A DNA stretch of 64,000 nt from Entomospira culicis (GTDB lineage: Bacteria > Spirochaetota > Spirochaetia > WRBN01), in contig NZ_CP118181.1 of assembly GCF_028748145.1 (NCBI RefSeq), positions 930,211 to 994,210 on the forward strand, written 5' to 3'. Made by a program: the position numbers and the translations under genes. This document shows, one piece after another, positions 1 to 64,000 of the stretch. The first letter of the stretch is position 1. The number at the start of each line of letters is the position of its first letter. Below the pieces are notes generated by a model. The model was given only the letters and a program-made list of their open reading frames with translations. It had not been told where the DNA came from and did no database searches.

Positions 1-2
1 CT

Positions 3-710
3 ACCCAAACGAATAGGCCACGGGTGCATCCAGAGGATAATCTCATTGAGAGAGCCGAAAGTCATCAGCCCCACGTTCTTCGCCAACGCTATCACACCAA
101 AAGTAACAGCCCCAATGAGCGCTATATTACCCGATGGGCTAATCATGCCGGCGCTACCCTCAAGGTTGAGATCAATGACATGCAAGGGGCGGGAAAAATT
201 TGGTTAGTGGGCGCGCAAGCCGTAAGACCGCGTGCATCTATCGCCATAAACCCACAACTATATGGGAAAAAGAGTGCCAATATTCCCTTTAACTGGCTCA
301 ATGACACCGTGGGCTTTTGGCCGATCTACTTTGATATCAATCAACCCATGCCCCTCATCGCCCCGATGAAAGAGAGTCTTATTAATCTCTTTCCTAACGA
401 TCCTGCCGTGGTTTACGACAACGAGCGTAGAAGTAGAAACATCAATCTTTATTACGACTATATGCTGGCAAATCCTACCAATCGCAACGGTGCAGGTGCC
501 CTTAACCGCGCCAGCGCTTGGCAACATTTAGGCTTTCATGCGGGGGATGAAGTAGAGATTGTTATCTATATCTATTCCACGCAAGAGAGCTACCAATGGT
601 ATCGCGACTCCGTGGGACTCTCCCCAACAACAGGCATTCCCAAGACCTTAAAACGCGTCCATCTCGATGAGGTGATCGAGCTTGAGCGGATTCCTGTTAC
701 CCTAGAGTAA
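3..710 (+). CDS. Putative surface protein, 5'-truncated by the window edge
   Basis: The frame is open to the left edge, so the GTG at 24 is probably not the true start. The visible part aligns along its length with the C-terminal domain of the lipoprotein at 977-1969. Shared blocks include a KIWLVGAQAVRP-like segment, a FDINQPMPLIAP-like segment, LFPNDPAVVY, and a Ser/Tyr/Trp-rich end before the last strand. I do not recognise the family. By analogy with the neighbour, an upstream signal peptide or lipobox is expected outside the window. No catalytic motif is visible. A strong hairpin terminator follows, so the gene ends its own transcript. Function unknown; a paralogous exported pair is the safe statement. 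Confidence 0.8.
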   Translation, partial: TQTNRPRVHPEDNLIERAESHQPHVLRQRYHTKSNSPNERYITRWANHAGATLKVEINDMQGAGKIWLVGAQAVRPRASIAINPQLYGKKSANIPFNWLNDTVGFWPIYFDINQPMPLIAPMKESLINLFPNDPAVVYDNERRSRNINLYYDYMLANPTNRNGAGALNRASAWQHLGFHAGDEVEIVIYIYSTQESYQWYRDSVGLSPTTGIPKTLKRVHLDEVIELERIPVTLE

Positions 711-729
711 CCTCTAGCCCTATAACGAT

Positions 730-789
730 AAATCATTGTGTATCATTAAGATAAAACAACATCTTAGCGATACATAATGATTTGTTTTT
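730..789 (+). terminator. Rho-independent terminator after the first surface-protein gene
   Basis: A long imperfect stem pairs 730-752 with 761-783 (about 20 of 23 positions match) around an 8-base loop, followed by a T-rich run at 784-789. Confidence 0.85.
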
Positions 790-831
790 AGAGAGTTTTT
801 GAAAAATTTGTTCTTATTGATAGATACACTC

Positions 832-860
832 TTGACAAAAATCAAAAATTATGCGATTCT
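832..860 (+). promoter_or_regulatory. Possible promoter of the repeat lipoprotein gene
   Basis: TTGACA at 832-837 is a perfect -35 box. With 17-base spacing the -10 is a weak GATTCT (855-860), and better-looking AT-rich hexamers lie further on at wrong spacing. The 5' leader would be about 110 bases. Confidence 0.4.
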
Positions 861-939
861 TTAGATAGAATTATATTTCTATTGATAGTAACAGACCCTA
901 ATCATTTCTCTTCCATACAAAGGGAATTGTTTTCGCAAT

Positions 940-957
940 GTTTCTATGAATAGAAAC
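940..957 (+). other. Small hairpin in the 5' leader just before the ribosome binding site
   Basis: A perfect 7-bp stem (GTTTCTA, 4-base loop, TAGAAAC) ends 8 bases before the AAGGAG at 964-969. It could protect the mRNA or modulate translation of the lipoprotein; that is inference. Confidence 0.4.
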
Positions 958-976
958 AAATATAAGGAGAAATTTT

Positions 977-1969
977 ATGAAACGAATGCTTAGCTTTCTA
1001 ACCATCTCTCTCTTTATCGCCAGTGCGATGAGTTGTAAACCGCGTATTAACGCAAGTAATGAGGTAGATATCCCCGATATTGCAGATATTATTGGTGGGG
1101 GCAGTGGTAACAATAACGGCGGTAATGACAACGGCGGTGGTAATGATAACGGTGGTAATGATAACGGTGGTAATGATAACGGCGGTAATGACAACGGCGG
1201 CGGTAATGACAACGGCGGTGGTAATGATAACGGCGGCGGTAATGATAACGGCGGCGGTAATGATAACGGCGGCGGTAATGATAACGGCGGCGGAAACACC
1301 GACCCCATCGAGGACGATAGCCGAAAGCTAAAGCTCACGCAACCGGGGAGCAGCTACTACGAACGCTTTATCAACCGCTGGGATGATATGAACGGAGCCG
1401 TTATTGATTTGGGTATTAATGAGATGAGTAAGGACAAAAAAGATGGTCGTATCTGGATGGTAGGCGTACAAGCTGTTCGCCCCGGTGAGCCCGTGGTGAT
1501 TAACCCCAAGGTATACGGCAAAGGCACCTCCACTATCGGCTTTAACTGGTTTAAGGGGAAAGTTATGGTACTTTTTACCATCGACCAGCCCTTACCCCTT
1601 ATTGCTCCAGTTGGGGTGGCTAAAGGCGAAAAGCTCGATCCGGATCTTTTTCCTAACGACCCCGCAGTTGTCTACAATGATGGCAAATCTAGCTCTTATG
1701 TAACCCTCGTCTACGGGCACATGCTCCAAAACACTGCCAACAAAAATGGTGCAGGCTCTCTGCTAAAAGCAGCGGCATGGAGTAATATTGGCTTTAAAGC
1801 CGGTGATGATGTTGACCTCGTAGTTTATATGTACACCACCCAGCAGAGCTACAAATGGTACACCGATACGGTCGGTAATGATCCTGAAAAAGGTATCCCC
1901 AAAGCCTTGCAAAGTGTAACCCTCGATCACATCATCGAAGTGCAACGCTTCCCCTTCATTCTTCAATAA
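977..1969 (+). CDS. Lipoprotein with Gly/Asn/Asp-rich repeat stalk and paralogous C-terminal domain
   Basis: The start is fixed by AAGGAGA 7 bases upstream. Residues 1-19 form a signal peptide ending in a lipobox (SAMSC, Cys20), so the mature protein should be a lipid-anchored envelope protein. Residues 41-107 are low complexity: about ten GGNDN/GGGNDN units that look like a flexible or cation-binding stalk. They do not match the RTX nonapeptide GGxGxDxUx. Residues about 112-330 form a domain homologous to the protein at 3-710. I do not recognise it and see no enzyme motif. A hairpin terminator follows. A surface-exposed lipoprotein with variable-length stalk is a reasonable inference. Confidence 0.85.
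   Translation: MKRMLSFLTISLFIASAMSCKPRINASNEVDIPDIADIIGGGSGNNNGGNDNGGGNDNGGNDNGGNDNGGNDNGGGNDNGGGNDNGGGNDNGGGNDNGGGNDNGGGNTDPIEDDSRKLKLTQPGSSYYERFINRWDDMNGAVIDLGINEMSKDKKDGRIWMVGVQAVRPGEPVVINPKVYGKGTSTIGFNWFKGKVMVLFTIDQPLPLIAPVGVAKGEKLDPDLFPNDPAVVYNDGKSSSYVTLVYGHMLQNTANKNGAGSLLKAAAWSNIGFKAGDDVDLVVYMYTTQQSYKWYTDTVGNDPEKGIPKALQSVTLDHIIEVQRFPFILQ
1097..1297 (+). repeat. In-frame tandem repeat of 15/18-bp units (GGNDN / GGGNDN)
   Basis: About ten near-identical units of 15 or 18 bases encode the Gly/Asn/Asp stalk. All units are multiples of three, so slippage would change stalk length without breaking the frame. The repeat keeps several other frames open, which creates spurious ORFs on both strands. 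Confidence 0.9.
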
Positions 1970-1996
1970 CCTAGCATCTAGCCCCTATATTAAGAT

Positions 1997-2030
1997 AAGA
2001 AGCAGATCACCTCGATCTGCTTCTTTCTCC
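1997..2030 (+). terminator. Rho-independent terminator after the repeat lipoprotein
   Basis: A perfect 12-bp stem pairs AAGAAGCAGATC (1997-2008) with GATCTGCTTCTT (2014-2025) and is followed by TTCTCC. Confidence 0.8.
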
Positions 2031-2137
2031 TACATAAAAAGAGCCAGCGAGATCCCATCAATCTGCCTCTTTCTCGCGTAAAATTCCCAAAAATCACTTT
2101 CCATGACAAATCGCTTTTCTTTTTATCGCATTTATGC

Positions 2138-2143
2138 TATACT
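2138..2143 (+). promoter_or_regulatory. Extended -10 element upstream of gpsA
   Basis: TGCTATACT contains a TATACT -10 with the extended TGn motif. The -35 region at 17-base spacing (TTTTCT) is weak. Confidence 0.5.
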
Positions 2144-2176
2144 CATTATAAAAGCTTGCAAAAGAGGTGCGTCATT

Positions 2177-3253
2177 ATGAGCAACACAACCAATAAAAAT
2201 ATGCGTTCTATCGCGGTCGTAGGCGCAGGCGCCTTTGGCACCGCACTAGCCAAAGTCTTAGCGGAAAAAGGCGTAGACGTGAAGATCTGGGCGTTCAAAC
2301 CCGAAACCGCCGAAGATATCAACACCCACCACCGTAACCAAGAGTTCCTCCCCGATGCCATCCTACCTACCAGTCTCACCGCTAGTAGCGACCTCACTGA
2401 AGTCGTCCAAGATCGTGATGTTGTTCTCTTAGTTACCCCCTCAAACGTCCTCATTCAAACCGCACGCCAACTCCTCAGCATTCCCTGCATTGCAGAAGGC
2501 AAAGCGATCATCGCTTGCGCCACCAAGGGTCTTATTCGTCTACCCTCGGGCGACGGGCAACTCCTGCTTGATGGTCTTGAAAATTATCTTCCCGGTTTTT
2601 ACAAAGGCAACATGGTCTATATTTCGGGGCCTAGCCATGCCGAAGAGATCGCCCAAGGTAAAGTTACCGCCCTTGTCGCCGCCTCGCAAAATCCCATGAA
2701 TGCCATCATTGTGCGTGAGCTCTTTACCGCACCCACCTTACGCGTCTTCTCTTCCATTGATGTTAGTGGTGTACAAGTGGTTGCCGCCCTCAAAAATGTT
2801 GTCGCCCTCGCCTTTGGCGCTATCGAAGCCTATGCCGAAAAGAGCAACAATATCGGCGATAACACCGAAAGCTTCCTTCTCTCTGCCGGTCTCAATGAAA
2901 TGATGATTCTTGCCCGTGCCATGGGATCGACTCACTTTGAAACCATCACCGGGCCTGCCGGCATTGGCGATCTCGATGTAACCTGTCGCAGTAAGTATGG
3001 CCGCAACCGTCGCTTTGGGCGCTCTATCTACGAGCAAAACCTCCTCAACGACTTCGCCGATCTTGACGATCTCATGGCAAATGTTACCACGAAAGTGGGC
3101 TACCTCCCCGAAGGTGTATTCGCTGCACGCACCGCCTATCTTACTGCGCAAAAGTACAACCTACGTACCCCGATGTTCACCGCAATTTACCGCGTTCTCA
3201 ATAAAGAACTCGACGTAGAAAGCGCCGTTCAAGAGCTCATCTACGGAGTGTAA
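2177..3253 (+). CDS. gpsA: Glycerol-3-phosphate dehydrogenase [NAD(P)+]
   Basis: This enzyme reduces dihydroxyacetone phosphate to sn-glycerol-3-phosphate for phospholipid synthesis in the cytosol. The N-terminal Rossmann motif GAGAFGTALA is followed by the NAD-domain segments (LLVTPSNV, CATKGL, SGPSHAEEIA). The C-terminal helical domain carries the catalytic-region lysine (AALKNVVALAFGA), NIGDNTES, and the GPAGIGDLDVTC / GRNRRFG signature. The ATG at 2177 with AAAGAGGTG 8 bases upstream is preferred over a TTG at 2156, because the Rossmann motif then begins about 14 residues in. nadD starts directly after the stop codon, so the two are cotranscribed. Confidence 0.95.
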   Translation: MSNTTNKNMRSIAVVGAGAFGTALAKVLAEKGVDVKIWAFKPETAEDINTHHRNQEFLPDAILPTSLTASSDLTEVVQDRDVVLLVTPSNVLIQTARQLLSIPCIAEGKAIIACATKGLIRLPSGDGQLLLDGLENYLPGFYKGNMVYISGPSHAEEIAQGKVTALVAASQNPMNAIIVRELFTAPTLRVFSSIDVSGVQVVAALKNVVALAFGAIEAYAEKSNNIGDNTESFLLSAGLNEMMILARAMGSTHFETITGPAGIGDLDVTCRSKYGRNRRFGRSIYEQNLLNDFADLDDLMANVTTKVGYLPEGVFAARTAYLTAQKYNLRTPMFTAIYRVLNKELDVESAVQELIYGV

Positions 3254-3814
3254 ATGCCGCCCCACGATATTCTCTTTGGTGGCTCTTTTGACCCCATTCA
3301 CCGCGCACATATCGCCATTGCAACCAAGGCGCGCTCCCAATTGGGAGCCGACCGCTTTTTCTTTCTTCCCACCAAAGAGAATCCGCTCAAACCACCGCTT
3401 ATTGCCAGCCCAAAAGATCGCCTCATCATGCTTCATCTCGCCACGCGCCATCTACCTTGGGCGACCGTCCTCCCCGACGAAATAGAACGTACCGACCAAA
3501 AACCCAGCTACACTATCGACACACTAGAAGAACTGCTCCAAAAAGAGATCATCCGCCCCAAGCCCTACCTCCTCATCGGCAGTGATATTCTTCCGCAACT
3601 GCCCCACTGGCATCGCATCGATGACCTACTTTCACAAGTAACCTTAGCTGTTATCACGCGTCAAGAGGTCTCGCCCAGTAGCCCCTACCCCTATCAGCTT
3701 ATCTCCATTCCACATATTGATATATCTAGTACATCTATTCGAGAAACTCTCTCCAAAGAAGATCTCCATCCTGACGTTTGGGAGTACATAAATTATGCAA
3801 AGCTCTATCAGTAG
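3254..3814 (+). CDS. nadD: Nicotinate-nucleotide adenylyltransferase
   Basis: NadD adenylates nicotinate mononucleotide to deamido-NAD in NAD synthesis. The nucleotidyltransferase signature GGSFDPIHRAH stands near the N-terminus; the usual IHxGH is IHRAH here, a conservative change. The C-terminal phosphate-binding motif ISSTSIRE is intact, and LLIGSDILPQLPHWH matches the family's middle segment. Its 186 residues fit the family length. The ATG follows the gpsA stop without a gap and has GGAG about 6 bases upstream. The next gene overlaps it by 20 bases. The nadD-yqeK order is common in bacteria and supports both calls. Confidence 0.95.
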   Translation: MPPHDILFGGSFDPIHRAHIAIATKARSQLGADRFFFLPTKENPLKPPLIASPKDRLIMLHLATRHLPWATVLPDEIERTDQKPSYTIDTLEELLQKEIIRPKPYLLIGSDILPQLPHWHRIDDLLSQVTLAVITRQEVSPSSPYPYQLISIPHIDISSTSIRETLSKEDLHPDVWEYINYAKLYQ

Positions 3815-5033
3815 TGTGATACAGGCACTCGCCAAGGCCGAGCTCTCCCCAGCGCGCTATCAACACAGCGCACGGGTCGTCTACGTAATGAAACAGATAC
3901 ACAAGCGTCTCCACTTACCCATCGAAATCGACCTTATTGAACTAGCAGGGTGGGCGCATGATATCGCCCGAGAGTGGCCAGAAGAGGTCTTAGCCTCCGC
4001 CATTCAGAAGTATCATCGCACCGATTATCTATCGTCGCATGCCCATCCAGCCCTCTGGCATGCGATTGTTGCTATGCCCTACATTCAAGAACAATGTGGA
4101 TTTTACCATCCAGAGGTCGATCAAGCCGTCATTCATCACAGCACAGCCGTTAAAAACAACTCCTTACTAGGAAAACTTTTATTCATTGCTGATGAGTGCG
4201 AGCCCGCACGCGATCATCTTACCCCCACCCATCACTTGATGCTAGCACATGGCTCACTTGATGATATTTATTACTTTATAATTAAAGAGCAGATTAAATT
4301 TTTTCACCAAATAAATCAATCCCTATCGCATCTCACCCTAGATGCGTATAAAGAAGGAAGAGACCTCATGCAAAAAACGATAAAATCATTTCACCAAAAC
4401 CCTTTTAAAGAGAATACCTACCTGCTTATCCATGAACAAACCATGCTCATTGTCGACCCTGGTGTCAAGGTAGAAGAGCTCGCACCGACTATTCTTGCCA
4501 GTGAAATTACAGAAGCAAAGATTATCTACACCCACGGGCATTTTGATCATATTGTCTTTGGCTATGATCTCGAACAATTTCTTTCACTACAAAAAATTCC
4601 CTATGAGAGTTATGCTCCCAGTGCTGAATCATTCTACTTTGGGGAAAAGGCCTTAGCTCACATTCAAGATGTCATTAAAATGTATGGATTAGAAGATTTT
4701 TATCACTGCAAAAATATTCCAACCATCCAACGCTTTCTCGAAGATGCACAGCCCATCGATTTTCTCGACTTCATCTTCTACCACACCCCCGGACATTCCA
4801 TGGGTAGTGGGGTGTTCTATAGTAAATCACTTAATACCCTCTTCTCTGGAGACACCATCTTCGCCAATGGCTCTATCGGACGCACCGACTTCCCCGACAG
4901 CTCCCCGCAACAGATGGAAGCATCCCTCCAGCGTATCTTCTCGCTCTTCCCATCAGAAACCACGCTTTATCCCGGACACGGCATGCGCTCAACCATCGCC
5001 AGAGAAAGAGAAATTCATCGTGAATTCCACTAA
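3795..5033 (+). CDS. YqeK-type HD phosphohydrolase fused to a metallo-beta-lactamase hydrolase
   Basis: One uninterrupted frame encodes two enzymes. Residues 1-191 match YqeK, the HD-domain diadenosine tetraphosphate hydrolase normally encoded after nadD: His24, the HD pair His55-Asp56, His89, His115 and Asp133 fit the metal ligands. Residues 192-412 form a complete glyoxalase-II-like metallo-beta-lactamase fold with THGHFDH (246-252), HTPGHS, SGDTIF and PGHG metal-ligand motifs. The junction lies exactly where a stand-alone MBL would begin: an ATG at 4368 preceded by AAGGAAG with good spacing. The gene may therefore yield the fusion, a free MBL, or both. The MBL substrate is unknown. Confidence 0.88.
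   Translation: MQSSISSVIQALAKAELSPARYQHSARVVYVMKQIHKRLHLPIEIDLIELAGWAHDIAREWPEEVLASAIQKYHRTDYLSSHAHPALWHAIVAMPYIQEQCGFYHPEVDQAVIHHSTAVKNNSLLGKLLFIADECEPARDHLTPTHHLMLAHGSLDDIYYFIIKEQIKFFHQINQSLSHLTLDAYKEGRDLMQKTIKSFHQNPFKENTYLLIHEQTMLIVDPGVKVEELAPTILASEITEAKIIYTHGHFDHIVFGYDLEQFLSLQKIPYESYAPSAESFYFGEKALAHIQDVIKMYGLEDFYHCKNIPTIQRFLEDAQPIDFLDFIFYHTPGHSMGSGVFYSKSLNTLFSGDTIFANGSIGRTDFPDSSPQQMEASLQRIFSLFPSETTLYPGHGMRSTIAREREIHREFH
4368..5033 (+). other. Possible internal start for a free metallo-beta-lactamase protein
   Basis: The in-frame ATG at 4368 (codon 192 of the fusion) follows AAGGAAG at about 7 bases. The predicted product begins MQKTIKSFHQNPFKENTYLL, which is how stand-alone glyoxalase-II-like hydrolases of about 220 residues typically begin. 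This is an alternative reading of the same frame, not a separate gene. Confidence 0.5.
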
Positions 5034-5061
5034 ATCTTATACACAAAAATTCCGATGGATT

Positions 5062-5646
5062 ATGTATATGAAATACCTAGTTCTTATCATGGTCGCTCTT
5101 CTGCCCAGCACACTCTTGGCCTTTCAAGAGGAAGGCTTAGCCAGTTGGTACGGAGGAAAGTACCAAGGACGACTTACCGCTAATGGCGAAATTTTTGATA
5201 CGCACAAGATCTCGGCAGCGCATAAAACGCTTCCATTTGGCACAATCGTTACGGTCTTAAATCTGGAAAATGGTAAATCTATCGATGTGCGGATCAATGA
5301 TCGAGGGCCTTTTATCGCCGGTCGTATTATCGATCTCTCCTACGCTGCAGCCAAAGAGATCGGTATGCTCAATCAAGGGCTTGCGAAAGTCCGTATCTCC
5401 GTGAAAGACTCGGTAACAGAAGTAAAACTCGCAACCATCCAAGTAGGCGCATTTAAAAATATCGCCTACGCAAAGAAAATGAAAGATATGCTTATTGAAG
5501 CGGGATTTTCTCCCTATGCCATCATGACGACATCTGGATTAGTACGCATAGAAATTAAAAACGTCCCTCAAGAACAGGCGCTAACCATGGTAAAACGTCT
5601 AAAAGAGCTCGGAATTGAAAACCCCTTGATAAAAACTTCTTCTTAG
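5062..5646 (+). CDS. rlpA: RlpA-like septal ring protein (DPBB plus SPOR domain)
   Basis: RlpA-type proteins bind or cleave denuded peptidoglycan glycans at division sites. After a signal peptide (about residues 1-22), a double-psi beta-barrel domain shows ASWYGGKYQGRLTANG, the Ala-His-Lys-Thr-Leu-Pro-Phe-Gly segment, and the catalytic-region motif NDRGPF followed by DLSYAAAKEIGM. Residues about 125-190 resemble a SPOR domain (IQVGAF near its start). The frame is open far upstream into the preceding gene, but the signal peptide places the start at ATG 5062 or 5068; the Shine-Dalgarno is weak (GATGGAT). No lipobox is seen. It follows the YqeK-MBL gene by 28 bases. Confidence 0.88.
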   Translation: MYMKYLVLIMVALLPSTLLAFQEEGLASWYGGKYQGRLTANGEIFDTHKISAAHKTLPFGTIVTVLNLENGKSIDVRINDRGPFIAGRIIDLSYAAAKEIGMLNQGLAKVRISVKDSVTEVKLATIQVGAFKNIAYAKKMKDMLIEAGFSPYAIMTTSGLVRIEIKNVPQEQALTMVKRLKELGIENPLIKTSS

Positions 5647-5663
5647 CTAATATGCAACTTCCC

Positions 5664-6389
5664 CTAAATTTTATCCGATACCAATGCCAAGCTAACGCTC
5701 TCTACCTCTAACGCACCCGCATCCATAAGTACTTTCGTACAATAGTAAAGAGTGCTTCCTGTCGTATAAATATCGTCCAGCACCACCCACTTCCTTCCAA
5801 TCACTCTCCCTTTATCTCGTTCTTTAAGATAAATATTATCTTTTTGCGCAATCATTCTTTGTGCTTTATCAAGATTTTTTTGCTGAATATTTCTCTTTTT
5901 ATAGAGAATGAACTCTACTTTATATTGATACGCATACATTAGCTGCTTTGCAATTGCTAACATCAAATGCTCCGCAGAGTGAGAAGGAGCAAGAACAAAG
6001 CGATAATCCTCTTTATCGTAACGAGATAGATACGTGGCTATCTTCTGCGCCCAATAAAATTTATAATCATAACGATGGCGGAATTTAAGATCATAAATAC
6101 TCGCTTTGATAATTTCAGAAAAATTCATGATAGCATAATGTTTCCAGAAAAAATCTCGCTGGGAGCATCGATAACAGCGTAAAGAAGAAGTCATATTTGT
6201 AAGTACTTGCGAACAACAATCGCATCTTTTTTGCAAAACCACTAAAGCTAAATCATTTTCTTCTAATAGATGGAAGCAGCTAAAACATAAAGAATCACGA
6301 TGAATGATTAGCGAAGCACAACGGGCGCATCGTGGGGGAAAGAACAATTCAATACTTACATTAATCCATTTGAATAAAAATCTAAACAT
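5664..6389 (-). CDS. ComF-family phosphoribosyltransferase-like protein
   Basis: ComF proteins combine an N-terminal zinc ribbon with a PRTase domain and are needed for DNA uptake in several bacteria; the substrate is not settled. Cysteine pairs at the N-terminus (PPRCARC, CFSC, CDCC, CYRC) form the zinc part. The PRPP-binding loop VVLDDIYTTGST is near residue 210. The segment that normally reads RxxxxQxxL is KNIQQKNLDKAQR, somewhat divergent. ATG 6389 and TTG 6395 are both possible; both overlap the end of the upstream RodZ-like gene, so translation is probably coupled. Last gene of the gltX-lolA-rodZ-comF run. Confidence 0.85.
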   Translation of the reverse strand: MFRFLFKWINVSIELFFPPRCARCASLIIHRDSLCFSCFHLLEENDLALVVLQKRCDCCSQVLTNMTSSLRCYRCSQRDFFWKHYAIMNFSEIIKASIYDLKFRHRYDYKFYWAQKIATYLSRYDKEDYRFVLAPSHSAEHLMLAIAKQLMYAYQYKVEFILYKKRNIQQKNLDKAQRMIAQKDNIYLKERDKGRVIGRKWVVLDDIYTTGSTLYYCTKVLMDAGALEVESVSLALVSDKI

Positions 6390-7479
6390 CCTCAATGATA
6401 AGATCTAACATTCCGGTTGTAGAATTGCGTTGCCAATAGAGAATTTTTACAGCAACCTCTCCATCACGCCCCAAAGCAATCTCATTTAGACCAATTTTTA
6501 AGGTAGTGCGCCCAGCATTCGATGTCCAAATCTTCATGTTATTATGCATAGTGCGTTGAATTTGTTCCCCAGCCTGATAATAACGATCGATCACCTCACT
6601 GTTATCCAACCGATGACGATAATTAACATATCCCTTAAACATAATGATAGGATTGACCGGAATACTTGATCGCACGCTCATCAAGACTTCACGCTCTTGA
6701 CGAATAGAGACATCTAAATCGATGCTATTATCCGCCCTATCCGTAGAGGAATTTGCTATCGAATCGCCATCTTGCAACGAGACATAATTTTCTGCCTCCA
6801 GATAGATCGATAAACGTTTATCAGAGTAGACTTTATCGTAAGAAATACGTAAGGTTGCAGGCACCTCTACATTAAAACTTAATGTATTTAAAACGACACT
6901 AAAGGGCTCCTCGGAAGAGAGTAGGAAGTCACGATAAGCATCTTCACCTCGAATAACGCCCTCGATATCCTGAGTTTCACTTAGAGAAAATTTTAGATAA
7001 TAAAGATATCCATCCACCGATAACACCAACTCTTGATTAAAGAGAATATCTTTACGCGTCTTCTTCATTTTATTACTGCGAAGTTTAACCGTTTGATTAA
7101 CAGTAAAAAGATTTATCTCAAAAAACTGATTAAGCAGGAAAAATAAGCCAAAGAGAAGAAGAATTCCACCACCAACGCGTAAGAGAATTTTCTTCATGTT
7201 TATCTCTTTTTTGAGAAGTTCTTCATAGGGCGCCTGTTCTTCTATTAGCTTATAATTTTTATACATTGATAAAATTTTATCCACATCTAACCCAAGAAAG
7301 AGCGCATACATACGCAAGAATCCCAATAAATTGCTCTCTCCTACGGAGATATTCTCAAACTGATCGGCTTCTAGCGAGAGAATATACTGTTTGGGGATAT
7401 GCGTCTCATTGACCACCTGTTCGATGGTCAACTTTTTGGTCTGACGCGCTTCTGTCAAAATCTCACCAATACTCTTCAT
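6382..7479 (-). CDS. RodZ-like membrane protein with N-terminal helix-turn-helix
   Basis: Residues about 1-70 form a HTH_25/Xre-like domain (GEILTEARQTKKLTIEQV, IPKQYILSLE), as in RodZ, which links MreB to the wall elongation machinery. A lysine-rich stretch and one transmembrane helix (about 97-118) follow. The remaining 240 residues should be periplasmic and are beta-rich with no recognised motif apart from possible DUF4115-like content at the end. Length (365) is within the RodZ range. It starts 5 bases after lolA and overlaps the comF-like gene, so it belongs to one operon. RodZ function is inferred from architecture only. Confidence 0.7.
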   Translation of the reverse strand: MKSIGEILTEARQTKKLTIEQVVNETHIPKQYILSLEADQFENISVGESNLLGFLRMYALFLGLDVDKILSMYKNYKLIEEQAPYEELLKKEINMKKILLRVGGGILLLFGLFFLLNQFFEINLFTVNQTVKLRSNKMKKTRKDILFNQELVLSVDGYLYYLKFSLSETQDIEGVIRGEDAYRDFLLSSEEPFSVVLNTLSFNVEVPATLRISYDKVYSDKRLSIYLEAENYVSLQDGDSIANSSTDRADNSIDLDVSIRQEREVLMSVRSSIPVNPIIMFKGYVNYRHRLDNSEVIDRYYQAGEQIQRTMHNNMKIWTSNAGRTTLKIGLNEIALGRDGEVAVKILYWQRNSTTGMLDLIIEDV

Positions 7480-7484
7480 GATGC

Positions 7485-8159
7485 TTAGTTGTCCTGTAGA
7501 TTCAGAAAATTAGGGTAGCGTACCACGGATTGTCCTTCCTCTGGAGTGAAGACAAAAATGCTACTATTCATGCCTCGATTAATTGTAATATTGGTAAAAT
7601 CATAGCGGATATTCTCAAAGAGGCTAGTAATCCCTGTAATACGACGAATGAGAAGTGTCTCTGGGTTTACGGAAATTTCTAAAGAACGAAAGCCCTCGGC
7701 GTTTACACGCCACTTAAGAGACAACTTAACCACCCGCTCGGCAGAACCACTCTCCAGAGGCTCAGGTTGACCATTATTACTAAAACTGATAAAGTAATTT
7801 TCACGCAAAAGGCGTAATCCATTACCCGAAAGCCCCATCACTTCGGCATCACTTTGGGCAGGAAGAACCTGCTCCATTACCACACCAGATCGAGGGAGGT
7901 AGAGTTCCACCTTATTTTCTGATACCACTAAGATTTGTCCCGAAGGGGCCGTATAATCAAGGCGTAAGAGATTGGGCGATTTGTAGCGCAAGCGACCAAA
8001 CTCTATGCGTTCCCCACGTTGGATACGTACCGCAGCATCATAATCCTCAATCTTGGCATAGCGATCGGAGACCCGTTGGAAAAAGGCATCAGCACTCTCC
8101 TGCGCCCCAAGAGAACCAGCCAAAAATAGCGTTAATAATATTAGGTAGATTTTATGCAT
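7485..8159 (-). CDS. lolA: Outer-membrane lipoprotein carrier protein LolA
   Basis: LolA shuttles lipoproteins across the periplasm from LolCDE to the outer membrane. A signal peptide (about 1-19, ending near SLGAQ) precedes a LolA-like fold. Family features include the early helix (ADAFFQRVSDRY), GRLRYKSPNLLRLDYTAPSGQILVV, a YLPR segment and the VNPETLLIRRI strand. ATG 8159 has AAGGAGAATTT directly upstream. It sits 10 bases after gltX. Its presence agrees with the several lipoproteins in this window and a diderm envelope. Confidence 0.88.
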   Translation of the reverse strand: MHKIYLILLTLFLAGSLGAQESADAFFQRVSDRYAKIEDYDAAVRIQRGERIEFGRLRYKSPNLLRLDYTAPSGQILVVSENKVELYLPRSGVVMEQVLPAQSDAEVMGLSGNGLRLLRENYFISFSNNGQPEPLESGSAERVVKLSLKWRVNAEGFRSLEISVNPETLLIRRITGITSLFENIRYDFTNITINRGMNSSIFVFTPEEGQSVVRYPNFLNLQDN

Positions 8160-8169
8160 AAATTCTCCT

Positions 8170-9675
8170 TTACAGTTGCGCGATTAAGTTGTCTAAACGA
8201 AGAAGAGTCTCTTCCGAACCAAGCAGACGGATGCTCCCAAAGAGCGGGGGCGATACCTTAGAGCCAGTAACGGCAACACGCAAGGGTTGCAGAAGCGCAC
8301 CAATCTTAATACCTTCAGTCGTAGCGAAATCACGCATTTTTTGCTCGTTGATCTCATCCTCATGTGCCATAAAGTCAGCAATCATCGGCTTTACCTTCGC
8401 CAAAATATCGAGCAATTGCTCACGCGTTAGTCCCTTAGGTAGCGCATCGGCTACGGGATAAATTTCGGGTCGAACCAAAAGAAAACGAAGCATGCCACCC
8501 ACCTCATTGAGGAATGTGATGCGCTCTTGCACCATCGGTAGGGCACGTTTAATCAAATTTAGTTGCTCGGTATCGGGCTGAGAAGAGAAGAGTGCCTCTT
8601 CAAGAATAATCTCTTCTCCTGCATCATTTTGTCCCTTGATGGGTCGGGAGAGGAAAGGTTCTACGCGGGCAAAAAATTCCTCCGGCGATAATTTACGAAT
8701 ATACTGCCCATTAAACCAATCGAGTTTTTTGTAATCGAAGACGGCAGGCGCTTTATTAATACGTTCAAGTTTGAAGAGTTGCTCTAGCTCCTCCTTGGTG
8801 AAAAACTCACGGCTATCGTCGTAAGACCACCCTAGAAGAGAGATATAATTGGTGAGCGCTTCTGGCAGATAACCTTTTGCAATGAAATCTTTTACGCTCG
8901 TCGCTCCGTGGCGCTTACTTAGCTTCTGCCCATCGCTCCCCATCACCATGGGAAGGTGGCAAAGTTGTGGCATCTGCCAACCGAAAGCCTCGTAAATCAG
9001 CTTGTGAACAGGCGCGCTAGGCACCCACTCTTGAGCGCGAAGGACATGGGTAATCTCCATTAAATGATCATCGATGACATTAGCAAGATGGTAGGTAGGC
9101 ATGCCATCGCTCTTAAGGAGGATGACATCGGGGTTGATATCTTTAGCATCGCGACTAATATCCCCTAAGATGGTATCGTGCACCATGACACTGCCAGTCA
9201 AAGGCGTTTTAAGTCGGACAACCGGAGCAACGCCTGTGGCTTTTGCCTCGGCAAGCTCCTCCTCGCTTAAATTACGGCAATGACGATCATAACCTGGAGG
9301 CAGGGAATTTTGCTCTTGAATTTTACGGATGCGATCAAGGCGTCCGCTGGTGCAGTAGCAGTAGTAAGCTTTGCCTTCGTCGATAAGTTTTTTCGCATAA
9401 GATTGGTATAATTCTTTACGTTCACTCTGGATATAAGGACCTTTATCGCCACCAACGACAGGACCTTCATCCCAAGCGATGCCCAGCCACTGCATGGTAT
9501 CATAGAGATCTTGCATGGCGAGATCGAAGGTACGTTCTTGATCGGTATCTTCGACACGTAAAAGGAATTTTCCTCCTTGAGAGCGCGCAAAAAAGTAATT
9601 AAATAATGCAGTTCTAGCCCCACCAATATGTTGGTAGCCCGTGGGCGAAGGCGCATAACGAACACGTACACTCAT
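8170..9675 (-). CDS. gltX: Glutamyl-tRNA synthetase
   Basis: Class I synthetase charging tRNA-Glu. The signature APSPTGYQHIGGARTA (HIGH variant HIGG at 16-19) and KLSKRHG (about residue 253) are intact, and the cysteines of the zinc-like insert (CYCTS) are present. At 501 residues it has the bacterial length. It is the first gene of a minus-strand operon with lolA, the RodZ-like and comF-like genes. A promoter with TATAAT lies upstream, back to back with the promoter for the gene at 9896. Confidence 0.97.
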   Translation of the reverse strand: MSVRVRYAPSPTGYQHIGGARTALFNYFFARSQGGKFLLRVEDTDQERTFDLAMQDLYDTMQWLGIAWDEGPVVGGDKGPYIQSERKELYQSYAKKLIDEGKAYYCYCTSGRLDRIRKIQEQNSLPPGYDRHCRNLSEEELAEAKATGVAPVVRLKTPLTGSVMVHDTILGDISRDAKDINPDVILLKSDGMPTYHLANVIDDHLMEITHVLRAQEWVPSAPVHKLIYEAFGWQMPQLCHLPMVMGSDGQKLSKRHGATSVKDFIAKGYLPEALTNYISLLGWSYDDSREFFTKEELEQLFKLERINKAPAVFDYKKLDWFNGQYIRKLSPEEFFARVEPFLSRPIKGQNDAGEEIILEEALFSSQPDTEQLNLIKRALPMVQERITFLNEVGGMLRFLLVRPEIYPVADALPKGLTREQLLDILAKVKPMIADFMAHEDEINEQKMRDFATTEGIKIGALLQPLRVAVTGSKVSPPLFGSIRLLGSEETLLRLDNLIAQL

Positions 9676-9746
9676 GCTTTATCAACCATCCTTATTCTCG
9701 ATAAAGGGGAGAGAAGGTCTCTCCAACCTTTTGCCTAAATAATTAC

Positions 9747-9775
9747 ATTATAGCCTTTTCGGTAAAAAATCACAA
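9747..9775 (-). promoter_or_regulatory. Promoter of the gltX operon
   Basis: Read on the minus strand: TTGTGA (9775-9770), 17-base spacer, TATAAT (9752-9747). Confidence 0.75.
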
Positions 9776-9830
9776 GGGGGTTTGGTGGGAGATAAAGGCG
9801 AAAAAAGAATTTTTTTTATACATGATATGC

Positions 9831-9859
9831 TTGACATAATAAGATTTTTTTAGTATAGT
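9831..9859 (+). promoter_or_regulatory. Sigma-70-type promoter of the secreted beta-rich protein pair
   Basis: TTGACA (9831-9836), 17-base spacer, TATAGT (9854-9859). It is followed by a near-perfect ribosome binding site, AAAGGAGGTG. Confidence 0.88.
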
Positions 9860-9895
9860 AGTGACTATCTCTAGCGTAGCAAAGGAGGTGAGCTA

Positions 9896-10624
9896 GTGTT
9901 AAAAAAAGTAATGCCACTTCTTTTCCTGATAGCCACATTAAATACTATCAACGCCCTTGATGGCGTTTCAGTGGGGCTTCGCGTTGGAGCTGATGCTAGT
10001 TTTAGTGCAGTAAAAATCCATGGTAATGGAACAACTTACCGTAAGCTAACTATTTCGGATGCCTTTAATCAAGAAGGAGTAAATCCTTTCTCTGTTGGGA
10101 TGCTCCTTGGCGTTTTTAGCAATCTCGAATTTAATGAAAATTTTACATTACATATTGGTCTCAATGCCCTCCTCTTTCGCCAATATCATGATGACATTGC
10201 GCTTGATGGAGAAGAGCTCCCAATCAAACGAAGAATTTTTAGTCATAGTTTCGACCTAGACTTAATCGCACGCCTCCAATCAAATAGCATTCAAGGTCTC
10301 TATTTAGGGTTAGGCTTAGGACCAACCCTTGCCACAAAACCAAGAGGAAGTATCCCAAGTCTCCACCTTAATGCCCCACTAAAACGAGGGAAAATACATC
10401 TTGGACTCAACATCCTCCTCGACATGGGCTGGAGTATGAGCATTTCAGAACAAGATAATCAATTTATACAACTTGGATTTAGAGGTGCCTTCGACATTAT
10501 AGGTCTAACCCAAAAGAAGCCACCCAAAAATTGCCATTCAGAAGTCTATGCACTTATGACACCAGTTTCGATGGGATTTAGCGTTGCTTATCTCTATCGT
10601 TTTACCGAGGAAGGTAATTGGTAA
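9896..10624 (+). CDS. Exported beta-rich protein, likely outer-membrane beta-barrel (family of about 230 residues)
   Basis: GTG start with AAGGAGGTG 5-7 bases upstream. A signal peptide (about 1-20) is followed by alternating amphipathic strands rich in Gly and aromatic residues (LYLGLGLGPTL, GLNILLDMGW). This pattern resembles small outer-membrane barrels. Members in this window share the layout: signal peptide, GIxxGxxFGF-like first strand, RxxxxLDLxA middle, GxGxGP, and a last stretch ending in aromatic residues. The next gene (10674) is a tandem paralogue, and 35102 and 35771 are more distant ones. Function unknown; outer-membrane location is inference. Confidence 0.75.
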   Translation: MLKKVMPLLFLIATLNTINALDGVSVGLRVGADASFSAVKIHGNGTTYRKLTISDAFNQEGVNPFSVGMLLGVFSNLEFNENFTLHIGLNALLFRQYHDDIALDGEELPIKRRIFSHSFDLDLIARLQSNSIQGLYLGLGLGPTLATKPRGSIPSLHLNAPLKRGKIHLGLNILLDMGWSMSISEQDNQFIQLGFRGAFDIIGLTQKKPPKNCHSEVYALMTPVSMGFSVAYLYRFTEEGNW

Positions 10625-10673
10625 CACCCTCTTTACCATATTTTATCAACAATAATTAGGAGCAAACATTATT

Positions 10674-11390
10674 ATGTGGAAAACAATCACTCTTTCCCTT
10701 GCTTTTTTAGTAACCATTTTTTTACCAAATAGTTTTGCCTTGGAGAACATTGGCATTGGCATAAAAGCCGGCGGAGAGTTCGCCTACAACCGTAGCAATT
10801 TCGGCGAAACACTCATGATTGGCACTGGCGCTGCAGGACGTGGCTCTTGGGGCTTTAATAGCGCCTTTTTTGTAGACTTCTTTCGCAATGAAAAGAAATC
10901 CTTTGCCTTGGGCGTACATGCGGGACTTTTTCGTCACCATACAGCCGAGTATGCGCTATACAGAGAAGGATCAAACGTTGGACAGGTAAAAGATAAACGC
11001 AGTTTTCATGCCATCACCCTAGAACTGCTTTGGAAGACCTACATCTTCCCCGAAGGTGGTATTTACTATGGAGTAGGCTTTGGTCCCACTCTTTATACTC
11101 CAACGAAACAAAGAGTTACCGGCGAGAGAGATGGAGAAATAGTAGATGAAATCTTCAAGGGAAAACTAGGATATGGTCTTAACCTCATCTTAGATATTGG
11201 TTGGCTCTTACCCCTAGGTTACATGGACAATCATTTCTTACATTTTGGTCTACGACTAGACTACGATCTTCTCTCCATCGTCAATAAATTCTTCGCCTTA
11301 ACAGAAGGTAGCATGTACTCAACCTTTTCCGCTGGATTAATGATTGGCTACAGCTATAAATTTTCTACAGATGGCGCCGCTAGCTGGTAG
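10674..11390 (+). CDS. Exported beta-rich protein, tandem paralogue of the previous gene
   Basis: Signal peptide residues 1-22 (LVTIFLPNSFA). The body repeats the pattern of the neighbour: GIGIKAGGEFAY start, LELLWKTY middle, YYGVGFGPTLY, GYGLNLILDIGWLLP, and YSYKF close to the end. AGGAG precedes the ATG by about 10 bases. It lies 49 bases after its paralogue and shares its promoter, with a hairpin terminator behind it. No enzymatic motif is seen. Probable outer-membrane barrel; role unknown. Confidence 0.75.
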   Translation: MWKTITLSLAFLVTIFLPNSFALENIGIGIKAGGEFAYNRSNFGETLMIGTGAAGRGSWGFNSAFFVDFFRNEKKSFALGVHAGLFRHHTAEYALYREGSNVGQVKDKRSFHAITLELLWKTYIFPEGGIYYGVGFGPTLYTPTKQRVTGERDGEIVDEIFKGKLGYGLNLILDIGWLLPLGYMDNHFLHFGLRLDYDLLSIVNKFFALTEGSMYSTFSAGLMIGYSYKFSTDGAASW

Positions 11391-11436
11391 CAAAGCGAAC
11401 AAAAACGTTCTTATCCTAAATTTCTATAAATCTTTC

Positions 11437-11465
11437 ATGAAAGAGCCTTTTTTAGGCTCTTTCAT
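11437..11465 (+). terminator. Hairpin terminator after the exported protein pair
   Basis: A perfect 11-bp stem pairs 11437-11447 with 11455-11465 around a TTTTTTA loop. The run of T after the stem is poor, so termination may be inefficient. Confidence 0.6.
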
Positions 11466-11496
11466 CATAAATATTAATGAATACCTTCTTATATCC

Positions 11497-11526
11497 TTGT
11501 CTATTTTAGCTCTTTCCTCCTATACT
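11497..11526 (+). promoter_or_regulatory. Promoter of the secreted protein gene at 11587
   Basis: TTGTCT (11497-11502), 18-base spacer, TATACT (11521-11526). Confidence 0.6.
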
Positions 11527-11586
11527 TCCTCTAGGATATCCTGTTTAAGGATAAAAAAACCACACAAACCTTAGGAGGGTCAATTT

Positions 11587-12237
11587 ATGAGGAAAAAGAG
11601 CATCATGATACTCACCGCTTGGAGCTTCCTGCTTTTGGGGCTTCCTGCAAAAAGTCTAAAAGACGCATCTGCGCTCACCATCAATAAGGTAACAGGTGAA
11701 ATTGGCTGGTTTGAAGATCTGCAACCGCATACGCATCCAGACGATCCCCACGCTGTTGAGTATCGAGTGCGGTTAGTCGCGTGGAAAGAGAGCAAGCCCC
11801 TTAACAAAAATGCTATCGACCTAGAAATCCAATTAAACATTGGAAAGACCATCTACAAAGATAAATCAACACAATTCTGGCTAGAATTAAGTTATGCGCT
11901 AGCAACCACCGAAGCGCAACTTTTACCAGCGCAAAATCAGCACAGTTTTCAAAAAGTTCTGCTCAAATTAAAACAACCCCAAACCCTCTTGAGTAGTTCA
12001 GCAAAAATCTACCGCTACACCACCAAAAATAAGAGCAACCAATCTCTCCATCAGCAACGGGAATATTTGCGCGTCGACCTAAAACCCCAAGTCATCGAGC
12101 AAATGCTCATCCCCCAAAGCATCAACCTCGATCTCTTTACCTCAACCTTTCACACCCCACCCATCACGTTATCGGTAGAGGGAAAATCTCTCTCCAAAAT
12201 TCAGCTCAAGCTCCAAGAGCTCCTGCTCATTCACTAG
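11587..12237 (+). CDS. Secreted protein of unknown function
   Basis: The ATG has TTAGGAGGGT about 8 bases upstream. A signal peptide (about 1-22, GLPAKS cleavage area) is followed by a soluble body of about 190 residues rich in Leu, Lys and Gln, including HTHPDDPHAVEYRVRLVAW. No cysteine and no transmembrane segment is visible after the signal. I do not recognise the family. It is monocistronic: its own promoter upstream and a clear hairpin terminator at 12258-12281. Confidence 0.75.
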   Translation: MRKKSIMILTAWSFLLLGLPAKSLKDASALTINKVTGEIGWFEDLQPHTHPDDPHAVEYRVRLVAWKESKPLNKNAIDLEIQLNIGKTIYKDKSTQFWLELSYALATTEAQLLPAQNQHSFQKVLLKLKQPQTLLSSSAKIYRYTTKNKSNQSLHQQREYLRVDLKPQVIEQMLIPQSINLDLFTSTFHTPPITLSVEGKSLSKIQLKLQELLLIH

Positions 12238-12257
12238 CTTTTTCCCGCCCACATCAT

Positions 12258-12281
12258 AAAGCCTCCTTATTGAGGCTTTTT
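12258..12281 (+). terminator. Rho-independent terminator after the secreted protein
   Basis: Stem AAAGCCTC (12258-12265) with GAGGCTTT (12272-12279), then further T residues. Confidence 0.85.
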
Positions 12282-12340
12282 CTATGCAAAATATCGCACA
12301 AATATCTCTCTAAGCCCTTTCAAAAAATTACTTTTTTCGC

Positions 12341-12351
12341 TATACTATAAT
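12341..12351 (+). promoter_or_regulatory. -10 region of the clpS-clpA-aat operon
   Basis: Overlapping TATACT (12341-12346) and TATAAT (12346-12351). TTTCAA at 12318-12323 is a weak -35 for the first, with 17-base spacing. Confidence 0.45.
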
Positions 12352-12399
12352 CAAAGTCGGCACAAGATGCCTTAAATATATACCCAATAGGAGTAACCT

Positions 12400-12663
12400 A
12401 TGTTAATTGACAGCAGTAGCGACTGGGAGATCCAGTGCTTTGAAGATATTTTTGATGCCACCTATGCCACCATTAAAAAACGACGTGATCACGATCCCCT
12501 CTTTTGCCTCAAAGATTTAGAGCAACAGCTAGAGGATATGTACCTCTTAGATGGCCATGATTGGCTGGGGCGTGGACGCGTAGGCGACCTTGACATGGAA
12601 GCAAGCATCGCAGCCCTACAACAACATATCTTTGAGTGGAGAAAAGAACCCACAAAGGATTAA
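12400..12663 (+). CDS. Small unknown protein leading the N-degron operon
   Basis: The 87-residue acidic soluble protein has no signal peptide. The start is supported by AGGAGTAACCT before the ATG. Content is mainly helical, with SSDWEIQCFEDIFDATYATIKKRR and a C-terminal helix containing SIAALQQHIFEWRKE. No family is recognised. clpS starts 5 bases later, so it should be translated with clpS, clpA and aat. An adaptor or substrate-selection role in proteolysis is a guess from position only. Confidence 0.7.
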   Translation: MLIDSSSDWEIQCFEDIFDATYATIKKRRDHDPLFCLKDLEQQLEDMYLLDGHDWLGRGRVGDLDMEASIAALQQHIFEWRKEPTKD

Positions 12664-12668
12664 CCGCA

Positions 12669-12980
12669 ATGATTGTAAAAGATGCCCAGCCCACATCAGT
12701 CTCCCAGTCAGAAGATCAATTCGACGAACCTCAACGTATGCGTGTCATCATCTATAACGACGAAGTTACTACGCAAGAATTTGTCGTCCTTCTTCTGGTG
12801 CATCTCTTTCAATACACTGTCGAAAAGGCCATTGCATTAATGCTCGAAGTCCACCTATCAGGTGCTGGTGTTGCCGGCATTTATACCCACGATGTTGCTC
12901 TCTTTAAACGTCAACAAGCAATCAAAATGGCCAGAGATGCGCAATATCCCTTAAAAATTGAATGTGAGAAGGTAGAATAA
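12669..12980 (+). CDS. clpS: ClpS N-degron adaptor
   Basis: ClpS presents proteins with N-terminal Leu, Phe, Tyr or Trp to ClpAP. The core shows IIYNDEVTTQEFVV (canonical LNDDYTPMEFVV), the helix KAIALMLEVH with the pocket Met and His, and GVAGIYTHDVA. The gatekeeper position Met40 of the E. coli protein appears as Gln here, a possible change in substrate selectivity. The ATG at 12669 with AAAGGATT upstream is preferred; an earlier in-frame ATG lies inside the preceding gene. clpA starts 2 bases after its stop. Confidence 0.92.
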   Translation: MIVKDAQPTSVSQSEDQFDEPQRMRVIIYNDEVTTQEFVVLLLVHLFQYTVEKAIALMLEVHLSGAGVAGIYTHDVALFKRQQAIKMARDAQYPLKIECEKVE

Positions 12981-12982
12981 TT

Positions 12983-15223
12983 ATGATGAGTATGAGTAAT
13001 GAATTACAAGCCATTATCAACCGCGCCTATGCCCTTGCTAAGGAAAAAACCCACGAAATTTTTACCCCAGAGCATCTCCTCCTTGTTGCCCTAGACGCCA
13101 ACTCTCCGCGCGCTATCTTCAGCTCCCTTGGCATCGATATCATCAGCATCAAACGCGATCTCATCGACTACCTAGAGAGTGAAATTCCGAAAAGCACCCA
13201 CCTCTACAACGAACCCCCAAACTCCCCCCAACTCGAACTCCTCCTACAAAATGTCTCTTTACACGCCTCTAGTAGTGGCAAAAAAAATGTCGTCATTAAC
13301 GATATCCTCCTTGCCATGGTCAACCTCGACAAAAGTTATGTGGCGCACTCTCTCCATAAACATGGTGTCAACCATGAGCGTCTCTTTGAGGCTATCCAAC
13401 AGACCCATAACAATATCAAGGATGAGGAGAGTCCCAATGCACGCAGTCCAGAAGAGAGTCGGCCACAGCTCAAGAGCTATACCACCGACCTCACTCAGGA
13501 GGCGCGCGATGGTAAGCTTGAACCGCTGGTAGGCAGACAAGTGGAGCTTGCCCAAACCATCACGACGCTCTCACGCCGTGTCAAGAATAATCCCCTGCAT
13601 ATCGGCGATTCAGGCGTGGGTAAAACCGCCATGAGTCACGGACTTGCTCAATATATTATATCTGGTAAAGCCCCCAAATCCTTTGCCGATTGCCGTCTAC
13701 TCTCCCTCGACTTAGGCTCACTGGTTGCTGGTACGCGCTATCGTGGTGATTTTGAGGAGCGCATGAAATTTGTCATTAAAGAAGCATCTAAAGGGGGTAA
13801 AACTATCCTCTTTATCGATGAAATTCATACGCTAGTTGGGGCAGGCTCAACAACCGGTAGTGCCATGGATGCCTCTAACCTCCTTAAGCCAGCACTCGCC
13901 TCAGGTCAATTGCGCCTGATTGGCTCGACCACACATGAGGAGTACAAAAAATTTATCGAAAAAGATCGGGCGCTTGCCCGTAGATTTCAAAAAATCGAGA
14001 TTACCGAACCCAGCATCGAAGAGAGTTACGCCATTTTAGCAGGTGTGCAAGCACGCTTTGAAGAATTTCATCAAGTGCGCTATCACCCTGATGCCATTAA
14101 AGCCTGTGTCGATCTTACTGCCCGCTATCTTCCCGAGCGACATCTTCCGGACAAAGCTATCGATGCCATGGATGAATCGGGGGCCTATCTCAAGCTCAAT
14201 CCCCCACTAGAAGCATCTAGTGAGGAAGCCCTAGAGGTTCAAGCCAATCTGGTCAGCCAAATCGTCGCTAAATGGACACATCTGCCCATCCAGACCATGA
14301 CCGAGAGTGATGCACACCGTATTCTCTCCTTGGAAGAACGTCTTAAAGAAGTTATCTTCGGGCAGGACAAAGCCATCGCACAAGTGGCGCAAACAGTCAA
14401 ACGAGCGCGTGCTGGTTTACGTAAAGAGGATAAACCGATGGGCTCCTTTCTCTTTGTTGGCCCTACCGGTGTGGGTAAAACCGAACTTGCTAAAAATCTT
14501 GCTAAGTTCTTAGGGGCTAAATTCTTACGTTTCGATATGAGTGAGTACCAAGAGCAACATACCGCTGCCAGACTCATCGGCTCGCCTCCAGGATACGTTG
14601 GCTATGATGAGGGGGGATTACTCACCGAAGCAGTACGTAAACATCCCCATGCCGTTCTCTTGCTTGATGAGATCGAAAAAGCTCACCGCGACATTTATAA
14701 TATCCTTCTCTCGGCGATGGACTATGCAACTATCACCGATACGCAAGGGCGAAAAGCTGACCTACGCAATGTTATCATCATCATGACGGGTAATATTGGT
14801 GCCCAACAAATTGGCAAGGCCAATATCGGCTTTGATGATAAACATATCGATCAATCCGCCCTCTTTAAGGCGGTCGAGCAGACATTCTCTCCCGAATTTA
14901 GAAACCGATTAGATGGTGTCATCGCCTTCAACTTCTTAGAGACAAAAATGGTCGAACGTATCGTGATTAAAGAGATGAATGAAGTTGTCGCCCTGCTTGC
15001 TAAACAAGAGATCACCCTCACCTATGCGCCATCGCTTATCAATCATCTCATCAAACAGAGCTATCATAAAGAATTCGGTGCAAGACCTATCGCCAGAAAG
15101 ATTGAAGAAGAGGTGAAAGAGCTTCTTAGCGATGGCATTTTATCGGGGAATTTAATCGGAAAAGAGATAGAGTTAAGCGTGAAAAAAGGGAAAATTATCC
15201 TCAAAGTGAATACCCCAGCATAA
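12983..15223 (+). CDS. clpA: ATP-dependent Clp protease ATPase subunit ClpA
   Basis: ClpA is an AAA+ unfoldase that feeds substrates to ClpP. The N-terminal double Clp-N repeat is followed by D1 with Walker A GDSGVGKT, GTRYRGDFEERMK and Walker B ILFIDEIHTLVGAG. D2 has Walker A GPTGVGKTELAK, Walker B LLLDEIEKAH and SPEFRNRLD. The ANIGF segment just before it fits the ClpP-docking IGF/L loop, so partnership with a ClpP encoded elsewhere is expected. At 746 residues, with no long middle coiled coil, it is ClpA rather than ClpB or ClpC. Three in-frame ATGs stand at the start. Confidence 0.95.
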   Translation: MMSMSNELQAIINRAYALAKEKTHEIFTPEHLLLVALDANSPRAIFSSLGIDIISIKRDLIDYLESEIPKSTHLYNEPPNSPQLELLLQNVSLHASSSGKKNVVINDILLAMVNLDKSYVAHSLHKHGVNHERLFEAIQQTHNNIKDEESPNARSPEESRPQLKSYTTDLTQEARDGKLEPLVGRQVELAQTITTLSRRVKNNPLHIGDSGVGKTAMSHGLAQYIISGKAPKSFADCRLLSLDLGSLVAGTRYRGDFEERMKFVIKEASKGGKTILFIDEIHTLVGAGSTTGSAMDASNLLKPALASGQLRLIGSTTHEEYKKFIEKDRALARRFQKIEITEPSIEESYAILAGVQARFEEFHQVRYHPDAIKACVDLTARYLPERHLPDKAIDAMDESGAYLKLNPPLEASSEEALEVQANLVSQIVAKWTHLPIQTMTESDAHRILSLEERLKEVIFGQDKAIAQVAQTVKRARAGLRKEDKPMGSFLFVGPTGVGKTELAKNLAKFLGAKFLRFDMSEYQEQHTAARLIGSPPGYVGYDEGGLLTEAVRKHPHAVLLLDEIEKAHRDIYNILLSAMDYATITDTQGRKADLRNVIIIMTGNIGAQQIGKANIGFDDKHIDQSALFKAVEQTFSPEFRNRLDGVIAFNFLETKMVERIVIKEMNEVVALLAKQEITLTYAPSLINHLIKQSYHKEFGARPIARKIEEEVKELLSDGILSGNLIGKEIELSVKKGKIILKVNTPA

Positions 15224-15943
15224 ATGACTTGGCAACATTTCGCAGAGGCATTCTCTGCCGACCTCGACAAGCACTATCAATTTCCTCCCCAACTCCATCC
15301 TTTGGTTGTCGCCAAGGGTGGAGGATTTTCGGCAGGCATCCTACTCTCCGCATATGAGCAAGGCATCTTTCCTTGGGGCAGAGACGAGGCAGGGGATCTC
15401 TTGTGGTGCTCGCCTGATCCGCGTTGTGTGCTCTACCCCGACTCTTTATACATTAGTAAATCAAATCAACGGGTGCTCAAAAATCATCCCTATACCATCG
15501 CCTTTGATCGTGATTTTTCTGCTCTCATGAAGCTCTGTCGCGATACCCCCAGAGGCGATGCATCCGAAGCAGGCTCTTGGATTGATGACTCCTTTCTTCA
15601 CGCTTATCGTCAACTTCACCACCTTGGATATGCTCACTGTGTTACACTTTATCTCGACGAAACCTTGGTTGGCGGGCTCTACGGTCTCTTTTTGGGATCT
15701 GTTTTTTTCGGTGAATCGATGGTCTCACTTGCCCCTAATGTGAGTAAAATCGCTCTCTTTACCTTAATCACTTTTCTCCAAACAGAATATCAACTCTCCC
15801 TCCTCGATGCACAACAAGCTTCACCTCACCTCCTAAGTTGGGGGGCAACGCTCCTTCCTCAGGAGCAATTTATCTCTCACCTTAAAGAGCATGCGACTCG
15901 CAAACACGCGCAAGCGCACTGGGATAAATATCGCAATGAATAG
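15224..15943 (+). CDS. aat: Leucyl/phenylalanyl-tRNA--protein transferase
   Basis: Aat adds Leu or Phe from aminoacyl-tRNA to proteins with N-terminal Arg or Lys, creating N-degrons read by ClpS. Family motifs are clear: GGGFSAGILLSAYEQGIFPW, WCSPDPRCVL, SWIDDSFLHAYRQLHHLGYAH, GGLYGLFLGSVFFGESMVS and a LLDAQ segment. The ATG abuts the clpA stop (TAAATG). This completes a self-contained writer (Aat), reader (ClpS) and unfoldase (ClpA) operon. Confidence 0.95.
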   Translation: MTWQHFAEAFSADLDKHYQFPPQLHPLVVAKGGGFSAGILLSAYEQGIFPWGRDEAGDLLWCSPDPRCVLYPDSLYISKSNQRVLKNHPYTIAFDRDFSALMKLCRDTPRGDASEAGSWIDDSFLHAYRQLHHLGYAHCVTLYLDETLVGGLYGLFLGSVFFGESMVSLAPNVSKIALFTLITFLQTEYQLSLLDAQQASPHLLSWGATLLPQEQFISHLKEHATRKHAQAHWDKYRNE

Positions 15944-16009
15944 ACTTGATTGCTGCATCCTCTTTTTCCATACGCTCTCCAGCACTATACTAAGGAGAAC
16001 ATTATTCAA

Positions 16010-17020
16010 GTGAATTTAATGAAAACTATTCTCTTTCTCCTTTTGACGCTTTTCCCACTTACTTTATGGGCAACTCCTGAAGATGAGGAGCATGTCAACC
16101 AATTTATGGAGGAGATCCGTGACTTATCCAGAGAAGAACAGATCGACGCACTCTTTTTACAAGCAAACGATGCTTTACTGCAAAAAAAATATACGTTAGC
16201 CATCGCTTATGCCGAACGCGCGCGTGCGCTGGCGCCAACAAATCCTAAAGTTGTGGCGAATGCGGACTCTATTATTCGTATTGCTAACGCCCAAATCGCC
16301 CAAGAAGAGGCACAAAAAAATCAACAAGAAGAGAAGGTCAACTGGTCTACCGATGATAATATCATCGACAGAAATCGCTATCTCTTTCTTGCGTCCCTAC
16401 AGCTCGACAACTACACCTTTCGCTGGGAGCGAAATCCCACTTATGCACGTGCTGGGCTAGGCATCAACCTAGAGGGCTACTTACCCTTCATGGATAAACA
16501 ATTTGGCTTTGCCCTTGCCTACTCCTCGCAATTTATTGATTTTAGTTTCCCTAAAATAGCCAAAGATTTCATCAACATGCGCTATGATGCCTTTTTTGTT
16601 TGGCGCACCACGTGGCGTATTCCTGCCGTGGAGATTCAAAGTACCATTGCTCTCAAATTTGGTGTATCAGGGCAATACATCATTCCCCTCAATCACATCG
16701 ATCCTGATATAGGTGAGCTACCCGAACCTTTTATTCTGCCGAAATTCGCTCTTACCTTTCAAGATGCCATCATTGGTCGCTTCATTCCTAATAATTTCAC
16801 TAAAAACCTATATCTTAACGCTAACTTTGGTTTAGAATATCTGCCATTTCATCGTACCAAGGAGAGTATTGCACTGGAATTCTCCTTAGGTCTCTTCTAC
16901 AGCCTAGGCAACATCTCTTTTGGCCCACTCTACCACTTCCGATACCATCGACTCATCCGTGCCAATCAAGTACTAAGTTATAATCGCTGGGCATTTACCA
17001 TCAATTACACCGTCTATTAA
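16010..17020 (+). CDS. Exported protein with short TPR-like helical segment and C-terminal beta-barrel
   Basis: AAGGAG (15992-15997) favours GTG 16010; the ATG at 16019 begins the same signal peptide (KTILFLLLTLFPLTLWA). Residues about 25-110 are helical with one TPR-like pair (LFLQANDALLQKKYTLAIAYAERARALAPTNPKV). After a charged linker, about 200 residues alternate in amphipathic strands ending in an aromatic residue (INYTVY), as in outer-membrane barrels. No enzymatic motif is seen. Its 3' end overlaps the convergent GH57-like gene by 4 bases. A TPR-plus-barrel envelope protein; function unknown. Confidence 0.75.
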   Translation: MNLMKTILFLLLTLFPLTLWATPEDEEHVNQFMEEIRDLSREEQIDALFLQANDALLQKKYTLAIAYAERARALAPTNPKVVANADSIIRIANAQIAQEEAQKNQQEEKVNWSTDDNIIDRNRYLFLASLQLDNYTFRWERNPTYARAGLGINLEGYLPFMDKQFGFALAYSSQFIDFSFPKIAKDFINMRYDAFFVWRTTWRIPAVEIQSTIALKFGVSGQYIIPLNHIDPDIGELPEPFILPKFALTFQDAIIGRFIPNNFTKNLYLNANFGLEYLPFHRTKESIALEFSLGLFYSLGNISFGPLYHFRYHRLIRANQVLSYNRWAFTINYTVY

Positions 17021-18852
17021 TTTATCTCCTTAGCAGATAATAAGTTAGAATCTTTTTCAAACAACTCTAAACGCATCACAATATCCAACCGTTGCTCGCT
17101 CGCAGGGGGAAGCTCAACAGGTAATAAGATGAGAATCGCCACTCCTTGATGCTCCTCTCGTCCAGAAAACGCTGTTGTAAGGGTTTTTCTCCAGAGAGTT
17201 ATAGGATGCGAAAAAGAGATGGAAATCTTTATCCGCTTCTCTTCTGAAATCATATCAATATAAGAGATCTCCTCATAAGAGTCAGGTGCTAACTCGCCGT
17301 GTTTACTAAAACATTTCATCGACGCATCTAAAGAGAAGTTAAGTTCAACGCCAAATTTTCGACTCACATGACCTAACGCATGATTACTCAAGACGTAGCG
17401 CACCTCTAAATAAGAGGCATGAAAACGAAATTCTTTTTCTAATAAAAGCAAGGTCTCATCAATATTCTTTTCCAAAGCGTATTTAGCCTGATTACCCCCC
17501 ATCTTAAGCTCTACCAACTCGTATACACTCTGGGCAAATTCTGCATGAAACGGCTCTGCTATCGGCTCATTCCAATCACGATAGCTAAATACTTGTGGAT
17601 AAAAAAAGTCGTGAAATGCCCGCGAGTAACCAGCAAGATGATCCTTAGCAAAGACATTAAGTAAGGAAATCCCTGAAGGGAAAAAATCCCAAGCAAAGAG
17701 CACAGCTCCACGCGCATGGACAAATGCATTACTCAATGCGCTCTGATAAAGCACCTCATCCAAGCCATCCATATCAAAATCAGCTCGAACTAACCCGTAA
17801 TTGATCGCCTCGGCTTCACGGACAATCTGATCAGCCTGTAAAAGGTGGTGCATTGCCTTCTCGCGTGCCTGTGCATTGAGAAATCCACCATAACGCCGAT
17901 GCCAGTAAAATTGATGGTTTTGTGCGCGTAATACACTCTGAATCGCAATGTGTTTACGGCTTTTATCCCGCTTAATTTGCCGTACACTCAATGCCGTATG
18001 AATGCTTTTAGCGTGAAATAAGCGTATAGAAAATTGATTAAATAACTCATTTCGATAAAAATCAGACTTTGTATCAAAAACCACGCCCGTGGAAGCCGGT
18101 AAATAAACCCGTTTAATCGGCTTAGAAAGTGTTTTATAACGAGTTAAAATCTTTGATGGTAACGTAAATTGAACGCCCTTTGCCTGTAGCGCATTAAGAA
18201 TACGCTCTAGTGCTACCACGTCTCTGCCATCACTAACTAAAGAGAGCAAGCCGTCGCCATCGCAAGGTAAATCTAAGATACGTTGCACTTCTGCGTCTAC
18301 TTCAGCATCAAGATTTAATCGTTCAAAAGGAAAAACCCAAAGCGTCTTACCCATCTCTTCCGTCAAAAAGAGCTCCCCAGGGGAAAGAATCCCACTGGCG
18401 TTAAAACGGCAACGATCGACAAACGTATAATGAAGATCGCCGGTCTTTAAACTATGAACCAAAGATGGCTCCCATACATCACCGTTGAGATAGGCACCAT
18501 GCGGTTTTTTACCAAAATACTCACGTAAGGCCAGCGCCATCTCTACCATCTGTGCAGTGCGATCTTGTGGCGAAAGTAAGGGAATAAACGAAGCATAATA
18601 AGCTCCCCCCAAGATTTCCATCTGCTTACGCGAGACCAGTTCATTCATCGCGGAGATCGCCTCATTATGATAAGCTTTGAGCCATTGCAACGTCTCGCCA
18701 CACAGGTAATGCGTAAACGACCACTCCTGCCTTGCATAAAAAAGGCGAATAAATGGACGAATTTCCCGTTCATAAAAGTGCGATAACGTCTCTTCATCCA
18801 CCCCCAAAGGTAGCTCATGGTGGATAGTTAAAATAATCTGCTTAATCGACAA
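17017..18852 (-). CDS. GH57-like protein with lost catalytic residues, last gene of the rnf operon
   Basis: The N-terminal half follows GH57 4-alpha-glucanotransferases/alpha-amylases, and about 200 C-terminal residues resemble the beta-rich domain of those enzymes. The active-site regions are changed. The HNHQP motif is IHHELPLG. The GGxYEPxLP motif is GGAYYASFIP (82-91). The nucleophile motif WLTERVWEP is YLNGDVWEP (121-129), with Gly124 where the catalytic Glu belongs, and the DDGEKFG acid/base motif is SDGRDVV. Catalysis is therefore unlikely; a binding or regulatory role is possible. It starts with TTG 10 bases after rnfB, so it is cotranscribed with it. Confidence 0.8.
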   Translation of the reverse strand: MSIKQIILTIHHELPLGVDEETLSHFYEREIRPFIRLFYARQEWSFTHYLCGETLQWLKAYHNEAISAMNELVSRKQMEILGGAYYASFIPLLSPQDRTAQMVEMALALREYFGKKPHGAYLNGDVWEPSLVHSLKTGDLHYTFVDRCRFNASGILSPGELFLTEEMGKTLWVFPFERLNLDAEVDAEVQRILDLPCDGDGLLSLVSDGRDVVALERILNALQAKGVQFTLPSKILTRYKTLSKPIKRVYLPASTGVVFDTKSDFYRNELFNQFSIRLFHAKSIHTALSVRQIKRDKSRKHIAIQSVLRAQNHQFYWHRRYGGFLNAQAREKAMHHLLQADQIVREAEAINYGLVRADFDMDGLDEVLYQSALSNAFVHARGAVLFAWDFFPSGISLLNVFAKDHLAGYSRAFHDFFYPQVFSYRDWNEPIAEPFHAEFAQSVYELVELKMGGNQAKYALEKNIDETLLLLEKEFRFHASYLEVRYVLSNHALGHVSRKFGVELNFSLDASMKCFSKHGELAPDSYEEISYIDMISEEKRIKISISFSHPITLWRKTLTTAFSGREEHQGVAILILLPVELPPASEQRLDIVMRLELFEKDSNLLSAKEIN

Positions 18853-18862
18853 AATGCCCGCC

Positions 18863-19720
18863 CTATTCCTCTACCTTAGAGGTCATATTCGTCCGCTCAA
18901 AGGCATGAATCACCTGTGTCGGGCAACCATAAATAATACGTCGCATATGCTCTTTTGATATCACTTCCTTTCCGCGTTGAGCAAGAAAATTCTCCACAAA
19001 AAAGGTATCGGCACTGCTCTGTTTTTGACAACTCGCGCAACCCGTACATCCGCCACTAGGACAGATTCTCTCCTTCTCCTGCTCCGAAACAGAAGAGCTA
19101 CAAGCTACCGAGGCTAACCTATCGCGATCCAAAATTTTAATTAAATCCTTAGGACAACTCGAGACACATAACCCACAGCCAATACAGCGCTCCCCATCGA
19201 TGTAAATCTTTCCCGCTTTATCGCGTGTAATGGCCTCAACGGGACAACTAGGAATACAGTCGCCACGCCCAATACAGCGCTCAAAACAGCTAAATTCATT
19301 ACCCACTAAACCTACAATGTCATGACAAGAAGCACTTTTGTTCTGGACATCTACCCGCAAAAAAGATTGATTGGTATGCGGATTACTCTCCTGACAAGCC
19401 AAAAATGCCACCTTAGGCGTACTGCTAGAGATAATTTGTCGGCTCGCATAGTAGCCCAAGAGGTTGCGCACATGTTGATGCTCAGCATCATTCATCAAAA
19501 AACAACGCTCCACGTGCATCTCTTGTTGCATACTCAAAGCCATCGCAAAGTCATGACAACTCTGATATCCACACTTACCGCAGTCATCCCCCGGTAGCGC
19601 ATCTTCTACCACCTTAACCTTCGAGACCCCCTCGCTAGTGAGATTCGAGAAAAAGAGTACCGAGCCTACACTCACTAATGCTAAAAGCAGTATGATTAAT
19701 ATTATCGAAAAAATGATCAT
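18863..19720 (-). CDS. rnfB: Rnf complex ferredoxin subunit RnfB
   Basis: RnfB receives electrons from ferredoxin. An N-terminal membrane anchor (about 1-28) is followed by the LPGDDCGKCGYQSC cluster motif. Two ferredoxin-type 4Fe-4S motifs come next (CIGRGDCIPSCP and CIGCGLCVSSCP), and a further cysteine set is present (CPSGGCTGCASC). All cluster ligands that I would expect are there, in contrast to the membrane subunits of this operon. It lies 24 bases after rnfA and 10 before the GH57-like gene. Electron-carrying function is plausible, but its partners lack their usual cofactors. Confidence 0.92.
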   Translation of the reverse strand: MIIFSIILIILLLALVSVGSVLFFSNLTSEGVSKVKVVEDALPGDDCGKCGYQSCHDFAMALSMQQEMHVERCFLMNDAEHQHVRNLLGYYASRQIISSSTPKVAFLACQESNPHTNQSFLRVDVQNKSASCHDIVGLVGNEFSCFERCIGRGDCIPSCPVEAITRDKAGKIYIDGERCIGCGLCVSSCPKDLIKILDRDRLASVACSSSVSEQEKERICPSGGCTGCASCQKQSSADTFFVENFLAQRGKEVISKEHMRRIIYGCPTQVIHAFERTNMTSKVEE

Positions 19721-19744
19721 TCCTTAGCGCCCCTTTCTCTCAAA

Positions 19745-20296
19745 CTAATTCATTAATGGATATAATATCATATAAAAAAGCGCCGCACTCAAAAAAAGAT
19801 GAATTCTGCCACCAAAACGTGCTTGGGCGTGTAAAATAAAGCGCTCCTCATAGACCACAGCCATAAAGGCCGCTAACCAAACTGCCAACATGCCCATCCC
19901 GTAGTGTCCCAATCCTTCATGCCAAGCAATCGTGCGTTCAGCGTCTAATAAAAAGAGCGTACTACTCATCAGTACGACGGCAAAGGGATAGACCAAAAAA
20001 TCTTCAGGCATGTCATAACGTTTGAGTGGCAAAAAGCTATGAAATAAAATAAAAAAAGTAAGCATAGAAAACGAGAATTGAAGAAAAAAGAGCATCACGC
20101 GCCAGCTGTAATGCAATTGACTACTCAATAAAACCAGAAGAAGTAACGTCAGCGTGGAGATTATCACAAAGAGGATACTCTTTATGAATAGGATCCCCTT
20201 ATGATGAATTGCTTTTAGTAAAAAGGCGTGCCCGTAAAGAGAGAATAATAAATAGTTTATTATAAGATTATAAACAAAATTTTGCGTCAAATTCAT
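19745..20296 (-). CDS. RnfA-like membrane subunit lacking all cysteines
   Basis: About six transmembrane helices in 183 residues and the position between rnfE and rnfB fit RnfA (NqrE family). RnfA normally supplies two cysteines (for example in LGICPFL) to an iron-sulphur cluster buried between RnfA and RnfE. This protein contains no cysteine: the corresponding segment reads LYGHAFL. Sequence similarity to ordinary RnfA is otherwise low, so the call rests on order, length and topology. It overlaps rnfE by 4 bases (ATGA), implying coupled translation. It is intact, so it is not simply a decayed gene. Confidence 0.62.
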   Translation of the reverse strand: MNLTQNFVYNLIINYLLFSLYGHAFLLKAIHHKGILFIKSILFVIISTLTLLLLVLLSSQLHYSWRVMLFFLQFSFSMLTFFILFHSFLPLKRYDMPEDFLVYPFAVVLMSSTLFLLDAERTIAWHEGLGHYGMGMLAVWLAAFMAVVYEERFILHAQARFGGRIHLFLSAALFYMILYPLMN

Positions 20297-20883
20297 GCCA
20301 ACCTCCTTCGCATCTTCGTAGCAAGATCATCCAGCGTACTGTAACTAAGAAAAAAGAAAATAATCATCAATGTGCGTCCCATCGAACTCTGCCAAAATGA
20401 CCAAACCCCTACCGTAATCAACTTTCGCTCTACCCCTAGAGGCATCAACTTATGGATAATTGCATAGCTACCCAAAAGCGTAACCAAAACAACGCTTATC
20501 GTTAAAATGATTTGCTTGGGATTTTGCGAGAGATGCTGTGCCTCATAGACATTCTCTATACGACTAATTAAAACGCTCAATAAGACAAATAAGATCATAC
20601 GTTCTAAATGTTTCGTATCAAAAAGATAGAAAAAAGATCGCTCAATAAGCGCAAAAGTTAGCGAAACAAAGATACCAAAGAGTAAAACCATCGCTGCGCT
20701 CACTTCACGCTGAATTCGTAATCTATCAATTTGATAAAATAAGCGTGGCACCGCCAGTAACACCAATAACGACCAACCAAGACTCAATACCCAGCCAATC
20801 ACACCAATATCACTGGGAATCAGCATTGCATGCAAAAATAACACCAACAAAAGTGTGTTGCTATAGATCATACGCTCTTTCAT
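20293..20883 (-). CDS. RnfE-like membrane subunit lacking all cysteines
   Basis: The 196-residue polytopic protein sits in the rnfE position (between rnfG and rnfA) with about six hydrophobic segments. RnfE (NqrD family) normally carries two conserved cysteines (for example LGLCPTLAV), which with RnfA hold a membrane iron-sulphur centre. Here no cysteine occurs anywhere; the N-terminal segment reads LVLFLHAMLIPS. Start ATG follows directly on the rnfG stop. The identification is by synteny and topology rather than by motif. Confidence 0.62.
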   Translation of the reverse strand: MKERMIYSNTLLLVLFLHAMLIPSDIGVIGWVLSLGWSLLVLLAVPRLFYQIDRLRIQREVSAAMVLLFGIFVSLTFALIERSFFYLFDTKHLERMILFVLLSVLISRIENVYEAQHLSQNPKQIILTISVVLVTLLGSYAIIHKLMPLGVERKLITVGVWSFWQSSMGRTLMIIFFFLSYSTLDDLATKMRRRLA

Positions 20884-21402
20884 TTATACCCTCGATCCTT
20901 CTGCCTGCACATACGCCTGCCCATGCTTGAGTAACTCATATATATAGATGCCCTCACGAGTTGGCCTACTCTGCTCTGTTATATAACGATGATACCCCTC
21001 CAGCAGTTGATCACTAGGCAAGGGAACATAAAGATACTCTTTGGCATAAACAACTGCTTTTAGATCGCCACTATTCCCATAATGCGCGATCAACTCCAAA
21101 GGCAGACCATAATTCTCCACCCACAAGTTGAGCACCCAAAAGAGCTCCTCACTACTAGGCAGCTCCTCGTCCAACTGAAGCGCTCCATAGGATCCACGAA
21201 TAACGCGACGAATCGTAGCATCTTGAACGGTATAGGCAACGACATAATCTTGTGAAATACCGACTTTATTTAACATCTCATAATTGTAATTCAGACTCTT
21301 TTTTTTGTACATAAAAGAAGAGACAATGGTTAATATCAATAAAATAAACGCGATTACCCCAAAAGTGATGCCATAAATTTTTGCACTGCGCTCCATTCTC
21401 AT
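20884..21402 (-). CDS. RnfG-like single-pass protein without the FMN-attachment motif
   Basis: The protein has 172 residues: one N-terminal transmembrane helix (about 9-30) and an extracytoplasmic domain. This is the topology of RnfG, normally about 180-220 residues with FMN covalently bound to the Thr of an S(G)ATxS/T motif near the C-terminus. No SGAT-like motif is present. The C-terminal half reads IYIYELLKHGQAYVQAEG, where the motif would be expected. It overlaps rnfD by 4 bases (ATGA) and abuts rnfE. Called RnfG by position; it could be an unrelated single-pass protein that replaced it. Confidence 0.55.
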   Translation of the reverse strand: MRMERSAKIYGITFGVIAFILLILTIVSSFMYKKKSLNYNYEMLNKVGISQDYVVAYTVQDATIRRVIRGSYGALQLDEELPSSEELFWVLNLWVENYGLPLELIAHYGNSGDLKAVVYAKEYLYVPLPSDQLLEGYHRYITEQSRPTREGIYIYELLKHGQAYVQAEGSRV

Positions 21403-22250
21403 GTGCGATGCCTCCCTAGCTTTTGTTTAGAAAATGTACGCCCCAACGTATGACGATGAATGACGGGACTAACCATATTTGCAATCAAAATCGCCACGAC
21501 AAAGCTAAGATCCCCTAGTTGATATCCCCAAAAAAAGAGCGCGCTCAAAAAACCAATCAACAATCCATAAAAAATCTTCCCGATAAGGCGCATGGGTATA
21601 GAAGAGGGATTAGGTGCAACAAATAGCGCAAGGAAAAGCCAACTCCCACCACTAGCAAGAGGCGTAAATGATTCTCCAGCCATCATCGATAAGAGGTAAG
21701 CCAGACTTAGGTACGATAGAATAGCGCTGAGACTGACCGAGCCATTGATAATGCCCAACAAGGTTAAGATAAGCCAACTAGCGACCAACACTCCAGCTAA
21801 TATCGGGTTAGACCACAGCGTCGCCAAGCCGGCATAGGGAGTACTCAACAAATAATAGAGTAAGCCCACCATCGCAGGATTGAGGTAGTTCGCCCCCATG
21901 CCACCAATCGCCCACTTACCTATAATAATGGTGAAAAAAGCAATGCTAAAGAGCGTCCATGGATCGAAGAGCTGTATAGGCAGAAGTAATGCTAAAATCG
22001 TCGCACTCACCCAAGCCGTACCGTCTAAGAGCATAAATTTTCGATACAAAAGATTCATCAAAAGCTCCAGACCCGTGCTCATCGCTAATAAAATACCCCA
22101 ACGTAGAAGAATCTCCCCCTGCCCTTCCAATAACCATGCAAGGATCAATTGCAAACCCAACGCTAGTGTCATCAAGCCCATCTGCAAAGAGGTGCGTTGC
22201 CAGCTACGGATAAACGGTGCCGACTTGACCCCAGAAAAGAGTATCTCCAT
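21399..22250 (-). CDS. rnfD: Rnf complex membrane subunit RnfD, flavin-attachment region missing
   Basis: RnfD/NqrB family features are clear: DGTAWVSATILALLLP, IGGMGANYLNPAMVG, LFVAPNPSSIP and a late VVAILIANMVSPVI. About ten hydrophobic segments are visible. The DAVSGAT-like segment, which carries covalent FMN through Thr, should lie between LNPAMVG and the next pair of helices. Only a short GLATLWSNP stretch stands there, and no S/T-GAT motif occurs. The gene starts 4 bases after rnfC, with GGGGAGG within the rnfC end as ribosome binding site. Confidence 0.85.
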   Translation of the reverse strand: MEILFSGVKSAPFIRSWQRTSLQMGLMTLALGLQLILAWLLEGQGEILLRWGILLAMSTGLELLMNLLYRKFMLLDGTAWVSATILALLLPIQLFDPWTLFSIAFFTIIIGKWAIGGMGANYLNPAMVGLLYYLLSTPYAGLATLWSNPILAGVLVASWLILTLLGIINGSVSLSAILSYLSLAYLLSMMAGESFTPLASGGSWLFLALFVAPNPSSIPMRLIGKIFYGLLIGFLSALFFWGYQLGDLSFVVAILIANMVSPVIHRHTLGRTFSKQKLGRHRT

Positions 22251-22254
22251 GATG

Positions 22255-23589
22255 CTATTGCCTCCCCGTTAGCGTAGGTTTATCTTGTGCTTGCACAAAT
22301 GTCTGACTTAGCTCCAATCTTGCAGGGCAGTGATACGAACAGAGCCCACAAGTGATACACTCCGATAGTCCATAGGCATGCGCAATGTCGAGACGATTTG
22401 CCTTAATGCTCTGGTACATCTCTCGTGGGGCAAGAGACAAGGGACAACCACGAAAACAGGCACTACAGCCACTGCATGCGGTGGGTCTTGCCGATTTTGT
22501 CTCTTTTGGCAACAACGCCATAATGGCGACCATCTCTTTGGTGAGTGGAGTATCAAGATCGATCACCATCTTACCAAGCATCGCGGTGTGGGCGACAATA
22601 GTTGCATTTTTTGCCGTAAGCCCGCCACACTCTTCTAATAAAAAGCCAATTGGCGTTCCTAATTTGGCAATCAGCGAACGCGAATGTTTTACGCCCGCCC
22701 CAGCCACACTAATGGCGCGATCAATAAGTGGCTTAGCAAAGGCTAGCGCCTCATAACTGGCGATAAATGTAGCAATATTACTAATCACCATGCCTTTATC
22801 TTCTGCGCTAACGCTTGGTAGCAGACGCTCTTGGGTGAGGCTATAAACCATCAGACGTTCATGACGATAGGGATATTTAGCATCTAGCAGGAGCTCTCGA
22901 ACCTCCAATTTGGTAATCTCTTTCAGTGATTGGGAGAGGGTCTGAAGTTCTGCAGAGAAGGTACGATTGCTTACCAAGACGATGGTTTTAGGCTCTAAAA
23001 GTCTCGCGGCGATGGCAATACCACTGGTAATTGCCGTAAGTTGCTCTTTAAGGAGCTGTTGCGCAAGGCTAAGATAGGCATCGACCTCACTGGCATCGAC
23101 GACCAATATGGAACAAGACTTCTCTTTTGTAGTCCACTTAATATGAATAGGCACTGCCGATCCATCTAACTCGACCACGCCTTTACTGGAGAGTTCGCTA
23201 AGGATTTGCTGTTTATTCCAGTTGCTGTAATCGCGAACCGCATCTTTGGCTTGCACACGGAAACGCCCACCCGTAGCCACGTCGATAAAGAGCATCTTCT
23301 TACCATTGACATGCACGCGTGAAGTAATCGCCTTGACTTCACCAGGAATGGCGCTATGAATATTTGCCGAGTGCATCGTCGTTGCCTTGGCGATAAGCAT
23401 CCCCTCCTCTACGCGATCACCCACGTGGACAACGGGTAGAGCCTCCTTCCCGGCATGTTGAAGCACCGGATAGCTGGCAATAATGGGAATTGCCGCAAAG
23501 TGAAATGTATCGTCGGCTTGGTTTGATGGCTTATTAGGCGCCTTGACCCCAGAAATCCTCATGATTCTAATTTCGTTCTCCCTACTCAT
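22255..23589 (-). CDS. rnfC: Rnf complex subunit RnfC with degraded NADH/FMN motifs and intact Fe-S motifs
   Basis: RnfC normally takes or donates electrons with NAD(H) through FMN and two 4Fe-4S clusters. The N-terminal barrel (VHVGDRVEEGMLIAKA, HSAIPGEV) and both cluster motifs (CSGCSACFRGCP, CITCGLCSYHCP) are present. The nucleotide-binding motifs are not: GMGGAGFPTH appears as ELDGSAVPIH, NxAECEPY as DASEVDAY, YPQGAEKQL as YPYRHERLM, and the GGPMMG region as TAMLGKM. The start is the ATG overlapping the previous stop (ATGA, 23586-23589). NADH oxidation therefore looks doubtful. Confidence 0.88.
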   Translation of the reverse strand: MSRENEIRIMRISGVKAPNKPSNQADDTFHFAAIPIIASYPVLQHAGKEALPVVHVGDRVEEGMLIAKATTMHSANIHSAIPGEVKAITSRVHVNGKKMLFIDVATGGRFRVQAKDAVRDYSNWNKQQILSELSSKGVVELDGSAVPIHIKWTTKEKSCSILVVDASEVDAYLSLAQQLLKEQLTAITSGIAIAARLLEPKTIVLVSNRTFSAELQTLSQSLKEITKLEVRELLLDAKYPYRHERLMVYSLTQERLLPSVSAEDKGMVISNIATFIASYEALAFAKPLIDRAISVAGAGVKHSRSLIAKLGTPIGFLLEECGGLTAKNATIVAHTAMLGKMVIDLDTPLTKEMVAIMALLPKETKSARPTACSGCSACFRGCPLSLAPREMYQSIKANRLDIAHAYGLSECITCGLCSYHCPARLELSQTFVQAQDKPTLTGRQ

Positions 23590-25685
23590 TCGTCTGTAGT
23601 CTTTGCATATTTTATCATAAATTTTAAATTGTTCATAGCCATAAAAGCCCAAAATACCAGATAATTAAGCGTACTCACGCCTAAAATTGTCCAAGCAGAG
23701 AGGTCTAACCAGTGGATAAAGACAAGGCTGGTAAGGACGGGTAGCAAGATAAAAAAGAGGTGGTAGCTTTTGGCACGTGTACGCGTAAGGCGATCGAAGA
23801 GTTGCGCGAGAGCTATCCAGCGCATGATCGATTTGGTCTCGATTGCGCCAAAAATAACTTCAGATCGCTTGAGCGTAGGCATGTCTGCACGTTCGTCGGC
23901 TAACCAAATGGGCGCATCCTTGATATTATCCTCATGCGCGAGACTTCTGCCATCACTAAGGTAAATAACCCGTTCGGCTTTGCGTTGAAAAGTTGCCAGC
24001 AATTGGTCAATTTGGCTGATATCACACCCACCATAGGCATGTAACACCCCCACGTCCCGACAGAGATCGTTAAGGTAGCCTTGGGCTAGCGCGCTAATCA
24101 GAACCACTTCGAATTTCTCTTGTTTTGCTAATGTAATCAAGGATCGTAACTCTGTATTAAGCATATAAGGTATATAGATATAACCCAAATCAGCATTATC
24201 AGAGGAAAAGCGGTAGTAACAGCCACCAGCGCTTTGCGTGATGGTACTCTGCGCCTCTACGCGATAAGATAAGGCGCCCCAGCGTCCTTCTTGATAAGGC
24301 AAGGGCGATTTCGTGTGATGTTGTAATAGAAAGTCCTCCGCTAGCGATGAAAAGGTTGATGCCATCGTGGAATTCGTTACGGTAATACTGGCCTGTGCCA
24401 TGGCTAAGTCTAAACCAAAGCGCCCCTGATGGATCACTAAGGTCTTGATCTGCGCAATCCCAGTGAGTCGCCGATGTCGCACCCAAAGTGCTCCGCCACC
24501 CCACGACCAGCGATCAAAGAGCCGACGCAAACGTGTTCGAGTAAAATTCTCCCACGATTGATGAGTCAGCGTACCCCAAAAGAGCGCCAACACCCCCGTG
24601 CGAAACCACATCGATAGCGACCAATACCAAGGAACAATCGATGCATAAGAGAACCCGACAACCAGCATCGCTAAAAGGAAAAAGAGAAAACTCTGACCAA
24701 GATACGCAAACATGACACTAAGCCAAGAAATCCCACTACGCCAAGGCACAATGGGCGTAATTTCCCCATGAAAAGAGGGTTCATTCAAACCGGAAAGGGC
24801 CTCAAAGTAGACCAAATCACTCTTCGAAATCCCTCCGGCGCAAAGCCCCTCCCCACACCGATAGTGATGCGTTACGTGCTCTCTACCATAAAGATGCTCC
24901 AGCTCTGCCTCTTCAGATAAGAGACGCGCCTTAACAGGCAAGAGCATCCCCCGTTTAAGAGAGAAGCGATCGCCTGCCTGTAAGAGCATGGTAGACTTTT
25001 TTTCTGTGTCCGCAAAGACAAAGCTATCGCGCCACTGGGCAAATGCGTTATGTGATTTATCCGCAAAAAAGTATGGCAGCAACATTCGATAGTGTAGCGT
25101 GCCCAAAGTAATTGCATAAGCCCAAAAAATTAAGCCCATATAGCTAGTAAGCATGGCGAAAGAGAAGAGTTGCGGCTGCAGGTAAAGAAGCGTAAAAAAG
25201 AGACCCCCATTGACCCACAAATAATACCCAAAACTAACCGTCTGCCTATCTGCCATTGGCACAGAAAAGCGCGCAAACTGACGACTAAGATGCCTGTGAA
25301 TGCTCCCAAAGAGTATCCACCCTAAGACGAAAAGCAATACCACCCACGCAGAGGTGATATGAAAAAATCGATGTAGCATCGCACCCAACAGCCAAAGAAG
25401 AAGTGAACTCACCCCAAAGAAGCCAGCAAAAAAGAGAGCATACTGTCGTCGTTCCCCGCCCTCTAAGCGCGATCCAACCACGTGCGCACCTTGCTCTTTC
25501 AATCTCAAGAGAATCTCAGACTCAGTTACAAGCGATGCGTCAAAGGTAATTAAGAGCGAATGATTGCCCTCTTGCTTAATATCAACGCGAATAATGCCCT
25601 GCACCTGCTGAAGAGATTCGATCAGCTCTTGCCTTAAATGACTGTGATATAAATTGCTAATTTGTATAGAAATTGCGTCTCTCAT
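23586..25685 (-). CDS. Catalytically degenerate P1B-type ATPase-like protein heading the rnf operon
   Basis: The architecture is that of a CopA/FixI heavy-metal ATPase. A ferredoxin-like HMA domain (1-70) has YHSHL where CxxC belongs. Paired helices, an actuator-like domain (236-300) and further helices follow, then P-domain-like and hinge-like segments and two final helices. Key residues are gone: DKTGT is HQGRFG (419-424), TGE is YGRE, the CPC membrane motif is absent, and GDGxND is SDGRSL (577-582). ATP-driven transport is thus unlikely. AAAGGAGGCAT precedes the ATG. It is translationally coupled to rnfC, so it is probably a structural or sensory partner of the complex. Confidence 0.8.
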   Translation of the reverse strand: MRDAISIQISNLYHSHLRQELIESLQQVQGIIRVDIKQEGNHSLLITFDASLVTESEILLRLKEQGAHVVGSRLEGGERRQYALFFAGFFGVSSLLLWLLGAMLHRFFHITSAWVVLLFVLGWILFGSIHRHLSRQFARFSVPMADRQTVSFGYYLWVNGGLFFTLLYLQPQLFSFAMLTSYMGLIFWAYAITLGTLHYRMLLPYFFADKSHNAFAQWRDSFVFADTEKKSTMLLQAGDRFSLKRGMLLPVKARLLSEEAELEHLYGREHVTHHYRCGEGLCAGGISKSDLVYFEALSGLNEPSFHGEITPIVPWRSGISWLSVMFAYLGQSFLFFLLAMLVVGFSYASIVPWYWSLSMWFRTGVLALFWGTLTHQSWENFTRTRLRRLFDRWSWGGGALWVRHRRLTGIAQIKTLVIHQGRFGLDLAMAQASITVTNSTMASTFSSLAEDFLLQHHTKSPLPYQEGRWGALSYRVEAQSTITQSAGGCYYRFSSDNADLGYIYIPYMLNTELRSLITLAKQEKFEVVLISALAQGYLNDLCRDVGVLHAYGGCDISQIDQLLATFQRKAERVIYLSDGRSLAHEDNIKDAPIWLADERADMPTLKRSEVIFGAIETKSIMRWIALAQLFDRLTRTRAKSYHLFFILLPVLTSLVFIHWLDLSAWTILGVSTLNYLVFWAFMAMNNLKFMIKYAKTTDE

Positions 25686-25697
25686 ATGCCTCCTTTC

Positions 25698-25726
25698 AGT
25701 ATACTCAAATTATCATACTTATGCAA
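25698..25726 (-). promoter_or_regulatory. Promoter of the P-type-ATPase-like/rnf/GH57-like operon
   Basis: On the minus strand: TTGCAT (25726-25721), 17-base spacer, TATACT (25703-25698). It diverges from the thiamine pyrophosphokinase promoter. Confidence 0.6.
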
Positions 25727-25743
25727 GAACAAGCAATTTTTAC

Positions 25744-25772
25744 TTGACACGTATACCTAAAGGTGTTAAGAT
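25744..25772 (+). promoter_or_regulatory. Promoter of the thiamine pyrophosphokinase gene, start codon at the expected transcription start
   Basis: TTGACA (25744-25749), 17-base spacer, TAAGAT (25767-25772). The ATG at 25780 is 7 bases after the -10, so the mRNA would be leaderless. The inverted repeat ACCT-AA-AGGT lies between the two boxes and could be an operator. Confidence 0.75.
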
Positions 25773-25779
25773 AAAGGGC

Positions 25780-26424
25780 ATGATATCTATAAATGCAGAT
25801 ACGCTCATTTTTACGGGTGGCAACGCCCCCCCCGCAGATAAGTGGCAACATCTCGTTAGCCCGCATAGCACCATCATCGCAGCCGACTCTGGCTTGCATC
25901 AATTGGTGGATACGTTACACCACCCCCATCATATTATAGGAGATTTTGACTCCCTCTACGATGAATCCCTGCTCAAGCGTTATCCACAAGCAACCATCCA
26001 CCGCCACCCCAAAGCCAAAGACGAAACCGACACCGAACTCGCCGTTCTCCTAGCCCAATCACTAGGCGCAAAGTCCATCGCTCTCATCGGCGCAGGGGAG
26101 GGACGCATCGATCACCTCTTTGCCATCACCGCGCTCTTTTCTCAATTCCCTAACCTCCACCTCTGGCTCACCGCTTGCGAACAAATCATCCCAATCCATC
26201 CCCAAAAACCGTTAAAACTCACGCTTGATATCGATACAACCATCTCCTTCTATCCCCTCCTCATGCCCCAACACCCCATCAAAACCGAAGGTCTAACCTG
26301 GCCCTTTAGCAATTTTGATACCCTCTTTAGCAAAATGAGCCTAAGTAACACAACAAATAAATCTATAATAAAAATAGAAATAGCTGACGGAATCCTCCTA
26401 AGCATCATTCCTTTTGTCATTTAG
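25780..26424 (+). CDS. Thiamine pyrophosphokinase
   Basis: The enzyme transfers pyrophosphate from ATP to thiamine, giving the cofactor thiamine diphosphate. TPK-family motifs are visible: ADSGLHQL, HHIIGDFDSL, KDETDTELAVLLA and GAGEGRIDHLFA; the aspartates of these loops bind Mg-ATP. The C-terminal beta domain is short, with a TEGLTWPF segment typical of thiamine binding. The frame is open upstream, but ATG 25780 is where the family begins. Only AAAGGG immediately before the ATG resembles a ribosome binding site, which is too close; together with the promoter position this suggests a leaderless transcript. Confidence 0.92.
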   Translation: MISINADTLIFTGGNAPPADKWQHLVSPHSTIIAADSGLHQLVDTLHHPHHIIGDFDSLYDESLLKRYPQATIHRHPKAKDETDTELAVLLAQSLGAKSIALIGAGEGRIDHLFAITALFSQFPNLHLWLTACEQIIPIHPQKPLKLTLDIDTTISFYPLLMPQHPIKTEGLTWPFSNFDTLFSKMSLSNTTNKSIIKIEIADGILLSIIPFVI

Positions 26425-26426
26425 CA

Positions 26427-26455
26427 TTGACATTATTTTTTTATTTTGATAAAAT
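26427..26455 (+). promoter_or_regulatory. Promoter of the secreted protein gene at 26496
   Basis: TTGACA (26427-26432), 17-base spacer, TAAAAT (26450-26455): a near-consensus sigma-70-type promoter, suggesting strong expression. Confidence 0.88.
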
Positions 26456-26495
26456 CAAGGTATCTTTAAAATCTTTAGAATAAGGATGGTCAATT

Positions 26496-27101
26496 ATGAA
26501 AAAAATGCTTTTTTTCTTTTTTAGCCTCGCACTTCTTGCCTTCTCTGCAACCGCACAAGAGCAAGAGCACGAAGCCGTAACCGAAGAAGTCTTCGTAGAT
26601 ACGCTGGTAAAAGCGTTTCACTCGCAAAAAAAGAAGACTCCAGCTGTCGAAAATGGTACGCTCACCTTCAATGCTAGCAATGGCATCAGCTTAACCCTTC
26701 GTAGCGGTCGCCTTGTGCTTCATGCACCAACGAAGTCCTTCATCGCAGCCGGTATGAAAGCTGATGAAGAGGGTTCTTACGGTGAATTCGTTCACGTAAA
26801 TCAAGAGGCTAACACCCTCATGATCGCGCACAGCATGGCACAAACCATGGATATGCAAATGATTGAAGCTGACGAGATTGCTAAACGTCTCTTTGATGCT
26901 ACTCAAGAAAAGGATTCCATCTACACCGTAATGCACGCTAACAACATGATCATCGTAACCGATGGCGTTCTCCGCCTTGGCTTCCATGAAAAGGGTTTTG
27001 TTATCGGCGTACGTCTTGAAGTTCTTCACAACGCAGGCATCAGCAACCTCAAGAAAATTAAAGGTGCTGTCGACGGCGAGTGCTTCATCTTTAAGAAATA
27101 A
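26496..27101 (+). CDS. Secreted protein of unknown function (paralogue pair, copy 1)
   Basis: AAGGATGG precedes the ATG. A signal peptide (1-20, ending SATAQ) is followed by a 180-residue soluble domain. It shares with the next gene ENGTLTFxxxNGxxLxxR, an N-terminal aromatic/Pro segment, AHSMAQTMDMQ, a short helix (AKRLFDAT), and a C-terminal EGxxxxEExIFxx-like end. A near-consensus promoter and good codon use suggest it is abundant. There is no lipobox or transmembrane helix, so it is periplasmic or extracellular. Family not recognised. Confidence 0.78.
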   Translation: MKKMLFFFFSLALLAFSATAQEQEHEAVTEEVFVDTLVKAFHSQKKKTPAVENGTLTFNASNGISLTLRSGRLVLHAPTKSFIAAGMKADEEGSYGEFVHVNQEANTLMIAHSMAQTMDMQMIEADEIAKRLFDATQEKDSIYTVMHANNMIIVTDGVLRLGFHEKGFVIGVRLEVLHNAGISNLKKIKGAVDGECFIFKK

Positions 27102-27110
27102 AAAATCTAG

Positions 27111-27155
27111 ACTTTTCTGGATACCTAAACATATCCAGAAAAGTTGCTATTTTCT
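27111..27155 (+). terminator. Rho-independent terminator between the paralogous secreted proteins
   Basis: A perfect 13-bp stem pairs ACTTTTCTGGATA (27111-27123) with TATCCAGAAAAGT (27132-27144), then TGCTATTTTC. Its 3' end overlaps the -35 box of the next promoter. Confidence 0.8.
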
Positions 27156-27172
27156 GTAGAATATGCTATACT
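27144..27172 (+). promoter_or_regulatory. Promoter of the second secreted paralogue
   Basis: TTGCTA (27144-27149), 17-base spacer, extended TGC-TATACT (27167-27172). Confidence 0.7.
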
Positions 27173-27207
27173 GTCGTTATCATTGCTTTTCTTAAGAAGG
27201 TCTATTT

Positions 27208-27807
27208 ATGCGAGTTAAACTCCTCTTTAGTAGCTTATTTCTCCTCAGTGTAACGACATGCTCTCTCTCCTCTCAAGCGCTCACCCAAGAACACTTCACA
27301 AAGAGAATGCTTCATCTCTTTGCACAACAAGAGCCTCCCCAAGAAGTCTATAATGGCACCCTCCAATTCACTTTAGACAATGGTTTTATCCTCTACATCC
27401 GTAACTCCCAGCTAACCTTACAAGTCCCAGCAGAACCATTTATCCAAGCGGGTCTTTTAACTCAAAATAAAATTCAACTCAATAGATATGTTCTTTTTAA
27501 TGAAAAAACCAACGCTCTCATCATCGCACAGTCGCACGCGCAAACCAGAGACATGCAGTACTTAACGGCCAAAGAAATATTAAATAATCTCTACACTGCT
27601 TCCCATGATGAATTCAATCATCTTCAGCTAAACACCGATGATACAAACCAAGAGATACGCCTTAGCGATGGGATTCTTCTATTAAAAATTGATGCTAACA
27701 CACTTCATGTAGGTATCACGAGAAAAAATTTAGAAGATTTAGGGTTAGACATCACTCACCTTGAGGGGGTCATCCTCGAGGAAGAATACATCTTTTTCTC
27801 TCATTAG
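27208..27807 (+). CDS. Secreted protein of unknown function (paralogue pair, copy 2)
   Basis: AAGAAGG precedes the ATG. The signal peptide has a polar end (TTCSLSSQA); the Cys in TTC lacks the usual lipobox Leu at -3, so lipidation is uncertain. The body is collinear with the preceding gene: YNGTLQFTLDNGFIL, a QSHAQTRDMQ motif against HSMAQTMDMQ, LNNLYTAS against AKRLFDAT, and an EEEYIFFSH end. The copies diverge strongly outside these blocks, so the duplication is old. Function unknown. Confidence 0.75.
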   Translation: MRVKLLFSSLFLLSVTTCSLSSQALTQEHFTKRMLHLFAQQEPPQEVYNGTLQFTLDNGFILYIRNSQLTLQVPAEPFIQAGLLTQNKIQLNRYVLFNEKTNALIIAQSHAQTRDMQYLTAKEILNNLYTASHDEFNHLQLNTDDTNQEIRLSDGILLLKIDANTLHVGITRKNLEDLGLDITHLEGVILEEEYIFFSH

Positions 27808-27828
27808 GGATAATCATTGGAGGGGTTT

Positions 27829-28284
27829 ATGTCGAATAATATTTTATTGCTATATCCGCACTCTTTTCCAGAGACGGAAACCTTTAGCTCTTGGTTCGAT
27901 AGTTATGCGGATCTTCATCCTTTTGATGTCCTTAAACCGCGATTATTCAAAAAAAAATTAGACTCACCGCTTCCCACTCTTCCAGACAATTTAGATAAGT
28001 ACGCCTATATTTTTCTTGTATATCGATCAGAAAGACGTGGAAAAAACGATGGGGTTTATCAAAAAATAGTCGATCATATTGCGCGACACATTACTCATCA
28101 CAATTTCTTTATCACAGAAATTACCGCAAAAAAAGAGAGTAGCATAAATTCAAACTTACAATTACACTCACCAAAATGGATCTTCTATTCTATGACTAAC
28201 CAAGAAATCCTTGATGACATCTCTACGAAAATCGCATTTATGCAATTCTTTGAAGAATTTATTAAAAAAGATGAATATTGTTAA
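27829..28284 (+). CDS. Unknown cytosolic protein upstream of biotin ligase
   Basis: ATG 27829 is set by TGGAGGGG 4 bases upstream; an upstream TTG is less likely. The 151-residue product begins MSNNILLLYPHSFPETETF, followed by LDKYAYIFLVYRSERRGKNDGVYQKIVDHI, an alpha/beta pattern reminiscent of flavodoxin-like folds but with no recognisable cofactor motif. No signal peptide. It overlaps birA by 14 bases, so the two are cotranslated. Function unknown. Confidence 0.65.
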   Translation: MSNNILLLYPHSFPETETFSSWFDSYADLHPFDVLKPRLFKKKLDSPLPTLPDNLDKYAYIFLVYRSERRGKNDGVYQKIVDHIARHITHHNFFITEITAKKESSINSNLQLHSPKWIFYSMTNQEILDDISTKIAFMQFFEEFIKKDEYC

Positions 28285-28987
28285 TCCCTTTGGCGGTAAA
28301 ATTTTCTTTAAACCAGAGACAGCCTCTACCATGGAGGATGCCAAGCTCCATTTATCACATGGGGCTATCTTTCTTACGGACAAGCAAACAGAAGGGAAAT
28401 GTCGTAATCCTCAAGAAACATGGCAAAGTACAAACAAAGATATCACCTTTACGTTATCTCTCCATAAAAGTAAAACGCCTATGCATGCGCCACTTTCGCT
28501 ACTTATTGGATTAGCCATTGCCCGATTTTTTCAACAGCTCCCCCTGAGCCCAGTAACCATTAAGTGGCCCAATGATATTCTGATTCAAGAAAAAAAAATT
28601 TCTGGGATCTTAACGCAAGAATATGAAGGATTTTATCTGGTTGGTATTGGTATAAATATTGAAAAAAAAGATCATATCAATATTTTATTCAAAAAACAGA
28701 TCTTCCCAGCGGTCGGACTAGAAGAAATTTTCCCGAACCTCACACACACAAAAACAGAGATCATCGATAACCTCTTACAAGAACTACATCAAACGTTGAC
28801 AATCATTCAATGGCAAGATGCTTTCAATAAATTGCTCTATAAACCAAACCATCCCATCACCTATCAAGTTGGAGATAAATACATAGAGGGAAAGATTTTA
28901 TCGGTTAATAAAGATGGCGCACTTCTTGTCAAAACATTAGAAGGCACGATTACTCCCCTTTATGCAGGAGAAGTTGTGCGTCGATAA
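28271..28987 (+). CDS. birA: Biotin--protein ligase, catalytic domain only, with divergent glycine-rich loop
   Basis: BirA attaches biotin to carboxylase carrier domains. There is no N-terminal DNA-binding domain, so it should not repress transcription. The catalytic lysine motif KWPNDILIQEKKISGILTQ and the VGIGINIE segment are intact. A C-terminal SH3-like domain (about 185-238) ends in YAGEVVRR. The biotinyl-AMP loop GRGRxGRxWxS is degenerate: GKCRNPQETWQS. Activity cannot be taken for granted, although the Lys motif is perfect. ATG 28271 is chosen because the family starts there; the frame is open 20 codons further up. Its 3' end overlaps the convergent rsmD by 28 bases. Confidence 0.82.
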   Translation: MNIVNPFGGKIFFKPETASTMEDAKLHLSHGAIFLTDKQTEGKCRNPQETWQSTNKDITFTLSLHKSKTPMHAPLSLLIGLAIARFFQQLPLSPVTIKWPNDILIQEKKISGILTQEYEGFYLVGIGINIEKKDHINILFKKQIFPAVGLEEIFPNLTHTKTEIIDNLLQELHQTLTIIQWQDAFNKLLYKPNHPITYQVGDKYIEGKILSVNKDGALLVKTLEGTITPLYAGEVVRR

Positions 28988-29523
28988 AACGCTAATTGCG
29001 ACTGTCCATACGATCGATTATCTACACAGAATAAATCGCCAAGTTGCTCCACTAAATCATCTTCTTTGGGGTAATGCAAGGTGAGCGTTCCGCCCTCTCT
29101 TAAAAGATTTAAATCGGCAATTTTTTGGATATAGAGATGCTTGTTTTTCATAGGAAAAGGCGGATCTAAGTGGATTAAATCAAAAGAATTAGGCTTAGCA
29201 ATTTGTGCTAAAAATTGCTCTACGCCCATCAAGTAGAGTTTACTTTCTATGCTATCAACAATCGCTAAATTCTCCATCATAACAGAGCGTTTTTTTCGAT
29301 CTTTCTCTACCAGCGTAATCTCACTACACCCTCGACTGGCGGCCTCTAAGGCAACGATACCACTCCCAGAGAAGAGATCCAAAAAGGAAAAATTTGTCAA
29401 ACTGCCATAGTAACTGGTATGAATTGCAAACATCGACTCGCGCATACGATCCATCGCAGGACGAATTTCCCCAGGGGGAACTTTAACCACCCGCGATCGA
29501 TAGCTACCACCAGTAATACGCAC
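28960..29523 (-). CDS. rsmD: 16S rRNA (guanine966-N2)-methyltransferase
   Basis: RsmD methylates G966 of 16S rRNA using S-adenosylmethionine. The signature starts MRITGGSYRSR and continues with RPAMDRMRESMFAI, the SAM motif FLDLFSGSGIVALEAASRG and the catalytic DPPFPM. Length (187) is typical. GTG start overlapping the previous stop by one base, with AAAGGAG upstream. Last gene of the ileS run. Confidence 0.94.
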   Translation of the reverse strand: MRITGGSYRSRVVKVPPGEIRPAMDRMRESMFAIHTSYYGSLTNFSFLDLFSGSGIVALEAASRGCSEITLVEKDRKKRSVMMENLAIVDSIESKLYLMGVEQFLAQIAKPNSFDLIHLDPPFPMKNKHLYIQKIADLNLLREGGTLTLHYPKEDDLVEQLGDLFCVDNRSYGQSQLAFYRRTTSPA

Positions 29524-30143
29524 TAGGTTGGCTCTCCTTTATCGCTCTCGATATCGTGCTGATAGACCATCTGATCGGTAAGATCTTGTGCTTGCAAGGT
29601 GGTTTTTTCTGGATTTCGCGCTAAATGTTTAGTTGATTTTTGCCACTTGTGCAAGAATACTGCCGAAATCGCGGCAAAGGAGGCAACCAATAATGGACGA
29701 TTATAAGTCGAACCAATCAAGCGATCCAACTGATCTTCGGTACTTGCCAAGCGCTCTTCGGCACGCATGAGTGCTTCTCGAGCCACTTTTACCTCCTGAA
29801 GATCACCCTCATAATGGGCGTAGAGTTGATAATATTGCTCTACCCGCATCTTGCCGGCGCGCATCGCCACCCAATGCCCAAACCACGCCGATAGCCCCGT
29901 AATGCCTAAAAAAAGCGTCAAGCCAACCAGAAAAAGGAGAAAGCCTTGATGAAAAATATCCGCCACATGATACAAAAACAACCAGCTAATCACCCCAAAT
30001 GTTATGGCAAAAATCCCTGCCACCATATAGTTTAAGCGACGCTGTGCCGAAGCATCTTCAAGTTTGGGTAACACATGATGCTGCTTATACTTATCTTCTA
30101 TCTCAATGCCTTTCGCGACGATGCTCTTCTTCTGCCAAAACAT
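29523..30143 (-). CDS. Unknown protein with two transmembrane helices and a coiled coil
   Basis: ATG 30143 has GAGAGGAG about 6 bases upstream; an ATG at 30167 right after ileS lacks a ribosome binding site. Two helices (about residues 38-60 and 66-90) form a hairpin. The cytosolic C-terminal part contains a coiled-coil stretch (VKVAREALMRAEERLASTEDQLDRL), another weakly hydrophobic segment and a polar tail. No family recognised. Located between ileS and rsmD with overlapping ends, so it is cotranscribed. A role in the envelope is possible. Confidence 0.68.
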   Translation of the reverse strand: MFWQKKSIVAKGIEIEDKYKQHHVLPKLEDASAQRRLNYMVAGIFAITFGVISWLFLYHVADIFHQGFLLFLVGLTLFLGITGLSAWFGHWVAMRAGKMRVEQYYQLYAHYEGDLQEVKVAREALMRAEERLASTEDQLDRLIGSTYNRPLLVASFAAISAVFLHKWQKSTKHLARNPEKTTLQAQDLTDQMVYQHDIESDKGEPT

Positions 30144-30167
30144 AGGCTCTCCTCTCTTTTTCGCCAT

Positions 30168-33100
30168 TTATACGCGCTTCACCACTAGCTTTGCCGAAAA
30201 CGTACCAACGACAATATCACTAGCCGAATCCGATACCCCCACCGATAAAGAGTGATTCGTTGCGAGCACCTCTCTCTTAATAAACGCACCAAATTCGGAT
30301 AAAATCAAGGCAAATTCCGCTTCAATTTCTGCATTTTCGACAACTAGTGTAAAGGTGATACGATCGCTGACGGCAAAATCGGACTCTTTGCGTAAATTTT
30401 GGATAGCGCGAATAAGATCGCGCATCATGCCCTCGCGTAAGAGCTCAGGGGTGAGCGTGGTATCCAGCGCAACCGTAAGATGCCCCTCGCTAATCGTCTG
30501 CACGTCGGCCTTCGCATGGCGCGTAATCAAGACATCCTCTAGCCCAATTTCGAGATGATTCATCTGCACGCCCGAGAATTCAATGGTTAGGCGCTCGCCG
30601 GCAAGCAAGCTAAGAATCGCACGGGTGGGTAACGCCTCAATGGCACTAGCACCCACTTTCATATCCTTGCCCAGCACCTTGCCAAGAATCTTAAAGTTCG
30701 CCTTCATGGTGTAATCTACCAAGCGCTCTTCGGCAGACTCCACCACCACGCTCTTCACATTGACTTCTTCTTGTAACACCTCGCTCATCTTGATGAAAGT
30801 GGCGCGTTCATCGGCATTACGCGAGACGACATAAAGTTTCGCCAACGGAATACGATTCTTAATATTGGCGCTCGATCGCAACGCATGCGCTAGGCGTACA
30901 CTCTGCAAGATTAGTGCCATCTGGTCTTCTAACTCTTTATTTAGATAAGAATTGATCACCTTGGGCCATGTTGCAAGGTGTACGCTCATTGGGTCATTCG
31001 GGCGCTTGAGATTTTGGTAGATTGCTTCGCTCATAAAAGGTATCAGCGGTGCCATCACCAAGGAGAGGTGGTACAGCGCGTGGTAGAGGCTGGCGTAGGC
31101 TTGCTCTTTGTCAAGGTCGCTATCGCTCTTCCAAAAACGACGACGACTACGGCGAATATACCAATTATTCAGTACGTCGACATAATGTTCCAGCTCTTTG
31201 ATTGCTTGGTGAATATCACCGACATCCATGGCGCTCTCCACCGCCCCAATGAGGCGATGCGTACGGCTAACGATCCAACGATCCAGCTCATGATGAAGCG
31301 TCTTGGGGAGGTCGCCCACCTCCATCTTATCGATATTCGCATAGGTTACAAAGAAGGAGTATGCATTCCAGATAGGAAGCATCAGCCCTTTGAGCACATC
31401 ACGCACACCATCGTCGACAAAGCGTAAGTCAGCCCCCTGCGAGAGCGGACTCGACTGCAGATAGATACGCGTTGCATCCGCACCATAGGTATTGATAATC
31501 TCCAGCGGATCAGTGTAGTTCTTCTTGCTCTTACTCATTTTTTGCCCGTCGCTCGCCAAGACCAAGCCAGTTGTGAGGCACATCTTAAAGGCAGGGCGGT
31601 CAAAAAGTGCCACCGCCAAGACGGTGAGTGTGTAGAACCAACCGCGCGTCTGATCGATACCCTCCACAATAAAATCGGCGGGCATCAATGCATCGAGCTC
31701 TTGCTTCTCGCCAAAAGGATAGTGATGTTGCGCCAAAGGCATCGCGCCAGACTCAAACCAGCAATCGAAAACTTCGGGGATACGGTGCATGATGCCACCA
31801 CAGCCACAACTCCACGTTACTTCGTCGATAATATGCTTATGGAGATCGTCAGGGCGCGCACCACTCTTTTGCTCCAGTTCATCGCGAGAGCCAATCACCT
31901 CGATCGCCTTACAGCTATCGCATCGCCAGACAGGAATGGGATTGCCCCAATAGCGATTACGGCTAATCGCCCAGTCGCGCGCATTCTCCAGCCAGCGACC
32001 AAAGCGCCCTGCCTTAATATGCCCCGGAATCCACGTAATCTGCTCGTTAGCAGCCAACATACGGGGGATAATCTTCGGCACGTCGATAAACCAACTGCCA
32101 ATCGCGCGGTAAATCAACGGCGATTCACATCGCCAACAGTGCGGATAGTTGTGCAGATAAGGCTCTTGCTTCACTAACTTCCCCTCGCCCTTGAGTTGAC
32201 GCAAAATATCTTTATCGCAATCCTTTACATAACGACCCACATAATCAGCGATTTCGGCGGTATATCTGCCCTCATCATCTACCGGACAGATGGTCGGTAA
32301 GCCCGTGTGCTTCAACGTGAGATAGTCATCCTCACCAAACCCGTTGGCAGTGTGCACGATTCCCGTGCCGTCGCCTTCACCCACGTAATCGGCGGGATAG
32401 ACCTGAAACGCACCACGTGTAGCTAAGTCGGCAAAGTAGGGAAAGAGCGGTTGATAGCGCTTGCCCATCAGCTCTTTTCCTTGGTAGGTACCAAGAATTT
32501 GATATGCTTGAGGCTCTTTGAAATAGCTCTCCAAACGCGCTTGCGCCAGATAAACCTGCTCTCCGCTCGCGAGAATACGAATTTTTACATAGGTTAACTC
32601 AGGCCCCACGGCAAGTGCAAGGTTACTAGGTAGCGTCCAAGGTGTGGTCGTCCAGGCATAGAAAAAGGTCTGCTCTTCATCGACAAGGGCAAAGCGCACC
32701 GTACCAGTCATATCGCTAACCTCTTTGTAGCCACCCAAGTTGAGCTCATGATTACTCAACGGGGTGCTACAGCGTGGGCAGTATGGCAAGATATACGATC
32801 CCTCTTTAACCAAATCTTTATGATAGAGCTCTTTAAAGACCCACCAGACGCTCTCCATAAATTGTGGACTCATGGTTTTGTAGTCATTTTCAAAGTCTAC
32901 CCAGCGCCCCAGACGATTAATATACTCTTGCCACTGGCTGGAATAGCGCATTACGATGGAGGAACACGCCTGATTAAACTGGGGCACACCATAAGCTTCG
33001 ATCTGGCTCTTACCCGAGACACCTAGCTCCTTCTCCATCTCGTACTCGATGGGCAGACCGTGGCAATCCCAACCAAAGCGACGCTCCACATGAAAACCCT

Positions 33101-33323
33101 GCATCGTTTTATAGCGCGGAAAGGTATCCTTAAGAGCGCTCTGAATCAAGTGTCCATAATGGGGTAATCCCGTGGCAAAAGGCGGCCCGTCGTATTGAAT
33201 GAAAGGCTTACCGGTCTTGGTCTGCTCCAGCGAACGAGCAAAGATCTGCTCTGCTTGCCAAAACGCTAAAATGCTCTCTTCCAGCTTGGGAAAATTGGTC
33301 TTGGGGTCTACCGGCTTATACAT
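30168..33323 (-). CDS. ileS: Isoleucyl-tRNA synthetase, type II (long, eukaryotic-like)
   Basis: Class I synthetase for tRNA-Ile. HIGH motif HYGH (55-58) and KMSKSKKN (about residue 597) are intact; the editing domain contains WTTTPWTLPSNLALA and YVGEGDGTGIVH. Length (1051) and the start (LEESILAFW, YDGPPFATGLPHYGH) mark the type II enzymes found in eukaryotes, archaea and some bacteria including spirochaetes, which are naturally less sensitive to mupirocin (established family knowledge). C-terminal about 300 residues are the anticodon-binding and tail regions. GAGAGGAT precedes the ATG. Confidence 0.96.
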   Translation of the reverse strand: MYKPVDPKTNFPKLEESILAFWQAEQIFARSLEQTKTGKPFIQYDGPPFATGLPHYGHLIQSALKDTFPRYKTMQGFHVERRFGWDCHGLPIEYEMEKELGVSGKSQIEAYGVPQFNQACSSIVMRYSSQWQEYINRLGRWVDFENDYKTMSPQFMESVWWVFKELYHKDLVKEGSYILPYCPRCSTPLSNHELNLGGYKEVSDMTGTVRFALVDEEQTFFYAWTTTPWTLPSNLALAVGPELTYVKIRILASGEQVYLAQARLESYFKEPQAYQILGTYQGKELMGKRYQPLFPYFADLATRGAFQVYPADYVGEGDGTGIVHTANGFGEDDYLTLKHTGLPTICPVDDEGRYTAEIADYVGRYVKDCDKDILRQLKGEGKLVKQEPYLHNYPHCWRCESPLIYRAIGSWFIDVPKIIPRMLAANEQITWIPGHIKAGRFGRWLENARDWAISRNRYWGNPIPVWRCDSCKAIEVIGSRDELEQKSGARPDDLHKHIIDEVTWSCGCGGIMHRIPEVFDCWFESGAMPLAQHHYPFGEKQELDALMPADFIVEGIDQTRGWFYTLTVLAVALFDRPAFKMCLTTGLVLASDGQKMSKSKKNYTDPLEIINTYGADATRIYLQSSPLSQGADLRFVDDGVRDVLKGLMLPIWNAYSFFVTYANIDKMEVGDLPKTLHHELDRWIVSRTHRLIGAVESAMDVGDIHQAIKELEHYVDVLNNWYIRRSRRRFWKSDSDLDKEQAYASLYHALYHLSLVMAPLIPFMSEAIYQNLKRPNDPMSVHLATWPKVINSYLNKELEDQMALILQSVRLAHALRSSANIKNRIPLAKLYVVSRNADERATFIKMSEVLQEEVNVKSVVVESAEERLVDYTMKANFKILGKVLGKDMKVGASAIEALPTRAILSLLAGERLTIEFSGVQMNHLEIGLEDVLITRHAKADVQTISEGHLTVALDTTLTPELLREGMMRDLIRAIQNLRKESDFAVSDRITFTLVVENAEIEAEFALILSEFGAFIKREVLATNHSLSVGVSDSASDIVVGTFSAKLVVKRV

Positions 33324-33417
33324 AGATGTATCCTCTCACTCTGAATAATTTACCATTTTATCGCATAAATATGCAAAATTTTCGCATAAATTTCGCGCTT
33401 ACTGTGATCTATTCTAG

Positions 33418-33451
33418 CCGAAAAAGCCACTTATGGCAAGACTCTTTCGGC
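33418..33451 (-). other. Nested stem-loop in the cstA-ileS interval
   Basis: An outer imperfect 10-bp stem (GCCGAAAAAG with CTCTTTCGGC) encloses an inner hairpin GCCA-CTTA-TGGC. No T-run follows on either strand, so it is not a standard terminator. It could be a processing site or a protein-binding site upstream of ileS. Confidence 0.4.
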
Positions 33452-33464
33452 AAAAATTCATCTT

Positions 33465-33489
33465 TTCGTCTTAGATATTAGAAGACGAA
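33465..33489 (-). terminator. Hairpin directly after the cstA stop codon
   Basis: An 8-bp stem pairs TTCGTCTT (33465-33472) with AAGACGAA (33482-33489). On the minus strand an AAGATGAATTTTT stretch follows, so termination is plausible but not textbook. Confidence 0.55.
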
Positions 33490-34920
33490 CTAGGCAGTGG
33501 CCGAACTCTTTTTGCGAAGAAAGAGAATGAGCACCACGAAAGAGCCAATAATGCCTGCGCTTACCGAAATGTTCCAAGGAAGTCTGAAGCCTTCGGGGGC
33601 GTAGAGAATGTAACTGATAACGACATTGGTCATGAACAAAGCACCAAGGAGTGTCCACCAGAGAATTTTGCCTTTGACCTGCTTAAAGTAGGCAGTAATC
33701 GTCCAGAGCGTGAGCGTGGCAAGCAGTTGGTTGGAGAAGGCGAAGTAGCGCCAAATGATCGCAAAGTCAACATTAGTGAGGATAATAACAATCGCCGAGA
33801 GGGGAATCGTTAAGATGAGGCGATTACGCACACTCGTTTGCGAGAAGGTCAAGCTATCGGCTACGGAGAGACGCGTAGCTCTTAAGGCCGAGTCGGCAGA
33901 GGTGATGGGCGCCACCACAACGCTGATAATCGCCAAGAGTACACCCATGCTCCCCAGCCAATTCTCCCCAATCAATAAGACAATCACCGCGGGATCCCCT
34001 TGGTTTGCTTGCATGATATCGCGCAACCCCTCGATGCTCCCCATAAACGTCATGGCAGCGGCTGCCCAGATCAACGCAACTAGCGATTCAGCAATCATTG
34101 CACCGTAAAAAATCGTGCGCCCATCCCGTTCCTTATTAATACAACGCGCCATTAACGGCGATTGCGTAGCGTGAAACCCCGAAACTGCTCCACAAGCGAT
34201 GGTTACAAAGAGCATAGGCCAGATGGTTGTTTTGGGATTATAGTGAAAATTTTGTAGCGAAAACGGCGGAAGATTCTGCGCCTCTCCCTTAAAAAGAAGG
34301 ATAAAGAGCAAAGCCACAGGCATAAGAATAAAAGCCACTCCAAAGATAGGCGTAACGCGCCCCATCACTTTATGGATTGGAAATATCGCTGCAGCCAGCA
34401 CATAACCAAAGATGATCATCAACCAAAATGCTGATTGTGAGAGAATCGGTACTTCGCTAAATCGCGTTGAGAGAATAGTAGAGGGCCCTTTGACAAAGAC
34501 GGTTGTTAAAAAAATCAACAACATGATAGTAAAAAAGCGAATCAGCCATAAACTCGACTTACCCAAATAGCGCCCCGCAATTTCGGTAAAACTACTGCCA
34601 TTATGACGCAAGGAGATCATTGCCGAGAAGTAGTCGTGCGCACCACCAACGAGCAATCCACCCAAAACAATCCAGAGAAACGCCACCGGGCCAAAGAGTG
34701 CGCCTGAAATCGCCCCGTAAATAGGCCCTAGTCCGGCGATGTTGATAAATTGAATCAAAAAGATACGCCACTTGGGTAACTCCACAAAGTCCACGCCATC
34801 TTTAAGGCGAATCGAGGGCGTAACAATGCTGTCGTCCTCACCAAACGTGCGCGCAGCAATTCGGCTAAGCAGAGGATACCCCACTGCCAATAAAAGAATG
34901 GCAAGTATAAAATAGATCAT
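33490..34920 (-). CDS. cstA: CstA-family carbon-starvation/pyruvate transporter
   Basis: CstA/BtsT proteins import pyruvate or peptides. About 13-15 transmembrane helices are visible. Family motifs include NIAGLGPIYGAISGALFGP, GGLLVGGAHDYFSAMISLRHNG, GFHATQSPLMARC and a Pro-Ile-Thr-Ser-Ala-Asp-Ser-Ala-Leu-Arg segment. At 476 residues it is a short variant of the roughly 500-700-residue family. ATG 34920 is set by AAGGAGT 7 bases upstream; the frame continues 10 codons further. It has its own promoter and end hairpin. Confidence 0.9.
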   Translation of the reverse strand: MIYFILAILLLAVGYPLLSRIAARTFGEDDSIVTPSIRLKDGVDFVELPKWRIFLIQFINIAGLGPIYGAISGALFGPVAFLWIVLGGLLVGGAHDYFSAMISLRHNGSSFTEIAGRYLGKSSLWLIRFFTIMLLIFLTTVFVKGPSTILSTRFSEVPILSQSAFWLMIIFGYVLAAAIFPIHKVMGRVTPIFGVAFILMPVALLFILLFKGEAQNLPPFSLQNFHYNPKTTIWPMLFVTIACGAVSGFHATQSPLMARCINKERDGRTIFYGAMIAESLVALIWAAAAMTFMGSIEGLRDIMQANQGDPAVIVLLIGENWLGSMGVLLAIISVVVAPITSADSALRATRLSVADSLTFSQTSVRNRLILTIPLSAIVIILTNVDFAIIWRYFAFSNQLLATLTLWTITAYFKQVKGKILWWTLLGALFMTNVVISYILYAPEGFRLPWNISVSAGIIGSFVVLILFLRKKSSATA

Positions 34921-34948
34921 GATAGACTCCTTATATATTATATCTTGC

Positions 34949-34978
34949 ATGATACCACAAATGATTCAATTTTGTCAA
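34949..34978 (-). promoter_or_regulatory. Promoter of cstA
   Basis: On the minus strand: TTGACA (34978-34973), 18-base spacer, TATCAT (34954-34949). Confidence 0.7.
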
Positions 34979-35065
34979 TATTTAGATATAAGATAGATTA
35001 AACAATACGCATCCGCCCTTTGTAGCAAAATGTTTAGCTTATCTTGATCTCACAAAAACTACCCG

Positions 35066-35094
35066 TTGTGCTATTTGCTTGATTATGCTATAAT
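35066..35094 (+). promoter_or_regulatory. Promoter of the beta-barrel pair, start codon at the expected transcription start
   Basis: TTGTGC (35066-35071), 17-base spacer, extended TGC-TATAAT (35089-35094). The ATG at 35102 follows the -10 by 7 bases, consistent with a leaderless mRNA. Confidence 0.7.
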
Positions 35095-35101
35095 ACTATT
35101 T

Positions 35102-35758
35102 ATGATGAAGATAAGAGAGTTGCTCATGATGTTGGCTATGCTCTTAATAGGCGCAACACAAATCCATGCTTTTAATGACAACGGATACGTTTACGCAGGG
35201 GTTAGATTGGGGATAGGCATTGGCTTTGCCCAGCAAGATCTCCAATTTGACCAAGAGCAAGTAACAGTAAAGAAAAATGCCATACCCACCTTTAGCGGAG
35301 GCTTTACCTTTGGCTTTCAATTCTTTATCTCTGATAACATGTTTGAACCAATCAGTATTGGCGTGAGGCTAAATGGACACTTTTCGCTTTTTAACAAGAT
35401 AAAAAACGAGATAGATAACGGAGAGTCGCTTGAGGTGCGCTGGCAAGAGTATACCCTCGACCTAATGGCACATATCGACTTTACTCTCGGCTCACTAGGT
35501 ATTGGTGTCGGCGCGCTCTTCAATACCGCTCCCCAAATGCAACACTACCAGCAAGGCGTACTCACTAGCTATCGTGGGAAAGGTTCAATTCAGCCCATTA
35601 TTACGTGGGAGGTTACCGTTCTACCGATCATCAACCTGATTATTCGTGGCTACATCAACCCGATGGCGTGGCATCTCCCTCGCGATCAAATGGCATCTAA
35701 ATTCCAGATTAGCTTTTTAATCGGTCTTAATAGTATTAATCCCATATTTGGTGCCTAA
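35102..35758 (+). CDS. Exported beta-rich protein, likely outer-membrane barrel (copy 3 of the family)
   Basis: The signal peptide runs from MMKIRELLMMLAMLLIG to about residue 23. The body alternates Gly-rich amphipathic strands: YVYAGVRLGIGIGF, GGFTFGFQFF, EVRWQEYTLDLM, LGSLGIGVGALF. VRWQEYTLDLM corresponds to LRWQEFGVDLV in the next gene, so these two are closest relatives. ATG 35102 has no leader; an alternative ATG at 35126 has AGAGAG upstream but would give a truncated signal peptide. Function unknown. Confidence 0.72.
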   Translation: MMKIRELLMMLAMLLIGATQIHAFNDNGYVYAGVRLGIGIGFAQQDLQFDQEQVTVKKNAIPTFSGGFTFGFQFFISDNMFEPISIGVRLNGHFSLFNKIKNEIDNGESLEVRWQEYTLDLMAHIDFTLGSLGIGVGALFNTAPQMQHYQQGVLTSYRGKGSIQPIITWEVTVLPIINLIIRGYINPMAWHLPRDQMASKFQISFLIGLNSINPIFGA

Positions 35759-35770
35759 GGAGTCTCTCAT

Positions 35771-36451
35771 ATGAAGAATATTCATCGCATCATTAGCTTA
35801 TTGATATGGCTTTGGTTGCCAAACCTTGGACATGCCGTAGAGATAACCCACCGTGTGGGGCTCAACTTGGGGGTAGATTTTGGCTTTAGTCATGGCACAG
35901 TAGAACATAATCAGCACGCTAGCGATATTTATAACCACGGTATTCCACCGCGTTTTGGTGGCAATCTCTTTTACGATCTTAAATTTCCCCTCTTTCCCGA
36001 TAGCGTAGGAGCAGGATTCACTGGCATATCGATCGGCATTAACACCAACATGAGTACCCTCGCTCGCGCTAACTATCAAGTGTATCAACTGCGATGGCAA
36101 GAGTTTGGCGTCGATTTAGTCTCAAAAATCTTTGCTTATAAAGACATCTTCTTTATAGGGGCGGGTATCGGCATTCGGCTAGATACCCCGCAAACGCTCT
36201 ATCATCAAAAAGAGGCGTTAGGGCAAGTCAACACCACGCGTGGCCACCTCGTAGCCAGCTGGCAGGCAGGCGTAACCCTCCCTTTTGAACTCTTTTATTG
36301 GGATAATGAACAGACCAAATACTTCTATTTTGAATTTGCCTTGCAAGGAGCATTTCACCTCATGCCCCTCACCAAACATGGCACCGGAGCTACCACCATG
36401 CACCGGGTAGGCATTACCCTTGGCGTTACTTGGCAAAACAACGGTTTTTGA
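35771..36451 (+). CDS. Exported beta-rich protein, likely outer-membrane barrel (copy 4 of the family)
   Basis: TAAGGAGTCTCTCAT leads to the ATG, 12 bases after the previous stop. Signal peptide about 1-21 (LWLPNLGHA). Strands include HRVGLNLGVDFGF, LRWQEFGVDLV, IFFIGAGIGIRL and a C-terminal HRVGITLGVTWQNNGF with a terminal Phe, as is common for outer-membrane barrels assembled by BamA. Tandem paralogue of 35102; distant relative of 9896 and 10674. Function unknown. Confidence 0.75.
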   Translation: MKNIHRIISLLIWLWLPNLGHAVEITHRVGLNLGVDFGFSHGTVEHNQHASDIYNHGIPPRFGGNLFYDLKFPLFPDSVGAGFTGISIGINTNMSTLARANYQVYQLRWQEFGVDLVSKIFAYKDIFFIGAGIGIRLDTPQTLYHQKEALGQVNTTRGHLVASWQAGVTLPFELFYWDNEQTKYFYFEFALQGAFHLMPLTKHGTGATTMHRVGITLGVTWQNNGF

Positions 36452-36489
36452 TTTTAATCATTTTTATATTCATAAATAAGGAGCATATC

Positions 36490-37017
36490 ATGCTTAGAAT
36501 GAAAACATTATTTATTGTCACTCTCTCTTTCTTAGCTTTTTTTACCGCATCTGCTAGTCAGATTAAAGAACGTAAGGTTGATAAAACAGCGGAACGTTAT
36601 CTGGAAATTGCGCACTTTAGCCATAACGGAGCAAAGAAATCACAGAATTTTACACTTTTCATCGCAAAAAATGAAGCAGAATCTGCTATTTATTGGCTGG
36701 AGATTCTCCATGAGGTAACCTATAAGGATCGTAAAAAGCTAACCCCAGACGAACAACATAAGGCTACGCCTCAACTTAAACATATTGCATTAGGATCTCT
36801 TCTCATTCAACTAAAAGATCATACTCCGATTATCAACTCTAAGGTGAAAAAAAATAGTGTAACCACTACGATCCGCATTATGCTTACGAGCGAGCAAGTC
36901 ACCAAACTGAAAGAAAGCAAAGAGTGGCAGGGAGAAATATTTACCGTCGATTTTGATAATTATATGTTAACAATGCAACCACAATCAATCGTGCAGACGA
37001 ACTTACACAATCTATAA
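36490..37017 (+). CDS. Secreted protein of unknown function
   Basis: ATG 36490 has AAGGAGC at about 7 bases; an earlier start at 36430 lies in the preceding gene. Signal peptide about 1-22 (FFTASASQ). The 150-residue mature part is mixed alpha/beta with ITT/VTT-type strands (KNSVTTTIRIMLTSEQVTKL) and EWQGEIFTVDFDNYML near the end. No cysteine, no lipobox and no known motif. It probably belongs to the transcript of the two preceding barrel genes. Its general plan (signal peptide, TxRNAL-like or TSEQ segment) recalls the other small secreted proteins of this window, but homology is not shown. Confidence 0.68.
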   Translation: MLRMKTLFIVTLSFLAFFTASASQIKERKVDKTAERYLEIAHFSHNGAKKSQNFTLFIAKNEAESAIYWLEILHEVTYKDRKKLTPDEQHKATPQLKHIALGSLLIQLKDHTPIINSKVKKNSVTTTIRIMLTSEQVTKLKESKEWQGEIFTVDFDNYMLTMQPQSIVQTNLHNL

Positions 37018-37049
37018 TGAGGTATAATTATCCTTAAAGATATGAAGCA

Positions 37050-38249
37050 TCAAGCAAGATAGGCTCTACGTTTTTGCCAGGTCTCCTCCGCTAGTCTCTC
37101 TACCGCGTAGGGCCAGTAGGCTTCGGGATAAGTTATCGTGATGGTTTTGGCGCGTTGTAAGGCGTGGGCTTGCTCGTTGTTCAGGGCATAAAGCAGATCT
37201 AAGTGGACTTCTTGCCTCTGATCTTTTTCTTGCGGATGAAAGCCTTGTTGCTTAGCGATAAGATGCATTTGCACGCCATCCACCCCGATCAACAAGGGCG
37301 AAGAGAGCATCTCTCCACGCGCCAACACCGGTAAACTAAAGAGTAGCCACGCACGCGACTTGCTCTGCAGTAACGTAATATCATCGGTAAGTATAGTAAG
37401 ACGCATGCGCTTAGCGTCCGCCCCCAGCTCACGATGATCGGTGATTTTCGCCATAATCTTCTTGCGCTTATCGGCTTTTCTACCCCAAGCAATCAGTAAA
37501 GAGAGTCCCGGTAAAAAGAGCAACTTTGAGTTGGCAATATAAGAAAATTTCATCAAAATAAAGAGGAAAATCGCAACGACAAGTGCCACATTCGCATACA
37601 TTTTTGTCTTAAAATAGCGCGTGCGAGGTAACAAAAACGGATCTTTTTTTGCATAAAATTGCATCGATGCGGGGGTAAGTGTAGGATGGGCAACCGCTAA
37701 GTGCTTCTCTTTAGCTAGGGCTTGCACCTGCTCGAGGCTAATAGGTGCGAATGCCGTAAGTTGACTTATCCCCATTCCCTTATGTCGTGGGCGGATCTGA
37801 AGGCTCCTATCAAAAAGAAATGTCTGCCACTGCCCAGCCAATTTAAGCTGGATATCGTGTAAGGCAAATTCCTTAGCATCAAAAAGATCGTGGCTATACT
37901 GCAACCAATACCTACCCCCTAGCTCCTCGCGCACCAAGTAGAGATCGCTCGCCAACCGCGTAAGCGTTACCTTGCGTTTTTCCCCTTCTATCTTGATGCG
38001 TGCCTTGCGGTGCAGACTCATAATACTACGGTAGCGCGGAATGCTAAGGCGTAACATAAGAATCGTCATAAAGAGAAAGAAAAAAATACTCATATAGATA
38101 AAGAACCGCGAGGCTGATGCATCGCTAAATCCAATCCAAGCGAAGGTAATGCTCGGAACCAATATCGCTAACGGGGCGATCAAAAAGAGCGGAATCAAAA
38201 CCTGTTTAAAATCACTCTGTTGTTTGGCATCTAGGTGTTTGGGGCGCAT
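37050..38249 (-). CDS. Unknown membrane protein with two helix pairs
   Basis: AGGAGATGCC precedes the ATG. Two hydrophobic helices at about 20-42 and 46-66 and two more at about 218-238 and 240-258 bracket soluble segments; the C-terminal 140 residues are cytosolic in prediction by charge. Contains the basic connector RYRSIMSLHRKARIKIEGEKRK. I do not recognise the family. It lies 8 bases downstream of another unknown membrane protein (38258-38674), so the two form an operon. Confidence 0.65.
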   Translation of the reverse strand: MRPKHLDAKQQSDFKQVLIPLFLIAPLAILVPSITFAWIGFSDASASRFFIYMSIFFFLFMTILMLRLSIPRYRSIMSLHRKARIKIEGEKRKVTLTRLASDLYLVREELGGRYWLQYSHDLFDAKEFALHDIQLKLAGQWQTFLFDRSLQIRPRHKGMGISQLTAFAPISLEQVQALAKEKHLAVAHPTLTPASMQFYAKKDPFLLPRTRYFKTKMYANVALVVAIFLFILMKFSYIANSKLLFLPGLSLLIAWGRKADKRKKIMAKITDHRELGADAKRMRLTILTDDITLLQSKSRAWLLFSLPVLARGEMLSSPLLIGVDGVQMHLIAKQQGFHPQEKDQRQEVHLDLLYALNNEQAHALQRAKTITITYPEAYWPYAVERLAEETWQKRRAYLA

Positions 38250-38257
38250 GGCATCTC

Positions 38258-38674
38258 CTATTTTTCTATGGTTAACTTACGTACTCTCTTCAGGCTAAGT
38301 AATAGCGAGAGGAGAATCAATAACGAAAATATGCTATCTACTCTGGATGGCACAAGAAATAGCGAGGCGTATAAAATAAGCGCGTATATTACCAACGTAC
38401 CAAAGGGAAATACTTTAGGCTTAAATAGATAGCTTACAACAGTAGTCAGCACGGTCGATAGGAGCAGAATCCATAGCGGGATAAACAAAAGAATGAAGCC
38501 TGCCATGGGTGTGCCGTAATCAAGCTCTGGTACGTCATCAGCTAGAACAGGCGCGCGATTAAGATGCTCAAGCCACTCCCCAAACCAAGGAGCTAAAAGC
38601 TTTGTCCAGTAACCAACATGCCCAAGCTGAAGAAGCAAGGCAAGGAGCAACACGCGATCTCGAATAACTATCAT
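38258..38674 (-). CDS. Small unknown membrane protein
   Basis: 138 residues with about four hydrophobic segments: near the N-terminus, about 58-80, 87-104 and 110-128. The C-terminus is basic (LKRVRKLTIEK). No clear ribosome binding site before the ATG and no known motif. Its close spacing to the downstream gene (37050-38249) suggests that the two membrane proteins work together. Confidence 0.55.
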   Translation of the reverse strand: MIVIRDRVLLLALLLQLGHVGYWTKLLAPWFGEWLEHLNRAPVLADDVPELDYGTPMAGFILLFIPLWILLLSTVLTTVVSYLFKPKVFPFGTLVIYALILYASLFLVPSRVDSIFSLLILLSLLLSLKRVRKLTIEK

Positions 38675-38737
38675 AAAGTCATTATCGACAAAACACTCAA
38701 CATGCTAACATTACTCACCGACAAGGAGGGAGTAGAG

Positions 38738-39028
38738 TCAAACATTAAAAGTAATTTCTACCGAATTTGTGTTTATTGCTTCTACTTTGGAAATCATCGC
38801 ATTTCTAAAGGTTTGCTCTGAAGTCTTTAGCCCAGTAGAATCAAATATAGTTAAGATCAAATTAAAGCTTTTTCCACTTGCTTTATAGCTAGATAAAGAT
38901 CCTACTGTAGCTTGAAAAATTTTTGATAAATCTATGTAACCAGTTAATTGATTACTAACTATCCCATGACAATTCTCCAGCTCAAATGGGGGAAAATTAT
39001 TGATAGTTATTTCATATTTTTCAGACAT
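38738..39028 (-). CDS. Small unknown protein downstream of the DUF262 gene
   Basis: ATG 39028 has AAGGAG 7 bases upstream; the longer frame from 39049 contains that site and is unlikely. The 96-residue soluble product has strands ending in FNLILTIFDSTGLKTSEQTFRNAMIS. The TxEQTFRNA segment resembles TDETFRNAL in the secreted protein at 42613. A possible promoter (TTGATA, 17 bases, TATTTT; 39076-39048) suggests separate transcription from the DUF262 gene. No family recognised. Confidence 0.6.
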   Translation of the reverse strand: MSEKYEITINNFPPFELENCHGIVSNQLTGYIDLSKIFQATVGSLSSYKASGKSFNLILTIFDSTGLKTSEQTFRNAMISKVEAINTNSVEITFNV

Positions 39029-39100
39029 ACTATCACTCCTTGTATTCAAAATAAATAATAATTAATAAAATATCAAGCCATTATTCTAAACCTTAAGGGG

Positions 39101-41101
39101 TTATTTACTTTTTGGCAGATGTAGAAGATTATCTGCTTGCTCAGCCAGCCCCATGATTTTCCAGCGCTCTTCCATAAAAGCTAATAACGATTCACCGCGC
39201 GCTTTAATGGTCTCTAGCGACCAATCATCGGGGTAGAGTCTTGCCACCTCTTGGACACTTAGGGTATCGTCTTGATAAATCTTTACTTTTCCGCTATAAG
39301 ATTTATTACTCGCCTTACTATTATCTTGAATGAGTGCCAAATTACCAAGCGAGTGGGTAATATTCTGAATCTGCTCTCCCGAATAGATTGCTAGCTGAAT
39401 CTCCCAATCGGTCTTCTCGATAGTTTGGGGTAAAATATGCTCAATACTCTTTTTCTTAGAGTCGTTGTTTACCTTTTCCTCTTCGGTATCTGAAGATGCC
39501 TCCTCCACCTCTTGCCATAGTAAGGGGCTAACCTTACCACTTTTTTGCGCTAAATGACACTCATATTCATATAAAAAGTAGCGAATCATTCGCCATCCAT
39601 AAAAACCTCGCTTATTCTTAAATAACCCATCGATGGTATTTTTGAACATTTCTGGATTTTGATGTAAATATTGTTCAGTCTCTGCTTGCTTTCGTTCTGC
39701 CATAGCGATAAAGGCACACTCTTTCCATCCCTCACGATAAGATGATGGATACTGGCTATATCGATGTAGACGATAAGCATAACGCATCGCCCAATCATAT
39801 GTGATTTTTTTAGAATCAAAGCTTTTTTGGACAAAGATCCAGCGCTCTAGTTGCACTAAAAAAGCATAAAGCTCCTGCTTTGTACTGGGTGCATTTCCTT
39901 CTGTTGCCATTTCCTCAATAGAGACCGCCAGCAGTGCTAATAAATCGGCATCACGAGTTAAACGCGTTAATGCTTCTATATAACGCCATGATCGTTCCTC
40001 TAATTGAATATGCTTAAAGTGGTTATTTTTGATCAATACAGGCTTCTTTAATAAGACCCAGTAGCTTATCCAGCCAGATAAACTTTGACAATATTGGGCA
40101 ATAAATGGTGCATTCACATGATCGTGATGTAGGAGATTGAGGGGAAAAATATCCTTTAATAAGATTTCATGCCAATCAGGTTCTTTTGCATTCCCGTTTT
40201 TATCTGTATACTTCTTTAAGAATTTTACAACAAAATTTTCCCGATGATCTTGCTGATTACCAAAATAAACGTGAAAGTGATCCTTCAGATACGCCTCATC
40301 ATAGTCATCCTTACATCTATCTAACTGATCTAAATAAAAATAAATCTGTTGCCATGCAACATGGATCTGCTCTTCAAGATTCTCGTTAGTTTCAGCCATT
40401 TTGGTAGAGAGGTAGATTAAACGACTTTTTAATAACTCTAGATGACTAAGTGGTTTACCTCGATTATTGATCGATTCAAAGAGGGTGTGTACATCTTGAC
40501 TTTTATCTACCAAAAAGAGATTAAAGGTTAAGCTATGAAGAAGTTTATCGAGTAACATTGCTTCAGAAATCTCCATATCTGCTATTTTCTGTATAAAAAA
40601 TGTCTTGGCATCCTCGATGTTACGAGTATACAGATTAGACTCGGTTACACTAATTACTTGATTCCCCAAAATTGTATGATGCCACACTTCATGTAACGCT
40701 TGCGTGGTAGTATGAAGTGCGTAATCAAAAACAGCTAATCCAGCCTCTACTTCTAGGTAGCGTCGCCTTAATGCGCTGTCATCTTTAACCAAGAGACTCA
40801 CTAACAATAATATGGTCGTTAAGCGTTGCTGGCCATCTACCACATAATAACATGTATACTCGGGATCCTTGGCTAACCAAGCTTGCTCATGATGAGTAAG
40901 GGTATCACTCGATTCTTGGGTGAGCGTGAGTAATCCGGTATAATGCGTTTTATCAGAGGGAGTAAAGCAGAGATCATCCCATAAATCTTGCCACTGCTCT
41001 TCTGTCCAAGCATAGCCTCGCTGATAACTGGGAATACGAAAGATAGTTTTACTATCAAAAATATTAGCTAATTTGGTGAGTCTTTGTCGTATAATCTTCA
41101 T
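39101..41101 (-). CDS. DUF262-DUF1524 protein (GmrSD/SspE-like nuclease candidate)
   Basis: The N-terminal DUF262 domain carries IPSYQRGYAW (23-32) and VDGQQRLTT (88-96), the nucleotide-binding or hydrolysing motifs of GmrS and SspE. A long helical middle follows. The C-terminal DUF1524 His-Me/HNH-type nuclease domain has IEHILPQ (553-559) and GNLALIQDNSKASNKSYSGK (His and Asn/Lys ligands present). The architecture matches type IV modification-dependent restriction and phosphorothioate-sensing enzymes, so a defence role is likely by family knowledge. AGGAGGGG precedes the ATG. Located after two small proteins with a shared domain, all in one direction. Confidence 0.88.
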   Translation of the reverse strand: MKIIRQRLTKLANIFDSKTIFRIPSYQRGYAWTEEQWQDLWDDLCFTPSDKTHYTGLLTLTQESSDTLTHHEQAWLAKDPEYTCYYVVDGQQRLTTILLLVSLLVKDDSALRRRYLEVEAGLAVFDYALHTTTQALHEVWHHTILGNQVISVTESNLYTRNIEDAKTFFIQKIADMEISEAMLLDKLLHSLTFNLFLVDKSQDVHTLFESINNRGKPLSHLELLKSRLIYLSTKMAETNENLEEQIHVAWQQIYFYLDQLDRCKDDYDEAYLKDHFHVYFGNQQDHRENFVVKFLKKYTDKNGNAKEPDWHEILLKDIFPLNLLHHDHVNAPFIAQYCQSLSGWISYWVLLKKPVLIKNNHFKHIQLEERSWRYIEALTRLTRDADLLALLAVSIEEMATEGNAPSTKQELYAFLVQLERWIFVQKSFDSKKITYDWAMRYAYRLHRYSQYPSSYREGWKECAFIAMAERKQAETEQYLHQNPEMFKNTIDGLFKNKRGFYGWRMIRYFLYEYECHLAQKSGKVSPLLWQEVEEASSDTEEEKVNNDSKKKSIEHILPQTIEKTDWEIQLAIYSGEQIQNITHSLGNLALIQDNSKASNKSYSGKVKIYQDDTLSVQEVARLYPDDWSLETIKARGESLLAFMEERWKIMGLAEQADNLLHLPKSK

Positions 41102-41149
41102 GCTACCCCTCCTACTGGGTATCTATCCTCTTGGTTGGAGAGGTAAATC

Positions 41150-41509
41150 TTAAAAATGCTCCTGATAACCAACCTCAATGAGATAGGTAACATAAGCTTC
41201 ACGGCTAACCATTTCCAAGGTTTGGCTATCCTCATCTTTAAAAAATGCACTAGATTGCAACTCTTGCTGATAGGTGTTCATCTTTTGCGTAGCAAGAATA
41301 CGTGCTTTAAATCGCACCTCACGCTTATCAAGATAAGCGAGATCGGTTACAGAAAATGGTAGTTCATATTTATCGGCAAATTGTTTGGCTAAATCATTAA
41401 GGAGACTTTCCTTGCTAATAAAATTAAGATGATTCTCCCCCAAGATCTCTTCCAATGGTAACGGCTCTACTAGGAGTAACTTTTCTCGAATATTATCAAT
41501 ATTAAACAT
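41150..41509 (-). CDS. Accessory protein of the DUF262 cassette (short paralogue)
   Basis: ATG 41509 has AGGAGGGG upstream and overlaps the previous gene by 8 bases. The 119-residue product matches the C-terminal part of the upstream gene: RFKARILATQKMNTYQQEL against RFKARILATQKLLHYHHQL, and YVTYLIEVGYQEHF against YATYLIESSYHRYL. It also shares LAKQFADKYELPFS with FLVTTFAPEYEVPL. Family not recognised. Position and shared domain suggest that the two accompany the DUF262-DUF1524 enzyme. Confidence 0.72.
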   Translation of the reverse strand: MFNIDNIREKLLLVEPLPLEEILGENHLNFISKESLLNDLAKQFADKYELPFSVTDLAYLDKREVRFKARILATQKMNTYQQELQSSAFFKDEDSQTLEMVSREAYVTYLIEVGYQEHF

Positions 41510-42407
41510 AAACCCCTCCTTGAAGATAGCGATGATAGCTCGATTCAATGAGATAAGTGGCATAAACCTGCGGATTTGCTTTTAGCTGATAAGCTTGGGC
41601 AATTTCGTTACACTTCTGTAATGCAGACTCTTCCTCTTTCCACTTGTACTTAAATTTATTAATTTCGACTGCCTGCCAACCGTAAGCAAGCCACTCTACA
41701 TTACGCAACTGATGATGATAGTGAAGAAGTTTTTGCGTAGCAAGGATACGTGCTTTAAACCGTGCATCGCGATGAATCGTAGAAGCGTTATCTTGTGCAT
41801 TTAGAGGCACTTCGTACTCGGGGGCGAAGGTGGTTACTAAAAAATCCTCAAACAGTGCTATCTCCCCTTTTTTAAGCTTTTTAATCGGATCAGTATGTTT
41901 ATCATTTATAAGATAAGTAGCAAGATCATTACTTGTCCAGTTGATATCTCTTAATAAATCCTTAGGAAAGTGTGGCTCTTGGCTAAGATAATTTCTGACA
42001 AAGGTATTCATTAAATACCACTTTCGCCAAGCAAAGATCTCGACACTCTGCCAACGCTCCACACGTGCCATAATAAAATCTTCGCCTCGCTTCTTAATCG
42101 CCTCTTGAAGAAGACTTTTAATATATTCCTCTGCCTTATTCTCGGGTTGCCATGCGGTTACCACATCACTAAAAGAGCGTGATTCATCGATCACCTTCCG
42201 AAAAAGCTCGGTGGCGATCGCTAAAAAATCTAAATAATCCTTGGCTTTTAGCTCTGATTTACTATAAGATATCGCAAAAATCTCCCAAAGCCAAACCGCC
42301 AACACCTCGGCATGGTGCAAGGATGGATAGCGTTTACGAAGCATCGCCTCCCAATCAAGAGGCTCTATTTGGCGTAGTGTGTGTATGAGATGCTCTAGCT
42401 TGGACAT
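41502..42407 (-). CDS. Accessory protein of the DUF262 cassette (long paralogue)
   Basis: 301 residues, helical, no signal peptide. The N-terminal 170 residues are unique (TLRQIEPLDWEAMLRKRYPSL, many Trp). The C-terminal part is the domain shared with the next gene. AAGGAGATAAT precedes the ATG, and a strong promoter lies upstream. The unusual Trp content in short motifs (AVWLWEIF, WRKWYLMN, EWLAYGWQAV) may point to a protein- or base-recognition surface. First gene of the cassette; function unknown. Confidence 0.72.
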   Translation of the reverse strand: MSKLEHLIHTLRQIEPLDWEAMLRKRYPSLHHAEVLAVWLWEIFAISYSKSELKAKDYLDFLAIATELFRKVIDESRSFSDVVTAWQPENKAEEYIKSLLQEAIKKRGEDFIMARVERWQSVEIFAWRKWYLMNTFVRNYLSQEPHFPKDLLRDINWTSNDLATYLINDKHTDPIKKLKKGEIALFEDFLVTTFAPEYEVPLNAQDNASTIHRDARFKARILATQKLLHYHHQLRNVEWLAYGWQAVEINKFKYKWKEEESALQKCNEIAQAYQLKANPQVYATYLIESSYHRYLQGGVYV

Positions 42408-42447
42408 ATTATCTCCTTAAAGATAGCGATAAAAAGTAACATATTTT

Positions 42448-42477
42448 ATTATAGCACGATCGTATGTTATCAGTCAA
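42448..42477 (-). promoter_or_regulatory. Promoter of the DUF262 cassette
   Basis: On the minus strand: TTGACT (42477-42472), 18-base spacer, extended TGC-TATAAT (42453-42448). Confidence 0.8.
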
Positions 42478-42546
42478 CAACTTTTTATTGATAAAAATAA
42501 TTAGCTCTATCGCTTTAGCACAATCGCTAAAACTACTATCGTATAT

Positions 42547-42586
42547 AAAAATCCACAGAGACCTCTTTTCGTTTCTGTGGATTTTT
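42547..42586 (-). terminator. Rho-independent terminator after the secreted protein gene at 42613
   Basis: A perfect 13-bp stem pairs 42547-42559 with 42574-42586. The A/T runs at its foot make it potentially active in both directions; on the minus strand it ends the transcript of the 42613-43260 gene. Confidence 0.85.
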
Positions 42587-42612
42587 TATCAAAATGATAT
42601 AAGCTTTAAAAA

Positions 42613-43260
42613 TTATTTAAAAAGATCGTCTTTACGTGCCTGTTCTGCCTTAGCCTCTCGCACTTTTTGCGCGATATGCTCTGGCTCTAACAATTTAAGA
42701 AGTGCCTCTACTTGATCTTTGTCGATATAAAGTTTATCCATATCAAAGTCGATATACTGATTAGCTTTAGAAGCTACCTTAGATGCAGATAAAACTAACT
42801 GATGTCTCGTTACATTTTGAGAAAAGATAAGTAGTTTTATCGTACTACGACGCACGCCAGTATACCAAGTACCAACACTTTTCCACTCAGGTAAAGCAAC
42901 GAGGGATGTAATCTCTCTCTCGACCTCCACTGCTTCGCGTCTGGCGATTGCCTCCCACTCCAAATACTTTGTTAAAGCATTTCTAAAAGTTTCGTCCGTC
43001 CTCTTATCTTTAGCGTCAACTAAAGTAAGACGATAAATACTACCGATACTATCAGTCGTTACAAGCATAATTGCGCCTTTATGCTCATCTTTCTCTTTAA
43101 CGATAGTCATGACAGCCAGCGTAGATTTTTCAAACCTACTTAAAACATTAATCGTATTAACCTCAATACTTCCTACCGCTATGGCATAAGGATCATCATT
43201 AGCCATGACCTGCGTTGCAAATACAGAAAAGAACAAAAGAACGCCAAAAACTTTTTTCAT
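42613..43260 (-). CDS. Secreted protein of unknown function
   Basis: AGGAGAAACTAA precedes the ATG. Signal peptide 1-20 (FATQVMA). The mature protein has a beta-rich half with SIYRLTLVDAKDKRTDETFRNAL and a helical, highly charged C-terminal tail (about 175-215, Lys/Glu/Ala-rich). No cysteine and no lipobox. It has its own promoter and terminator and sits between the DUF262 cassette and the divergent lepA. Unknown function; the C-terminal tail could contact peptidoglycan or a partner. Confidence 0.72.
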   Translation of the reverse strand: MKKVFGVLLFFSVFATQVMANDDPYAIAVGSIEVNTINVLSRFEKSTLAVMTIVKEKDEHKGAIMLVTTDSIGSIYRLTLVDAKDKRTDETFRNALTKYLEWEAIARREAVEVEREITSLVALPEWKSVGTWYTGVRRSTIKLLIFSQNVTRHQLVLSASKVASKANQYIDFDMDKLYIDKDQVEALLKLLEPEHIAQKVREAKAEQARKDDLFK

Positions 43261-43280
43261 TTAGTTTCTCCTTTTTTGGC

Positions 43281-43310
43281 ATTATACCATAAAAACATAA
43301 TTTTATTCAA
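43281..43310 (-). promoter_or_regulatory. Promoter of the secreted protein gene at 42613
   Basis: On the minus strand: TTGAAT (43310-43305), 18-base spacer, TATAAT (43286-43281). Confidence 0.75.
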
Positions 43311-43403
43311 TATTATTTTTATAAAAAAATACAATTTATTTATAAAATTACTTACTATATGATCTTTTTTGTATAAGGACTTTTCTTTTTCCCTTAAATC
43401 GGA

Positions 43404-43409
43404 TATAAT
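43404..43409 (+). promoter_or_regulatory. -10 element of lepA
   Basis: TATAAT at 43404-43409, 11 bases before the ATG at 43421, would leave a leader of only about 5 bases. The -35 hexamer at 17-base spacing (TTTTCT) is weak. Confidence 0.5.
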
Positions 43410-43420
43410 CAGAGGTAATC

Positions 43421-45250
43421 ATGAAAAGTAAACAAGATTTCATTCGCAACTTTTGTATTATCGCCCATATCGACCATGGCAAGAGCACCCTTGCCGATCG
43501 TTTTATCCAGAAGACAGGGGTCGTTAGTGATCGCGACTTTAACGCCGCCGGTGGCAAGCAGATCCTCGATAGCATGGACATCGAGCGTGAGCGGGGTATT
43601 ACCATTAAGAGCCAAGCCGTCGCCATGCAGTACACCGCCAAAGATGGCAACACCTACACCCTCAACCTTGTCGACACCCCCGGTCATGTCGACTTTACCT
43701 ATGAGGTCTCGCGTGCCATCCAGAGTTGTGAAGGCGCGCTTCTCCTTGTTGATGCCAGCCAAGGCGTGGAGGCGCAGACCTTGAGCAACCTCTATCTTGC
43801 CATGGAGCACGATTTACATATCATTCCCGTTATTAATAAGATAGACCTGCCCTCTGCCGATATTGATCGCATCAAGCAAGAGATTGAGGATGACTTGGGG
43901 CTCGACAGCGATCTTGCCGTAGCCATTTCGGCAAAAAACGGCATCGGCATTGAAGATCTTTTAGAAGCGCTCATCGAACAAATTCCTGCGCCAAAAGCTC
44001 TAAGCGAAAAACCGCTCAAAGCCAATATTTTTGATAGCCACTACGATCCCTATCGAGGTGTTATCATCCACGTGCGCGTCTTTGAGGGGCGTTTAACCAA
44101 GGGGCAAAATATCCTCTTGATGAACACCCAAGCCCAGTATAAGGTAGAGACAACGGGCATTTTTCGCATCAAACTCGAGGAGAACGAAGCCTTAGAGGCC
44201 GGCGAAGTTGGCTACATTCTCGCCGGAGTTAAGAGCATTGGCGATTTACGCGTTGGCGATACCATCACCGACCTTGATAATCCTTGCGATGCGCCCCTTC
44301 CGGGCTTTAAAGAGGTCAAACCTGTCGTCTTCTCCTCCATCTACCCCCTCTCCAGCGACCAATACGACGAACTCACCGAAGCGATGGAAAAACTCCGTCT
44401 CAATGACGCTGCCCTTGTCTATGAAAAAGATTCCGCAGCCGCCTTGGGCGTAGGTTTTCGCTGTGGATTTTTGGGTCTTCTCCACCTCGAGGTAACCCAA
44501 GAGCGTATCGAACGTGAATTTAATCTTGGCATTCTCCTCACCAGCCCATCGGTGCGTTATCGCTTAACCGATAAAAAGGGGCATACTTGGATGCTTGACA
44601 ACCCGGCAAAATACCCCGAGCCCTCCCAACTCGAACTCTGCGAAGAGCCGATGATCAAGGCAACCATCATCACCCCCACCGAGTATGTGGGATCGTTGAT
44701 GGCGCTCTGTATGAAGAAGCGTGGAATTCAAGAACAGATGATCTATCTCGACACCAAGCGCGTGGAACTTATCTTCCAGATGCCCCTCGCTGAGGTGCTC
44801 TTCGACTTCTATGATAGCCTCAAGAGCCTCTCGCGTGGGTATGCTAGCTTCGATTACCAAGAGTCGGGCTTTGCTCCTACCGATGTCGTTAAGATGGATA
44901 TTCTGCTCAATGGTGAGGTGGTCGATGCCTTAAGCCAGCTTGTCTTTAGAGGCAATGCCCGCGAACGTGGTTTGCAAATCTGCGAGCGACTCAAGGAAGA
45001 GATCCCCAAGCATCAATTTAAGATCGCTATTCAGGCGGCCATTGGTGGCACGGTGGTTGCACGGGAAACCGTTAGTGCCTTGCGTAAAGATGTTACTGCC
45101 AAGTGTTATGGTGGTGATATCACCCGTAAGAAAAAGCTATTGGAGCGACAAAAAGAGGGTAAAAAGCGCCTCAAAATGGTGGGCAATGTCGAGCTTCCCC
45201 AAAGCGCTTTCCTTGCAGTTTTAAAGAGTAAGGGGCCACAAGACTCATAA
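43421..45250 (+). CDS. lepA: Elongation factor 4 (LepA)
   Basis: LepA is a ribosome-associated GTPase that back-translocates or remodels stalled ribosomes. G1 AHIDHGKST, the switch region with [18 protein letters not shown]3 DTPGH and G4 NKIDLP are intact. The LepA-specific C-terminal domain ends in [19 protein letters not shown]. 609 residues fit the family. AGAGGT lies close to the predicted transcript start. Confidence 0.97.
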
Positions 45251-45262
45251 TTTAGCTATCAC

Positions 45263-45291
45263 TTGCCGACAAACTAAAAAGTTGATACAAT
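45263..45291 (+). promoter_or_regulatory. Promoter of the SpoIID-domain gene
   Basis: TTGCCG (45263-45268), 17-base spacer, TACAAT (45286-45291). Confidence 0.6.
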
Positions 45292-45333
45292 TTTTCTCCT
45301 CATCACTATTTCTATAAGGATATTAGAGACTAT

Positions 45334-47415
45334 ATGCTTAGACATCGCTTGCTCCTCATATTAATTACCTTCTTTGGGTTCACCCTATCTGCGCAACAAC
45401 AAAAACCGCCCAAAGCCAGCCAGAAACGTAGCGTCTCGGAGCGGGAATTTAAAAAGGCGGTGCAAGCCTTCTATCTTGGCGGAATGGAGAGTGCTATCGA
45501 TATTCACAAGAAGAATATCCAAAAAGATCCGCTCTTCTTCGACTCCTACTTTGAGCTAACGGCGCTACTCAAAGAGCAGTCGCGCAACCAAGAGGCGGTA
45601 GAGGTTGTCGCCCAACTTTACGCCTATCACCCTAAACCGCAAGAGATCGTCGACCTCTATTTTATTACACTGGTACAAGCAGGCAAAATCGAGCAAGCCA
45701 AGGAGATAGAGCAACAGCTTATCCAGCCAGTAAAAACCGATCGCACGCGCTTTTATCAAGGCTTTTTGGCCTATCGTCAGAAGAATTTTGATCTTGCCAT
45801 CCAGCACTTTGAAGAGACGCTCAATATAAATGGCTTCTTTGCTGGAGCGGCCTTCTTTTTGGCAAAAATGCATCAGGAGAAAGGAGACCATGCCAAAGCG
45901 ATTGAGACCTTTCAGCGCACCCTACGTATTGAGCCCAATTTTACCTCTGCCTACTACCCCATGGCACTCTCCCAACTAGCATTGGAACAAACGCAATCGG
46001 CACTCACCAGCCTTAGACGTGCGCGCAATCTTATGCCTCGCTCCCAGCGTCTTAACAACAAAATCGCCGAGATCGAAGCGATACTACCTCCTGCCAAACC
46101 CGTCGATAACACCACTGCCATCAAGGATAATCGTCAAAAAAATGTACAAGTTCCAGCCATTAAGACCTTCTCACCCATCGTCGATAACCCGATTCCTATC
46201 CGTATTGGGTTGGTCGAGGATATCCGCGAATTACAGATCAAGACCGGTGGTGCATATCAGCTTCACAGCAAGCAACAACTGCTCCACACTAGCGCCGAAA
46301 GTGAGGTCTTATCGATTAAAGCCACCGTACAAGGTGTCGCGATTTACGATCGACAACAAACGCTTATCGCCCAGTCGTCAAACCCCATTCACCTCTCTTA
46401 TCCCGATGAACAGTTAGCCACTGCCGTTTTTGATATCATCAACGGGGCGGGATATTACTTCTCCTCGGTGGTTACGCGCTATTATCGTGGCGATCTCGAA
46501 TTTATGCCTCGCCCAAATCAGCGTCTTACCCTCGTTAATGAGCTCAACTTAGAGGATTATCTCTACAGCGTCGTCCCCTCCGAGATGCCAGCCTCCTGGC
46601 CAGAAGAGGCGCTCAAAGCGCAAGCCGTTGCCGCCCGTACCTACGCCCTAGCTACCATGGGAGGCTTTAAAGATCGGGGCTTCGACCTCTTGAGTAGTGT
46701 GGCAAGCCAAGCCTACACCGGGATGGCAGGCGAGCATGTGCGCTCTACCCATGCGGTAAATGCGACGGCTGGCATGGTGCTCTACTCAAAAATTACCAAA
46801 AAACTCCTCGTTACCTACTATAGCGCTAATCATGGAGGCTACTCCGAGGATGGACACTTGGTCTGGACGCACGCGGTAAAAAATGAACATCTAGCCGTAG
46901 CTGATCGCAAAGAAGACAACAAACGTAAAGAACCACTGCCACTCTTTCAGCTCAACCAGTGGTTACACTCGCGCCCACAAACGCATAGCAACTGGCCGAG
47001 AATGCACTCAAGTTTTGCTTTTAGAAGCGCCGTTTGGATCGACAATGACGACCTCCAAGCCCGCATCGCCCGCACCCAAGAGATTGGCACAGTTCATCGC
47101 CTCACCACGCGCCTCCGTGGAATCGGTGGGCGCGCCTCGCTCATCGAAGCCACAGGAAGCAACGCAAGCGTCGAAATTCGTGGCGATATTATTCGCTCGC
47201 GCTTTGGTGGCTTACGTAGTAACCTCTTCACCCTCGAGAGCATCTACACCGATAACGACTACCCCGAGTACTTTATCTTTACAACGGCGGGCTGGGGACA
47301 CGGGGTGGGGCTCGATCAATCGGGTTCCGCGGGGATGGCTGCCGATGGCTACACTTGGCAAGAGATCCTCCATCACTACTACCCCAATGGGAAGATCCAA
47401 CGCTATAAGCCTTAA
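45334..47415 (+). CDS. Exported TPR and SpoIID/LytB-domain peptidoglycan protein
   Basis: SpoIID-family proteins are glycan-strand lytic transglycosylases or amidase activators. Signal peptide about 1-20 (FTLSAQ). Residues 30-250 hold several TPR repeats (FLAYRQKNFDLAIQHFEETL, KGDHAKAIETFQRTLRIEP). The SpoIID domain (about 380-693) shows VVPSEMPASWPEEALKAQAVAARTYA in sections, a SANHGGYSE segment, and the closing GWGHGVGLDQSGSAGMA. The catalytic-type Glu of PSEMP is present. It converges on yhfW with 5 bases between stop codons. Probable role in cell-wall remodelling in the periplasm. Confidence 0.88.
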   Translation: MLRHRLLLILITFFGFTLSAQQQKPPKASQKRSVSEREFKKAVQAFYLGGMESAIDIHKKNIQKDPLFFDSYFELTALLKEQSRNQEAVEVVAQLYAYHPKPQEIVDLYFITLVQAGKIEQAKEIEQQLIQPVKTDRTRFYQGFLAYRQKNFDLAIQHFEETLNINGFFAGAAFFLAKMHQEKGDHAKAIETFQRTLRIEPNFTSAYYPMALSQLALEQTQSALTSLRRARNLMPRSQRLNNKIAEIEAILPPAKPVDNTTAIKDNRQKNVQVPAIKTFSPIVDNPIPIRIGLVEDIRELQIKTGGAYQLHSKQQLLHTSAESEVLSIKATVQGVAIYDRQQTLIAQSSNPIHLSYPDEQLATAVFDIINGAGYYFSSVVTRYYRGDLEFMPRPNQRLTLVNELNLEDYLYSVVPSEMPASWPEEALKAQAVAARTYALATMGGFKDRGFDLLSSVASQAYTGMAGEHVRSTHAVNATAGMVLYSKITKKLLVTYYSANHGGYSEDGHLVWTHAVKNEHLAVADRKEDNKRKEPLPLFQLNQWLHSRPQTHSNWPRMHSSFAFRSAVWIDNDDLQARIARTQEIGTVHRLTTRLRGIGGRASLIEATGSNASVEIRGDIIRSRFGGLRSNLFTLESIYTDNDYPEYFIFTTAGWGHGVGLDQSGSAGMAADGYTWQEILHHYYPNGKIQRYKP

Positions 47416-47420
47416 TCTTC

Positions 47421-48617
47421 TTAAAGCAACGTAAAAAAAGATTGACCGTGTTCAGGTTGGGTTACGCCAAAATAGTCGGCAACGGTGCTAGCCACATCAG
47501 CCATGGTCTCTCTTTCGCCAAGAAAAGCGTTGGACAACTCCTTGCCGTACACCAAAAGCGGAACGCATTCGCGGGTGTGGTTGCTATGCCCGATGGTTGG
47601 ATCGTTACCGTGATCGGCCATGACAATGAGGCGATCGCCTACGGTCATTGCTTCGATAATCTTACCGATATAAGCATCTGATAACTCCAGCAAGTGCGCA
47701 TAGCGTTGAACATCTTGCGCATGCCCAGCAAGGTCAGTCTCTTGGATATTCAAGCAAATAAAGCCGTGGCTAATCTCGGCAATCTTCTCCAACGTCCACC
47801 TAAACAACATCTCTGTCGCCACCCCCGTCTGATTATGCTGGCTTTTCGAGTAGATCAAATCGGCCACTTTACCTAACAGCGCCACCTCGATGCCAGCCTC
47901 TTCAAGGATATGCACAATCTGCACGCGTGGATCGATGCCATAACCCAAGTGTAACACCCGATAGCCCCTTCGATAAACCCCACTCATCGGTGCATCCACC
48001 CCAGCATAATTTTCTTTATGTCGATAGGCATGAAGCAGATCGTTGAGTGTAACACCTTGCCCGCCAAAGGTAATCACCCGACCCACCATCGCCACGCTAC
48101 GGACAATCATGCCAATCTTTAGAAGCTCCTCAAAAGAGATTGCATCTAAAATTCCCGTAACATTATAAACCATGCCTAAGTCCGTCTCTAAATTATCGCC
48201 AACACTCGCGACCTCATTGACCAATAAAATCGACGGTTCGCCATAGCGTCGTACCCGATATCCCGCCCAGAGCAACGCTTGCTCAACCTGAGGTAAGACA
48301 TCGGCAAAAGGCATAATTAAGGGCGGTTTGGGCGTTGTCCCCATAATCTCCTGATGCCCCAAAAAAGAGTCCGCGCCCTCATGGCTTAGCGCGCTTCGCC
48401 CATAGCATGCCGTGCGGGAAAAATGATAATCGCCCAGCTCATGCCCAATAGCGTTCATCAAACCTAGCTGAAGCAAATGTGGAATCTTCAAACTACGCTC
48501 CCTAGCTAAAATATGCAGTGCCGTATTCGCCCCCGTATCTTGTGGACGTACCTGCGCTACATCTGCCATCGCACCCACGCCAAAACTGTCCAACACCACC
48601 ACAATAAATCTACCCAT
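47421..48617 (-). CDS. yhfW: YhfW-like phosphopentomutase-family enzyme
   Basis: It belongs to the metal-dependent alkaline phosphatase superfamily, close to phosphopentomutase (DeoB). FIVVVLDSFGVGAM gives the first metal aspartate, ADSFLGHQEIMG the active-site loop, ETDLAGH and MADHGNDPTIGHSNHTRE the two-metal His/Asp set. The usual DeoB neighbours (nucleoside phosphorylase) are missing; instead it is the last gene of the yhf-type cluster, which identifies it as YhfW. GGGGAGTAGAGC precedes the ATG. Substrate unknown. Confidence 0.85.
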   Translation of the reverse strand: MGRFIVVVLDSFGVGAMADVAQVRPQDTGANTALHILARERSLKIPHLLQLGLMNAIGHELGDYHFSRTACYGRSALSHEGADSFLGHQEIMGTTPKPPLIMPFADVLPQVEQALLWAGYRVRRYGEPSILLVNEVASVGDNLETDLGMVYNVTGILDAISFEELLKIGMIVRSVAMVGRVITFGGQGVTLNDLLHAYRHKENYAGVDAPMSGVYRRGYRVLHLGYGIDPRVQIVHILEEAGIEVALLGKVADLIYSKSQHNQTGVATEMLFRWTLEKIAEISHGFICLNIQETDLAGHAQDVQRYAHLLELSDAYIGKIIEAMTVGDRLIVMADHGNDPTIGHSNHTRECVPLLVYGKELSNAFLGERETMADVASTVADYFGVTQPEHGQSFFTLL

Positions 48618-48648
48618 GCTCTACTCCCCAAAAAGATCTATTCGCGAT

Positions 48649-49815
48649 TTATTCGCCACGTAGATAGCGTCCTTGGCTGTCGTAAATGCCCTCAAGCTTG
48701 ATATTTCCCGTATGAATCCCGCTCACCACCGCCACCTCACTGCGCGTAACGAAAATTTGCGTGCGAAAGGCCATCACTACCGAAGCGCCCACCGGATATA
48801 ATCCCGTTAGCGGTAGGTGATAATCGATATTGTCTGCCGAAATCATTTGTGCAGGCACTTCTACCCGTTGATACCCGCCATCCACCTTGCTCACCAATGC
48901 TTCTTTGAGGTGTCCACGTCGATAGTAGCCACCACCATAGCAGTAACTACGCCCGTCAAAATGATGGGAAATTTCACTGACATAGACCATTGCGATCTTC
49001 TCGACTAATCCTGGATATTGATGTAATGGAGTCGTCCCCGTAAGCGCATGCCCCGGTTCTGCCTGCGCGCCACCCTTGGCTTTCACTAAGGGAATCGTTC
49101 CCGTGGCGCTACCCGAGGGTAAATTCAAAATCAAATGCGGATACTCCTCGCGCAACATCTCTTGCGCACGGTAAAGCGTATCGAGATTTGGGGTTGGTTT
49201 AATCTCTTTCTCCGCCTCGTGATATAAGAAGATAGGGAAAGAGGTTAAACCAGCGATATTGATATGCTTCAACGCTTTGACTTGCCGAATAAAGGCAGGA
49301 AGCTCCTCCAATGTAATACCCGCCTCTTGCCCTGGGTAGATCACATCATGTTTATCGGTGATGCGCAACAGTATCGATTGAACAATACCTAATTTTTCTG
49401 CGATAGCATTAATTTTAATAAATTTATCCATGCTATAGATAGTCATATAACGCGCGCCGTATTGCATAATGCGAAGCAATAGCGCCTCGGGCACTTGCAC
49501 CAAATGACCCACATTTCCCAATGGAATATCGTGCTCCATCATGATTAACGCATCCCGATAATCTACCACCACCGCCGAAGAAAATCCAACATCAAGCAAG
49601 CGTTTAGCCACCAATGGATTACGGCCAATCTGTTTAGTCATAAAGAATAATGTAACATCACGCTCTTTGGCTGTTGCGACCATCGCACGTGCATTCTCTT
49701 CTATCTGATCCAAATCAAGCAGATACGTATCTGGCAAAATGCGCCCTTCACGGTGTAATTGCATCGCAGCTTCCAGTAGCCTAGGGTTATCCACCATTAA
49801 TCTCTCTAAAAACAT
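48649..49815 (-). CDS. yhfX: YhfX-like PLP enzyme (alanine-racemase fold)
   Basis: A fold-type III PLP enzyme related to alanine racemases and D-threonine aldolases. The N-terminal barrel has TYLLDLDQIEENARAMV, with FFMTKQIGRNPLV around the PLP lysine. LPSGSATGT and the C-terminal beta domain (CYGGGYYRRGHL) follow. AAGGACGG precedes the ATG. Member of the yhf-type cluster, between the PRD protein and YhfW. Reaction unknown; racemase or aldolase chemistry is plausible. Confidence 0.85.
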   Translation of the reverse strand: MFLERLMVDNPRLLEAAMQLHREGRILPDTYLLDLDQIEENARAMVATAKERDVTLFFMTKQIGRNPLVAKRLLDVGFSSAVVVDYRDALIMMEHDIPLGNVGHLVQVPEALLLRIMQYGARYMTIYSMDKFIKINAIAEKLGIVQSILLRITDKHDVIYPGQEAGITLEELPAFIRQVKALKHINIAGLTSFPIFLYHEAEKEIKPTPNLDTLYRAQEMLREEYPHLILNLPSGSATGTIPLVKAKGGAQAEPGHALTGTTPLHQYPGLVEKIAMVYVSEISHHFDGRSYCYGGGYYRRGHLKEALVSKVDGGYQRVEVPAQMISADNIDYHLPLTGLYPVGASVVMAFRTQIFVTRSEVAVVSGIHTGNIKLEGIYDSQGRYLRGE

Positions 49816-49827
49816 AAACCGTCCTTT

Positions 49828-50190
49828 TTACGTCTCGTTGTTTGCCGATAAAATCGCCAATAAATGTAAATATAGATAATCTAACTCATTTTGATGAAAA
49901 GAGATAGGTATCAGTAATGCTAAACGTTCCCACACCTGCACCACCTCATCATAATGGGGATCTTCGGTAATCTCGATGCTTAACGTCGCATCCATCTTAG
50001 CCACAGGCACCTCACTTTTACCTTGTCGGGAGGCAGCCATGGCTAGATGAATCAAAAAAGTCTCGCTAGCATCTTCATTAGTAACAATCTGATTAGCCAG
50101 TAAATCGTGTACAATTCTCTGTAAACCATCATAGATAACCTGATCAATCACGGCGTGTTGTAGCAAAATCGATAACTTCTGCTGTAGCAT
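49828..50190 (-). CDS. yhfY: YhfY-like PRD-domain protein
   Basis: A stand-alone PTS-regulation domain of 120 residues, all helical, with FLIHLAMAASR (His of the PRD helix) and a final helix DYLYLHLLAILSANN. PRDs are normally phosphorylated on His by PTS proteins and sit in transcription regulators; this one has no DNA-binding or EIIB part. AGGAGTGGGT supports ATG 50190 over GTG 50196. It may link the cluster to PTS activity. Confidence 0.78.
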   Translation of the reverse strand: MLQQKLSILLQHAVIDQVIYDGLQRIVHDLLANQIVTNEDASETFLIHLAMAASRQGKSEVPVAKMDATLSIEITEDPHYDEVVQVWERLALLIPISFHQNELDYLYLHLLAILSANNET

Positions 50191-50246
50191 ACCCACTCCT
50201 AATATTTAATAAAATATATGGTAAAAATCGATAAAATAGAGCGCAT

Positions 50247-51350
50247 TTAGGCTCCTCCTCTTACATTTAATATGGCTTGCGAAAGGATACGCAAGATGGT
50301 ATCCGCGCCGCTACGCATAGGGTTGATGCGGATCATCGTGGAGAGGGCTTCTGGGTGATAGCTACGGAACGTGCTCGAGGGGCGATAGAACATCGGGACG
50401 ATCTCATAGCGCGACTCCGCCCCCACTGGATGCGGGGCAGCGCCCAGAAGCATCGCCTGATCGATAACCGCAGGGGCGATGGGTTGCGCTAGTTCAACCA
50501 TCAAAACCTTCGACTGCGCATTGATCACAAAGGCATCTTTTATCCCTGCCACCTCGCCCGCTAAGAGACGATCGCGCACCTCGACCACCACTTGCGCCGA
50601 AATCGCCAAGGCAACCGGTGCATAGACCATGCCTCGCAATACCTCCATCGCCTCAAAGCCCTGCACTTGCAAACCACCCGAGTAATTCTCTTGACGAATT
50701 CTCTGGATAAATTGCGCCTCGCCCACCACACAACCCACGCCCGCAGGACCAAGCAGTTTAAAAGTCGAGAAAGTAGAAAGATTCGCTCCGCATTGCGTGC
50801 CAATCGCACGTGTCTTCATCACGGCGTAATTATCGTCGGTGAGGATCGGGAGATCCGCCTTAGCGCGACGTATCGTCGCAATCACTTCTGCCAAATCATA
50901 GCGATCGGTGGGTTGTTGTCGGGTAACTTGAATCAATGCTCCTGCAAAATCATGCTTCTTCACCGCACCTTTAATCGCCTCTAAATTATTGAAATCAACC
51001 AGAAAGAGCTCTAACTTTAGCATGCCAAACGAACTCTCGGTAGTGGGATAGATGGGAGCCTCATGCACCAAAATCTTCCCCCCGGATCTCATCATGGCGT
51101 GAAGCGCAAGGCGTAATGCCATTGTACCAGAGCCTCGCACCAAGATCGCCTCTTCGGCACCAAAAAAATCTGCTAGCACTTGCTCGACCTTTCGCGTGGT
51201 GGTAGGTTGATTGTACCCCGACACCACCCCTAAGTCGCCCAAGGAGAGGCTCTCAAGCCCCGTAAAGTGTTGGCTCATCACGTCTACCAAACGAAACTGC
51301 AATGCCATCGCCTGTGCTACGGTCAAACTCTCTAAAGGAAACACTTCCAT
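50247..51350 (-). CDS. yhfS: YhfS-like PLP-dependent aminotransferase-fold enzyme
   Basis: Fold-type I PLP enzyme. VRGSGTMALRLALHAM is the cofactor phosphate loop, LTDDNYAVMK contains the ring-binding Asp, and FSTFKLLGPAG holds the internal-aldimine Lys. Together with the neighbours it matches YhfS. Distant relation to cystathionine-synthase/aminotransferase class V enzymes. 8 bases after php. Confidence 0.85.
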   Translation of the reverse strand: MEVFPLESLTVAQAMALQFRLVDVMSQHFTGLESLSLGDLGVVSGYNQPTTTRKVEQVLADFFGAEEAILVRGSGTMALRLALHAMMRSGGKILVHEAPIYPTTESSFGMLKLELFLVDFNNLEAIKGAVKKHDFAGALIQVTRQQPTDRYDLAEVIATIRRAKADLPILTDDNYAVMKTRAIGTQCGANLSTFSTFKLLGPAGVGCVVGEAQFIQRIRQENYSGGLQVQGFEAMEVLRGMVYAPVALAISAQVVVEVRDRLLAGEVAGIKDAFVINAQSKVLMVELAQPIAPAVIDQAMLLGAAPHPVGAESRYEIVPMFYRPSSTFRSYHPEALSTMIRINPMRSGADTILRILSQAILNVRGGA

Positions 51351-51358
51351 CTTTTACT

Positions 51359-52246
51359 CTATCCTTTACCGAAAAATTGTTGCGGATTATCCCTTAACAT
51401 TTGGGTAATGGCGCGCTGACTGAGTCCGGCTTCCAACGCCTTAGGCACGAATGTATCCAGTAAATAGCTATAGCCAATACCGCCAAATACCTTAAGGTGC
51501 GACTGACGCGTAATGTCCATCGAGAGCATGACCTGCCCAATATATCCACGTGCCTCTATCGCCTTGAGCATCGCGATACGTTGGCTATCGGGGAGATAGT
51601 TCTCCTTGCCGATGGTGTCAAACCCAATATAGACCCCTTGTTCCAACAGGCGCAAGGTATAATCAAGGTCGCCCTTTAGGTCGATATGCCCGAGCATCAC
51701 CCGTGTAAGCTCGACACCTCTCTCTTGAAAAAATGCCATCTGCTCCTGCGCAAACGTACCCAACGTGCAGTGCGTGGCGATAGGTAAACAACTCTCGCGA
51801 TGCACCATCACCGCCGCCTCAAAGAGCTTCTGCTCCAAAGGTGTCCAACCATCTTTACTCGTACCAATCTCCCCAATAATCTGTGGCTTAATCGTCGTGC
51901 CATCCAACCCTTCGGCAATCTCTTTATGCATCACCTCGGCGATCTCTTTAGCCTCACATTGACTAAACCATGGCTCAAACGGCGCATAAAATTTCTGGGT
52001 ATAAAATCCCGTCGCTTGAAGAATATTCATGCCACTAGCCCTTGCCACCTCGGCGACATATTGCGCATCACGGTGCATACCCAGCGTAGTTACATCGACA
52101 ATATTACGCACGCCTTTCGTATACAACGCGCGATACTCCGCCACCGTCGCCTCAAAATGACGCAGGAGTGTGTCGCTATTACCCTTTACATAAGAGAGAT
52201 CAATCGTTGTATGTTCGTGGATATAAGTTATACCATCTACTAACAT
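51359..52246 (-). CDS. php: Phosphotriesterase homology protein
   Basis: Amidohydrolase fold. The N-terminal metal motif is YIHEHTTIDL (HxH). Further ligands appear in order: IGEIGTSKDGWT, PIATHCTLGT, MLGHIDLKGD and SMDITRQS (final Asp). At 295 residues it has the length of E. coli YhfV/Php, whose substrate is unsettled; the metal-bridging Lys of phosphotriesterases appears as Glu in IGEIG, as in Php proteins. AGGAGCGCATA precedes the ATG. Hydrolase of the yhf pathway. Confidence 0.9.
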   Translation of the reverse strand: MLVDGITYIHEHTTIDLSYVKGNSDTLLRHFEATVAEYRALYTKGVRNIVDVTTLGMHRDAQYVAEVARASGMNILQATGFYTQKFYAPFEPWFSQCEAKEIAEVMHKEIAEGLDGTTIKPQIIGEIGTSKDGWTPLEQKLFEAAVMVHRESCLPIATHCTLGTFAQEQMAFFQERGVELTRVMLGHIDLKGDLDYTLRLLEQGVYIGFDTIGKENYLPDSQRIAMLKAIEARGYIGQVMLSMDITRQSHLKVFGGIGYSYLLDTFVPKALEAGLSQRAITQMLRDNPQQFFGKG

Positions 52247-52255
52247 TATGCGCTC

Positions 52256-53542
52256 CTATGCCAAACCAAAAACCACTAAAATATTCGCAACGATTCCTAC
52301 CAATAACGCACCCATCGGGCCAATCGCCATCGGGATAAATCGCTTCTTAAACGTACCATTTAATAGATACAATCCCGCCACCAACATCGCTCCCCACGCC
52401 GGCGCAATGGCCATCGCCGCCATCATACCACCAATCAACAACGCAAACTCCAACACCTTAGTTACTGCGGTGCGCACATGATCGCCTGTCTCGCGTAGCG
52501 CTGGGAATTTATCCAAAAAGAGCGCAAATTGCGTCAAAAGAAGCACCTCTAAGCTCATCCATAGCGCACCCAAACCCAGCGCCAACCATGGATTTCCACG
52601 CATCGCCATCAGCGATCCAATCACAAAGACCATCTTAATGCCCGATGGCGAATAAATTCCCGTGGCAATTCCCGTCGTAATCACCAAGGGGATAAAGCCC
52701 AGCACCCGTGCCAACTCGGTCATCCATGCCGACCCAAAGTTCCCTTCTTGATATAACGGTGCCGACAATGCGCTCTCGGCCACCATGCCTAAAGAGGCGC
52801 TCATCGCGATAAGCCCACCCGATAAGGCAAAGAGATACCAGCGCTTACGGATAATTTGCACGCGTTGACTAAACAAATTCAGCATCTGTGCCTGCATGGT
52901 GCTCTTGGCTCTGCGATCGGTCATAGCGAAACCCAACATAAAAATCATGCCCACCAAGAGCGACATCGCATTAGCATTGAGGAGAACCACCCGATCTTGC
53001 CAGGTGATTGCGCCAAATTTCCCCACCAAAATTTGTGTCAACAGGACAAAAATTGTCGTGAATAAGCCTCGCTTCCAGCCATACTGTAATGCCACCACCA
53101 ACGCCGGAAAGAGCGCAAAAGCCACCAGCACCACCGACGAAACCAACGCCAGCTCCCCTAAAAAATTATAGGGTAACATCGCGAAAAGTGTCTCTAAATG
53201 CTCCAATCCCGTCGCTACCAGCAACCCATAAAAACCACCAGCCAACAAGACCACGGCGTGCGTCCACCCACCCTTATTGGGGAGATAGGTACCCAACATG
53301 TCGGTGCCCAAGAGCAACACGTGTACAATAATCACCCCCGTGGCTAACGAAGGGGGAATAAAGCCAATCACGTAGCCGATGCTAAAGGCAAAAGAGGTCA
53401 GCGCCAAGGAACTCTTGCTGGTACGCCCCTCCTTATGCTCCAGCGCAATCGGACGTAATGCATCGTTAAACACCGCAATATTTTGATTCGCCATCCACGT
53501 AGCAAGCATCCCCAATAACGGTAAAAGAGTCCAAGCCATCAC
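52256..53542 (-). CDS. yhfT: YhfT-like membrane transport protein
   Basis: About 11-12 transmembrane helices in 428 residues. Starts MMAWTLLPLLGMLATWMANQ, followed by NDALRPIALEHKEGR and GYVIGFIPPSLATGVIIVHV, the family's conserved N-terminal region. By position between YhfU and Php it matches YhfT, presumed to import the substrate of the pathway. It begins 2 bases after yhfU. Confidence 0.87.
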   Translation of the reverse strand: MMAWTLLPLLGMLATWMANQNIAVFNDALRPIALEHKEGRTSKSSLALTSFAFSIGYVIGFIPPSLATGVIIVHVLLLGTDMLGTYLPNKGGWTHAVVLLAGGFYGLLVATGLEHLETLFAMLPYNFLGELALVSSVVLVAFALFPALVVALQYGWKRGLFTTIFVLLTQILVGKFGAITWQDRVVLLNANAMSLLVGMIFMLGFAMTDRRAKSTMQAQMLNLFSQRVQIIRKRWYLFALSGGLIAMSASLGMVAESALSAPLYQEGNFGSAWMTELARVLGFIPLVITTGIATGIYSPSGIKMVFVIGSLMAMRGNPWLALGLGALWMSLEVLLLTQFALFLDKFPALRETGDHVRTAVTKVLEFALLIGGMMAAMAIAPAWGAMLVAGLYLLNGTFKKRFIPMAIGPMGALLVGIVANILVVFGLA

Positions 53543-53544
53543 GC

Positions 53545-53907
53545 TTAACCCCGCTCTTTCAAGGCGTTTATCAACGTCTCCACAATAAAAGGCATCTCCT
53601 CCGAGGTAAAGCCAAAGGCCACTTTACCCGCCTGCACGCTCGCCTCAATCTCCTCCTTAGTCGCGCTCTTACCCGGCATGCCCAACGTCGCGCACTTATC
53701 CATACCCAACAGCGCAATCGCCATCGCCAAAGCCCCGCCGCCACCAGTATTACACGCGCCCAAATAATAATCCGCCTGCCCACTCTGCATCGCCATACTC
53801 GCTTCCAAATCACTCATCACCTGTAGCGTATCCTTGCCACCTAATAAGGGCTTAACCAAATCCGCAATCGCCGTGCGCTCAATCTGTCCACCAATCACAA
53901 TTCTCAT
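53545..53907 (-). CDS. yhfU: YhfU-like protein (DUF2620)
   Basis: The 120-residue Gly/Ala-rich protein MRIVIGGQIERTAIADLV ... ADYYLGACNTGGGGALAMAIALLG is typical of DUF2620. ATG 53907 follows AAGAAGG at 6 bases; a TTG at 53913 is less likely. The conserved GACNTGGGGALAMA loop resembles a small-molecule binding turn. First gene of the seven-gene operon. Confidence 0.87.
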   Translation of the reverse strand: MRIVIGGQIERTAIADLVKPLLGGKDTLQVMSDLEASMAMQSGQADYYLGACNTGGGGALAMAIALLGMDKCATLGMPGKSATKEEIEASVQAGKVAFGFTSEEMPFIVETLINALKERG

Positions 53908-53988
53908 ACTCAACCTTCTTATTATATATTTTTTTGTATTTTAGAAAAAGAGACAAGAGAGGATCAAATCTCCCCTCTGTCGAAAAAA

Positions 53989-55767
53989 TTAATTTAAATC
54001 TTCTGCACGCAACGATCGCACATTTGGCGTGCGTCCATCGGTGCTGGTGGGTAGATTGATAGTGCCGTTGTTTACCTTTTCGATGACCAATTTACGTAGC
54101 GCCTCATCCCAATTATACCCGATAATACGGAAGTTGTGTTGCGTGCGGTCAAAGGAGTTGTCGATTATACCACCCTTCTCCTCTTGGATATATCTAATGA
54201 TAAGATCGCGTACTCGACTACCATCGCCAAGCTCATCGTACAGATCGCGCACTTGAGTGATCGTATCATCAGGAAAGAGATCGCTAAGCAGGGTGGTTTG
54301 CGCGCGATAATCGTTCACCGCAATGGTTAGCATCTCGCTAGGGCTTACCGCGCGACCATCGGGCCAACGCAAATTCTTAATGCGATTGCCCACAGGCTGG
54401 CTAATATCAATATCATACTGAACCCCACCGAACATATCATAATTATACATACGAATTGATGGATTATAAGATATCGTCAGATCACCCTCTTCAAATTGAT
54501 TAAAATAAGTAGCGCTCCACTCCATATACTCCTTGAGTTGGGCACCACTCATGCGATAACTGCGCAACATGTTATCGTACTTGTAGATATTGGAGACATT
54601 TGCCTTGCTGATATCGCCTACATGCATATTAGAGTTTGGGATAAAAAGCGCAACACTAGAGACATCGGCATCGGTGTAGAAACGTTGCACGTCATTGATT
54701 AAGGCAATCATTGCGGTAGGCTCTAGTTGTGCTTGACTAACGCCCTTAATGGTTGGTTCGGGGACTAACGATCCACCCTCCAAGCGACCGATAACCCGAC
54801 GCGCATCGGCTAGCGCAAACTCATGTCCAGCCTTAGTCTTGCTAACAATCTTTGGATCGTCAGGAATGTCTTTTGTAGAGTGAAGCTGAAAGCTCTTGTC
54901 CACCAACTGATACTTGCCTTCGGCATCCTTCTCAAAGGTAAAAAGCGCCTGTGAAACATACGCACCACGAGAAGATGGCTCTAACACAATCGTGCCATTG
55001 GGCTCTTCACGCTCGATACGGCTATGTTCATGCGCAACCAAAGCAAGGTGGAACTGGGGATAAAACTCCAACAACGTAGCATATCCATCACCATACTGGT
55101 ACTCATCTGCCCAAGACATATGATTAGCGAAAATGAGCAGATCCGCCTCATCAGCAATTTCATTCCAAATGAAATTCATCTCCTCCAGAGGTGTCGTTAC
55201 CTGATAGCCACGCAGATTATCCGCATCCCAGCGCGTAATATTAGGCGTAACCATGCCGACAATGGCGACACGTACACCGTTTTTCTCGATAATTTTATAT
55301 GGCTTAAAGAGACGCTCTCCTTGGGCATCGTAGACATTTGCACCCAAAACATCGAAATTAAGATTATCGCGTAGCTCAAGCAGGTAGGGGATACCAAAGT
55401 TAAATTCATGATTACCCACCGTCATGCTGTCATAATCCATCATGTTCATGGCAAGAAGCATGGGATTATTCACTGCATCAGGGATAAAGAGTTCGTTGGA
55501 GTTATCCTGAAAGGTATCACCCGTGTCAATAAGAATGGTGTGCGGATACTCTTTACGAAGCTCGGCAACTTTGGTTGCTACCGCAGCTAAGCTACCTGTC
55601 GTTGTTGCTTCGTCGATGGCGTATTCATGGTTAATAAATTTACCATGCACGTCGCTAGTTTGTAACACCTGTACCACCACGCGATGACTCTTGCTTTGCG
55701 AGCTCTCCTTACTACAACTCATCATCAGTCCAAAAAGCGCTAAGATCACTATCCAACGTTTCATCAC
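53989..55767 (-). CDS. Lipoprotein 2',3'-cyclic-nucleotide phosphodiesterase / 5'-nucleotidase family
   Basis: Signal peptide ending in LMMSC with Cys18 as likely lipidation site. Metallophosphatase domain: QTSDVHGKF, IDTGDTFQDN, TVGNHEFNFG, and LIFANHMSW with VALVAHEHSRIE supplying the metal His/Asp set. The C-terminal nucleotide-binding domain contains NDYRAQ and a YDELGDGSRVRDLI segment. It resembles CpdB and UshA, which release nucleosides from extracellular nucleotides in the periplasm. It could salvage nucleotides from the host. It has its own promoter and is separate from the yhf operon by 81 bases. Confidence 0.9.
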   Translation of the reverse strand: MMKRWIVILALFGLMMSCSKESSQSKSHRVVVQVLQTSDVHGKFINHEYAIDEATTTGSLAAVATKVAELRKEYPHTILIDTGDTFQDNSNELFIPDAVNNPMLLAMNMMDYDSMTVGNHEFNFGIPYLLELRDNLNFDVLGANVYDAQGERLFKPYKIIEKNGVRVAIVGMVTPNITRWDADNLRGYQVTTPLEEMNFIWNEIADEADLLIFANHMSWADEYQYGDGYATLLEFYPQFHLALVAHEHSRIEREEPNGTIVLEPSSRGAYVSQALFTFEKDAEGKYQLVDKSFQLHSTKDIPDDPKIVSKTKAGHEFALADARRVIGRLEGGSLVPEPTIKGVSQAQLEPTAMIALINDVQRFYTDADVSSVALFIPNSNMHVGDISKANVSNIYKYDNMLRSYRMSGAQLKEYMEWSATYFNQFEEGDLTISYNPSIRMYNYDMFGGVQYDIDISQPVGNRIKNLRWPDGRAVSPSEMLTIAVNDYRAQTTLLSDLFPDDTITQVRDLYDELGDGSRVRDLIIRYIQEEKGGIIDNSFDRTQHNFRIIGYNWDEALRKLVIEKVNNGTINLPTSTDGRTPNVRSLRAEDLN

Positions 55768-55805
55768 TCTCCTCTCCTTCGCCTAAAAAGATCTCTTACG
55801 CCTTC

Positions 55806-55834
55806 ATTATATCATGGTTAGGAAAATCTATCAA
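55806..55834 (-). promoter_or_regulatory. Promoter of the nucleotidase lipoprotein gene
   Basis: On the minus strand: TTGATA (55834-55829), 17-base spacer, TATAAT (55811-55806). Confidence 0.8.
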
Positions 55835-55844
55835 TCTTTTTTCT

Positions 55845-56756
55845 TTAATAAGGTAAAAAGATCTTCTTCTCTAGTTCGTCGCTACGTAAAAAAGCGCGCG
55901 AGGCGTTGAGCGTTTGATTAAATTGATCGATGTCATTATTAAAAATTTCGCGTAAAAGATAGGCGTTAAAGGCATCGCGATCGGCTTGCGTAGTGCCTAC
56001 ATTGGTGATTTTGGCAAGAGTTTTTGCTCCCCGATCCATCACTTGATGGTACATAGGATAGTCGATATTGCCGAATTTATGGATTAAATTTTTAGGATTA
56101 GCCTGCACCTCCTCCCACATTAGGGCGCTTTCTTGCCAAGTTAATTGATAGGGGTAGTAGGCAAAGAGGAGAATACCCATCGCGCGGTCGAGAATTTGTT
56201 GCCGGTGATCCTCTTTTTTAAAAGGATAGCCCACCAAATCGGCAGCGATATACTCCATCATCACAGGGCGCAAGTAATGATTGACATCAAGCAATAGCTC
56301 ATCATCAAAAAGATCGAGGATAGAGTGAAGAAGCTTGCCGTCAAGCTTACCCTCGTCGGTAATATAACGACTCATCACCTGCATAATCAGCTCAAGCCCC
56401 ACCGAGGAAGTAAAGAATTGATTAGGTTCTGAAACTTTTTCAGGATCATAGCTAATGCCAAAAACCCGACTAATCGGGCGATAGAGGAGCATCGCTAATT
56501 CACCGTACTGCCCTTTGCGCGACTTTTTATGCCGTGTGGCGATCTTTTGCGCATCTTTGGGCTTCATCTTGCGAAAGTACCCTTCCAACTGATAAAAATC
56601 GATCATCCCACCATTAACCTTAGGTACACGCCCTTGATAGAGCGCTTGGCGAAAGCGTCGCCCATAATGCTCCAAATGCTCCGTCTCTAACACCTCTTGC
56701 GACCCAGCCGTGGTGGCTGTCCACAACAAGAGAACCATCATAAAAATTTTCTTCAT
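55845..56756 (-). CDS. Secreted, mostly helical protein of unknown function
   Basis: GGGAGG lies upstream of the ATG. Signal peptide 1-19 (TATTAGSQ). The mature protein is about 285 residues, helical, rich in Tyr, Arg and Lys, with no cysteine. Notable stretches are LFDDELLLDVNHYLRPVMMEYIAADL and NQTLNASRAFLRSDEL. No family recognised. No lipobox. Confidence 0.72.
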   Translation of the reverse strand: MKKIFMMVLLLWTATTAGSQEVLETEHLEHYGRRFRQALYQGRVPKVNGGMIDFYQLEGYFRKMKPKDAQKIATRHKKSRKGQYGELAMLLYRPISRVFGISYDPEKVSEPNQFFTSSVGLELIMQVMSRYITDEGKLDGKLLHSILDLFDDELLLDVNHYLRPVMMEYIAADLVGYPFKKEDHRQQILDRAMGILLFAYYPYQLTWQESALMWEEVQANPKNLIHKFGNIDYPMYHQVMDRGAKTLAKITNVGTTQADRDAFNAYLLREIFNNDIDQFNQTLNASRAFLRSDELEKKIFLPY

Positions 56757-56792
56757 CGATACACGCCTCCCACTTCTGTGCGCTTTTATTTA

Positions 56793-57281
56793 TTATTTTT
56801 CGACAAGATCAAGCAATTGCTTGATCGAATCTTCCATCATTTCTGGCGTAACCTTAGGCTCAAAACGTTGGACAGAGCCTTGCTTATCCACCAAAAATTT
56901 GGTAAAATTCCACTTAATTGCAGGGGTTTTACCATTAGCATCGGCAGCGCCTCGCAAGTAGAGAAAGAGCGGATGCGCCTCCTTGCCATTCACCTTGACC
57001 TTCTCCATCATCATAAAATCGACATCGTAACGCAACTGACAAAATGCCATCGCCTCTTGGGCATCCCCCGGCTCTTGCGCCAAAAATTGATTGCAAGGAA
57101 AGCCCATAATCACCAAGCCAGCATCCTTATACTTATCATGAAGCGCCTGAAGCCCAGCAAACTGTTTGGTAAATCCACACTTGCTCGCCGTATTGACAAT
57201 CAGCAATGTCTTTCCCGATAGGTCGGCAAGGGCAACCGCTTGCCCCTGCGCATCGTGCACAATAAATGTATCTAACGACAT
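56793..57281 (-). CDS. Glutathione peroxidase-family (Cys-type) peroxidase
   Basis: These enzymes reduce hydroperoxides; Cys-types usually use thioredoxin. The active-site motif VNTASKCGFTKQ has peroxidatic Cys37, followed by GFPCNQFLAQEPG with the resolving-type Cys, and KWNFTKFLVD with the catalytic Trp/Asn. AAGGAG before ATG 57281 decides the start; the upstream extension lies in proS. 162 residues is typical. Cotranscribed with proS (16-base gap). Confidence 0.93.
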   Translation of the reverse strand: MSLDTFIVHDAQGQAVALADLSGKTLLIVNTASKCGFTKQFAGLQALHDKYKDAGLVIMGFPCNQFLAQEPGDAQEAMAFCQLRYDVDFMMMEKVKVNGKEAHPLFLYLRGAADANGKTPAIKWNFTKFLVDKQGSVQRFEPKVTPEMMEDSIKQLLDLVEK

Positions 57282-57297
57282 AAAAAAACTCCTTAGA

Positions 57298-58734
57298 TTA
57301 GTAGCTCTTCGACCAAATTGCCTGATGCTTTGCCTGCTCCCCACAAACCACACAACGCCCCGTTATCGCCTCTTCATTCTGGATAAAAGGCAGGTTGCGG
57401 ATGGTAACCTGTAGCTGCGTCTTAACTTTGGTCTCACACGAGGCATCGCCACACCAGCACGCCAGTGCAAAGCCACCTTCCTCTTCAAAATAACGCGTAA
57501 AAGCAGGATAGTCAACCAGCTCTTTGGTGCGCGTTTGCATGCGCTCTTTGGCAGATAAAAAGAGGTCATTCTGCATTGTCGCGAGGGTTTGTTCGACGTA
57601 AGAGAGCAACTGCGATGCCTCAATCGACTCCTTTTCCGCGCGATCACGACGACTCACCACCAACGATTGACTCTGCATATCGCGCTCACCAAATTCGATA
57701 CGTAAAGGTACCCCAGCCAGCTCCCACTGGGCAAATTTCCACCCCGGTGAGTAGCCGTCTTTATCATCCAAAATCACCCGATGCCCTGCGCGTTTAATCT
57801 CTGTATAAATCGACTGCGCATGCGCCAGTACGACATCCTTATTGCTCGCCTTAAAGATCGGCACAATAACCACTTGCGTAGGAGCTAGCTTAGGCGGAAG
57901 CACCAATCCCTTATCATCAGAATGCGTCATAATCAATGCGCCCATCAAGCGCGTCGAGACGCCCCAGCTACTGGCATACACCGGCGCAAGTTTACCCTCT
58001 TTATTCTGAAATTGTACCTCAAAGGCTTTACCAAAGTTGTCGCCCAAATCATGGCTCGTACCCGCTTGCAACGCCTTGCCATCTTGCATCATCGCCTCGA
58101 TACTATAGGTATACACCGCCCCCGGAAATTTCTCGCTATCGCTCTTAACGCCCACCATCACCGGAATCGCCAAGGTATCCTCAACAAAACGTTGATAGAC
58201 GTGGATCATGCGCTTGGCAAACTCATTAGCCTCTTCGGCGGTGGCGTGCGCGGTATGCCCCTCTTGCCAGAGAAATTCAACCGTGCGTAAAAAGAGACGC
58301 GGACGCATCTCGGCACGAAAGACATTCGCCCATTGATTAATCAACAACGGTAAATCGCGATGGCTCTGTACCCACTTTTTAAACGTATGCCAGATAATCG
58401 TCTCGCTGGTCGGGCGTAGTGCCAGAGGCTCCTCGAGTTTTTTCTCGCCACTATGCGTTACAGTAAGCACCTCAGGGCTAAAGCCCTCGACATGCTCAGC
58501 CTCTTTCTGTAAAAAGCTATACGGAATGAGCGTAGGAAAGTAACAATTTTGCACGCCCTCGGCTTTAAACATGTCGTCTAGGGTGCGTTGCATCACCTCC
58601 CAAATGGCATAACCACGCGGACGGATGATCATACAGCCCTTAACCGGTGCATAATCGGCGAGCTCAGCTTGTGTTACTAAATCAATATACCACTGCGAAT
58701 AATCTTCTGCTCTTGGCGTAATTTTCTCTGCCAT
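57298..58734 (-). CDS. proS: Prolyl-tRNA synthetase, archaeal/eukaryotic type (ProS type 3)
   Basis: Class II synthetase for tRNA-Pro without the bacterial INS editing domain. Motif 2 region FRAEMRPRLFLRTVEFLWQEGHTAHAT is clear, and so are TSHDLGDNFGKAFEV and motif 3 RLMGALIMTHSDDKGL. The C-terminal zinc-like part has CWCGDASC and CVVCG. 478 residues matches type 3 enzymes found in archaea, eukaryotes and some bacteria, including spirochaetes. Confidence 0.95.
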   Translation of the reverse strand: MAEKITPRAEDYSQWYIDLVTQAELADYAPVKGCMIIRPRGYAIWEVMQRTLDDMFKAEGVQNCYFPTLIPYSFLQKEAEHVEGFSPEVLTVTHSGEKKLEEPLALRPTSETIIWHTFKKWVQSHRDLPLLINQWANVFRAEMRPRLFLRTVEFLWQEGHTAHATAEEANEFAKRMIHVYQRFVEDTLAIPVMVGVKSDSEKFPGAVYTYSIEAMMQDGKALQAGTSHDLGDNFGKAFEVQFQNKEGKLAPVYASSWGVSTRLMGALIMTHSDDKGLVLPPKLAPTQVVIVPIFKASNKDVVLAHAQSIYTEIKRAGHRVILDDKDGYSPGWKFAQWELAGVPLRIEFGERDMQSQSLVVSRRDRAEKESIEASQLLSYVEQTLATMQNDLFLSAKERMQTRTKELVDYPAFTRYFEEEGGFALACWCGDASCETKVKTQLQVTIRNLPFIQNEEAITGRCVVCGEQAKHQAIWSKSY

Positions 58735-58784
58735 TAAATCCTCTTCCCTCTTCTTATTAAATGATAGCGCAACAAAACCCTAGA

Positions 58785-59612
58785 CTACTCAAGATAATTA
58801 CGAACCACCACCTCATCAATCGCGCCACGACGATTCGTCTGGCAGGCGATGATACGACGCGCCTTAATCACCTCAAGATGATAATCTTTATATAAATCTA
58901 AAATATAGGGCGTTGCACTGTTGGAGAGCAAAAATTTTACTCCCTTCTCTGTTAATGTATCACAAATTTGCTTTAACTGCAACTGCTCTTCCCGACCAAA
59001 TCCACTCGCCTGATATTGCACAAAGTTGCTCTCGCTCTCAAAGGGATCATACGGGGGGTCGAGGTAGACAAAATCTCCTTGACGCAACGTAGCTTGTGCA
59101 AAAAATTGCGCAAAATTGAGCGTAAAAAATTGAATGTCATTCTCCTTAAAATAACGATGCACCCCACGTAATAAGCCCTCATTGAGAATCGAGGGATTCT
59201 TGTAATATCCATAAGGTGTATTGAATTGTCCTTTTTTATTGACCCGATAGAGTCCGTTGTAACAGGTGCGGTTAAGGTACAAAAAACGCGAGGCTCTCTC
59301 CACATCAGAAAGTTCAGCAAACACTCCAGCTCGATCCACCGATCGTAAGGAATAAAAATACTCCTTGCTGTTTTGATGCCTCGCCAAATCCACCACCAAC
59401 GCATCCACCTCGTCGCGAATAACCTGATACACATTCATCAACTCATCATTCAAATCATTAATCAACGCCTGCTTTGGCTCCAGATAAAAAAACATGGCCG
59501 CCCCGCCGGCAAAGGGCTCCACATATCGACTATACTCTTTAGGCAAAAATAACTCCAACACACGCAACAACTGTCGCTTACCACCCGCCCACTTTACCAC
59601 CGGTTGCATCAC
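58785..59612 (-). CDS. Dam-type adenine-N6 DNA methyltransferase
   Basis: Class D12 (Dam/DpnM) methyltransferase, which usually methylates A in GATC. SAM motif VKWAGGKRQLL and EPFAGGAAMFF, catalytic motif IV DPPYDPF, and the connecting region with RNxTCYNGLYRVNKKGQFNTPYG in parts. No restriction endonuclease is adjacent, so it is probably a regulatory or mismatch-repair methylase; mutS is about 3.5 kb away in the same direction. GGGAGG precedes ATG 59612. Confidence 0.92.
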   Translation of the reverse strand: MMQPVVKWAGGKRQLLRVLELFLPKEYSRYVEPFAGGAAMFFYLEPKQALINDLNDELMNVYQVIRDEVDALVVDLARHQNSKEYFYSLRSVDRAGVFAELSDVERASRFLYLNRTCYNGLYRVNKKGQFNTPYGYYKNPSILNEGLLRGVHRYFKENDIQFFTLNFAQFFAQATLRQGDFVYLDPPYDPFESESNFVQYQASGFGREEQLQLKQICDTLTEKGVKFLLSNSATPYILDLYKDYHLEVIKARRIIACQTNRRGAIDEVVVRNYLE

Positions 59613-59681
59613 AAACCTCCCTCATCTTCCCGCAAAAGATAAAATATGTAGACGTTAACCATTTTTTATCGCCACTTTACC

Positions 59682-59710
59682 TTGCTATTTGCATCAATCT
59701 ATGCTATAAT
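59682..59710 (+). promoter_or_regulatory. Promoter of the acetyltransferase-like gene, start codon at the expected transcription start
   Basis: TTGCTA (59682-59687), 17-base spacer, TATAAT (59705-59710). The ATG at 59718 is 7 bases after the -10, suggesting a leaderless mRNA. Confidence 0.78.
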
Positions 59711-59717
59711 GAAAGTA

Positions 59718-60110
59718 ATGTTACTACTACGCACCTACCATCACGATGATTATTCTGCCATTATGCAACTTCTGCTCTCCCTAGATAAAACCCTAGATGA
59801 GGACGAAATTGCACGCTTACAACCCCTACTTATCAACAACTACACCATCGTCTGCGAGGTACTAGGCAAAATCGTCGGTTACGCGCTCTTCTTTGTCGAT
59901 CAAGGACACATCTTCTCCCTACGCACTCAAGCCAACATGCCAGAACAAGAAGACATTATCCACGCCCTGCTTCGGCGTATCCAAGAGAAAGCCACCGAGA
60001 GTAAACTCACCCAAGTTACTATCAATAATATCCCAATTTATCAATATCTCCTCAATTTCGGCTTCAAAGAGTCGAACAATCCAACCCTCTTAAGCAAAAA
60101 TATCCCCTAA
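59718..60110 (+). CDS. GNAT-like acetyltransferase-fold protein
   Basis: The 130-residue product starts MLLLRTYHHDDYSAIMQLL, a typical GNAT first strand and helix, with VCEVLGKIVGYALFFVDQG as the middle strands and a C-terminal YQYLLNFGFKES segment like the end of GNAT proteins. The acetyl-CoA loop Q/RxxGxG/A is not convincing, so activity is uncertain. The frame extends upstream through the promoter, so the start is placed at ATG 59718. Its 3' end nearly touches the convergent GH57-like gene. Confidence 0.65.
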   Translation: MLLLRTYHHDDYSAIMQLLLSLDKTLDEDEIARLQPLLINNYTIVCEVLGKIVGYALFFVDQGHIFSLRTQANMPEQEDIIHALLRRIQEKATESKLTQVTINNIPIYQYLLNFGFKESNNPTLLSKNIP

Positions 60111-60112
60111 TT

Positions 60113-61720
60113 TTACACCTGTTTAGGTCTGAAAATCTCATAAGAAAAACTCTTATACTTAAAGATATCACAACCCATCTCCATCTCCATCAACCACATC
60201 GCACGTACGGTATTGCAACTCATTGCCTCATAGATAGCCTGAAAATTCATCAAATGCTTCTTCATTTGCCCCAAGGCAATCCCCTCGTTCACATGCTGGG
60301 CCAACAACAGCGGCCAATCACCAGCCATTAAAAGTAACACCTCCCGCGCAGCCTGATCCAACACACGGCGCTTAATTCCGCTCTCATTGGGGAAACGATA
60401 CGCGAGATCCATCATCTGTTCAACGGTTTTAAAGAGATGACGAATCAGCCAATCATTCTGTTGATCTAGCCAGACTTGCGCATACCCATCACTTCCCCAG
60501 CTAGCAAAATTAAGTGAAACCTCCTCAAAGTGAGCGGTTCGTTGCAAACAATGACTTGGCAGTGTGAATTCAATCTCTGGCGTCTTAGCCGTGCGTGCAA
60601 AAAATTCGCGAACAAAGTGCGTGCCCTCAAACCAATGATGCCCCAAAAGCTCCAAATCAGCGACCATCAATATCACGCCTGTTTGCCCACGCTTCTGCTG
60701 AAAAGTCGACAACTCCTCGACCCGTGATGCTAAAAAGGATTGCGCATCACACGTTGCCTGTGCCAATGCCTCTTCTAAGTGATAACAACTCTCACTATTT
60801 CCCTCATTATTGCTGTACTTAAATCCTTCTAGGTGAACAACATCCTCATTAAGTAGCGACGAAGCACTATACTGTGTAGGATTCACCTTAATCACCACTT
60901 CGGTTAAGGCATCCTCATGATAAAAATTGCGATAACACCCACGACGCGCATAGCCATCCTCACCCCAAAGCTCCGCCTCTACCATACTATATCGCGGAAA
61001 TGCCACCAAACCAGCACTCGATCGCACCGGAGAGAAAACCCCAAAACTAGGCATCGGATCACCTTGCATTAATGATTGCCCTGCAGTAACAAAATAACGC
61101 ACCCCATTTTCTGCCAAAATCGTATCAAGCCCCGGATAATAGCCACCATAAGGAAGAAATATTCCCAAAGAGGCACGCCCGAAAACCGCGCGATAGCTCT
61201 TAAGTGCGACTTTAATTTGTGCCTCTACCGCCTTAGGATAGCTAGCATAAAGGGGCAAAAAGGCGGATGTTCCCACACTGGTGATCACCTCGCAATAGCC
61301 AGCCTCTTGTGCAATCTTCAATGCCTGCAAAAGATCGCCATTAAGATTACGATACAAAGCAATCATGCGCTTGGTGTTCTCCACATAATAGCGCGCTAAA
61401 TTATCTTCAATCCGCTTATCCGAACTCTCAAGGAGACTCGTTGCGCTATTAAGCTTTTGATGCATATAAAAGATAAATTTTGTCTGTAAATCTTCATCTT
61501 GTAATAACGCCATTAGCGTTGGAGAGATACTAATTAGTACAAAAAAGGGTCTCTCTTCTCTTGCCAACGTGGCAAAGGCTTCGTACATTGGTAAGTAAGA
61601 CTCAAACATCGCCTCAAAGAACCAGCGCTCTTGAAAGACCTCGCCAGATTTGCTAAATTTGGCAAAAGGTAAGTGCGCATTGAAACAAAATATCATCGAT
61701 CCCTTTTTTTCTCTTTTCAT
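60113..61720 (-). CDS. GH57/DUF1957 branching-enzyme-like protein with substituted nucleophile
   Basis: Relative of the GH57 glycogen branching enzymes (AmyC type). CSR1 is FNAHLPFA. The middle motif AATHAFLPL reads GTSAFLPL (150-157) with Ser152 in place of His. The nucleophile motif WLPECAYYPG reads FLPYGGYYPG (188-197) with Tyr191 where Glu is expected. DLELLGHHWFEG and MAGDWPLLL, holding the second acid, are kept. Transferase activity is therefore doubtful. ATG 61720 or the ATG at 61696 (AAAAAGGGATCG upstream) may start it. It follows the DUF4912 gene, a usual GH57 companion. Confidence 0.82.
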   Translation of the reverse strand: MKREKKGSMIFCFNAHLPFAKFSKSGEVFQERWFFEAMFESYLPMYEAFATLAREERPFFVLISISPTLMALLQDEDLQTKFIFYMHQKLNSATSLLESSDKRIEDNLARYYVENTKRMIALYRNLNGDLLQALKIAQEAGYCEVITSVGTSAFLPLYASYPKAVEAQIKVALKSYRAVFGRASLGIFLPYGGYYPGLDTILAENGVRYFVTAGQSLMQGDPMPSFGVFSPVRSSAGLVAFPRYSMVEAELWGEDGYARRGCYRNFYHEDALTEVVIKVNPTQYSASSLLNEDVVHLEGFKYSNNEGNSESCYHLEEALAQATCDAQSFLASRVEELSTFQQKRGQTGVILMVADLELLGHHWFEGTHFVREFFARTAKTPEIEFTLPSHCLQRTAHFEEVSLNFASWGSDGYAQVWLDQQNDWLIRHLFKTVEQMMDLAYRFPNESGIKRRVLDQAAREVLLLMAGDWPLLLAQHVNEGIALGQMKKHLMNFQAIYEAMSCNTVRAMWLMEMEMGCDIFKYKSFSYEIFRPKQV

Positions 61721-61745
61721 AGATTTAATCTCTTGTTCTCATGAT

Positions 61746-62318
61746 TTATTTCATTCCAACCAAAAAACTCACAACACTCTCGCCTAACACTCGTTCCCGA
61801 TCGCGTAAATCAGCCACCAGTAGCACACGATAATGCGCCACTCCCATCGGCAGAGTAAGGTATTGTCGCCCATCAAAACGATTAATCTCCACGTCCATCG
61901 ATTCTACAAGCTCATACCCCATCTTTGCTTTAGAGAGAACGTATAAACGCAGGTAAAGCCCGACAAATTGCGCATGACTACGTATCTCCTCTTCTAATTG
62001 TTGACTCACCTGCCAATCGACAAAAAGCCAGCGCGGGCTATGCACCGCAATATAGAGATGATTAGCGTGCGGACTCTGACTTTGAAAGAAAGCCTCTCGC
62101 CCCTCAAGATTGCTATCCAAAAATTGATCAACAAATTCGTAACGTTTAGCTAAAAGCTGCACACTAATGTTTTGATCATAGAAAGAGTCTGTTAAGTAGG
62201 CGTAGATCTCCTCAATAAGTAATGCCCGATCAAACGGCTCACCTTCGGCAATCTTTTGCTCCGTGGCAATGCGAAGCAACTCTTCATCTGTTAGTGCGTG
62301 CAATCGTTCTCGGTGCAT
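61746..62318 (-). CDS. DUF4912-like protein
   Basis: ATG 62318 follows AAGGAT at 6 bases; the GTG at 62324 is less likely. The N-terminus LHALTDEELLRIATEQKI resembles the small Rho-N/SAP-like helix motif; the remainder LYIAVHSPRWLFVDWQV, FDGRQYLTLP and YRVLLVADLRDRERV follows the DUF4912 pattern. DUF4912 genes commonly neighbour GH57/DUF1957 genes in spirochaetes and Firmicutes. Function unknown; possibly a polysaccharide-linked partner of the next gene. Confidence 0.72.
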   Translation of the reverse strand: MHRERLHALTDEELLRIATEQKIAEGEPFDRALLIEEIYAYLTDSFYDQNISVQLLAKRYEFVDQFLDSNLEGREAFFQSQSPHANHLYIAVHSPRWLFVDWQVSQQLEEEIRSHAQFVGLYLRLYVLSKAKMGYELVESMDVEINRFDGRQYLTLPMGVAHYRVLLVADLRDRERVLGESVVSFLVGMK

Positions 62319-62353
62319 GGGCACATCCTTACAAGCGATAATCTTATATCGAT

Positions 62354-62382
62354 ATTCTATCGAATAATAGATTTTGTGTCAA
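62354..62382 (-). promoter_or_regulatory. Promoter of the DUF4912-GH57 pair
   Basis: On the minus strand: TTGACA (62382-62377), 17-base spacer, TAGAAT (62359-62354). It overlaps the stop codon of the upstream pseudouridine synthase gene. Confidence 0.82.
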
Positions 62383-63077
62383 TCCTTAAAGCCTTCAATT
62401 TCAAAGGAATTTAAGTATCTCCACTGCCCTAAAGCGAGGCTATCAAGAGAAATAGAACCAATACGAATGCGTTGGAGTTTGAGAATTTTGACAGAAAAAA
62501 ATGCGAAGACGCGTCGAATTTCACGATTTTTCCCTTCTTTTAAGATAATACGATAGCGATGTTTCCCCTCATACGCTACCCCAGAAAATCGATACTCCAC
62601 TCCATCTATCCGTAAGGGACGCCGTAACTTAGCCTCCTCTGCACCAGAAAGAGAACGCTCCAACGTAATGCGATACTCCTTCTCCACCTCATGCGAGGGA
62701 TGCGTCAACTTTTTGGTAAAGTCGCCATCGTTGGTAAAGAGAAGAAGTCCCTCCGAAAAGTAATCCAACCGACCCACATGATGTAACCCACGCCTCATAT
62801 CACCATCTATAAGATCAATCGCTAGCGCCCTACCCTCACTATCAACATTGCTACAGAGATACCGAATCGGCTTATTCAAGGCAATATAATGATATCTAAT
62901 TGCCTGCAACAAACGCCCATCCACCAAGACCTTCGCCTCTGTATCGATACGCTCACCCGACAACAGAATCCGTTTGCCATCCACAAAAACCTCGTGTTCA
63001 TCCAGAAATTGTTGCACTTTTCGACGCGCGCATAATCCATGACCAGACAAATAGGCATCAACGCGCTGGCTACTCAC
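62379..63077 (-). CDS. RsuA/RluB-family pseudouridine synthase
   Basis: Converts uridine to pseudouridine in rRNA. An S4-like RNA-binding domain (RVDAYLSGHGLCARRKVQQFLDE in parts) is followed by the catalytic segment GRLDYFSEGLLLFTNDG with its Asp, and KEGKNREIRRVFA near the end. Full length is about 232 residues. GTG 63077 with AAAGGAGG 7 bases upstream is the start; the longer frame lies in mutS. It overlaps mutS by 8 bases. Whether it targets 16S (RsuA) or 23S (RluB/E/F) rRNA cannot be told. Confidence 0.9.
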   Translation of the reverse strand: MSSQRVDAYLSGHGLCARRKVQQFLDEHEVFVDGKRILLSGERIDTEAKVLVDGRLLQAIRYHYIALNKPIRYLCSNVDSEGRALAIDLIDGDMRRGLHHVGRLDYFSEGLLLFTNDGDFTKKLTHPSHEVEKEYRITLERSLSGAEEAKLRRPLRIDGVEYRFSGVAYEGKHRYRIILKEGKNREIRRVFAFFSVKILKLQRIRIGSISLDSLALGQWRYLNSFEIEGFKD

Positions 63078-63999
63078 GACGCGCCTCCTTTTGCAACTTC
63101 GCAAGAAACTGCATCGCCTCCAAGGGCGTCTGTTGCTCAAGGTTAAAGTTGAGAATTTGACTTGATAAGATCTCTTCCTTAGAAAATAACTCTTCTTCTT
63201 TAGGTGAGACATCAACAGAATCTACAACAAAATCCACATCAGAACCCTTCAACCCATCTAGCTGAATAAGATAAGTTTTTGCACGCGCAAGTACGATAGG
63301 CGGAATCCCCGCCATGCGTGCCACATGTAGACCATAGCTTCCTGAAGCAGCACCATCCATAATTTCATTAGTGAAAAAAATCTCTTCGCCATTTTCTATC
63401 ACCCGCAACGAAATATTTTTATATCCAGCGATACGCAATGCCGTCAATTCATGATAATGCGTGGCAAAGAGCGTAAAACTTCGCGTCTTTAGCGCCAAGT
63501 GCTCCAAAATCGCACGGGCAATCGCTAGACCGTCATCGCTACCGGTACCGCGCCCCACCTCATCCACAATCACCAAACTCCGAGAACTTGCATAATGTAA
63601 AATGCGCGCCGTCTCACTCATCTCCACCAAAAAGGTCGACTGTCCTCGAGAGAGATTGTCCGAAGCACCCACCCGACAAAAAATCCGATCACAAATCGGA
63701 ATTTCTGCAGATCTTGCCGGAACAAACATCCCCAAGTGCGCCATATAAACAATCAACGCACTCATTCGTAGATAGGTCGATTTTCCCGCCATATTCGGCC
63801 CCGTAATTAACAGCAATCGATGCTCATCGGCAAAGTGCACATCATTAGCAACAAAAGGGCGCTCGCTATAATGCTCCACAATCGGATGACGCCCACCATC
63901 AATACGTAACAATCCAGACGCCTTCAATTGCGGGCGCACATATTGTCGTTCTATCGCGACATTTGCTAAACTCGAAAAGAGATCAATATCAGCAATCTC
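63070..63999 (-). CDS. mutS: DNA mismatch repair protein MutS, 3' part (cut by the window edge)
   Basis: Only the ATPase-bearing C-terminal third is in the window. The frame is open at the right edge, reading through YVRPQLKASGLLRIDGGRHPIVE. Walker A GPNMAGKSTYLRMSALI, FLVEMSETARIL, Walker B VIVDEVGRGTG and FATHYHEL are intact. MutS recognises mismatches as a clamp dimer. The tail is short after the helix-turn-helix, without an evident beta-clamp or MutL extension. No start can be given. Confidence 0.96.
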   Translation of the reverse strand, partial: EIADIDLFSSLANVAIERQYVRPQLKASGLLRIDGGRHPIVEHYSERPFVANDVHFADEHRLLLITGPNMAGKSTYLRMSALIVYMAHLGMFVPARSAEIPICDRIFCRVGASDNLSRGQSTFLVEMSETARILHYASSRSLVIVDEVGRGTGSDDGLAIARAILEHLALKTRSFTLFATHYHELTALRIAGYKNISLRVIENGEEIFFTNEIMDGAASGSYGLHVARMAGIPPIVLARAKTYLIQLDGLKGSDVDFVVDSVDVSPKEEELFSKEEILSSQILNFNLEQQTPLEAMQFLAKLQKEARRE

Positions 64000-64000
64000 T

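Follow-up and report, generated by a model that had tools for sequence, protein, structure and literature searches.

An apparently redox-dead derivative of the Rnf complex in Entomospira culicis and its relatives in the Spirochaetia

Introduction

The Rnf complex (ferredoxin:NAD+ oxidoreductase, RnfCDGEAB) passes electrons from RnfB to the [2Fe-2S] cluster of RnfA/E, and from there to the FMN of RnfG, the flavins of RnfD and the FMN/NAD site of RnfC; its function and its cofactor ligands have been described (PMC11889175). In the Na+-NQR the relative of RnfC, NqrA, has no redox cofactors (PMC12174285). The rest of that complex keeps its own. Among spirochaetes the system of Treponema pallidum has been proposed to be an active flavin-dependent pump, a noncanonical RNF fed by flavodoxin (PMC7512555). 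A further relative of RnfC outside the Rnf pump is PrdC, which the RnfC of Entomospira culicis matches at 107 bits. PrdC is named for proline reductase clusters and is no part of a six-subunit membrane set.

The E. culicis locus shares with the solved Rnf complexes (PDB 7zc6, 8ahx, 9eri) the gene order C-D-G-E-A-B, the RnfC and RnfB domains with their 4Fe-4S sites, and the fold family of RnfD. It differs from them in having no RnfC FMN/NADH motif, no RnfA/E cysteines, no flavin threonine in RnfD or RnfG and no ApbE in the genome. The literature searched contains no account of a spirochaete Rnf lacking its cofactors.

Operon organization and identity of the subunits

The six Rnf-derived subunits are encoded at 18863-23589 on the minus strand of the window, by which we mean the whole 64-kb stretch of E. 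culicis DNA analysed (Table 1). All six frames read open and undamaged. ATGA overlaps join the ATPase-like gene to rnfC (23589), rnfD to rnfG (21402) and rnfE to rnfA (20296); rnfG and rnfE abut, and the other junctions are gaps of 4-24 nt, confirming the coupling of intact genes noted in the first-pass annotation.

Table 1. Genes of the Rnf-derived operon and its immediate neighbours
Feature	Position	Strand	Evidence
ATPase-like first gene of operon; ATGA overlap with rnfC start	23586..25685	-	No Pfam match; weak HMA-like N-terminus (E=0.66)
RnfC-derived subunit with barrel-sandwich domain, SLBB domain and two 4Fe-4S sites; no FMN/NADH motifs	22255..23589	-	TIGR01945 285 bits (above cut-off); alignment to 7zc6_C; motif table
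RnfD-derived membrane subunit: no flavin-Thr segment (deletion), riboflavin Asp substituted	21399..22250	-	PF03116 1.7e-31; column table
RnfG-like: single TM helix, periplasmic domain; flavinylation motif absent	20884..21402	-	Position; HMM 9.4 bits (best of window set); TM scan
RnfE-like: 6 predicted helices, no Cys	20293..20883	-	Position; 19% identity to canonical RnfE, R-x-E kept after lost Cys; weak 6-helix model
RnfA-like: no Cys	19745..20296	-	Position; N-terminal N-x-LL...G motif common to RnfA of same-family genome
RnfB-derived subunit: 20/21 FeS Cys kept	18863..19720	-	PF04060 and Fer4 matches; Cys columns; HMM 186 bits
GH57-like protein, conserved last gene of locus	17017..18852	-	PF03065 and PF09095; synteny; column table

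Profile matches leave no doubt that RnfC (369 bits), RnfD (110) and RnfB (186) are subunits of Rnf. With scores of no more than 9, 6 and 4 bits, RnfG, RnfE and RnfA are identified for the most part by their place in the operon, their topology and short motifs; the RnfA of a genome of the same family reaches 101 bits against the RnfA model. PF02508, the RnfA/E-type family that includes NqrD/E, has no match in the E. culicis genome, where it recognises neither RnfA nor RnfE, and none in the sister genus or in the T. pallidum-like and Borrelia-like genomes. Structure models were too poor for use as evidence: that of RnfE (from a 9-row alignment) had a pLDDT of 53 and no useful fold match, and that of the 699-aa upstream protein a pLDDT of 42 and a weak ferredoxin-like N-terminal match only.

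This upstream protein, for which we would guess a P1B-ATPase-like layout, has no phosphorylation motif, and its gene is lineage-specific, being found only in its own genome among 31. In the GH57-like protein the apparent nucleophile Glu position of the column table is occupied by Gly (YLNGDVWEP for WLTEQVWEP).

Cofactor sites

RnfA and RnfE contain no cysteine at all. Where canonical spirochaete RnfE and RnfA carry the four ligands of the cluster (GLCP and VNC in RnfE, GLCPFI and TTNC in RnfA), other residues stand at the same positions. Residue-by-residue alignment of RnfC to 7zc6_C pairs GMGGATFPTHVK with ELDGSAVPIHIK, VVNAAECEPYLTCDHRM with VVDASEVDAYLSLAQQL, and KYPQGAEKQL with KYPYRHERLM, and the FMN/NADH motifs (GxGGAxFP, ECEPY, YPQG) are absent. 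RnfD has lost the D..SxAT segment by deletion and has APNPSS in place of ATDMVTS, the region of the riboflavin-site Asp, but its GGxGxNxxNPAxxG motif is retained; a search of RnfG for the flavinylation motif (S/T)GA(S/T)xT found none. The losses first noticed in these subunits were all upheld by this comparison, and ligands at shifted positions were ruled out by the alignments to 7zc6_C and canonical RnfE. The accompanying claim that every 4Fe-4S cysteine survives holds for the nine conserved C-terminal positions of RnfC (9/9) and for 20 of the 21 in RnfB, where the missing residue is also absent from intact type-2 Rnf (see below).

Our cofactor tables cover about 90 loci. Motif loss is not a matter of chance, since the motifs are near-invariant in intact loci. 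The flavin transferase ApbE has no match in the E. culicis genome (95.8% complete); it is absent from the E. culicis family and the Borrelia-like genomes and present in 13/13 others tested. The E. culicis genome contains PFOR and no second Rnf or Nqr set. The alignments show that, beyond RnfB, no membrane or flavin step of the pathway retains its recognised cofactor sites.

Distribution in the Spirochaetia

The operon is the E. culicis orthologue of a locus found across the Spirochaetia, RluD-DUF212-X-RnfCDGEAB-GH57-FN3-prfB, defined in the present analysis as the type-1 rnf locus, and its gene order is alike in intact and degenerate members. E. culicis has the GH57-like gene directly after rnfB, as elsewhere; upstream of rnfC stands the ATPase-like gene, and the locus copy of DUF212 and the membrane protein X are missing. 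X is absent from genomes G000 and G001; as several intact type-1 loci are also without it, X does not strictly define the locus.

The first-pass interpretation needs widening: the degenerate operon is not peculiar to E. culicis but lies at one extreme of a series that runs through the class. About 20 families have intact RnfC motifs and 13 have lost them; these 13 include treponemes (one T. pallidum-like and one T. denticola-like genome) and the Borrelia-like family. The T. pallidum-like genome (G076) carries the same degenerate locus, and its RnfD frame (173898-174965) spans the published variant position 174177 of TPASS_20151 (RnfD; PMC6103504). In the Borrelia-like family the locus is reduced to a C-D fusion and RnfA, every 4Fe-4S site of the locus is gone, and PFOR was not found. 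The agents of syphilis and Borrelia disease seem to be among the relatives with lost sites. Several of the motif-losing lineages have, besides this locus, an intact Rnf that belongs to a different clade; none was found in the E. culicis family, the T. pallidum-like genome or the Borrelia-like genomes. A scan of contigs from named genomes with the RnfC of E. culicis gave no match, and a second query matched only Rnf of other phyla.

Subunits have been lost as well. RnfB was undetected in most treponemes that retain C, D, E and A and in families f12, f14 and f18, and RnfE in the same three families and the Borrelia-like genomes; RnfG, like B and E, escaped detection in several families, and that of G001 is a shrunken TM-only peptide. 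Family f28 contains graded intermediates of cofactor loss. The whole rnf set is deleted in G027, which keeps DUF212, X, GH57, FN3 and prfB, and in family f9, which keeps only X, by prfB, so that the role of the degenerate complex is not universal. Genome reduction as the sole cause was rejected, for the motifs are intact in other genomes of about the same size (G011, 1.7 Mb; G020, 1.9 Mb; G036, 1.5 Mb).

Phylogeny and selection

In the RnfC tree the type-1 sequences, intact and degenerate, stand apart from type-2 Rnf (support 100 for the latter), and E. culicis groups with the same-family genome (98) inside a degenerate group (95). The tree needs only two changes, of which strong branches force one, and its long branches leave the count unsure; we therefore do not claim many independent losses.

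The dataset includes no second genome of the E. culicis genus and evidence of selection was accordingly taken from relatives with the same lesions. In their degenerate loci the dN/dS values of C, D, E and A fall mostly in the range 0.05-0.23, beside 0.07-0.12 for RF2, in pairs whose dS exceeds 0.1; in each of four distinct degenerate families dN/dS is far below 1. In such relatives the degenerate subunits are under purifying selection, which supports the earlier suggestion that selection maintains the set. Frames are open in all Borrelia-like genomes examined, and most of the degenerate relatives examined show no decay of frames; split reading frames occur in a few degenerate loci (L068, L071).

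Possible roles of the complex

We consider that 18863-23589 probably encodes a redox-dead descendant of an ancestral spirochaete Rnf, kept for a redox-independent membrane role. A different job is probable because the electron-carrying parts have been lost, yet the genes are still under selection. RnfC assembled on the RnfD/RnfA(E) membrane core would perform this role, which either was already present in the ancestral pump or arose once electron transfer had passed to a second Rnf. It would most likely be that of an inner-membrane scaffold or gate, in which RnfC, poor in cofactors, would form a platform on the cytosolic side; NqrA in Nqr provides the precedent (PMC12174285). The non-pumping scaffold of the first-pass annotation stands to this extent, in that a scaffold or gate, which we infer, is compatible with all members. 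RnfB and RnfC of E. culicis would still be able to carry 4Fe-4S clusters, and may contribute a layer of redox sensing that is not required in the Borrelia-like relatives.

The same annotation also suggested a ferredoxin-linked sensor, and one may imagine a cytosolic shuttle, in which the clusters of RnfB and RnfC pass electrons or signals without membrane flavins. The almost complete set of FeS cysteines and the PFOR of E. culicis speak for such a device, but it cannot be the role shared by the class and we think it unlikely: most treponemes and three further families have no detected RnfB, and the Borrelia-like genomes have neither FeS sites nor PFOR, yet their C-D fusion and RnfA are under selection.

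RnfA/E form the Na+ path of Rnf (PMC11889175), and the pair might serve as a redox-uncoupled channel, a gated leak or valve. The R-x-E of E. culicis RnfE would suit this; its Glu, however, is not retained in most other degenerate RnfE, and the absence of detectable RnfE from f12, f14, f18 and the Borrelia-like genomes makes a channel improbable.

Slow decay, with the genes as relics of a useless pump whose frames are by chance still open in E. culicis, would account for the stepwise loss of B, E and G, the full deletions, the few split frames and the long branches of the RnfC tree. We regard it as more improbable still, given the low dN/dS in four families, the open frames of the Borrelia-like genomes, persistence over 13 families and the conservation of structural motifs such as IREVLG in RnfE and GGxGxNxxNP in RnfD. 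The least credible reading of all is that of a functional Rnf, far diverged, with other ligands or with flavins held non-covalently. The published noncanonical T. pallidum system might be cited for it (PMC7512555), but the sites have been lost together, the RnfD segment by deletion, RnfA and RnfE of E. culicis have no cysteine at all, and its genome has no ApbE.

Significance

The energy model of T. pallidum presupposes a working Rnf. That proposal of an active pump (PMC7512555) is questioned by the present comparison of sequences, in which the flavin and membrane FeS sites are missing; by all appearances the products of these genes cannot conduct electrons through the membrane. With rather better than even confidence we suggest that the Rnf of Spirochaetia has a second, redox-independent function which has outlived electron transfer altogether and, in Borrelia-like genomes, every FeS site as well; the supposed pump of T. 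pallidum would then be such a redox-dead complex, and the proposed flavin-based energy conservation could not run through these genes. Two neighbouring conserved genes of Borrelia are likely to be an RnfC-RnfD fusion and RnfA. Rnf and Nqr are known as redox pumps, and class-wide, selected derivatives without any membrane redox site would imply an unrecognised function of the fold, one that cultivable spirochaetes allow to be tested.

Operon and gene identities

The window occupies C1:930211-994210 of the E. culicis genome (1.77 Mb, 95.8% complete), and its rnf genes belong to an eight-gene minus-strand operon running from 25685 to 17017 (ATPase-like protein, rnfC, D, G, E, A, B and GH57-like protein) with three ATGA overlaps and otherwise short gaps. 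RnfC scored above the TIGR01945 cut-off (285 bits), RnfD matched PF03116, and RnfB matched PF04060 and Fer4 families. RnfG, E and A fell below every Pfam and NCBIfam cut-off and reached only 9, 6 and 4 bits, respectively, against models of other spirochaetes built without the window sequences. Their identity is supported by position, topology and local motifs: RnfE retains the R-x-E of canonical RnfE at the same place, and the N-x-LL...G motif of RnfA recurs in the RnfA of G001, a genome of the same family. The ATPase-like protein resembles the P1B-ATPases in layout (HMA-like N-terminus, paired TM helices); it lacks the DKTGT motif, and no counterpart was found in 30 relatives. In the GH57-like proteins of ca. 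35 loci the apparent catalytic Glu is often missing, whether the Rnf cofactor motifs are kept (intact loci) or gone (degenerate loci), which suggests that a second pseudoenzyme may occupy the operon.

Features of the window operon (window coordinates) and of compared loci (L-numbers)
Feature	Position	Strand	Remarks
ATPase-like protein, 699 aa	23586-25685	-	overlaps rnfC start; no family match
GH57-like protein	17017-18852	-	last gene of window operon
TM-only ORF, 31 aa	L031:7446-7538	-	occupies rnfG position in same-family genome G001
RnfC-RnfD fusion and RnfA, adjoining genes before prfB	L038:6823-9699		Borrelia-like chromosome; without FeS or flavin site

Cofactor sites

The first-pass annotation had described the RnfC NADH/FMN motifs as replaced, and alignment with the solved RnfC 7zc6_C reveals in-place substitutions: ELDGSAVPIHIK for GMGGATFPTHVK, DASEVDAYLSLAQQL for NAAECEPYLTCDHRM, and KYPYRHERL for KYPQGAEKQ. 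The reported absence of cysteine from RnfA and RnfE was borne out, in subunits where Rnf requires C25/C113 (RnfA) and C25/C108 (RnfE) (PMC11889175), as was loss of the flavin motifs; RnfD carries a deletion where the flavin Thr would be and lacks the riboflavin-site Asp, and no flavinylation motif was found in RnfG. Of the conserved Cys columns in the FeS regions, RnfC retains 9 of 9 and RnfB 20 of 21. The window genome encodes no PF02508 protein, and ApbE was not found in it; ApbE was present in 13 of 13 genomes tested that belong neither to the window family nor to the Borrelia-like family. Judged from sequence, trans-membrane electron transfer by the known route can be ruled out with high confidence.

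The type-1 locus in Spirochaetia

Among ca. 90 loci compared, the recurrent gene order is RluD-DUF212-X-RnfC-D-G-E-A-B-GH57-FN3-prfB, where X is a conserved membrane protein, and the window operon is an orthologue of this Spirochaetia-wide (type-1) locus rather than an oddity. X was present in 180 of the 248 sampled genomes, and its occurrence elsewhere in the phylum, in the other classes, is only marginal. Of the type-1 loci, 30 have intact RnfC motifs; in three of these (family f28) the GxGGA element is already altered. The motifs are gone from 52 loci spread over 13 families, many of these loci being close Borrelia-like relatives (33 left after thinning). The losing genomes include three named here by size, as presumably T. 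denticola (G185; 2,843,201 bp), Spirochaeta thermophila (G007; 2,472,645 bp) and Borrelia turicatae (G019; 917,330 bp chromosome). In the S. thermophila-sized genome the degenerate locus is followed by genes for riboflavin biosynthesis (L030:9059-12657). We treat genome G076 (1,139,633 bp) as T. pallidum, since position 174177, that of a published RnfD variant of TPASS_20151 (PMC6103504), falls within its RnfD frame (173898-174965).

The losses are graded. ECEPYL and the RnfD Thr are still present in two f28 genomes (G048, G080), each of which has lost one Cys from RnfA and one from RnfE; G048 also keeps the RnfG flavinylation motif. In the related genome G028 all four RnfA/E cysteines and the RnfC motifs are gone and the RnfG motif is kept. 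In G088 (L093) the RnfC motifs are lost and RnfA retains a Cys at each of the two aligned ligand columns, an order of loss opposite to that in f28. RnfB, E and G were undetected in families f12, f14 and f18, and the Borrelia-like genomes retain a C-D fusion and RnfA with zero FeS ligands. In L057 (G115) the RnfC and RnfD motifs are intact, G, E, A and B are absent, and GH57 directly follows RnfD.

The degenerate subunits gave dN/dS values, for treponeme pairs, of 0.07-0.08 (RnfC), 0.10-0.13 (RnfD), 0.05-0.12 (RnfE) and 0.15-0.20 (RnfA), all from relatives, the window genus being represented by a single genome. Borrelia-like pairs with dS > 0.1 gave 0.14-0.18 for the fusion and 0.14-0.23 for RnfA, compared with 0.07-0.12 for RF2 (prfB product); pairs with very small dS carry no information (one of them gave 1.1 at dS 0.007). 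The S. thermophila-sized pair gave 0.24 for RnfD and 0.35 for RnfA, the RnfA value coming from a frame that extends beyond the gene.

Several losing genomes carry an intact second Rnf (type-2), which forms a separate clade (support 100), is without X or GH57 and is often ordered B-C-D-G-E-A (e.g. L078-L082). No second Rnf was found in the window family, in G076 or in the Borrelia-like genomes. This distribution suggests that a replacement pump freed type-1 from electron transfer and that the replacement itself later disappeared from some lineages; this succession of events is an inference. The association is not strict, since a second RnfC also occurs in a few genomes whose type-1 locus is intact.

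Possible role

Of the two roles first put forward, the non-pumping scaffold fares better: a scaffold or gate built on RnfC, D and A would fit every degenerate member. NqrA of the Na+-NQR, an RnfC relative without cofactors (PMC12174285), is a precedent for an RnfC lacking FMN/NADH motifs. A ferredoxin-linked redox sensor could operate in the window, whose genome has both RnfB and PFOR, but cannot be the role shared by degenerate loci. An indispensable role is argued against by L138 (G027:C1:1206000-1223000), where DUF212, X, GH57, FN3 and prfB are kept and all six rnf genes are missing between X and GH57, and by family f9 (L139, G069:C75), where X adjoins prfB and the rnf and GH57 genes are absent. 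From gene numbering, X is presumably bb0071. Transposon mutants of bb0071 were in the input library, and none were recovered from larval ticks (PMC6516651).

Our literature search, with most subscription papers beyond its reach, found no prior account of this Rnf degeneration. A noncanonical flavin-dependent RNF pump has been proposed for T. pallidum (PMC7512555), whereas the G076 locus is without flavin and membrane cluster sites: RnfC lacks the FMN/NADH motifs, RnfA and RnfE the cluster ligands, RnfD the flavin site and the RnfG-like ORF the flavinylation motif. RnfB was undetected in G076, and ApbE and PFOR are both present. Since these cofactor sites are missing, the T. pallidum pump proposal calls for a direct test.

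Follow-up and report, generated by a model that had tools for sequence, protein, structure and literature searches.

A probable catalytically inactive descendant of P1B-type ATPases at the head of an apparently stripped rnf operon in Entomospira culicis

What might a membrane protein with the build of a heavy-metal pump, but stripped of the residues with which such a pump works, do at the head of an operon for the Rnf complex? The question is raised by a 64,000-nucleotide stretch of the Entomospira culicis genome (contig NZ_CP118181.1, positions 930,211–994,210; hereafter, the window). An earlier note, made from the letters alone, described the product of the gene upstream of rnfC as a P1B-type pseudo-ATPase, tied to rnfC by an ATGA overlap and possibly serving an altered Rnf complex as a sensor or assembly platform. 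The coordinates bear out the overlap, in which the stop codon TGA of the pseudo-ATPase gene and the start codon ATG of rnfC are merged as ATGA (Table 1). The divergent neighbor, a thiamin pyrophosphokinase gene, starts just upstream of the pseudo-ATPase gene, which is therefore the head of the operon. Simulated neutral drift of its open reading frame (ORF) to 25% identity produced at least 12 stop codons in every run, whereas the real ORF is open, and its codon usage resembles that of the neighboring genes. Thus, the gene encodes a maintained protein and is not a decaying pseudogene.

Table 1. The pseudo-ATPase gene, its parts, and the genes that follow it in the window
Feature	Position	Strand	Basis and remarks
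Shine-Dalgarno sequence AAAGGAGG of the pseudo-ATPase gene	25685..25700	-	Strong; precedes the ATG start
P1B-type pseudo-ATPase gene (putative)	23586..25685	-	699 aa; ORF and profile alignment with domain-wise controls
Pseudo-ATPase layout, N-terminal part			HMA-like, residues 1–72; 4 TM, about 76–207; actuator-like, about 222–300; 2 TM, 319–375
Pseudo-ATPase layout, C-terminal part			Remnant P domain, about 408–420 and 488–610, with shortened N domain; 2 TM, 642–696
His-Gln codons (residues 419–420) at the DKTGT Asp-Lys site	24426..24431	-	Alignment by eye
rnfC	22255..23589	-	Begins in the ATGA overlap; 8 Cys for two [4Fe-4S] clusters kept
rnfD	21399..22250	-	PF03116; covalent-FMN Thr motif S-x-A-T-P-L lost
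rnfG-like gene	20884..21402	-	Weak (z about 4.6), plus position; covalent-FMN motif S/T-G-A-T-I-T lost
rnfE-position gene	20293..20883	-	Position and G001 counterpart; no Cys, no PF02508 match
rnfA-position gene	19745..20296	-	Position and visual match to G001 counterpart (NYLL-x-S-x-YG); no Cys, no PF02508 match
rnfB	18863..19720	-	All iron–sulfur cysteine motifs kept
GH57 family gene	17017..18852	-	Lies after rnfB in most of the related genomes examined; serves as synteny marker

The pseudo-ATPase was aligned with a profile built on 30 P1B sequences of its class; the alignment was collinear and in register, residues 1–699 of the protein against profile positions 9–749. The HMA–4TM–A–2TM–P/N–2TM architecture of P1B ATPases such as CopA, ZntA, and ATP7B is thereby reproduced over all 699 residues, together with the spacing between the actuator and phosphorylation sites, at an identity of 13–18%. 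Three controls were applied: (i) against local shuffles, the P-domain piece scored 39.2 versus 15.1 ± 2.2 (about 11 SD), the actuator piece 23.5 versus 14.8 ± 2.6 (about 3 SD), and the HMA piece 18.3 versus 13.5 ± 2.4 (about 2 SD); (ii) among the 56 ORFs of the window, the pseudo-ATPase had the best score against the P1B profile (41.6; runner-up, 25.3); and (iii) when the three pieces were scanned against 18,950 NCBIfam models as an unbiased library, the top five matches of the HMA piece were of the CopZ/MerP type (copper chaperone), the actuator piece matched P1B ATPases only, and the P-domain piece had its best match in a P-type ATPase, at the expected place. A Pfam scan of the same pieces returned unrelated matches with only a weak one to HMA_2 among them, and no family-library model reached its cut-off with the full protein. 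Taken singly, the domain matches are weak (E about 0.01), but their collinear combination makes, at the sequence level, a strong case.

The single-sequence AlphaFold2 model was poor (pLDDT 42), with an HMA-like β-α-β-β-α start and 4+2+2 membrane helices; it was too poor for a fold search, and no P-type ATPase was among the PDB matches listed for it. The alignment-guided model, which had P1B rows in its input alignment, reached a modest mean pLDDT of 56, gave Foldseek matches headed by ATP7B, HMA4, ZntA, and CopA, and was superposed by VIA-align on CopZ/CsoZ with residues 1–72 (Z 12) and on ZntA with residues 85–697 (Z 12, rmsd 11.2, 407 aligned). Because of those P1B sequences, this model is partly circular and serves as a consistency check only. 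The earlier note had let its reading depend on a structural likeness to P-type ATPases; the alignment-guided model agrees with one, subject to this circularity, and the collinear alignment, which together with its controls supports that reading, retains no catalytic Asp motif. Homologues of the pseudo-ATPase were found neither in 394 genomes of the class, including the only other member of the family (G001), where all matches were fragment-level and attributable to chance, nor in GTDB contigs of close relatives only; G001 held none at E ≤ 10, and PDB sequences gave only a CopZ-like match (E 0.66).

Compared with P1B ATPases, the pseudo-ATPase has lost nearly every residue by which such enzymes are recognized: (i) the Asp of DKTGT is replaced by His419 of HQGRF(G) when TLVIHQGRF is placed by eye on TVVFDKTGT, while MAFFT puts the neighboring KT at this site instead; no Asp stands there under either placement, and no DKT occurs anywhere in the protein; (ii) the actuator TGE is YGR (residues 266–268, within YGRE); (iii) TGDN is SALA; (iv) GDGxND is SDGRSL at residue 577, in which Asn-Asp is lost and Asp-Gly (D578–G579) is kept; and (v) CPC and the HMA CxxC are missing, the first Cys being residue 277. 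The motifs listed in the earlier note (HQGRFG, YGRE, SDGRSL, and the missing CPC and CxxC) were all located in the translation; its list is refined in that Asp-Gly is the sole remnant of a catalytic motif. From the phosphorylation site to GDG, the protein spans 158 residues, compared with 198 in the CopA of the same genome, which is intact. Elsewhere, the genome also encodes one more P-type ATPase and a CopZ-like HMA protein of 74 aa. The absence of the phosphorylation, dephosphorylation, and membrane metal-binding residues demonstrates, as far as a sequence can, that the pseudo-ATPase is not a working P-type pump. We therefore consider it very probable that the protein descends from P1B ATPases and has lost catalysis.

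The operon downstream was compared with eight canonical Rnf operons of the class and with the Rnf complex of Acetobacterium woodii, in which the cofactor residues are C25 and C113 of RnfA, C25 and C108 of RnfE, T156 of RnfD, and T185 of RnfG (PMC11889175). The gene order rnfCDGEAB, the iron–sulfur cysteines of RnfB and RnfC, and the RnfD family match are shared with A. woodii. By contrast, the RnfA/RnfE cysteines, the flavin threonines of RnfD and RnfG, the RnfC FMN/NADH loops, and ApbE are absent. The membrane subunits of the window keep none of the A. woodii cofactor residues, and the same holds for RnfD, RnfE, and RnfA of G001, where the GLCP and NC motifs of RnfA/RnfE are lost too and no rnfG ORF was found. 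In both genomes, the RnfC loops GGATFP, NGVECEPYL, and KYPQGDEK are eroded, and the [4Fe-4S] cysteines of RnfB and RnfC are kept. ApbE gave no match and PF02508 was undetectable in either genome, whereas both were found in two control relatives; the PF02508 cut-off was passed in 56 of 60 genomes of the class, and the only others to fall short were those of a Borrelia-like family (f19), with sub-threshold matches.

Homology of the subunits is of uneven firmness: firm for RnfD in both genomes; supported for RnfE and RnfA in G001, where the counterpart of the rnfA-position gene matches RnfA (z about 8), and positional in the window, where the match of the rnfE-position protein to canonical RnfE is not significant by itself; and weak for RnfG, the rnfG-like protein having no FMN_bind match. 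The alteration of the Rnf complex that the earlier note had claimed is supported by the cofactor sites of the membrane subunits and by the RnfC loops, and it goes further than that note had seen; we hold with good confidence that this operon encodes a stripped Rnf. The superfamily offers a precedent for a cofactor-less subunit kept as a structural part, namely NqrA of Na+-NQR, an RnfC homologue without redox cofactors that stayed structural (PMC12174285, PMC11889175); NQR, however, keeps its membrane electron path, whereas the Rnf of the window appears to have lost it. In most other rnf loci of the class, too (L038–L056), a GH57 family gene comes after rnfB.

In relatives, the slot upstream of rnfC normally belongs to another protein. 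Of 20 rnf loci retrieved from relatives, 15 contain a member of a family of membrane proteins of about 480–565 aa without a Pfam match, as do all four additional loci from f19 and a further genome (G014); the slot-family count includes one locus with a 229-aa ORF and one without a called rnfC ORF. In most of these loci, the gene directly precedes rnfC and overlaps it by the 4 bp of ATGA; examples are L040:7745–9244, L043:6902–8443, and L048:5964–7601, and others include Borrelia-like genomes. The pseudo-ATPase fills this slot in the window genome and shares with its usual occupant the overlap and the nature of an integral membrane protein, but profile comparison revealed no sequence similarity; as a homologue of the slot family it was rejected (hhalign 17.8 versus 19.5 ± 2.7 for shuffles), and the 56 ORFs of the window contained no convincing member of the slot family. 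Because a different conserved membrane protein normally fills the overlapping slot, the operon coupling is nothing unusual; what is new is only the occupant. The novelty that the earlier note saw in a P1B pseudoenzyme tied to an rnf operon thus holds for the occupant and not for the coupling.

Family f19, which is probably Borrelia, carries the slot protein, an RnfC–RnfD fusion of about 770 aa (L134:9008–11326, L135:8823–11129, L136:7932–10244), and then a 189-aa RnfA-like protein, with no recognizable cofactor motifs; in L134, these motifs are likewise unrecognizable and the RnfA-like protein has no Cys. Therefore, the redox chain has probably been lost, with the frame retained, more than once. 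In G014 (L137:9778–12038), an rnfC/rnfD pair accompanies the slot protein, RnfD keeps SATPL, and the FMN loops of RnfC look eroded, so this pair is a possible intermediate. A literature search found nothing direct on Borrelia RnfC.

Taken as a whole, the observations are best explained, in our judgment at about even chances, by a pseudo-ATPase that came from a P1B pump and became a non-catalytic part of a remodelled Rnf. The descendant has kept the HMA domain, eight membrane helices, and the actuator and phosphorylation domains without the catalytic residues, and would be made together with RnfC through translational coupling. Its more specific role as an integral membrane subunit or scaffold of the complex, in which it would functionally replace the unrelated protein of about 500 aa whose slot it occupies, is put forward tentatively: operon structure alone suggests the association with Rnf, and G001, the sole relative in the family, has a stripped Rnf in which the gene upstream of rnfC is FlaA-like and encodes no pseudo-ATPase. 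With the [2Fe-2S] ligands of the membrane, the two covalent-FMN sites, and the FMN/NADH loops of RnfC all gone, the complex itself can probably no longer run the U-shaped path that leads from ferredoxin through the membrane to NAD. What is left would be the RnfB and RnfC iron–sulfur modules docked on a membrane base that has lost its cofactor sites, presumably uncoupled from ion transport driven by ferredoxin oxidation. A bolder version, which we regard as doubtful, is that two former ion pumps have become a hybrid complex, in which the stripped Rnf base with its RnfB/RnfC modules has recruited the dead P1B ATPase and neither partner pumps by its own mechanism. In any of these forms, a machine that was once catalytic seems to have been retained for a different job, and that job is probably structural.

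A role apart from Rnf would also be conceivable, since a P1B fold might move or sense a substrate without ATP: the pseudo-ATPase would then be a passive or secondary channel or transporter, or a metal or redox regulator, that merely shares the operon. The eight membrane helices and the frame of actuator and P domains are retained, and the five Cys, which stand at new positions (277, 282, 489, 542, and 554), could bind something. However, nothing points to any substrate, the M5/M6 metal ligands are not recognizable, and the loss of both CPC and the HMA CxxC makes metal sensing less likely; we consider a role apart from Rnf unlikely.

Quite unlikely, in our view, is decay of the whole operon under relaxed selection in a reduced genome of 1.77 Mb, in which the redox chain would have died first with the other ORFs following. 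Simultaneous loss of many catalytic sites in linked genes and the small genome would fit such decay, as would the shortened, cofactor-free Rnf remnant that is all the Borrelia-like family of the same class keeps, but the altered genes retain their full length, stand close together, and contain no stop codons, which neutral decay to such divergence would not allow, and the cluster ligands of RnfB and RnfC are still in place. Moreover, the site loss is common to two genera, the window genome and G001, whose RnfC proteins are only 34% identical, and the stripped state is therefore probably old. That an unrelated membrane protein resembles P-type ATPases by chance, as the family libraries without a passing model and the single-sequence model without a P-type ATPase among its listed PDB matches might suggest, is extremely unlikely, because three domains match independently of one another and lie in the expected order and at the expected spacing (153 residues from YGR to HQGRF versus 147 from TGE to DKTGT in the genome's own CopA), and because the controls with shuffles, with the other ORFs of the window, and with an unbiased library agree.

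In bacteria, there seems to be hardly any record of P-type ATPases that have lost catalysis; a literature search on them found nothing direct. A maintained Rnf without a membrane redox chain would be an unusual case of a respiratory complex retained for a purpose other than redox chemistry. It raises the testable question of what an Rnf membrane base is capable of without electrons, and links this locus to a conserved, uncharacterized membrane protein whose gene precedes rnfC throughout the class and in the Borrelia-like family.

Elsewhere in the window, the protein encoded at 26496–27101, which has no significant Pfam match, forms with that at 27208–27807 a pair of tandem paralogues of about 200 aa that have signal-like N-termini and are 31% identical.
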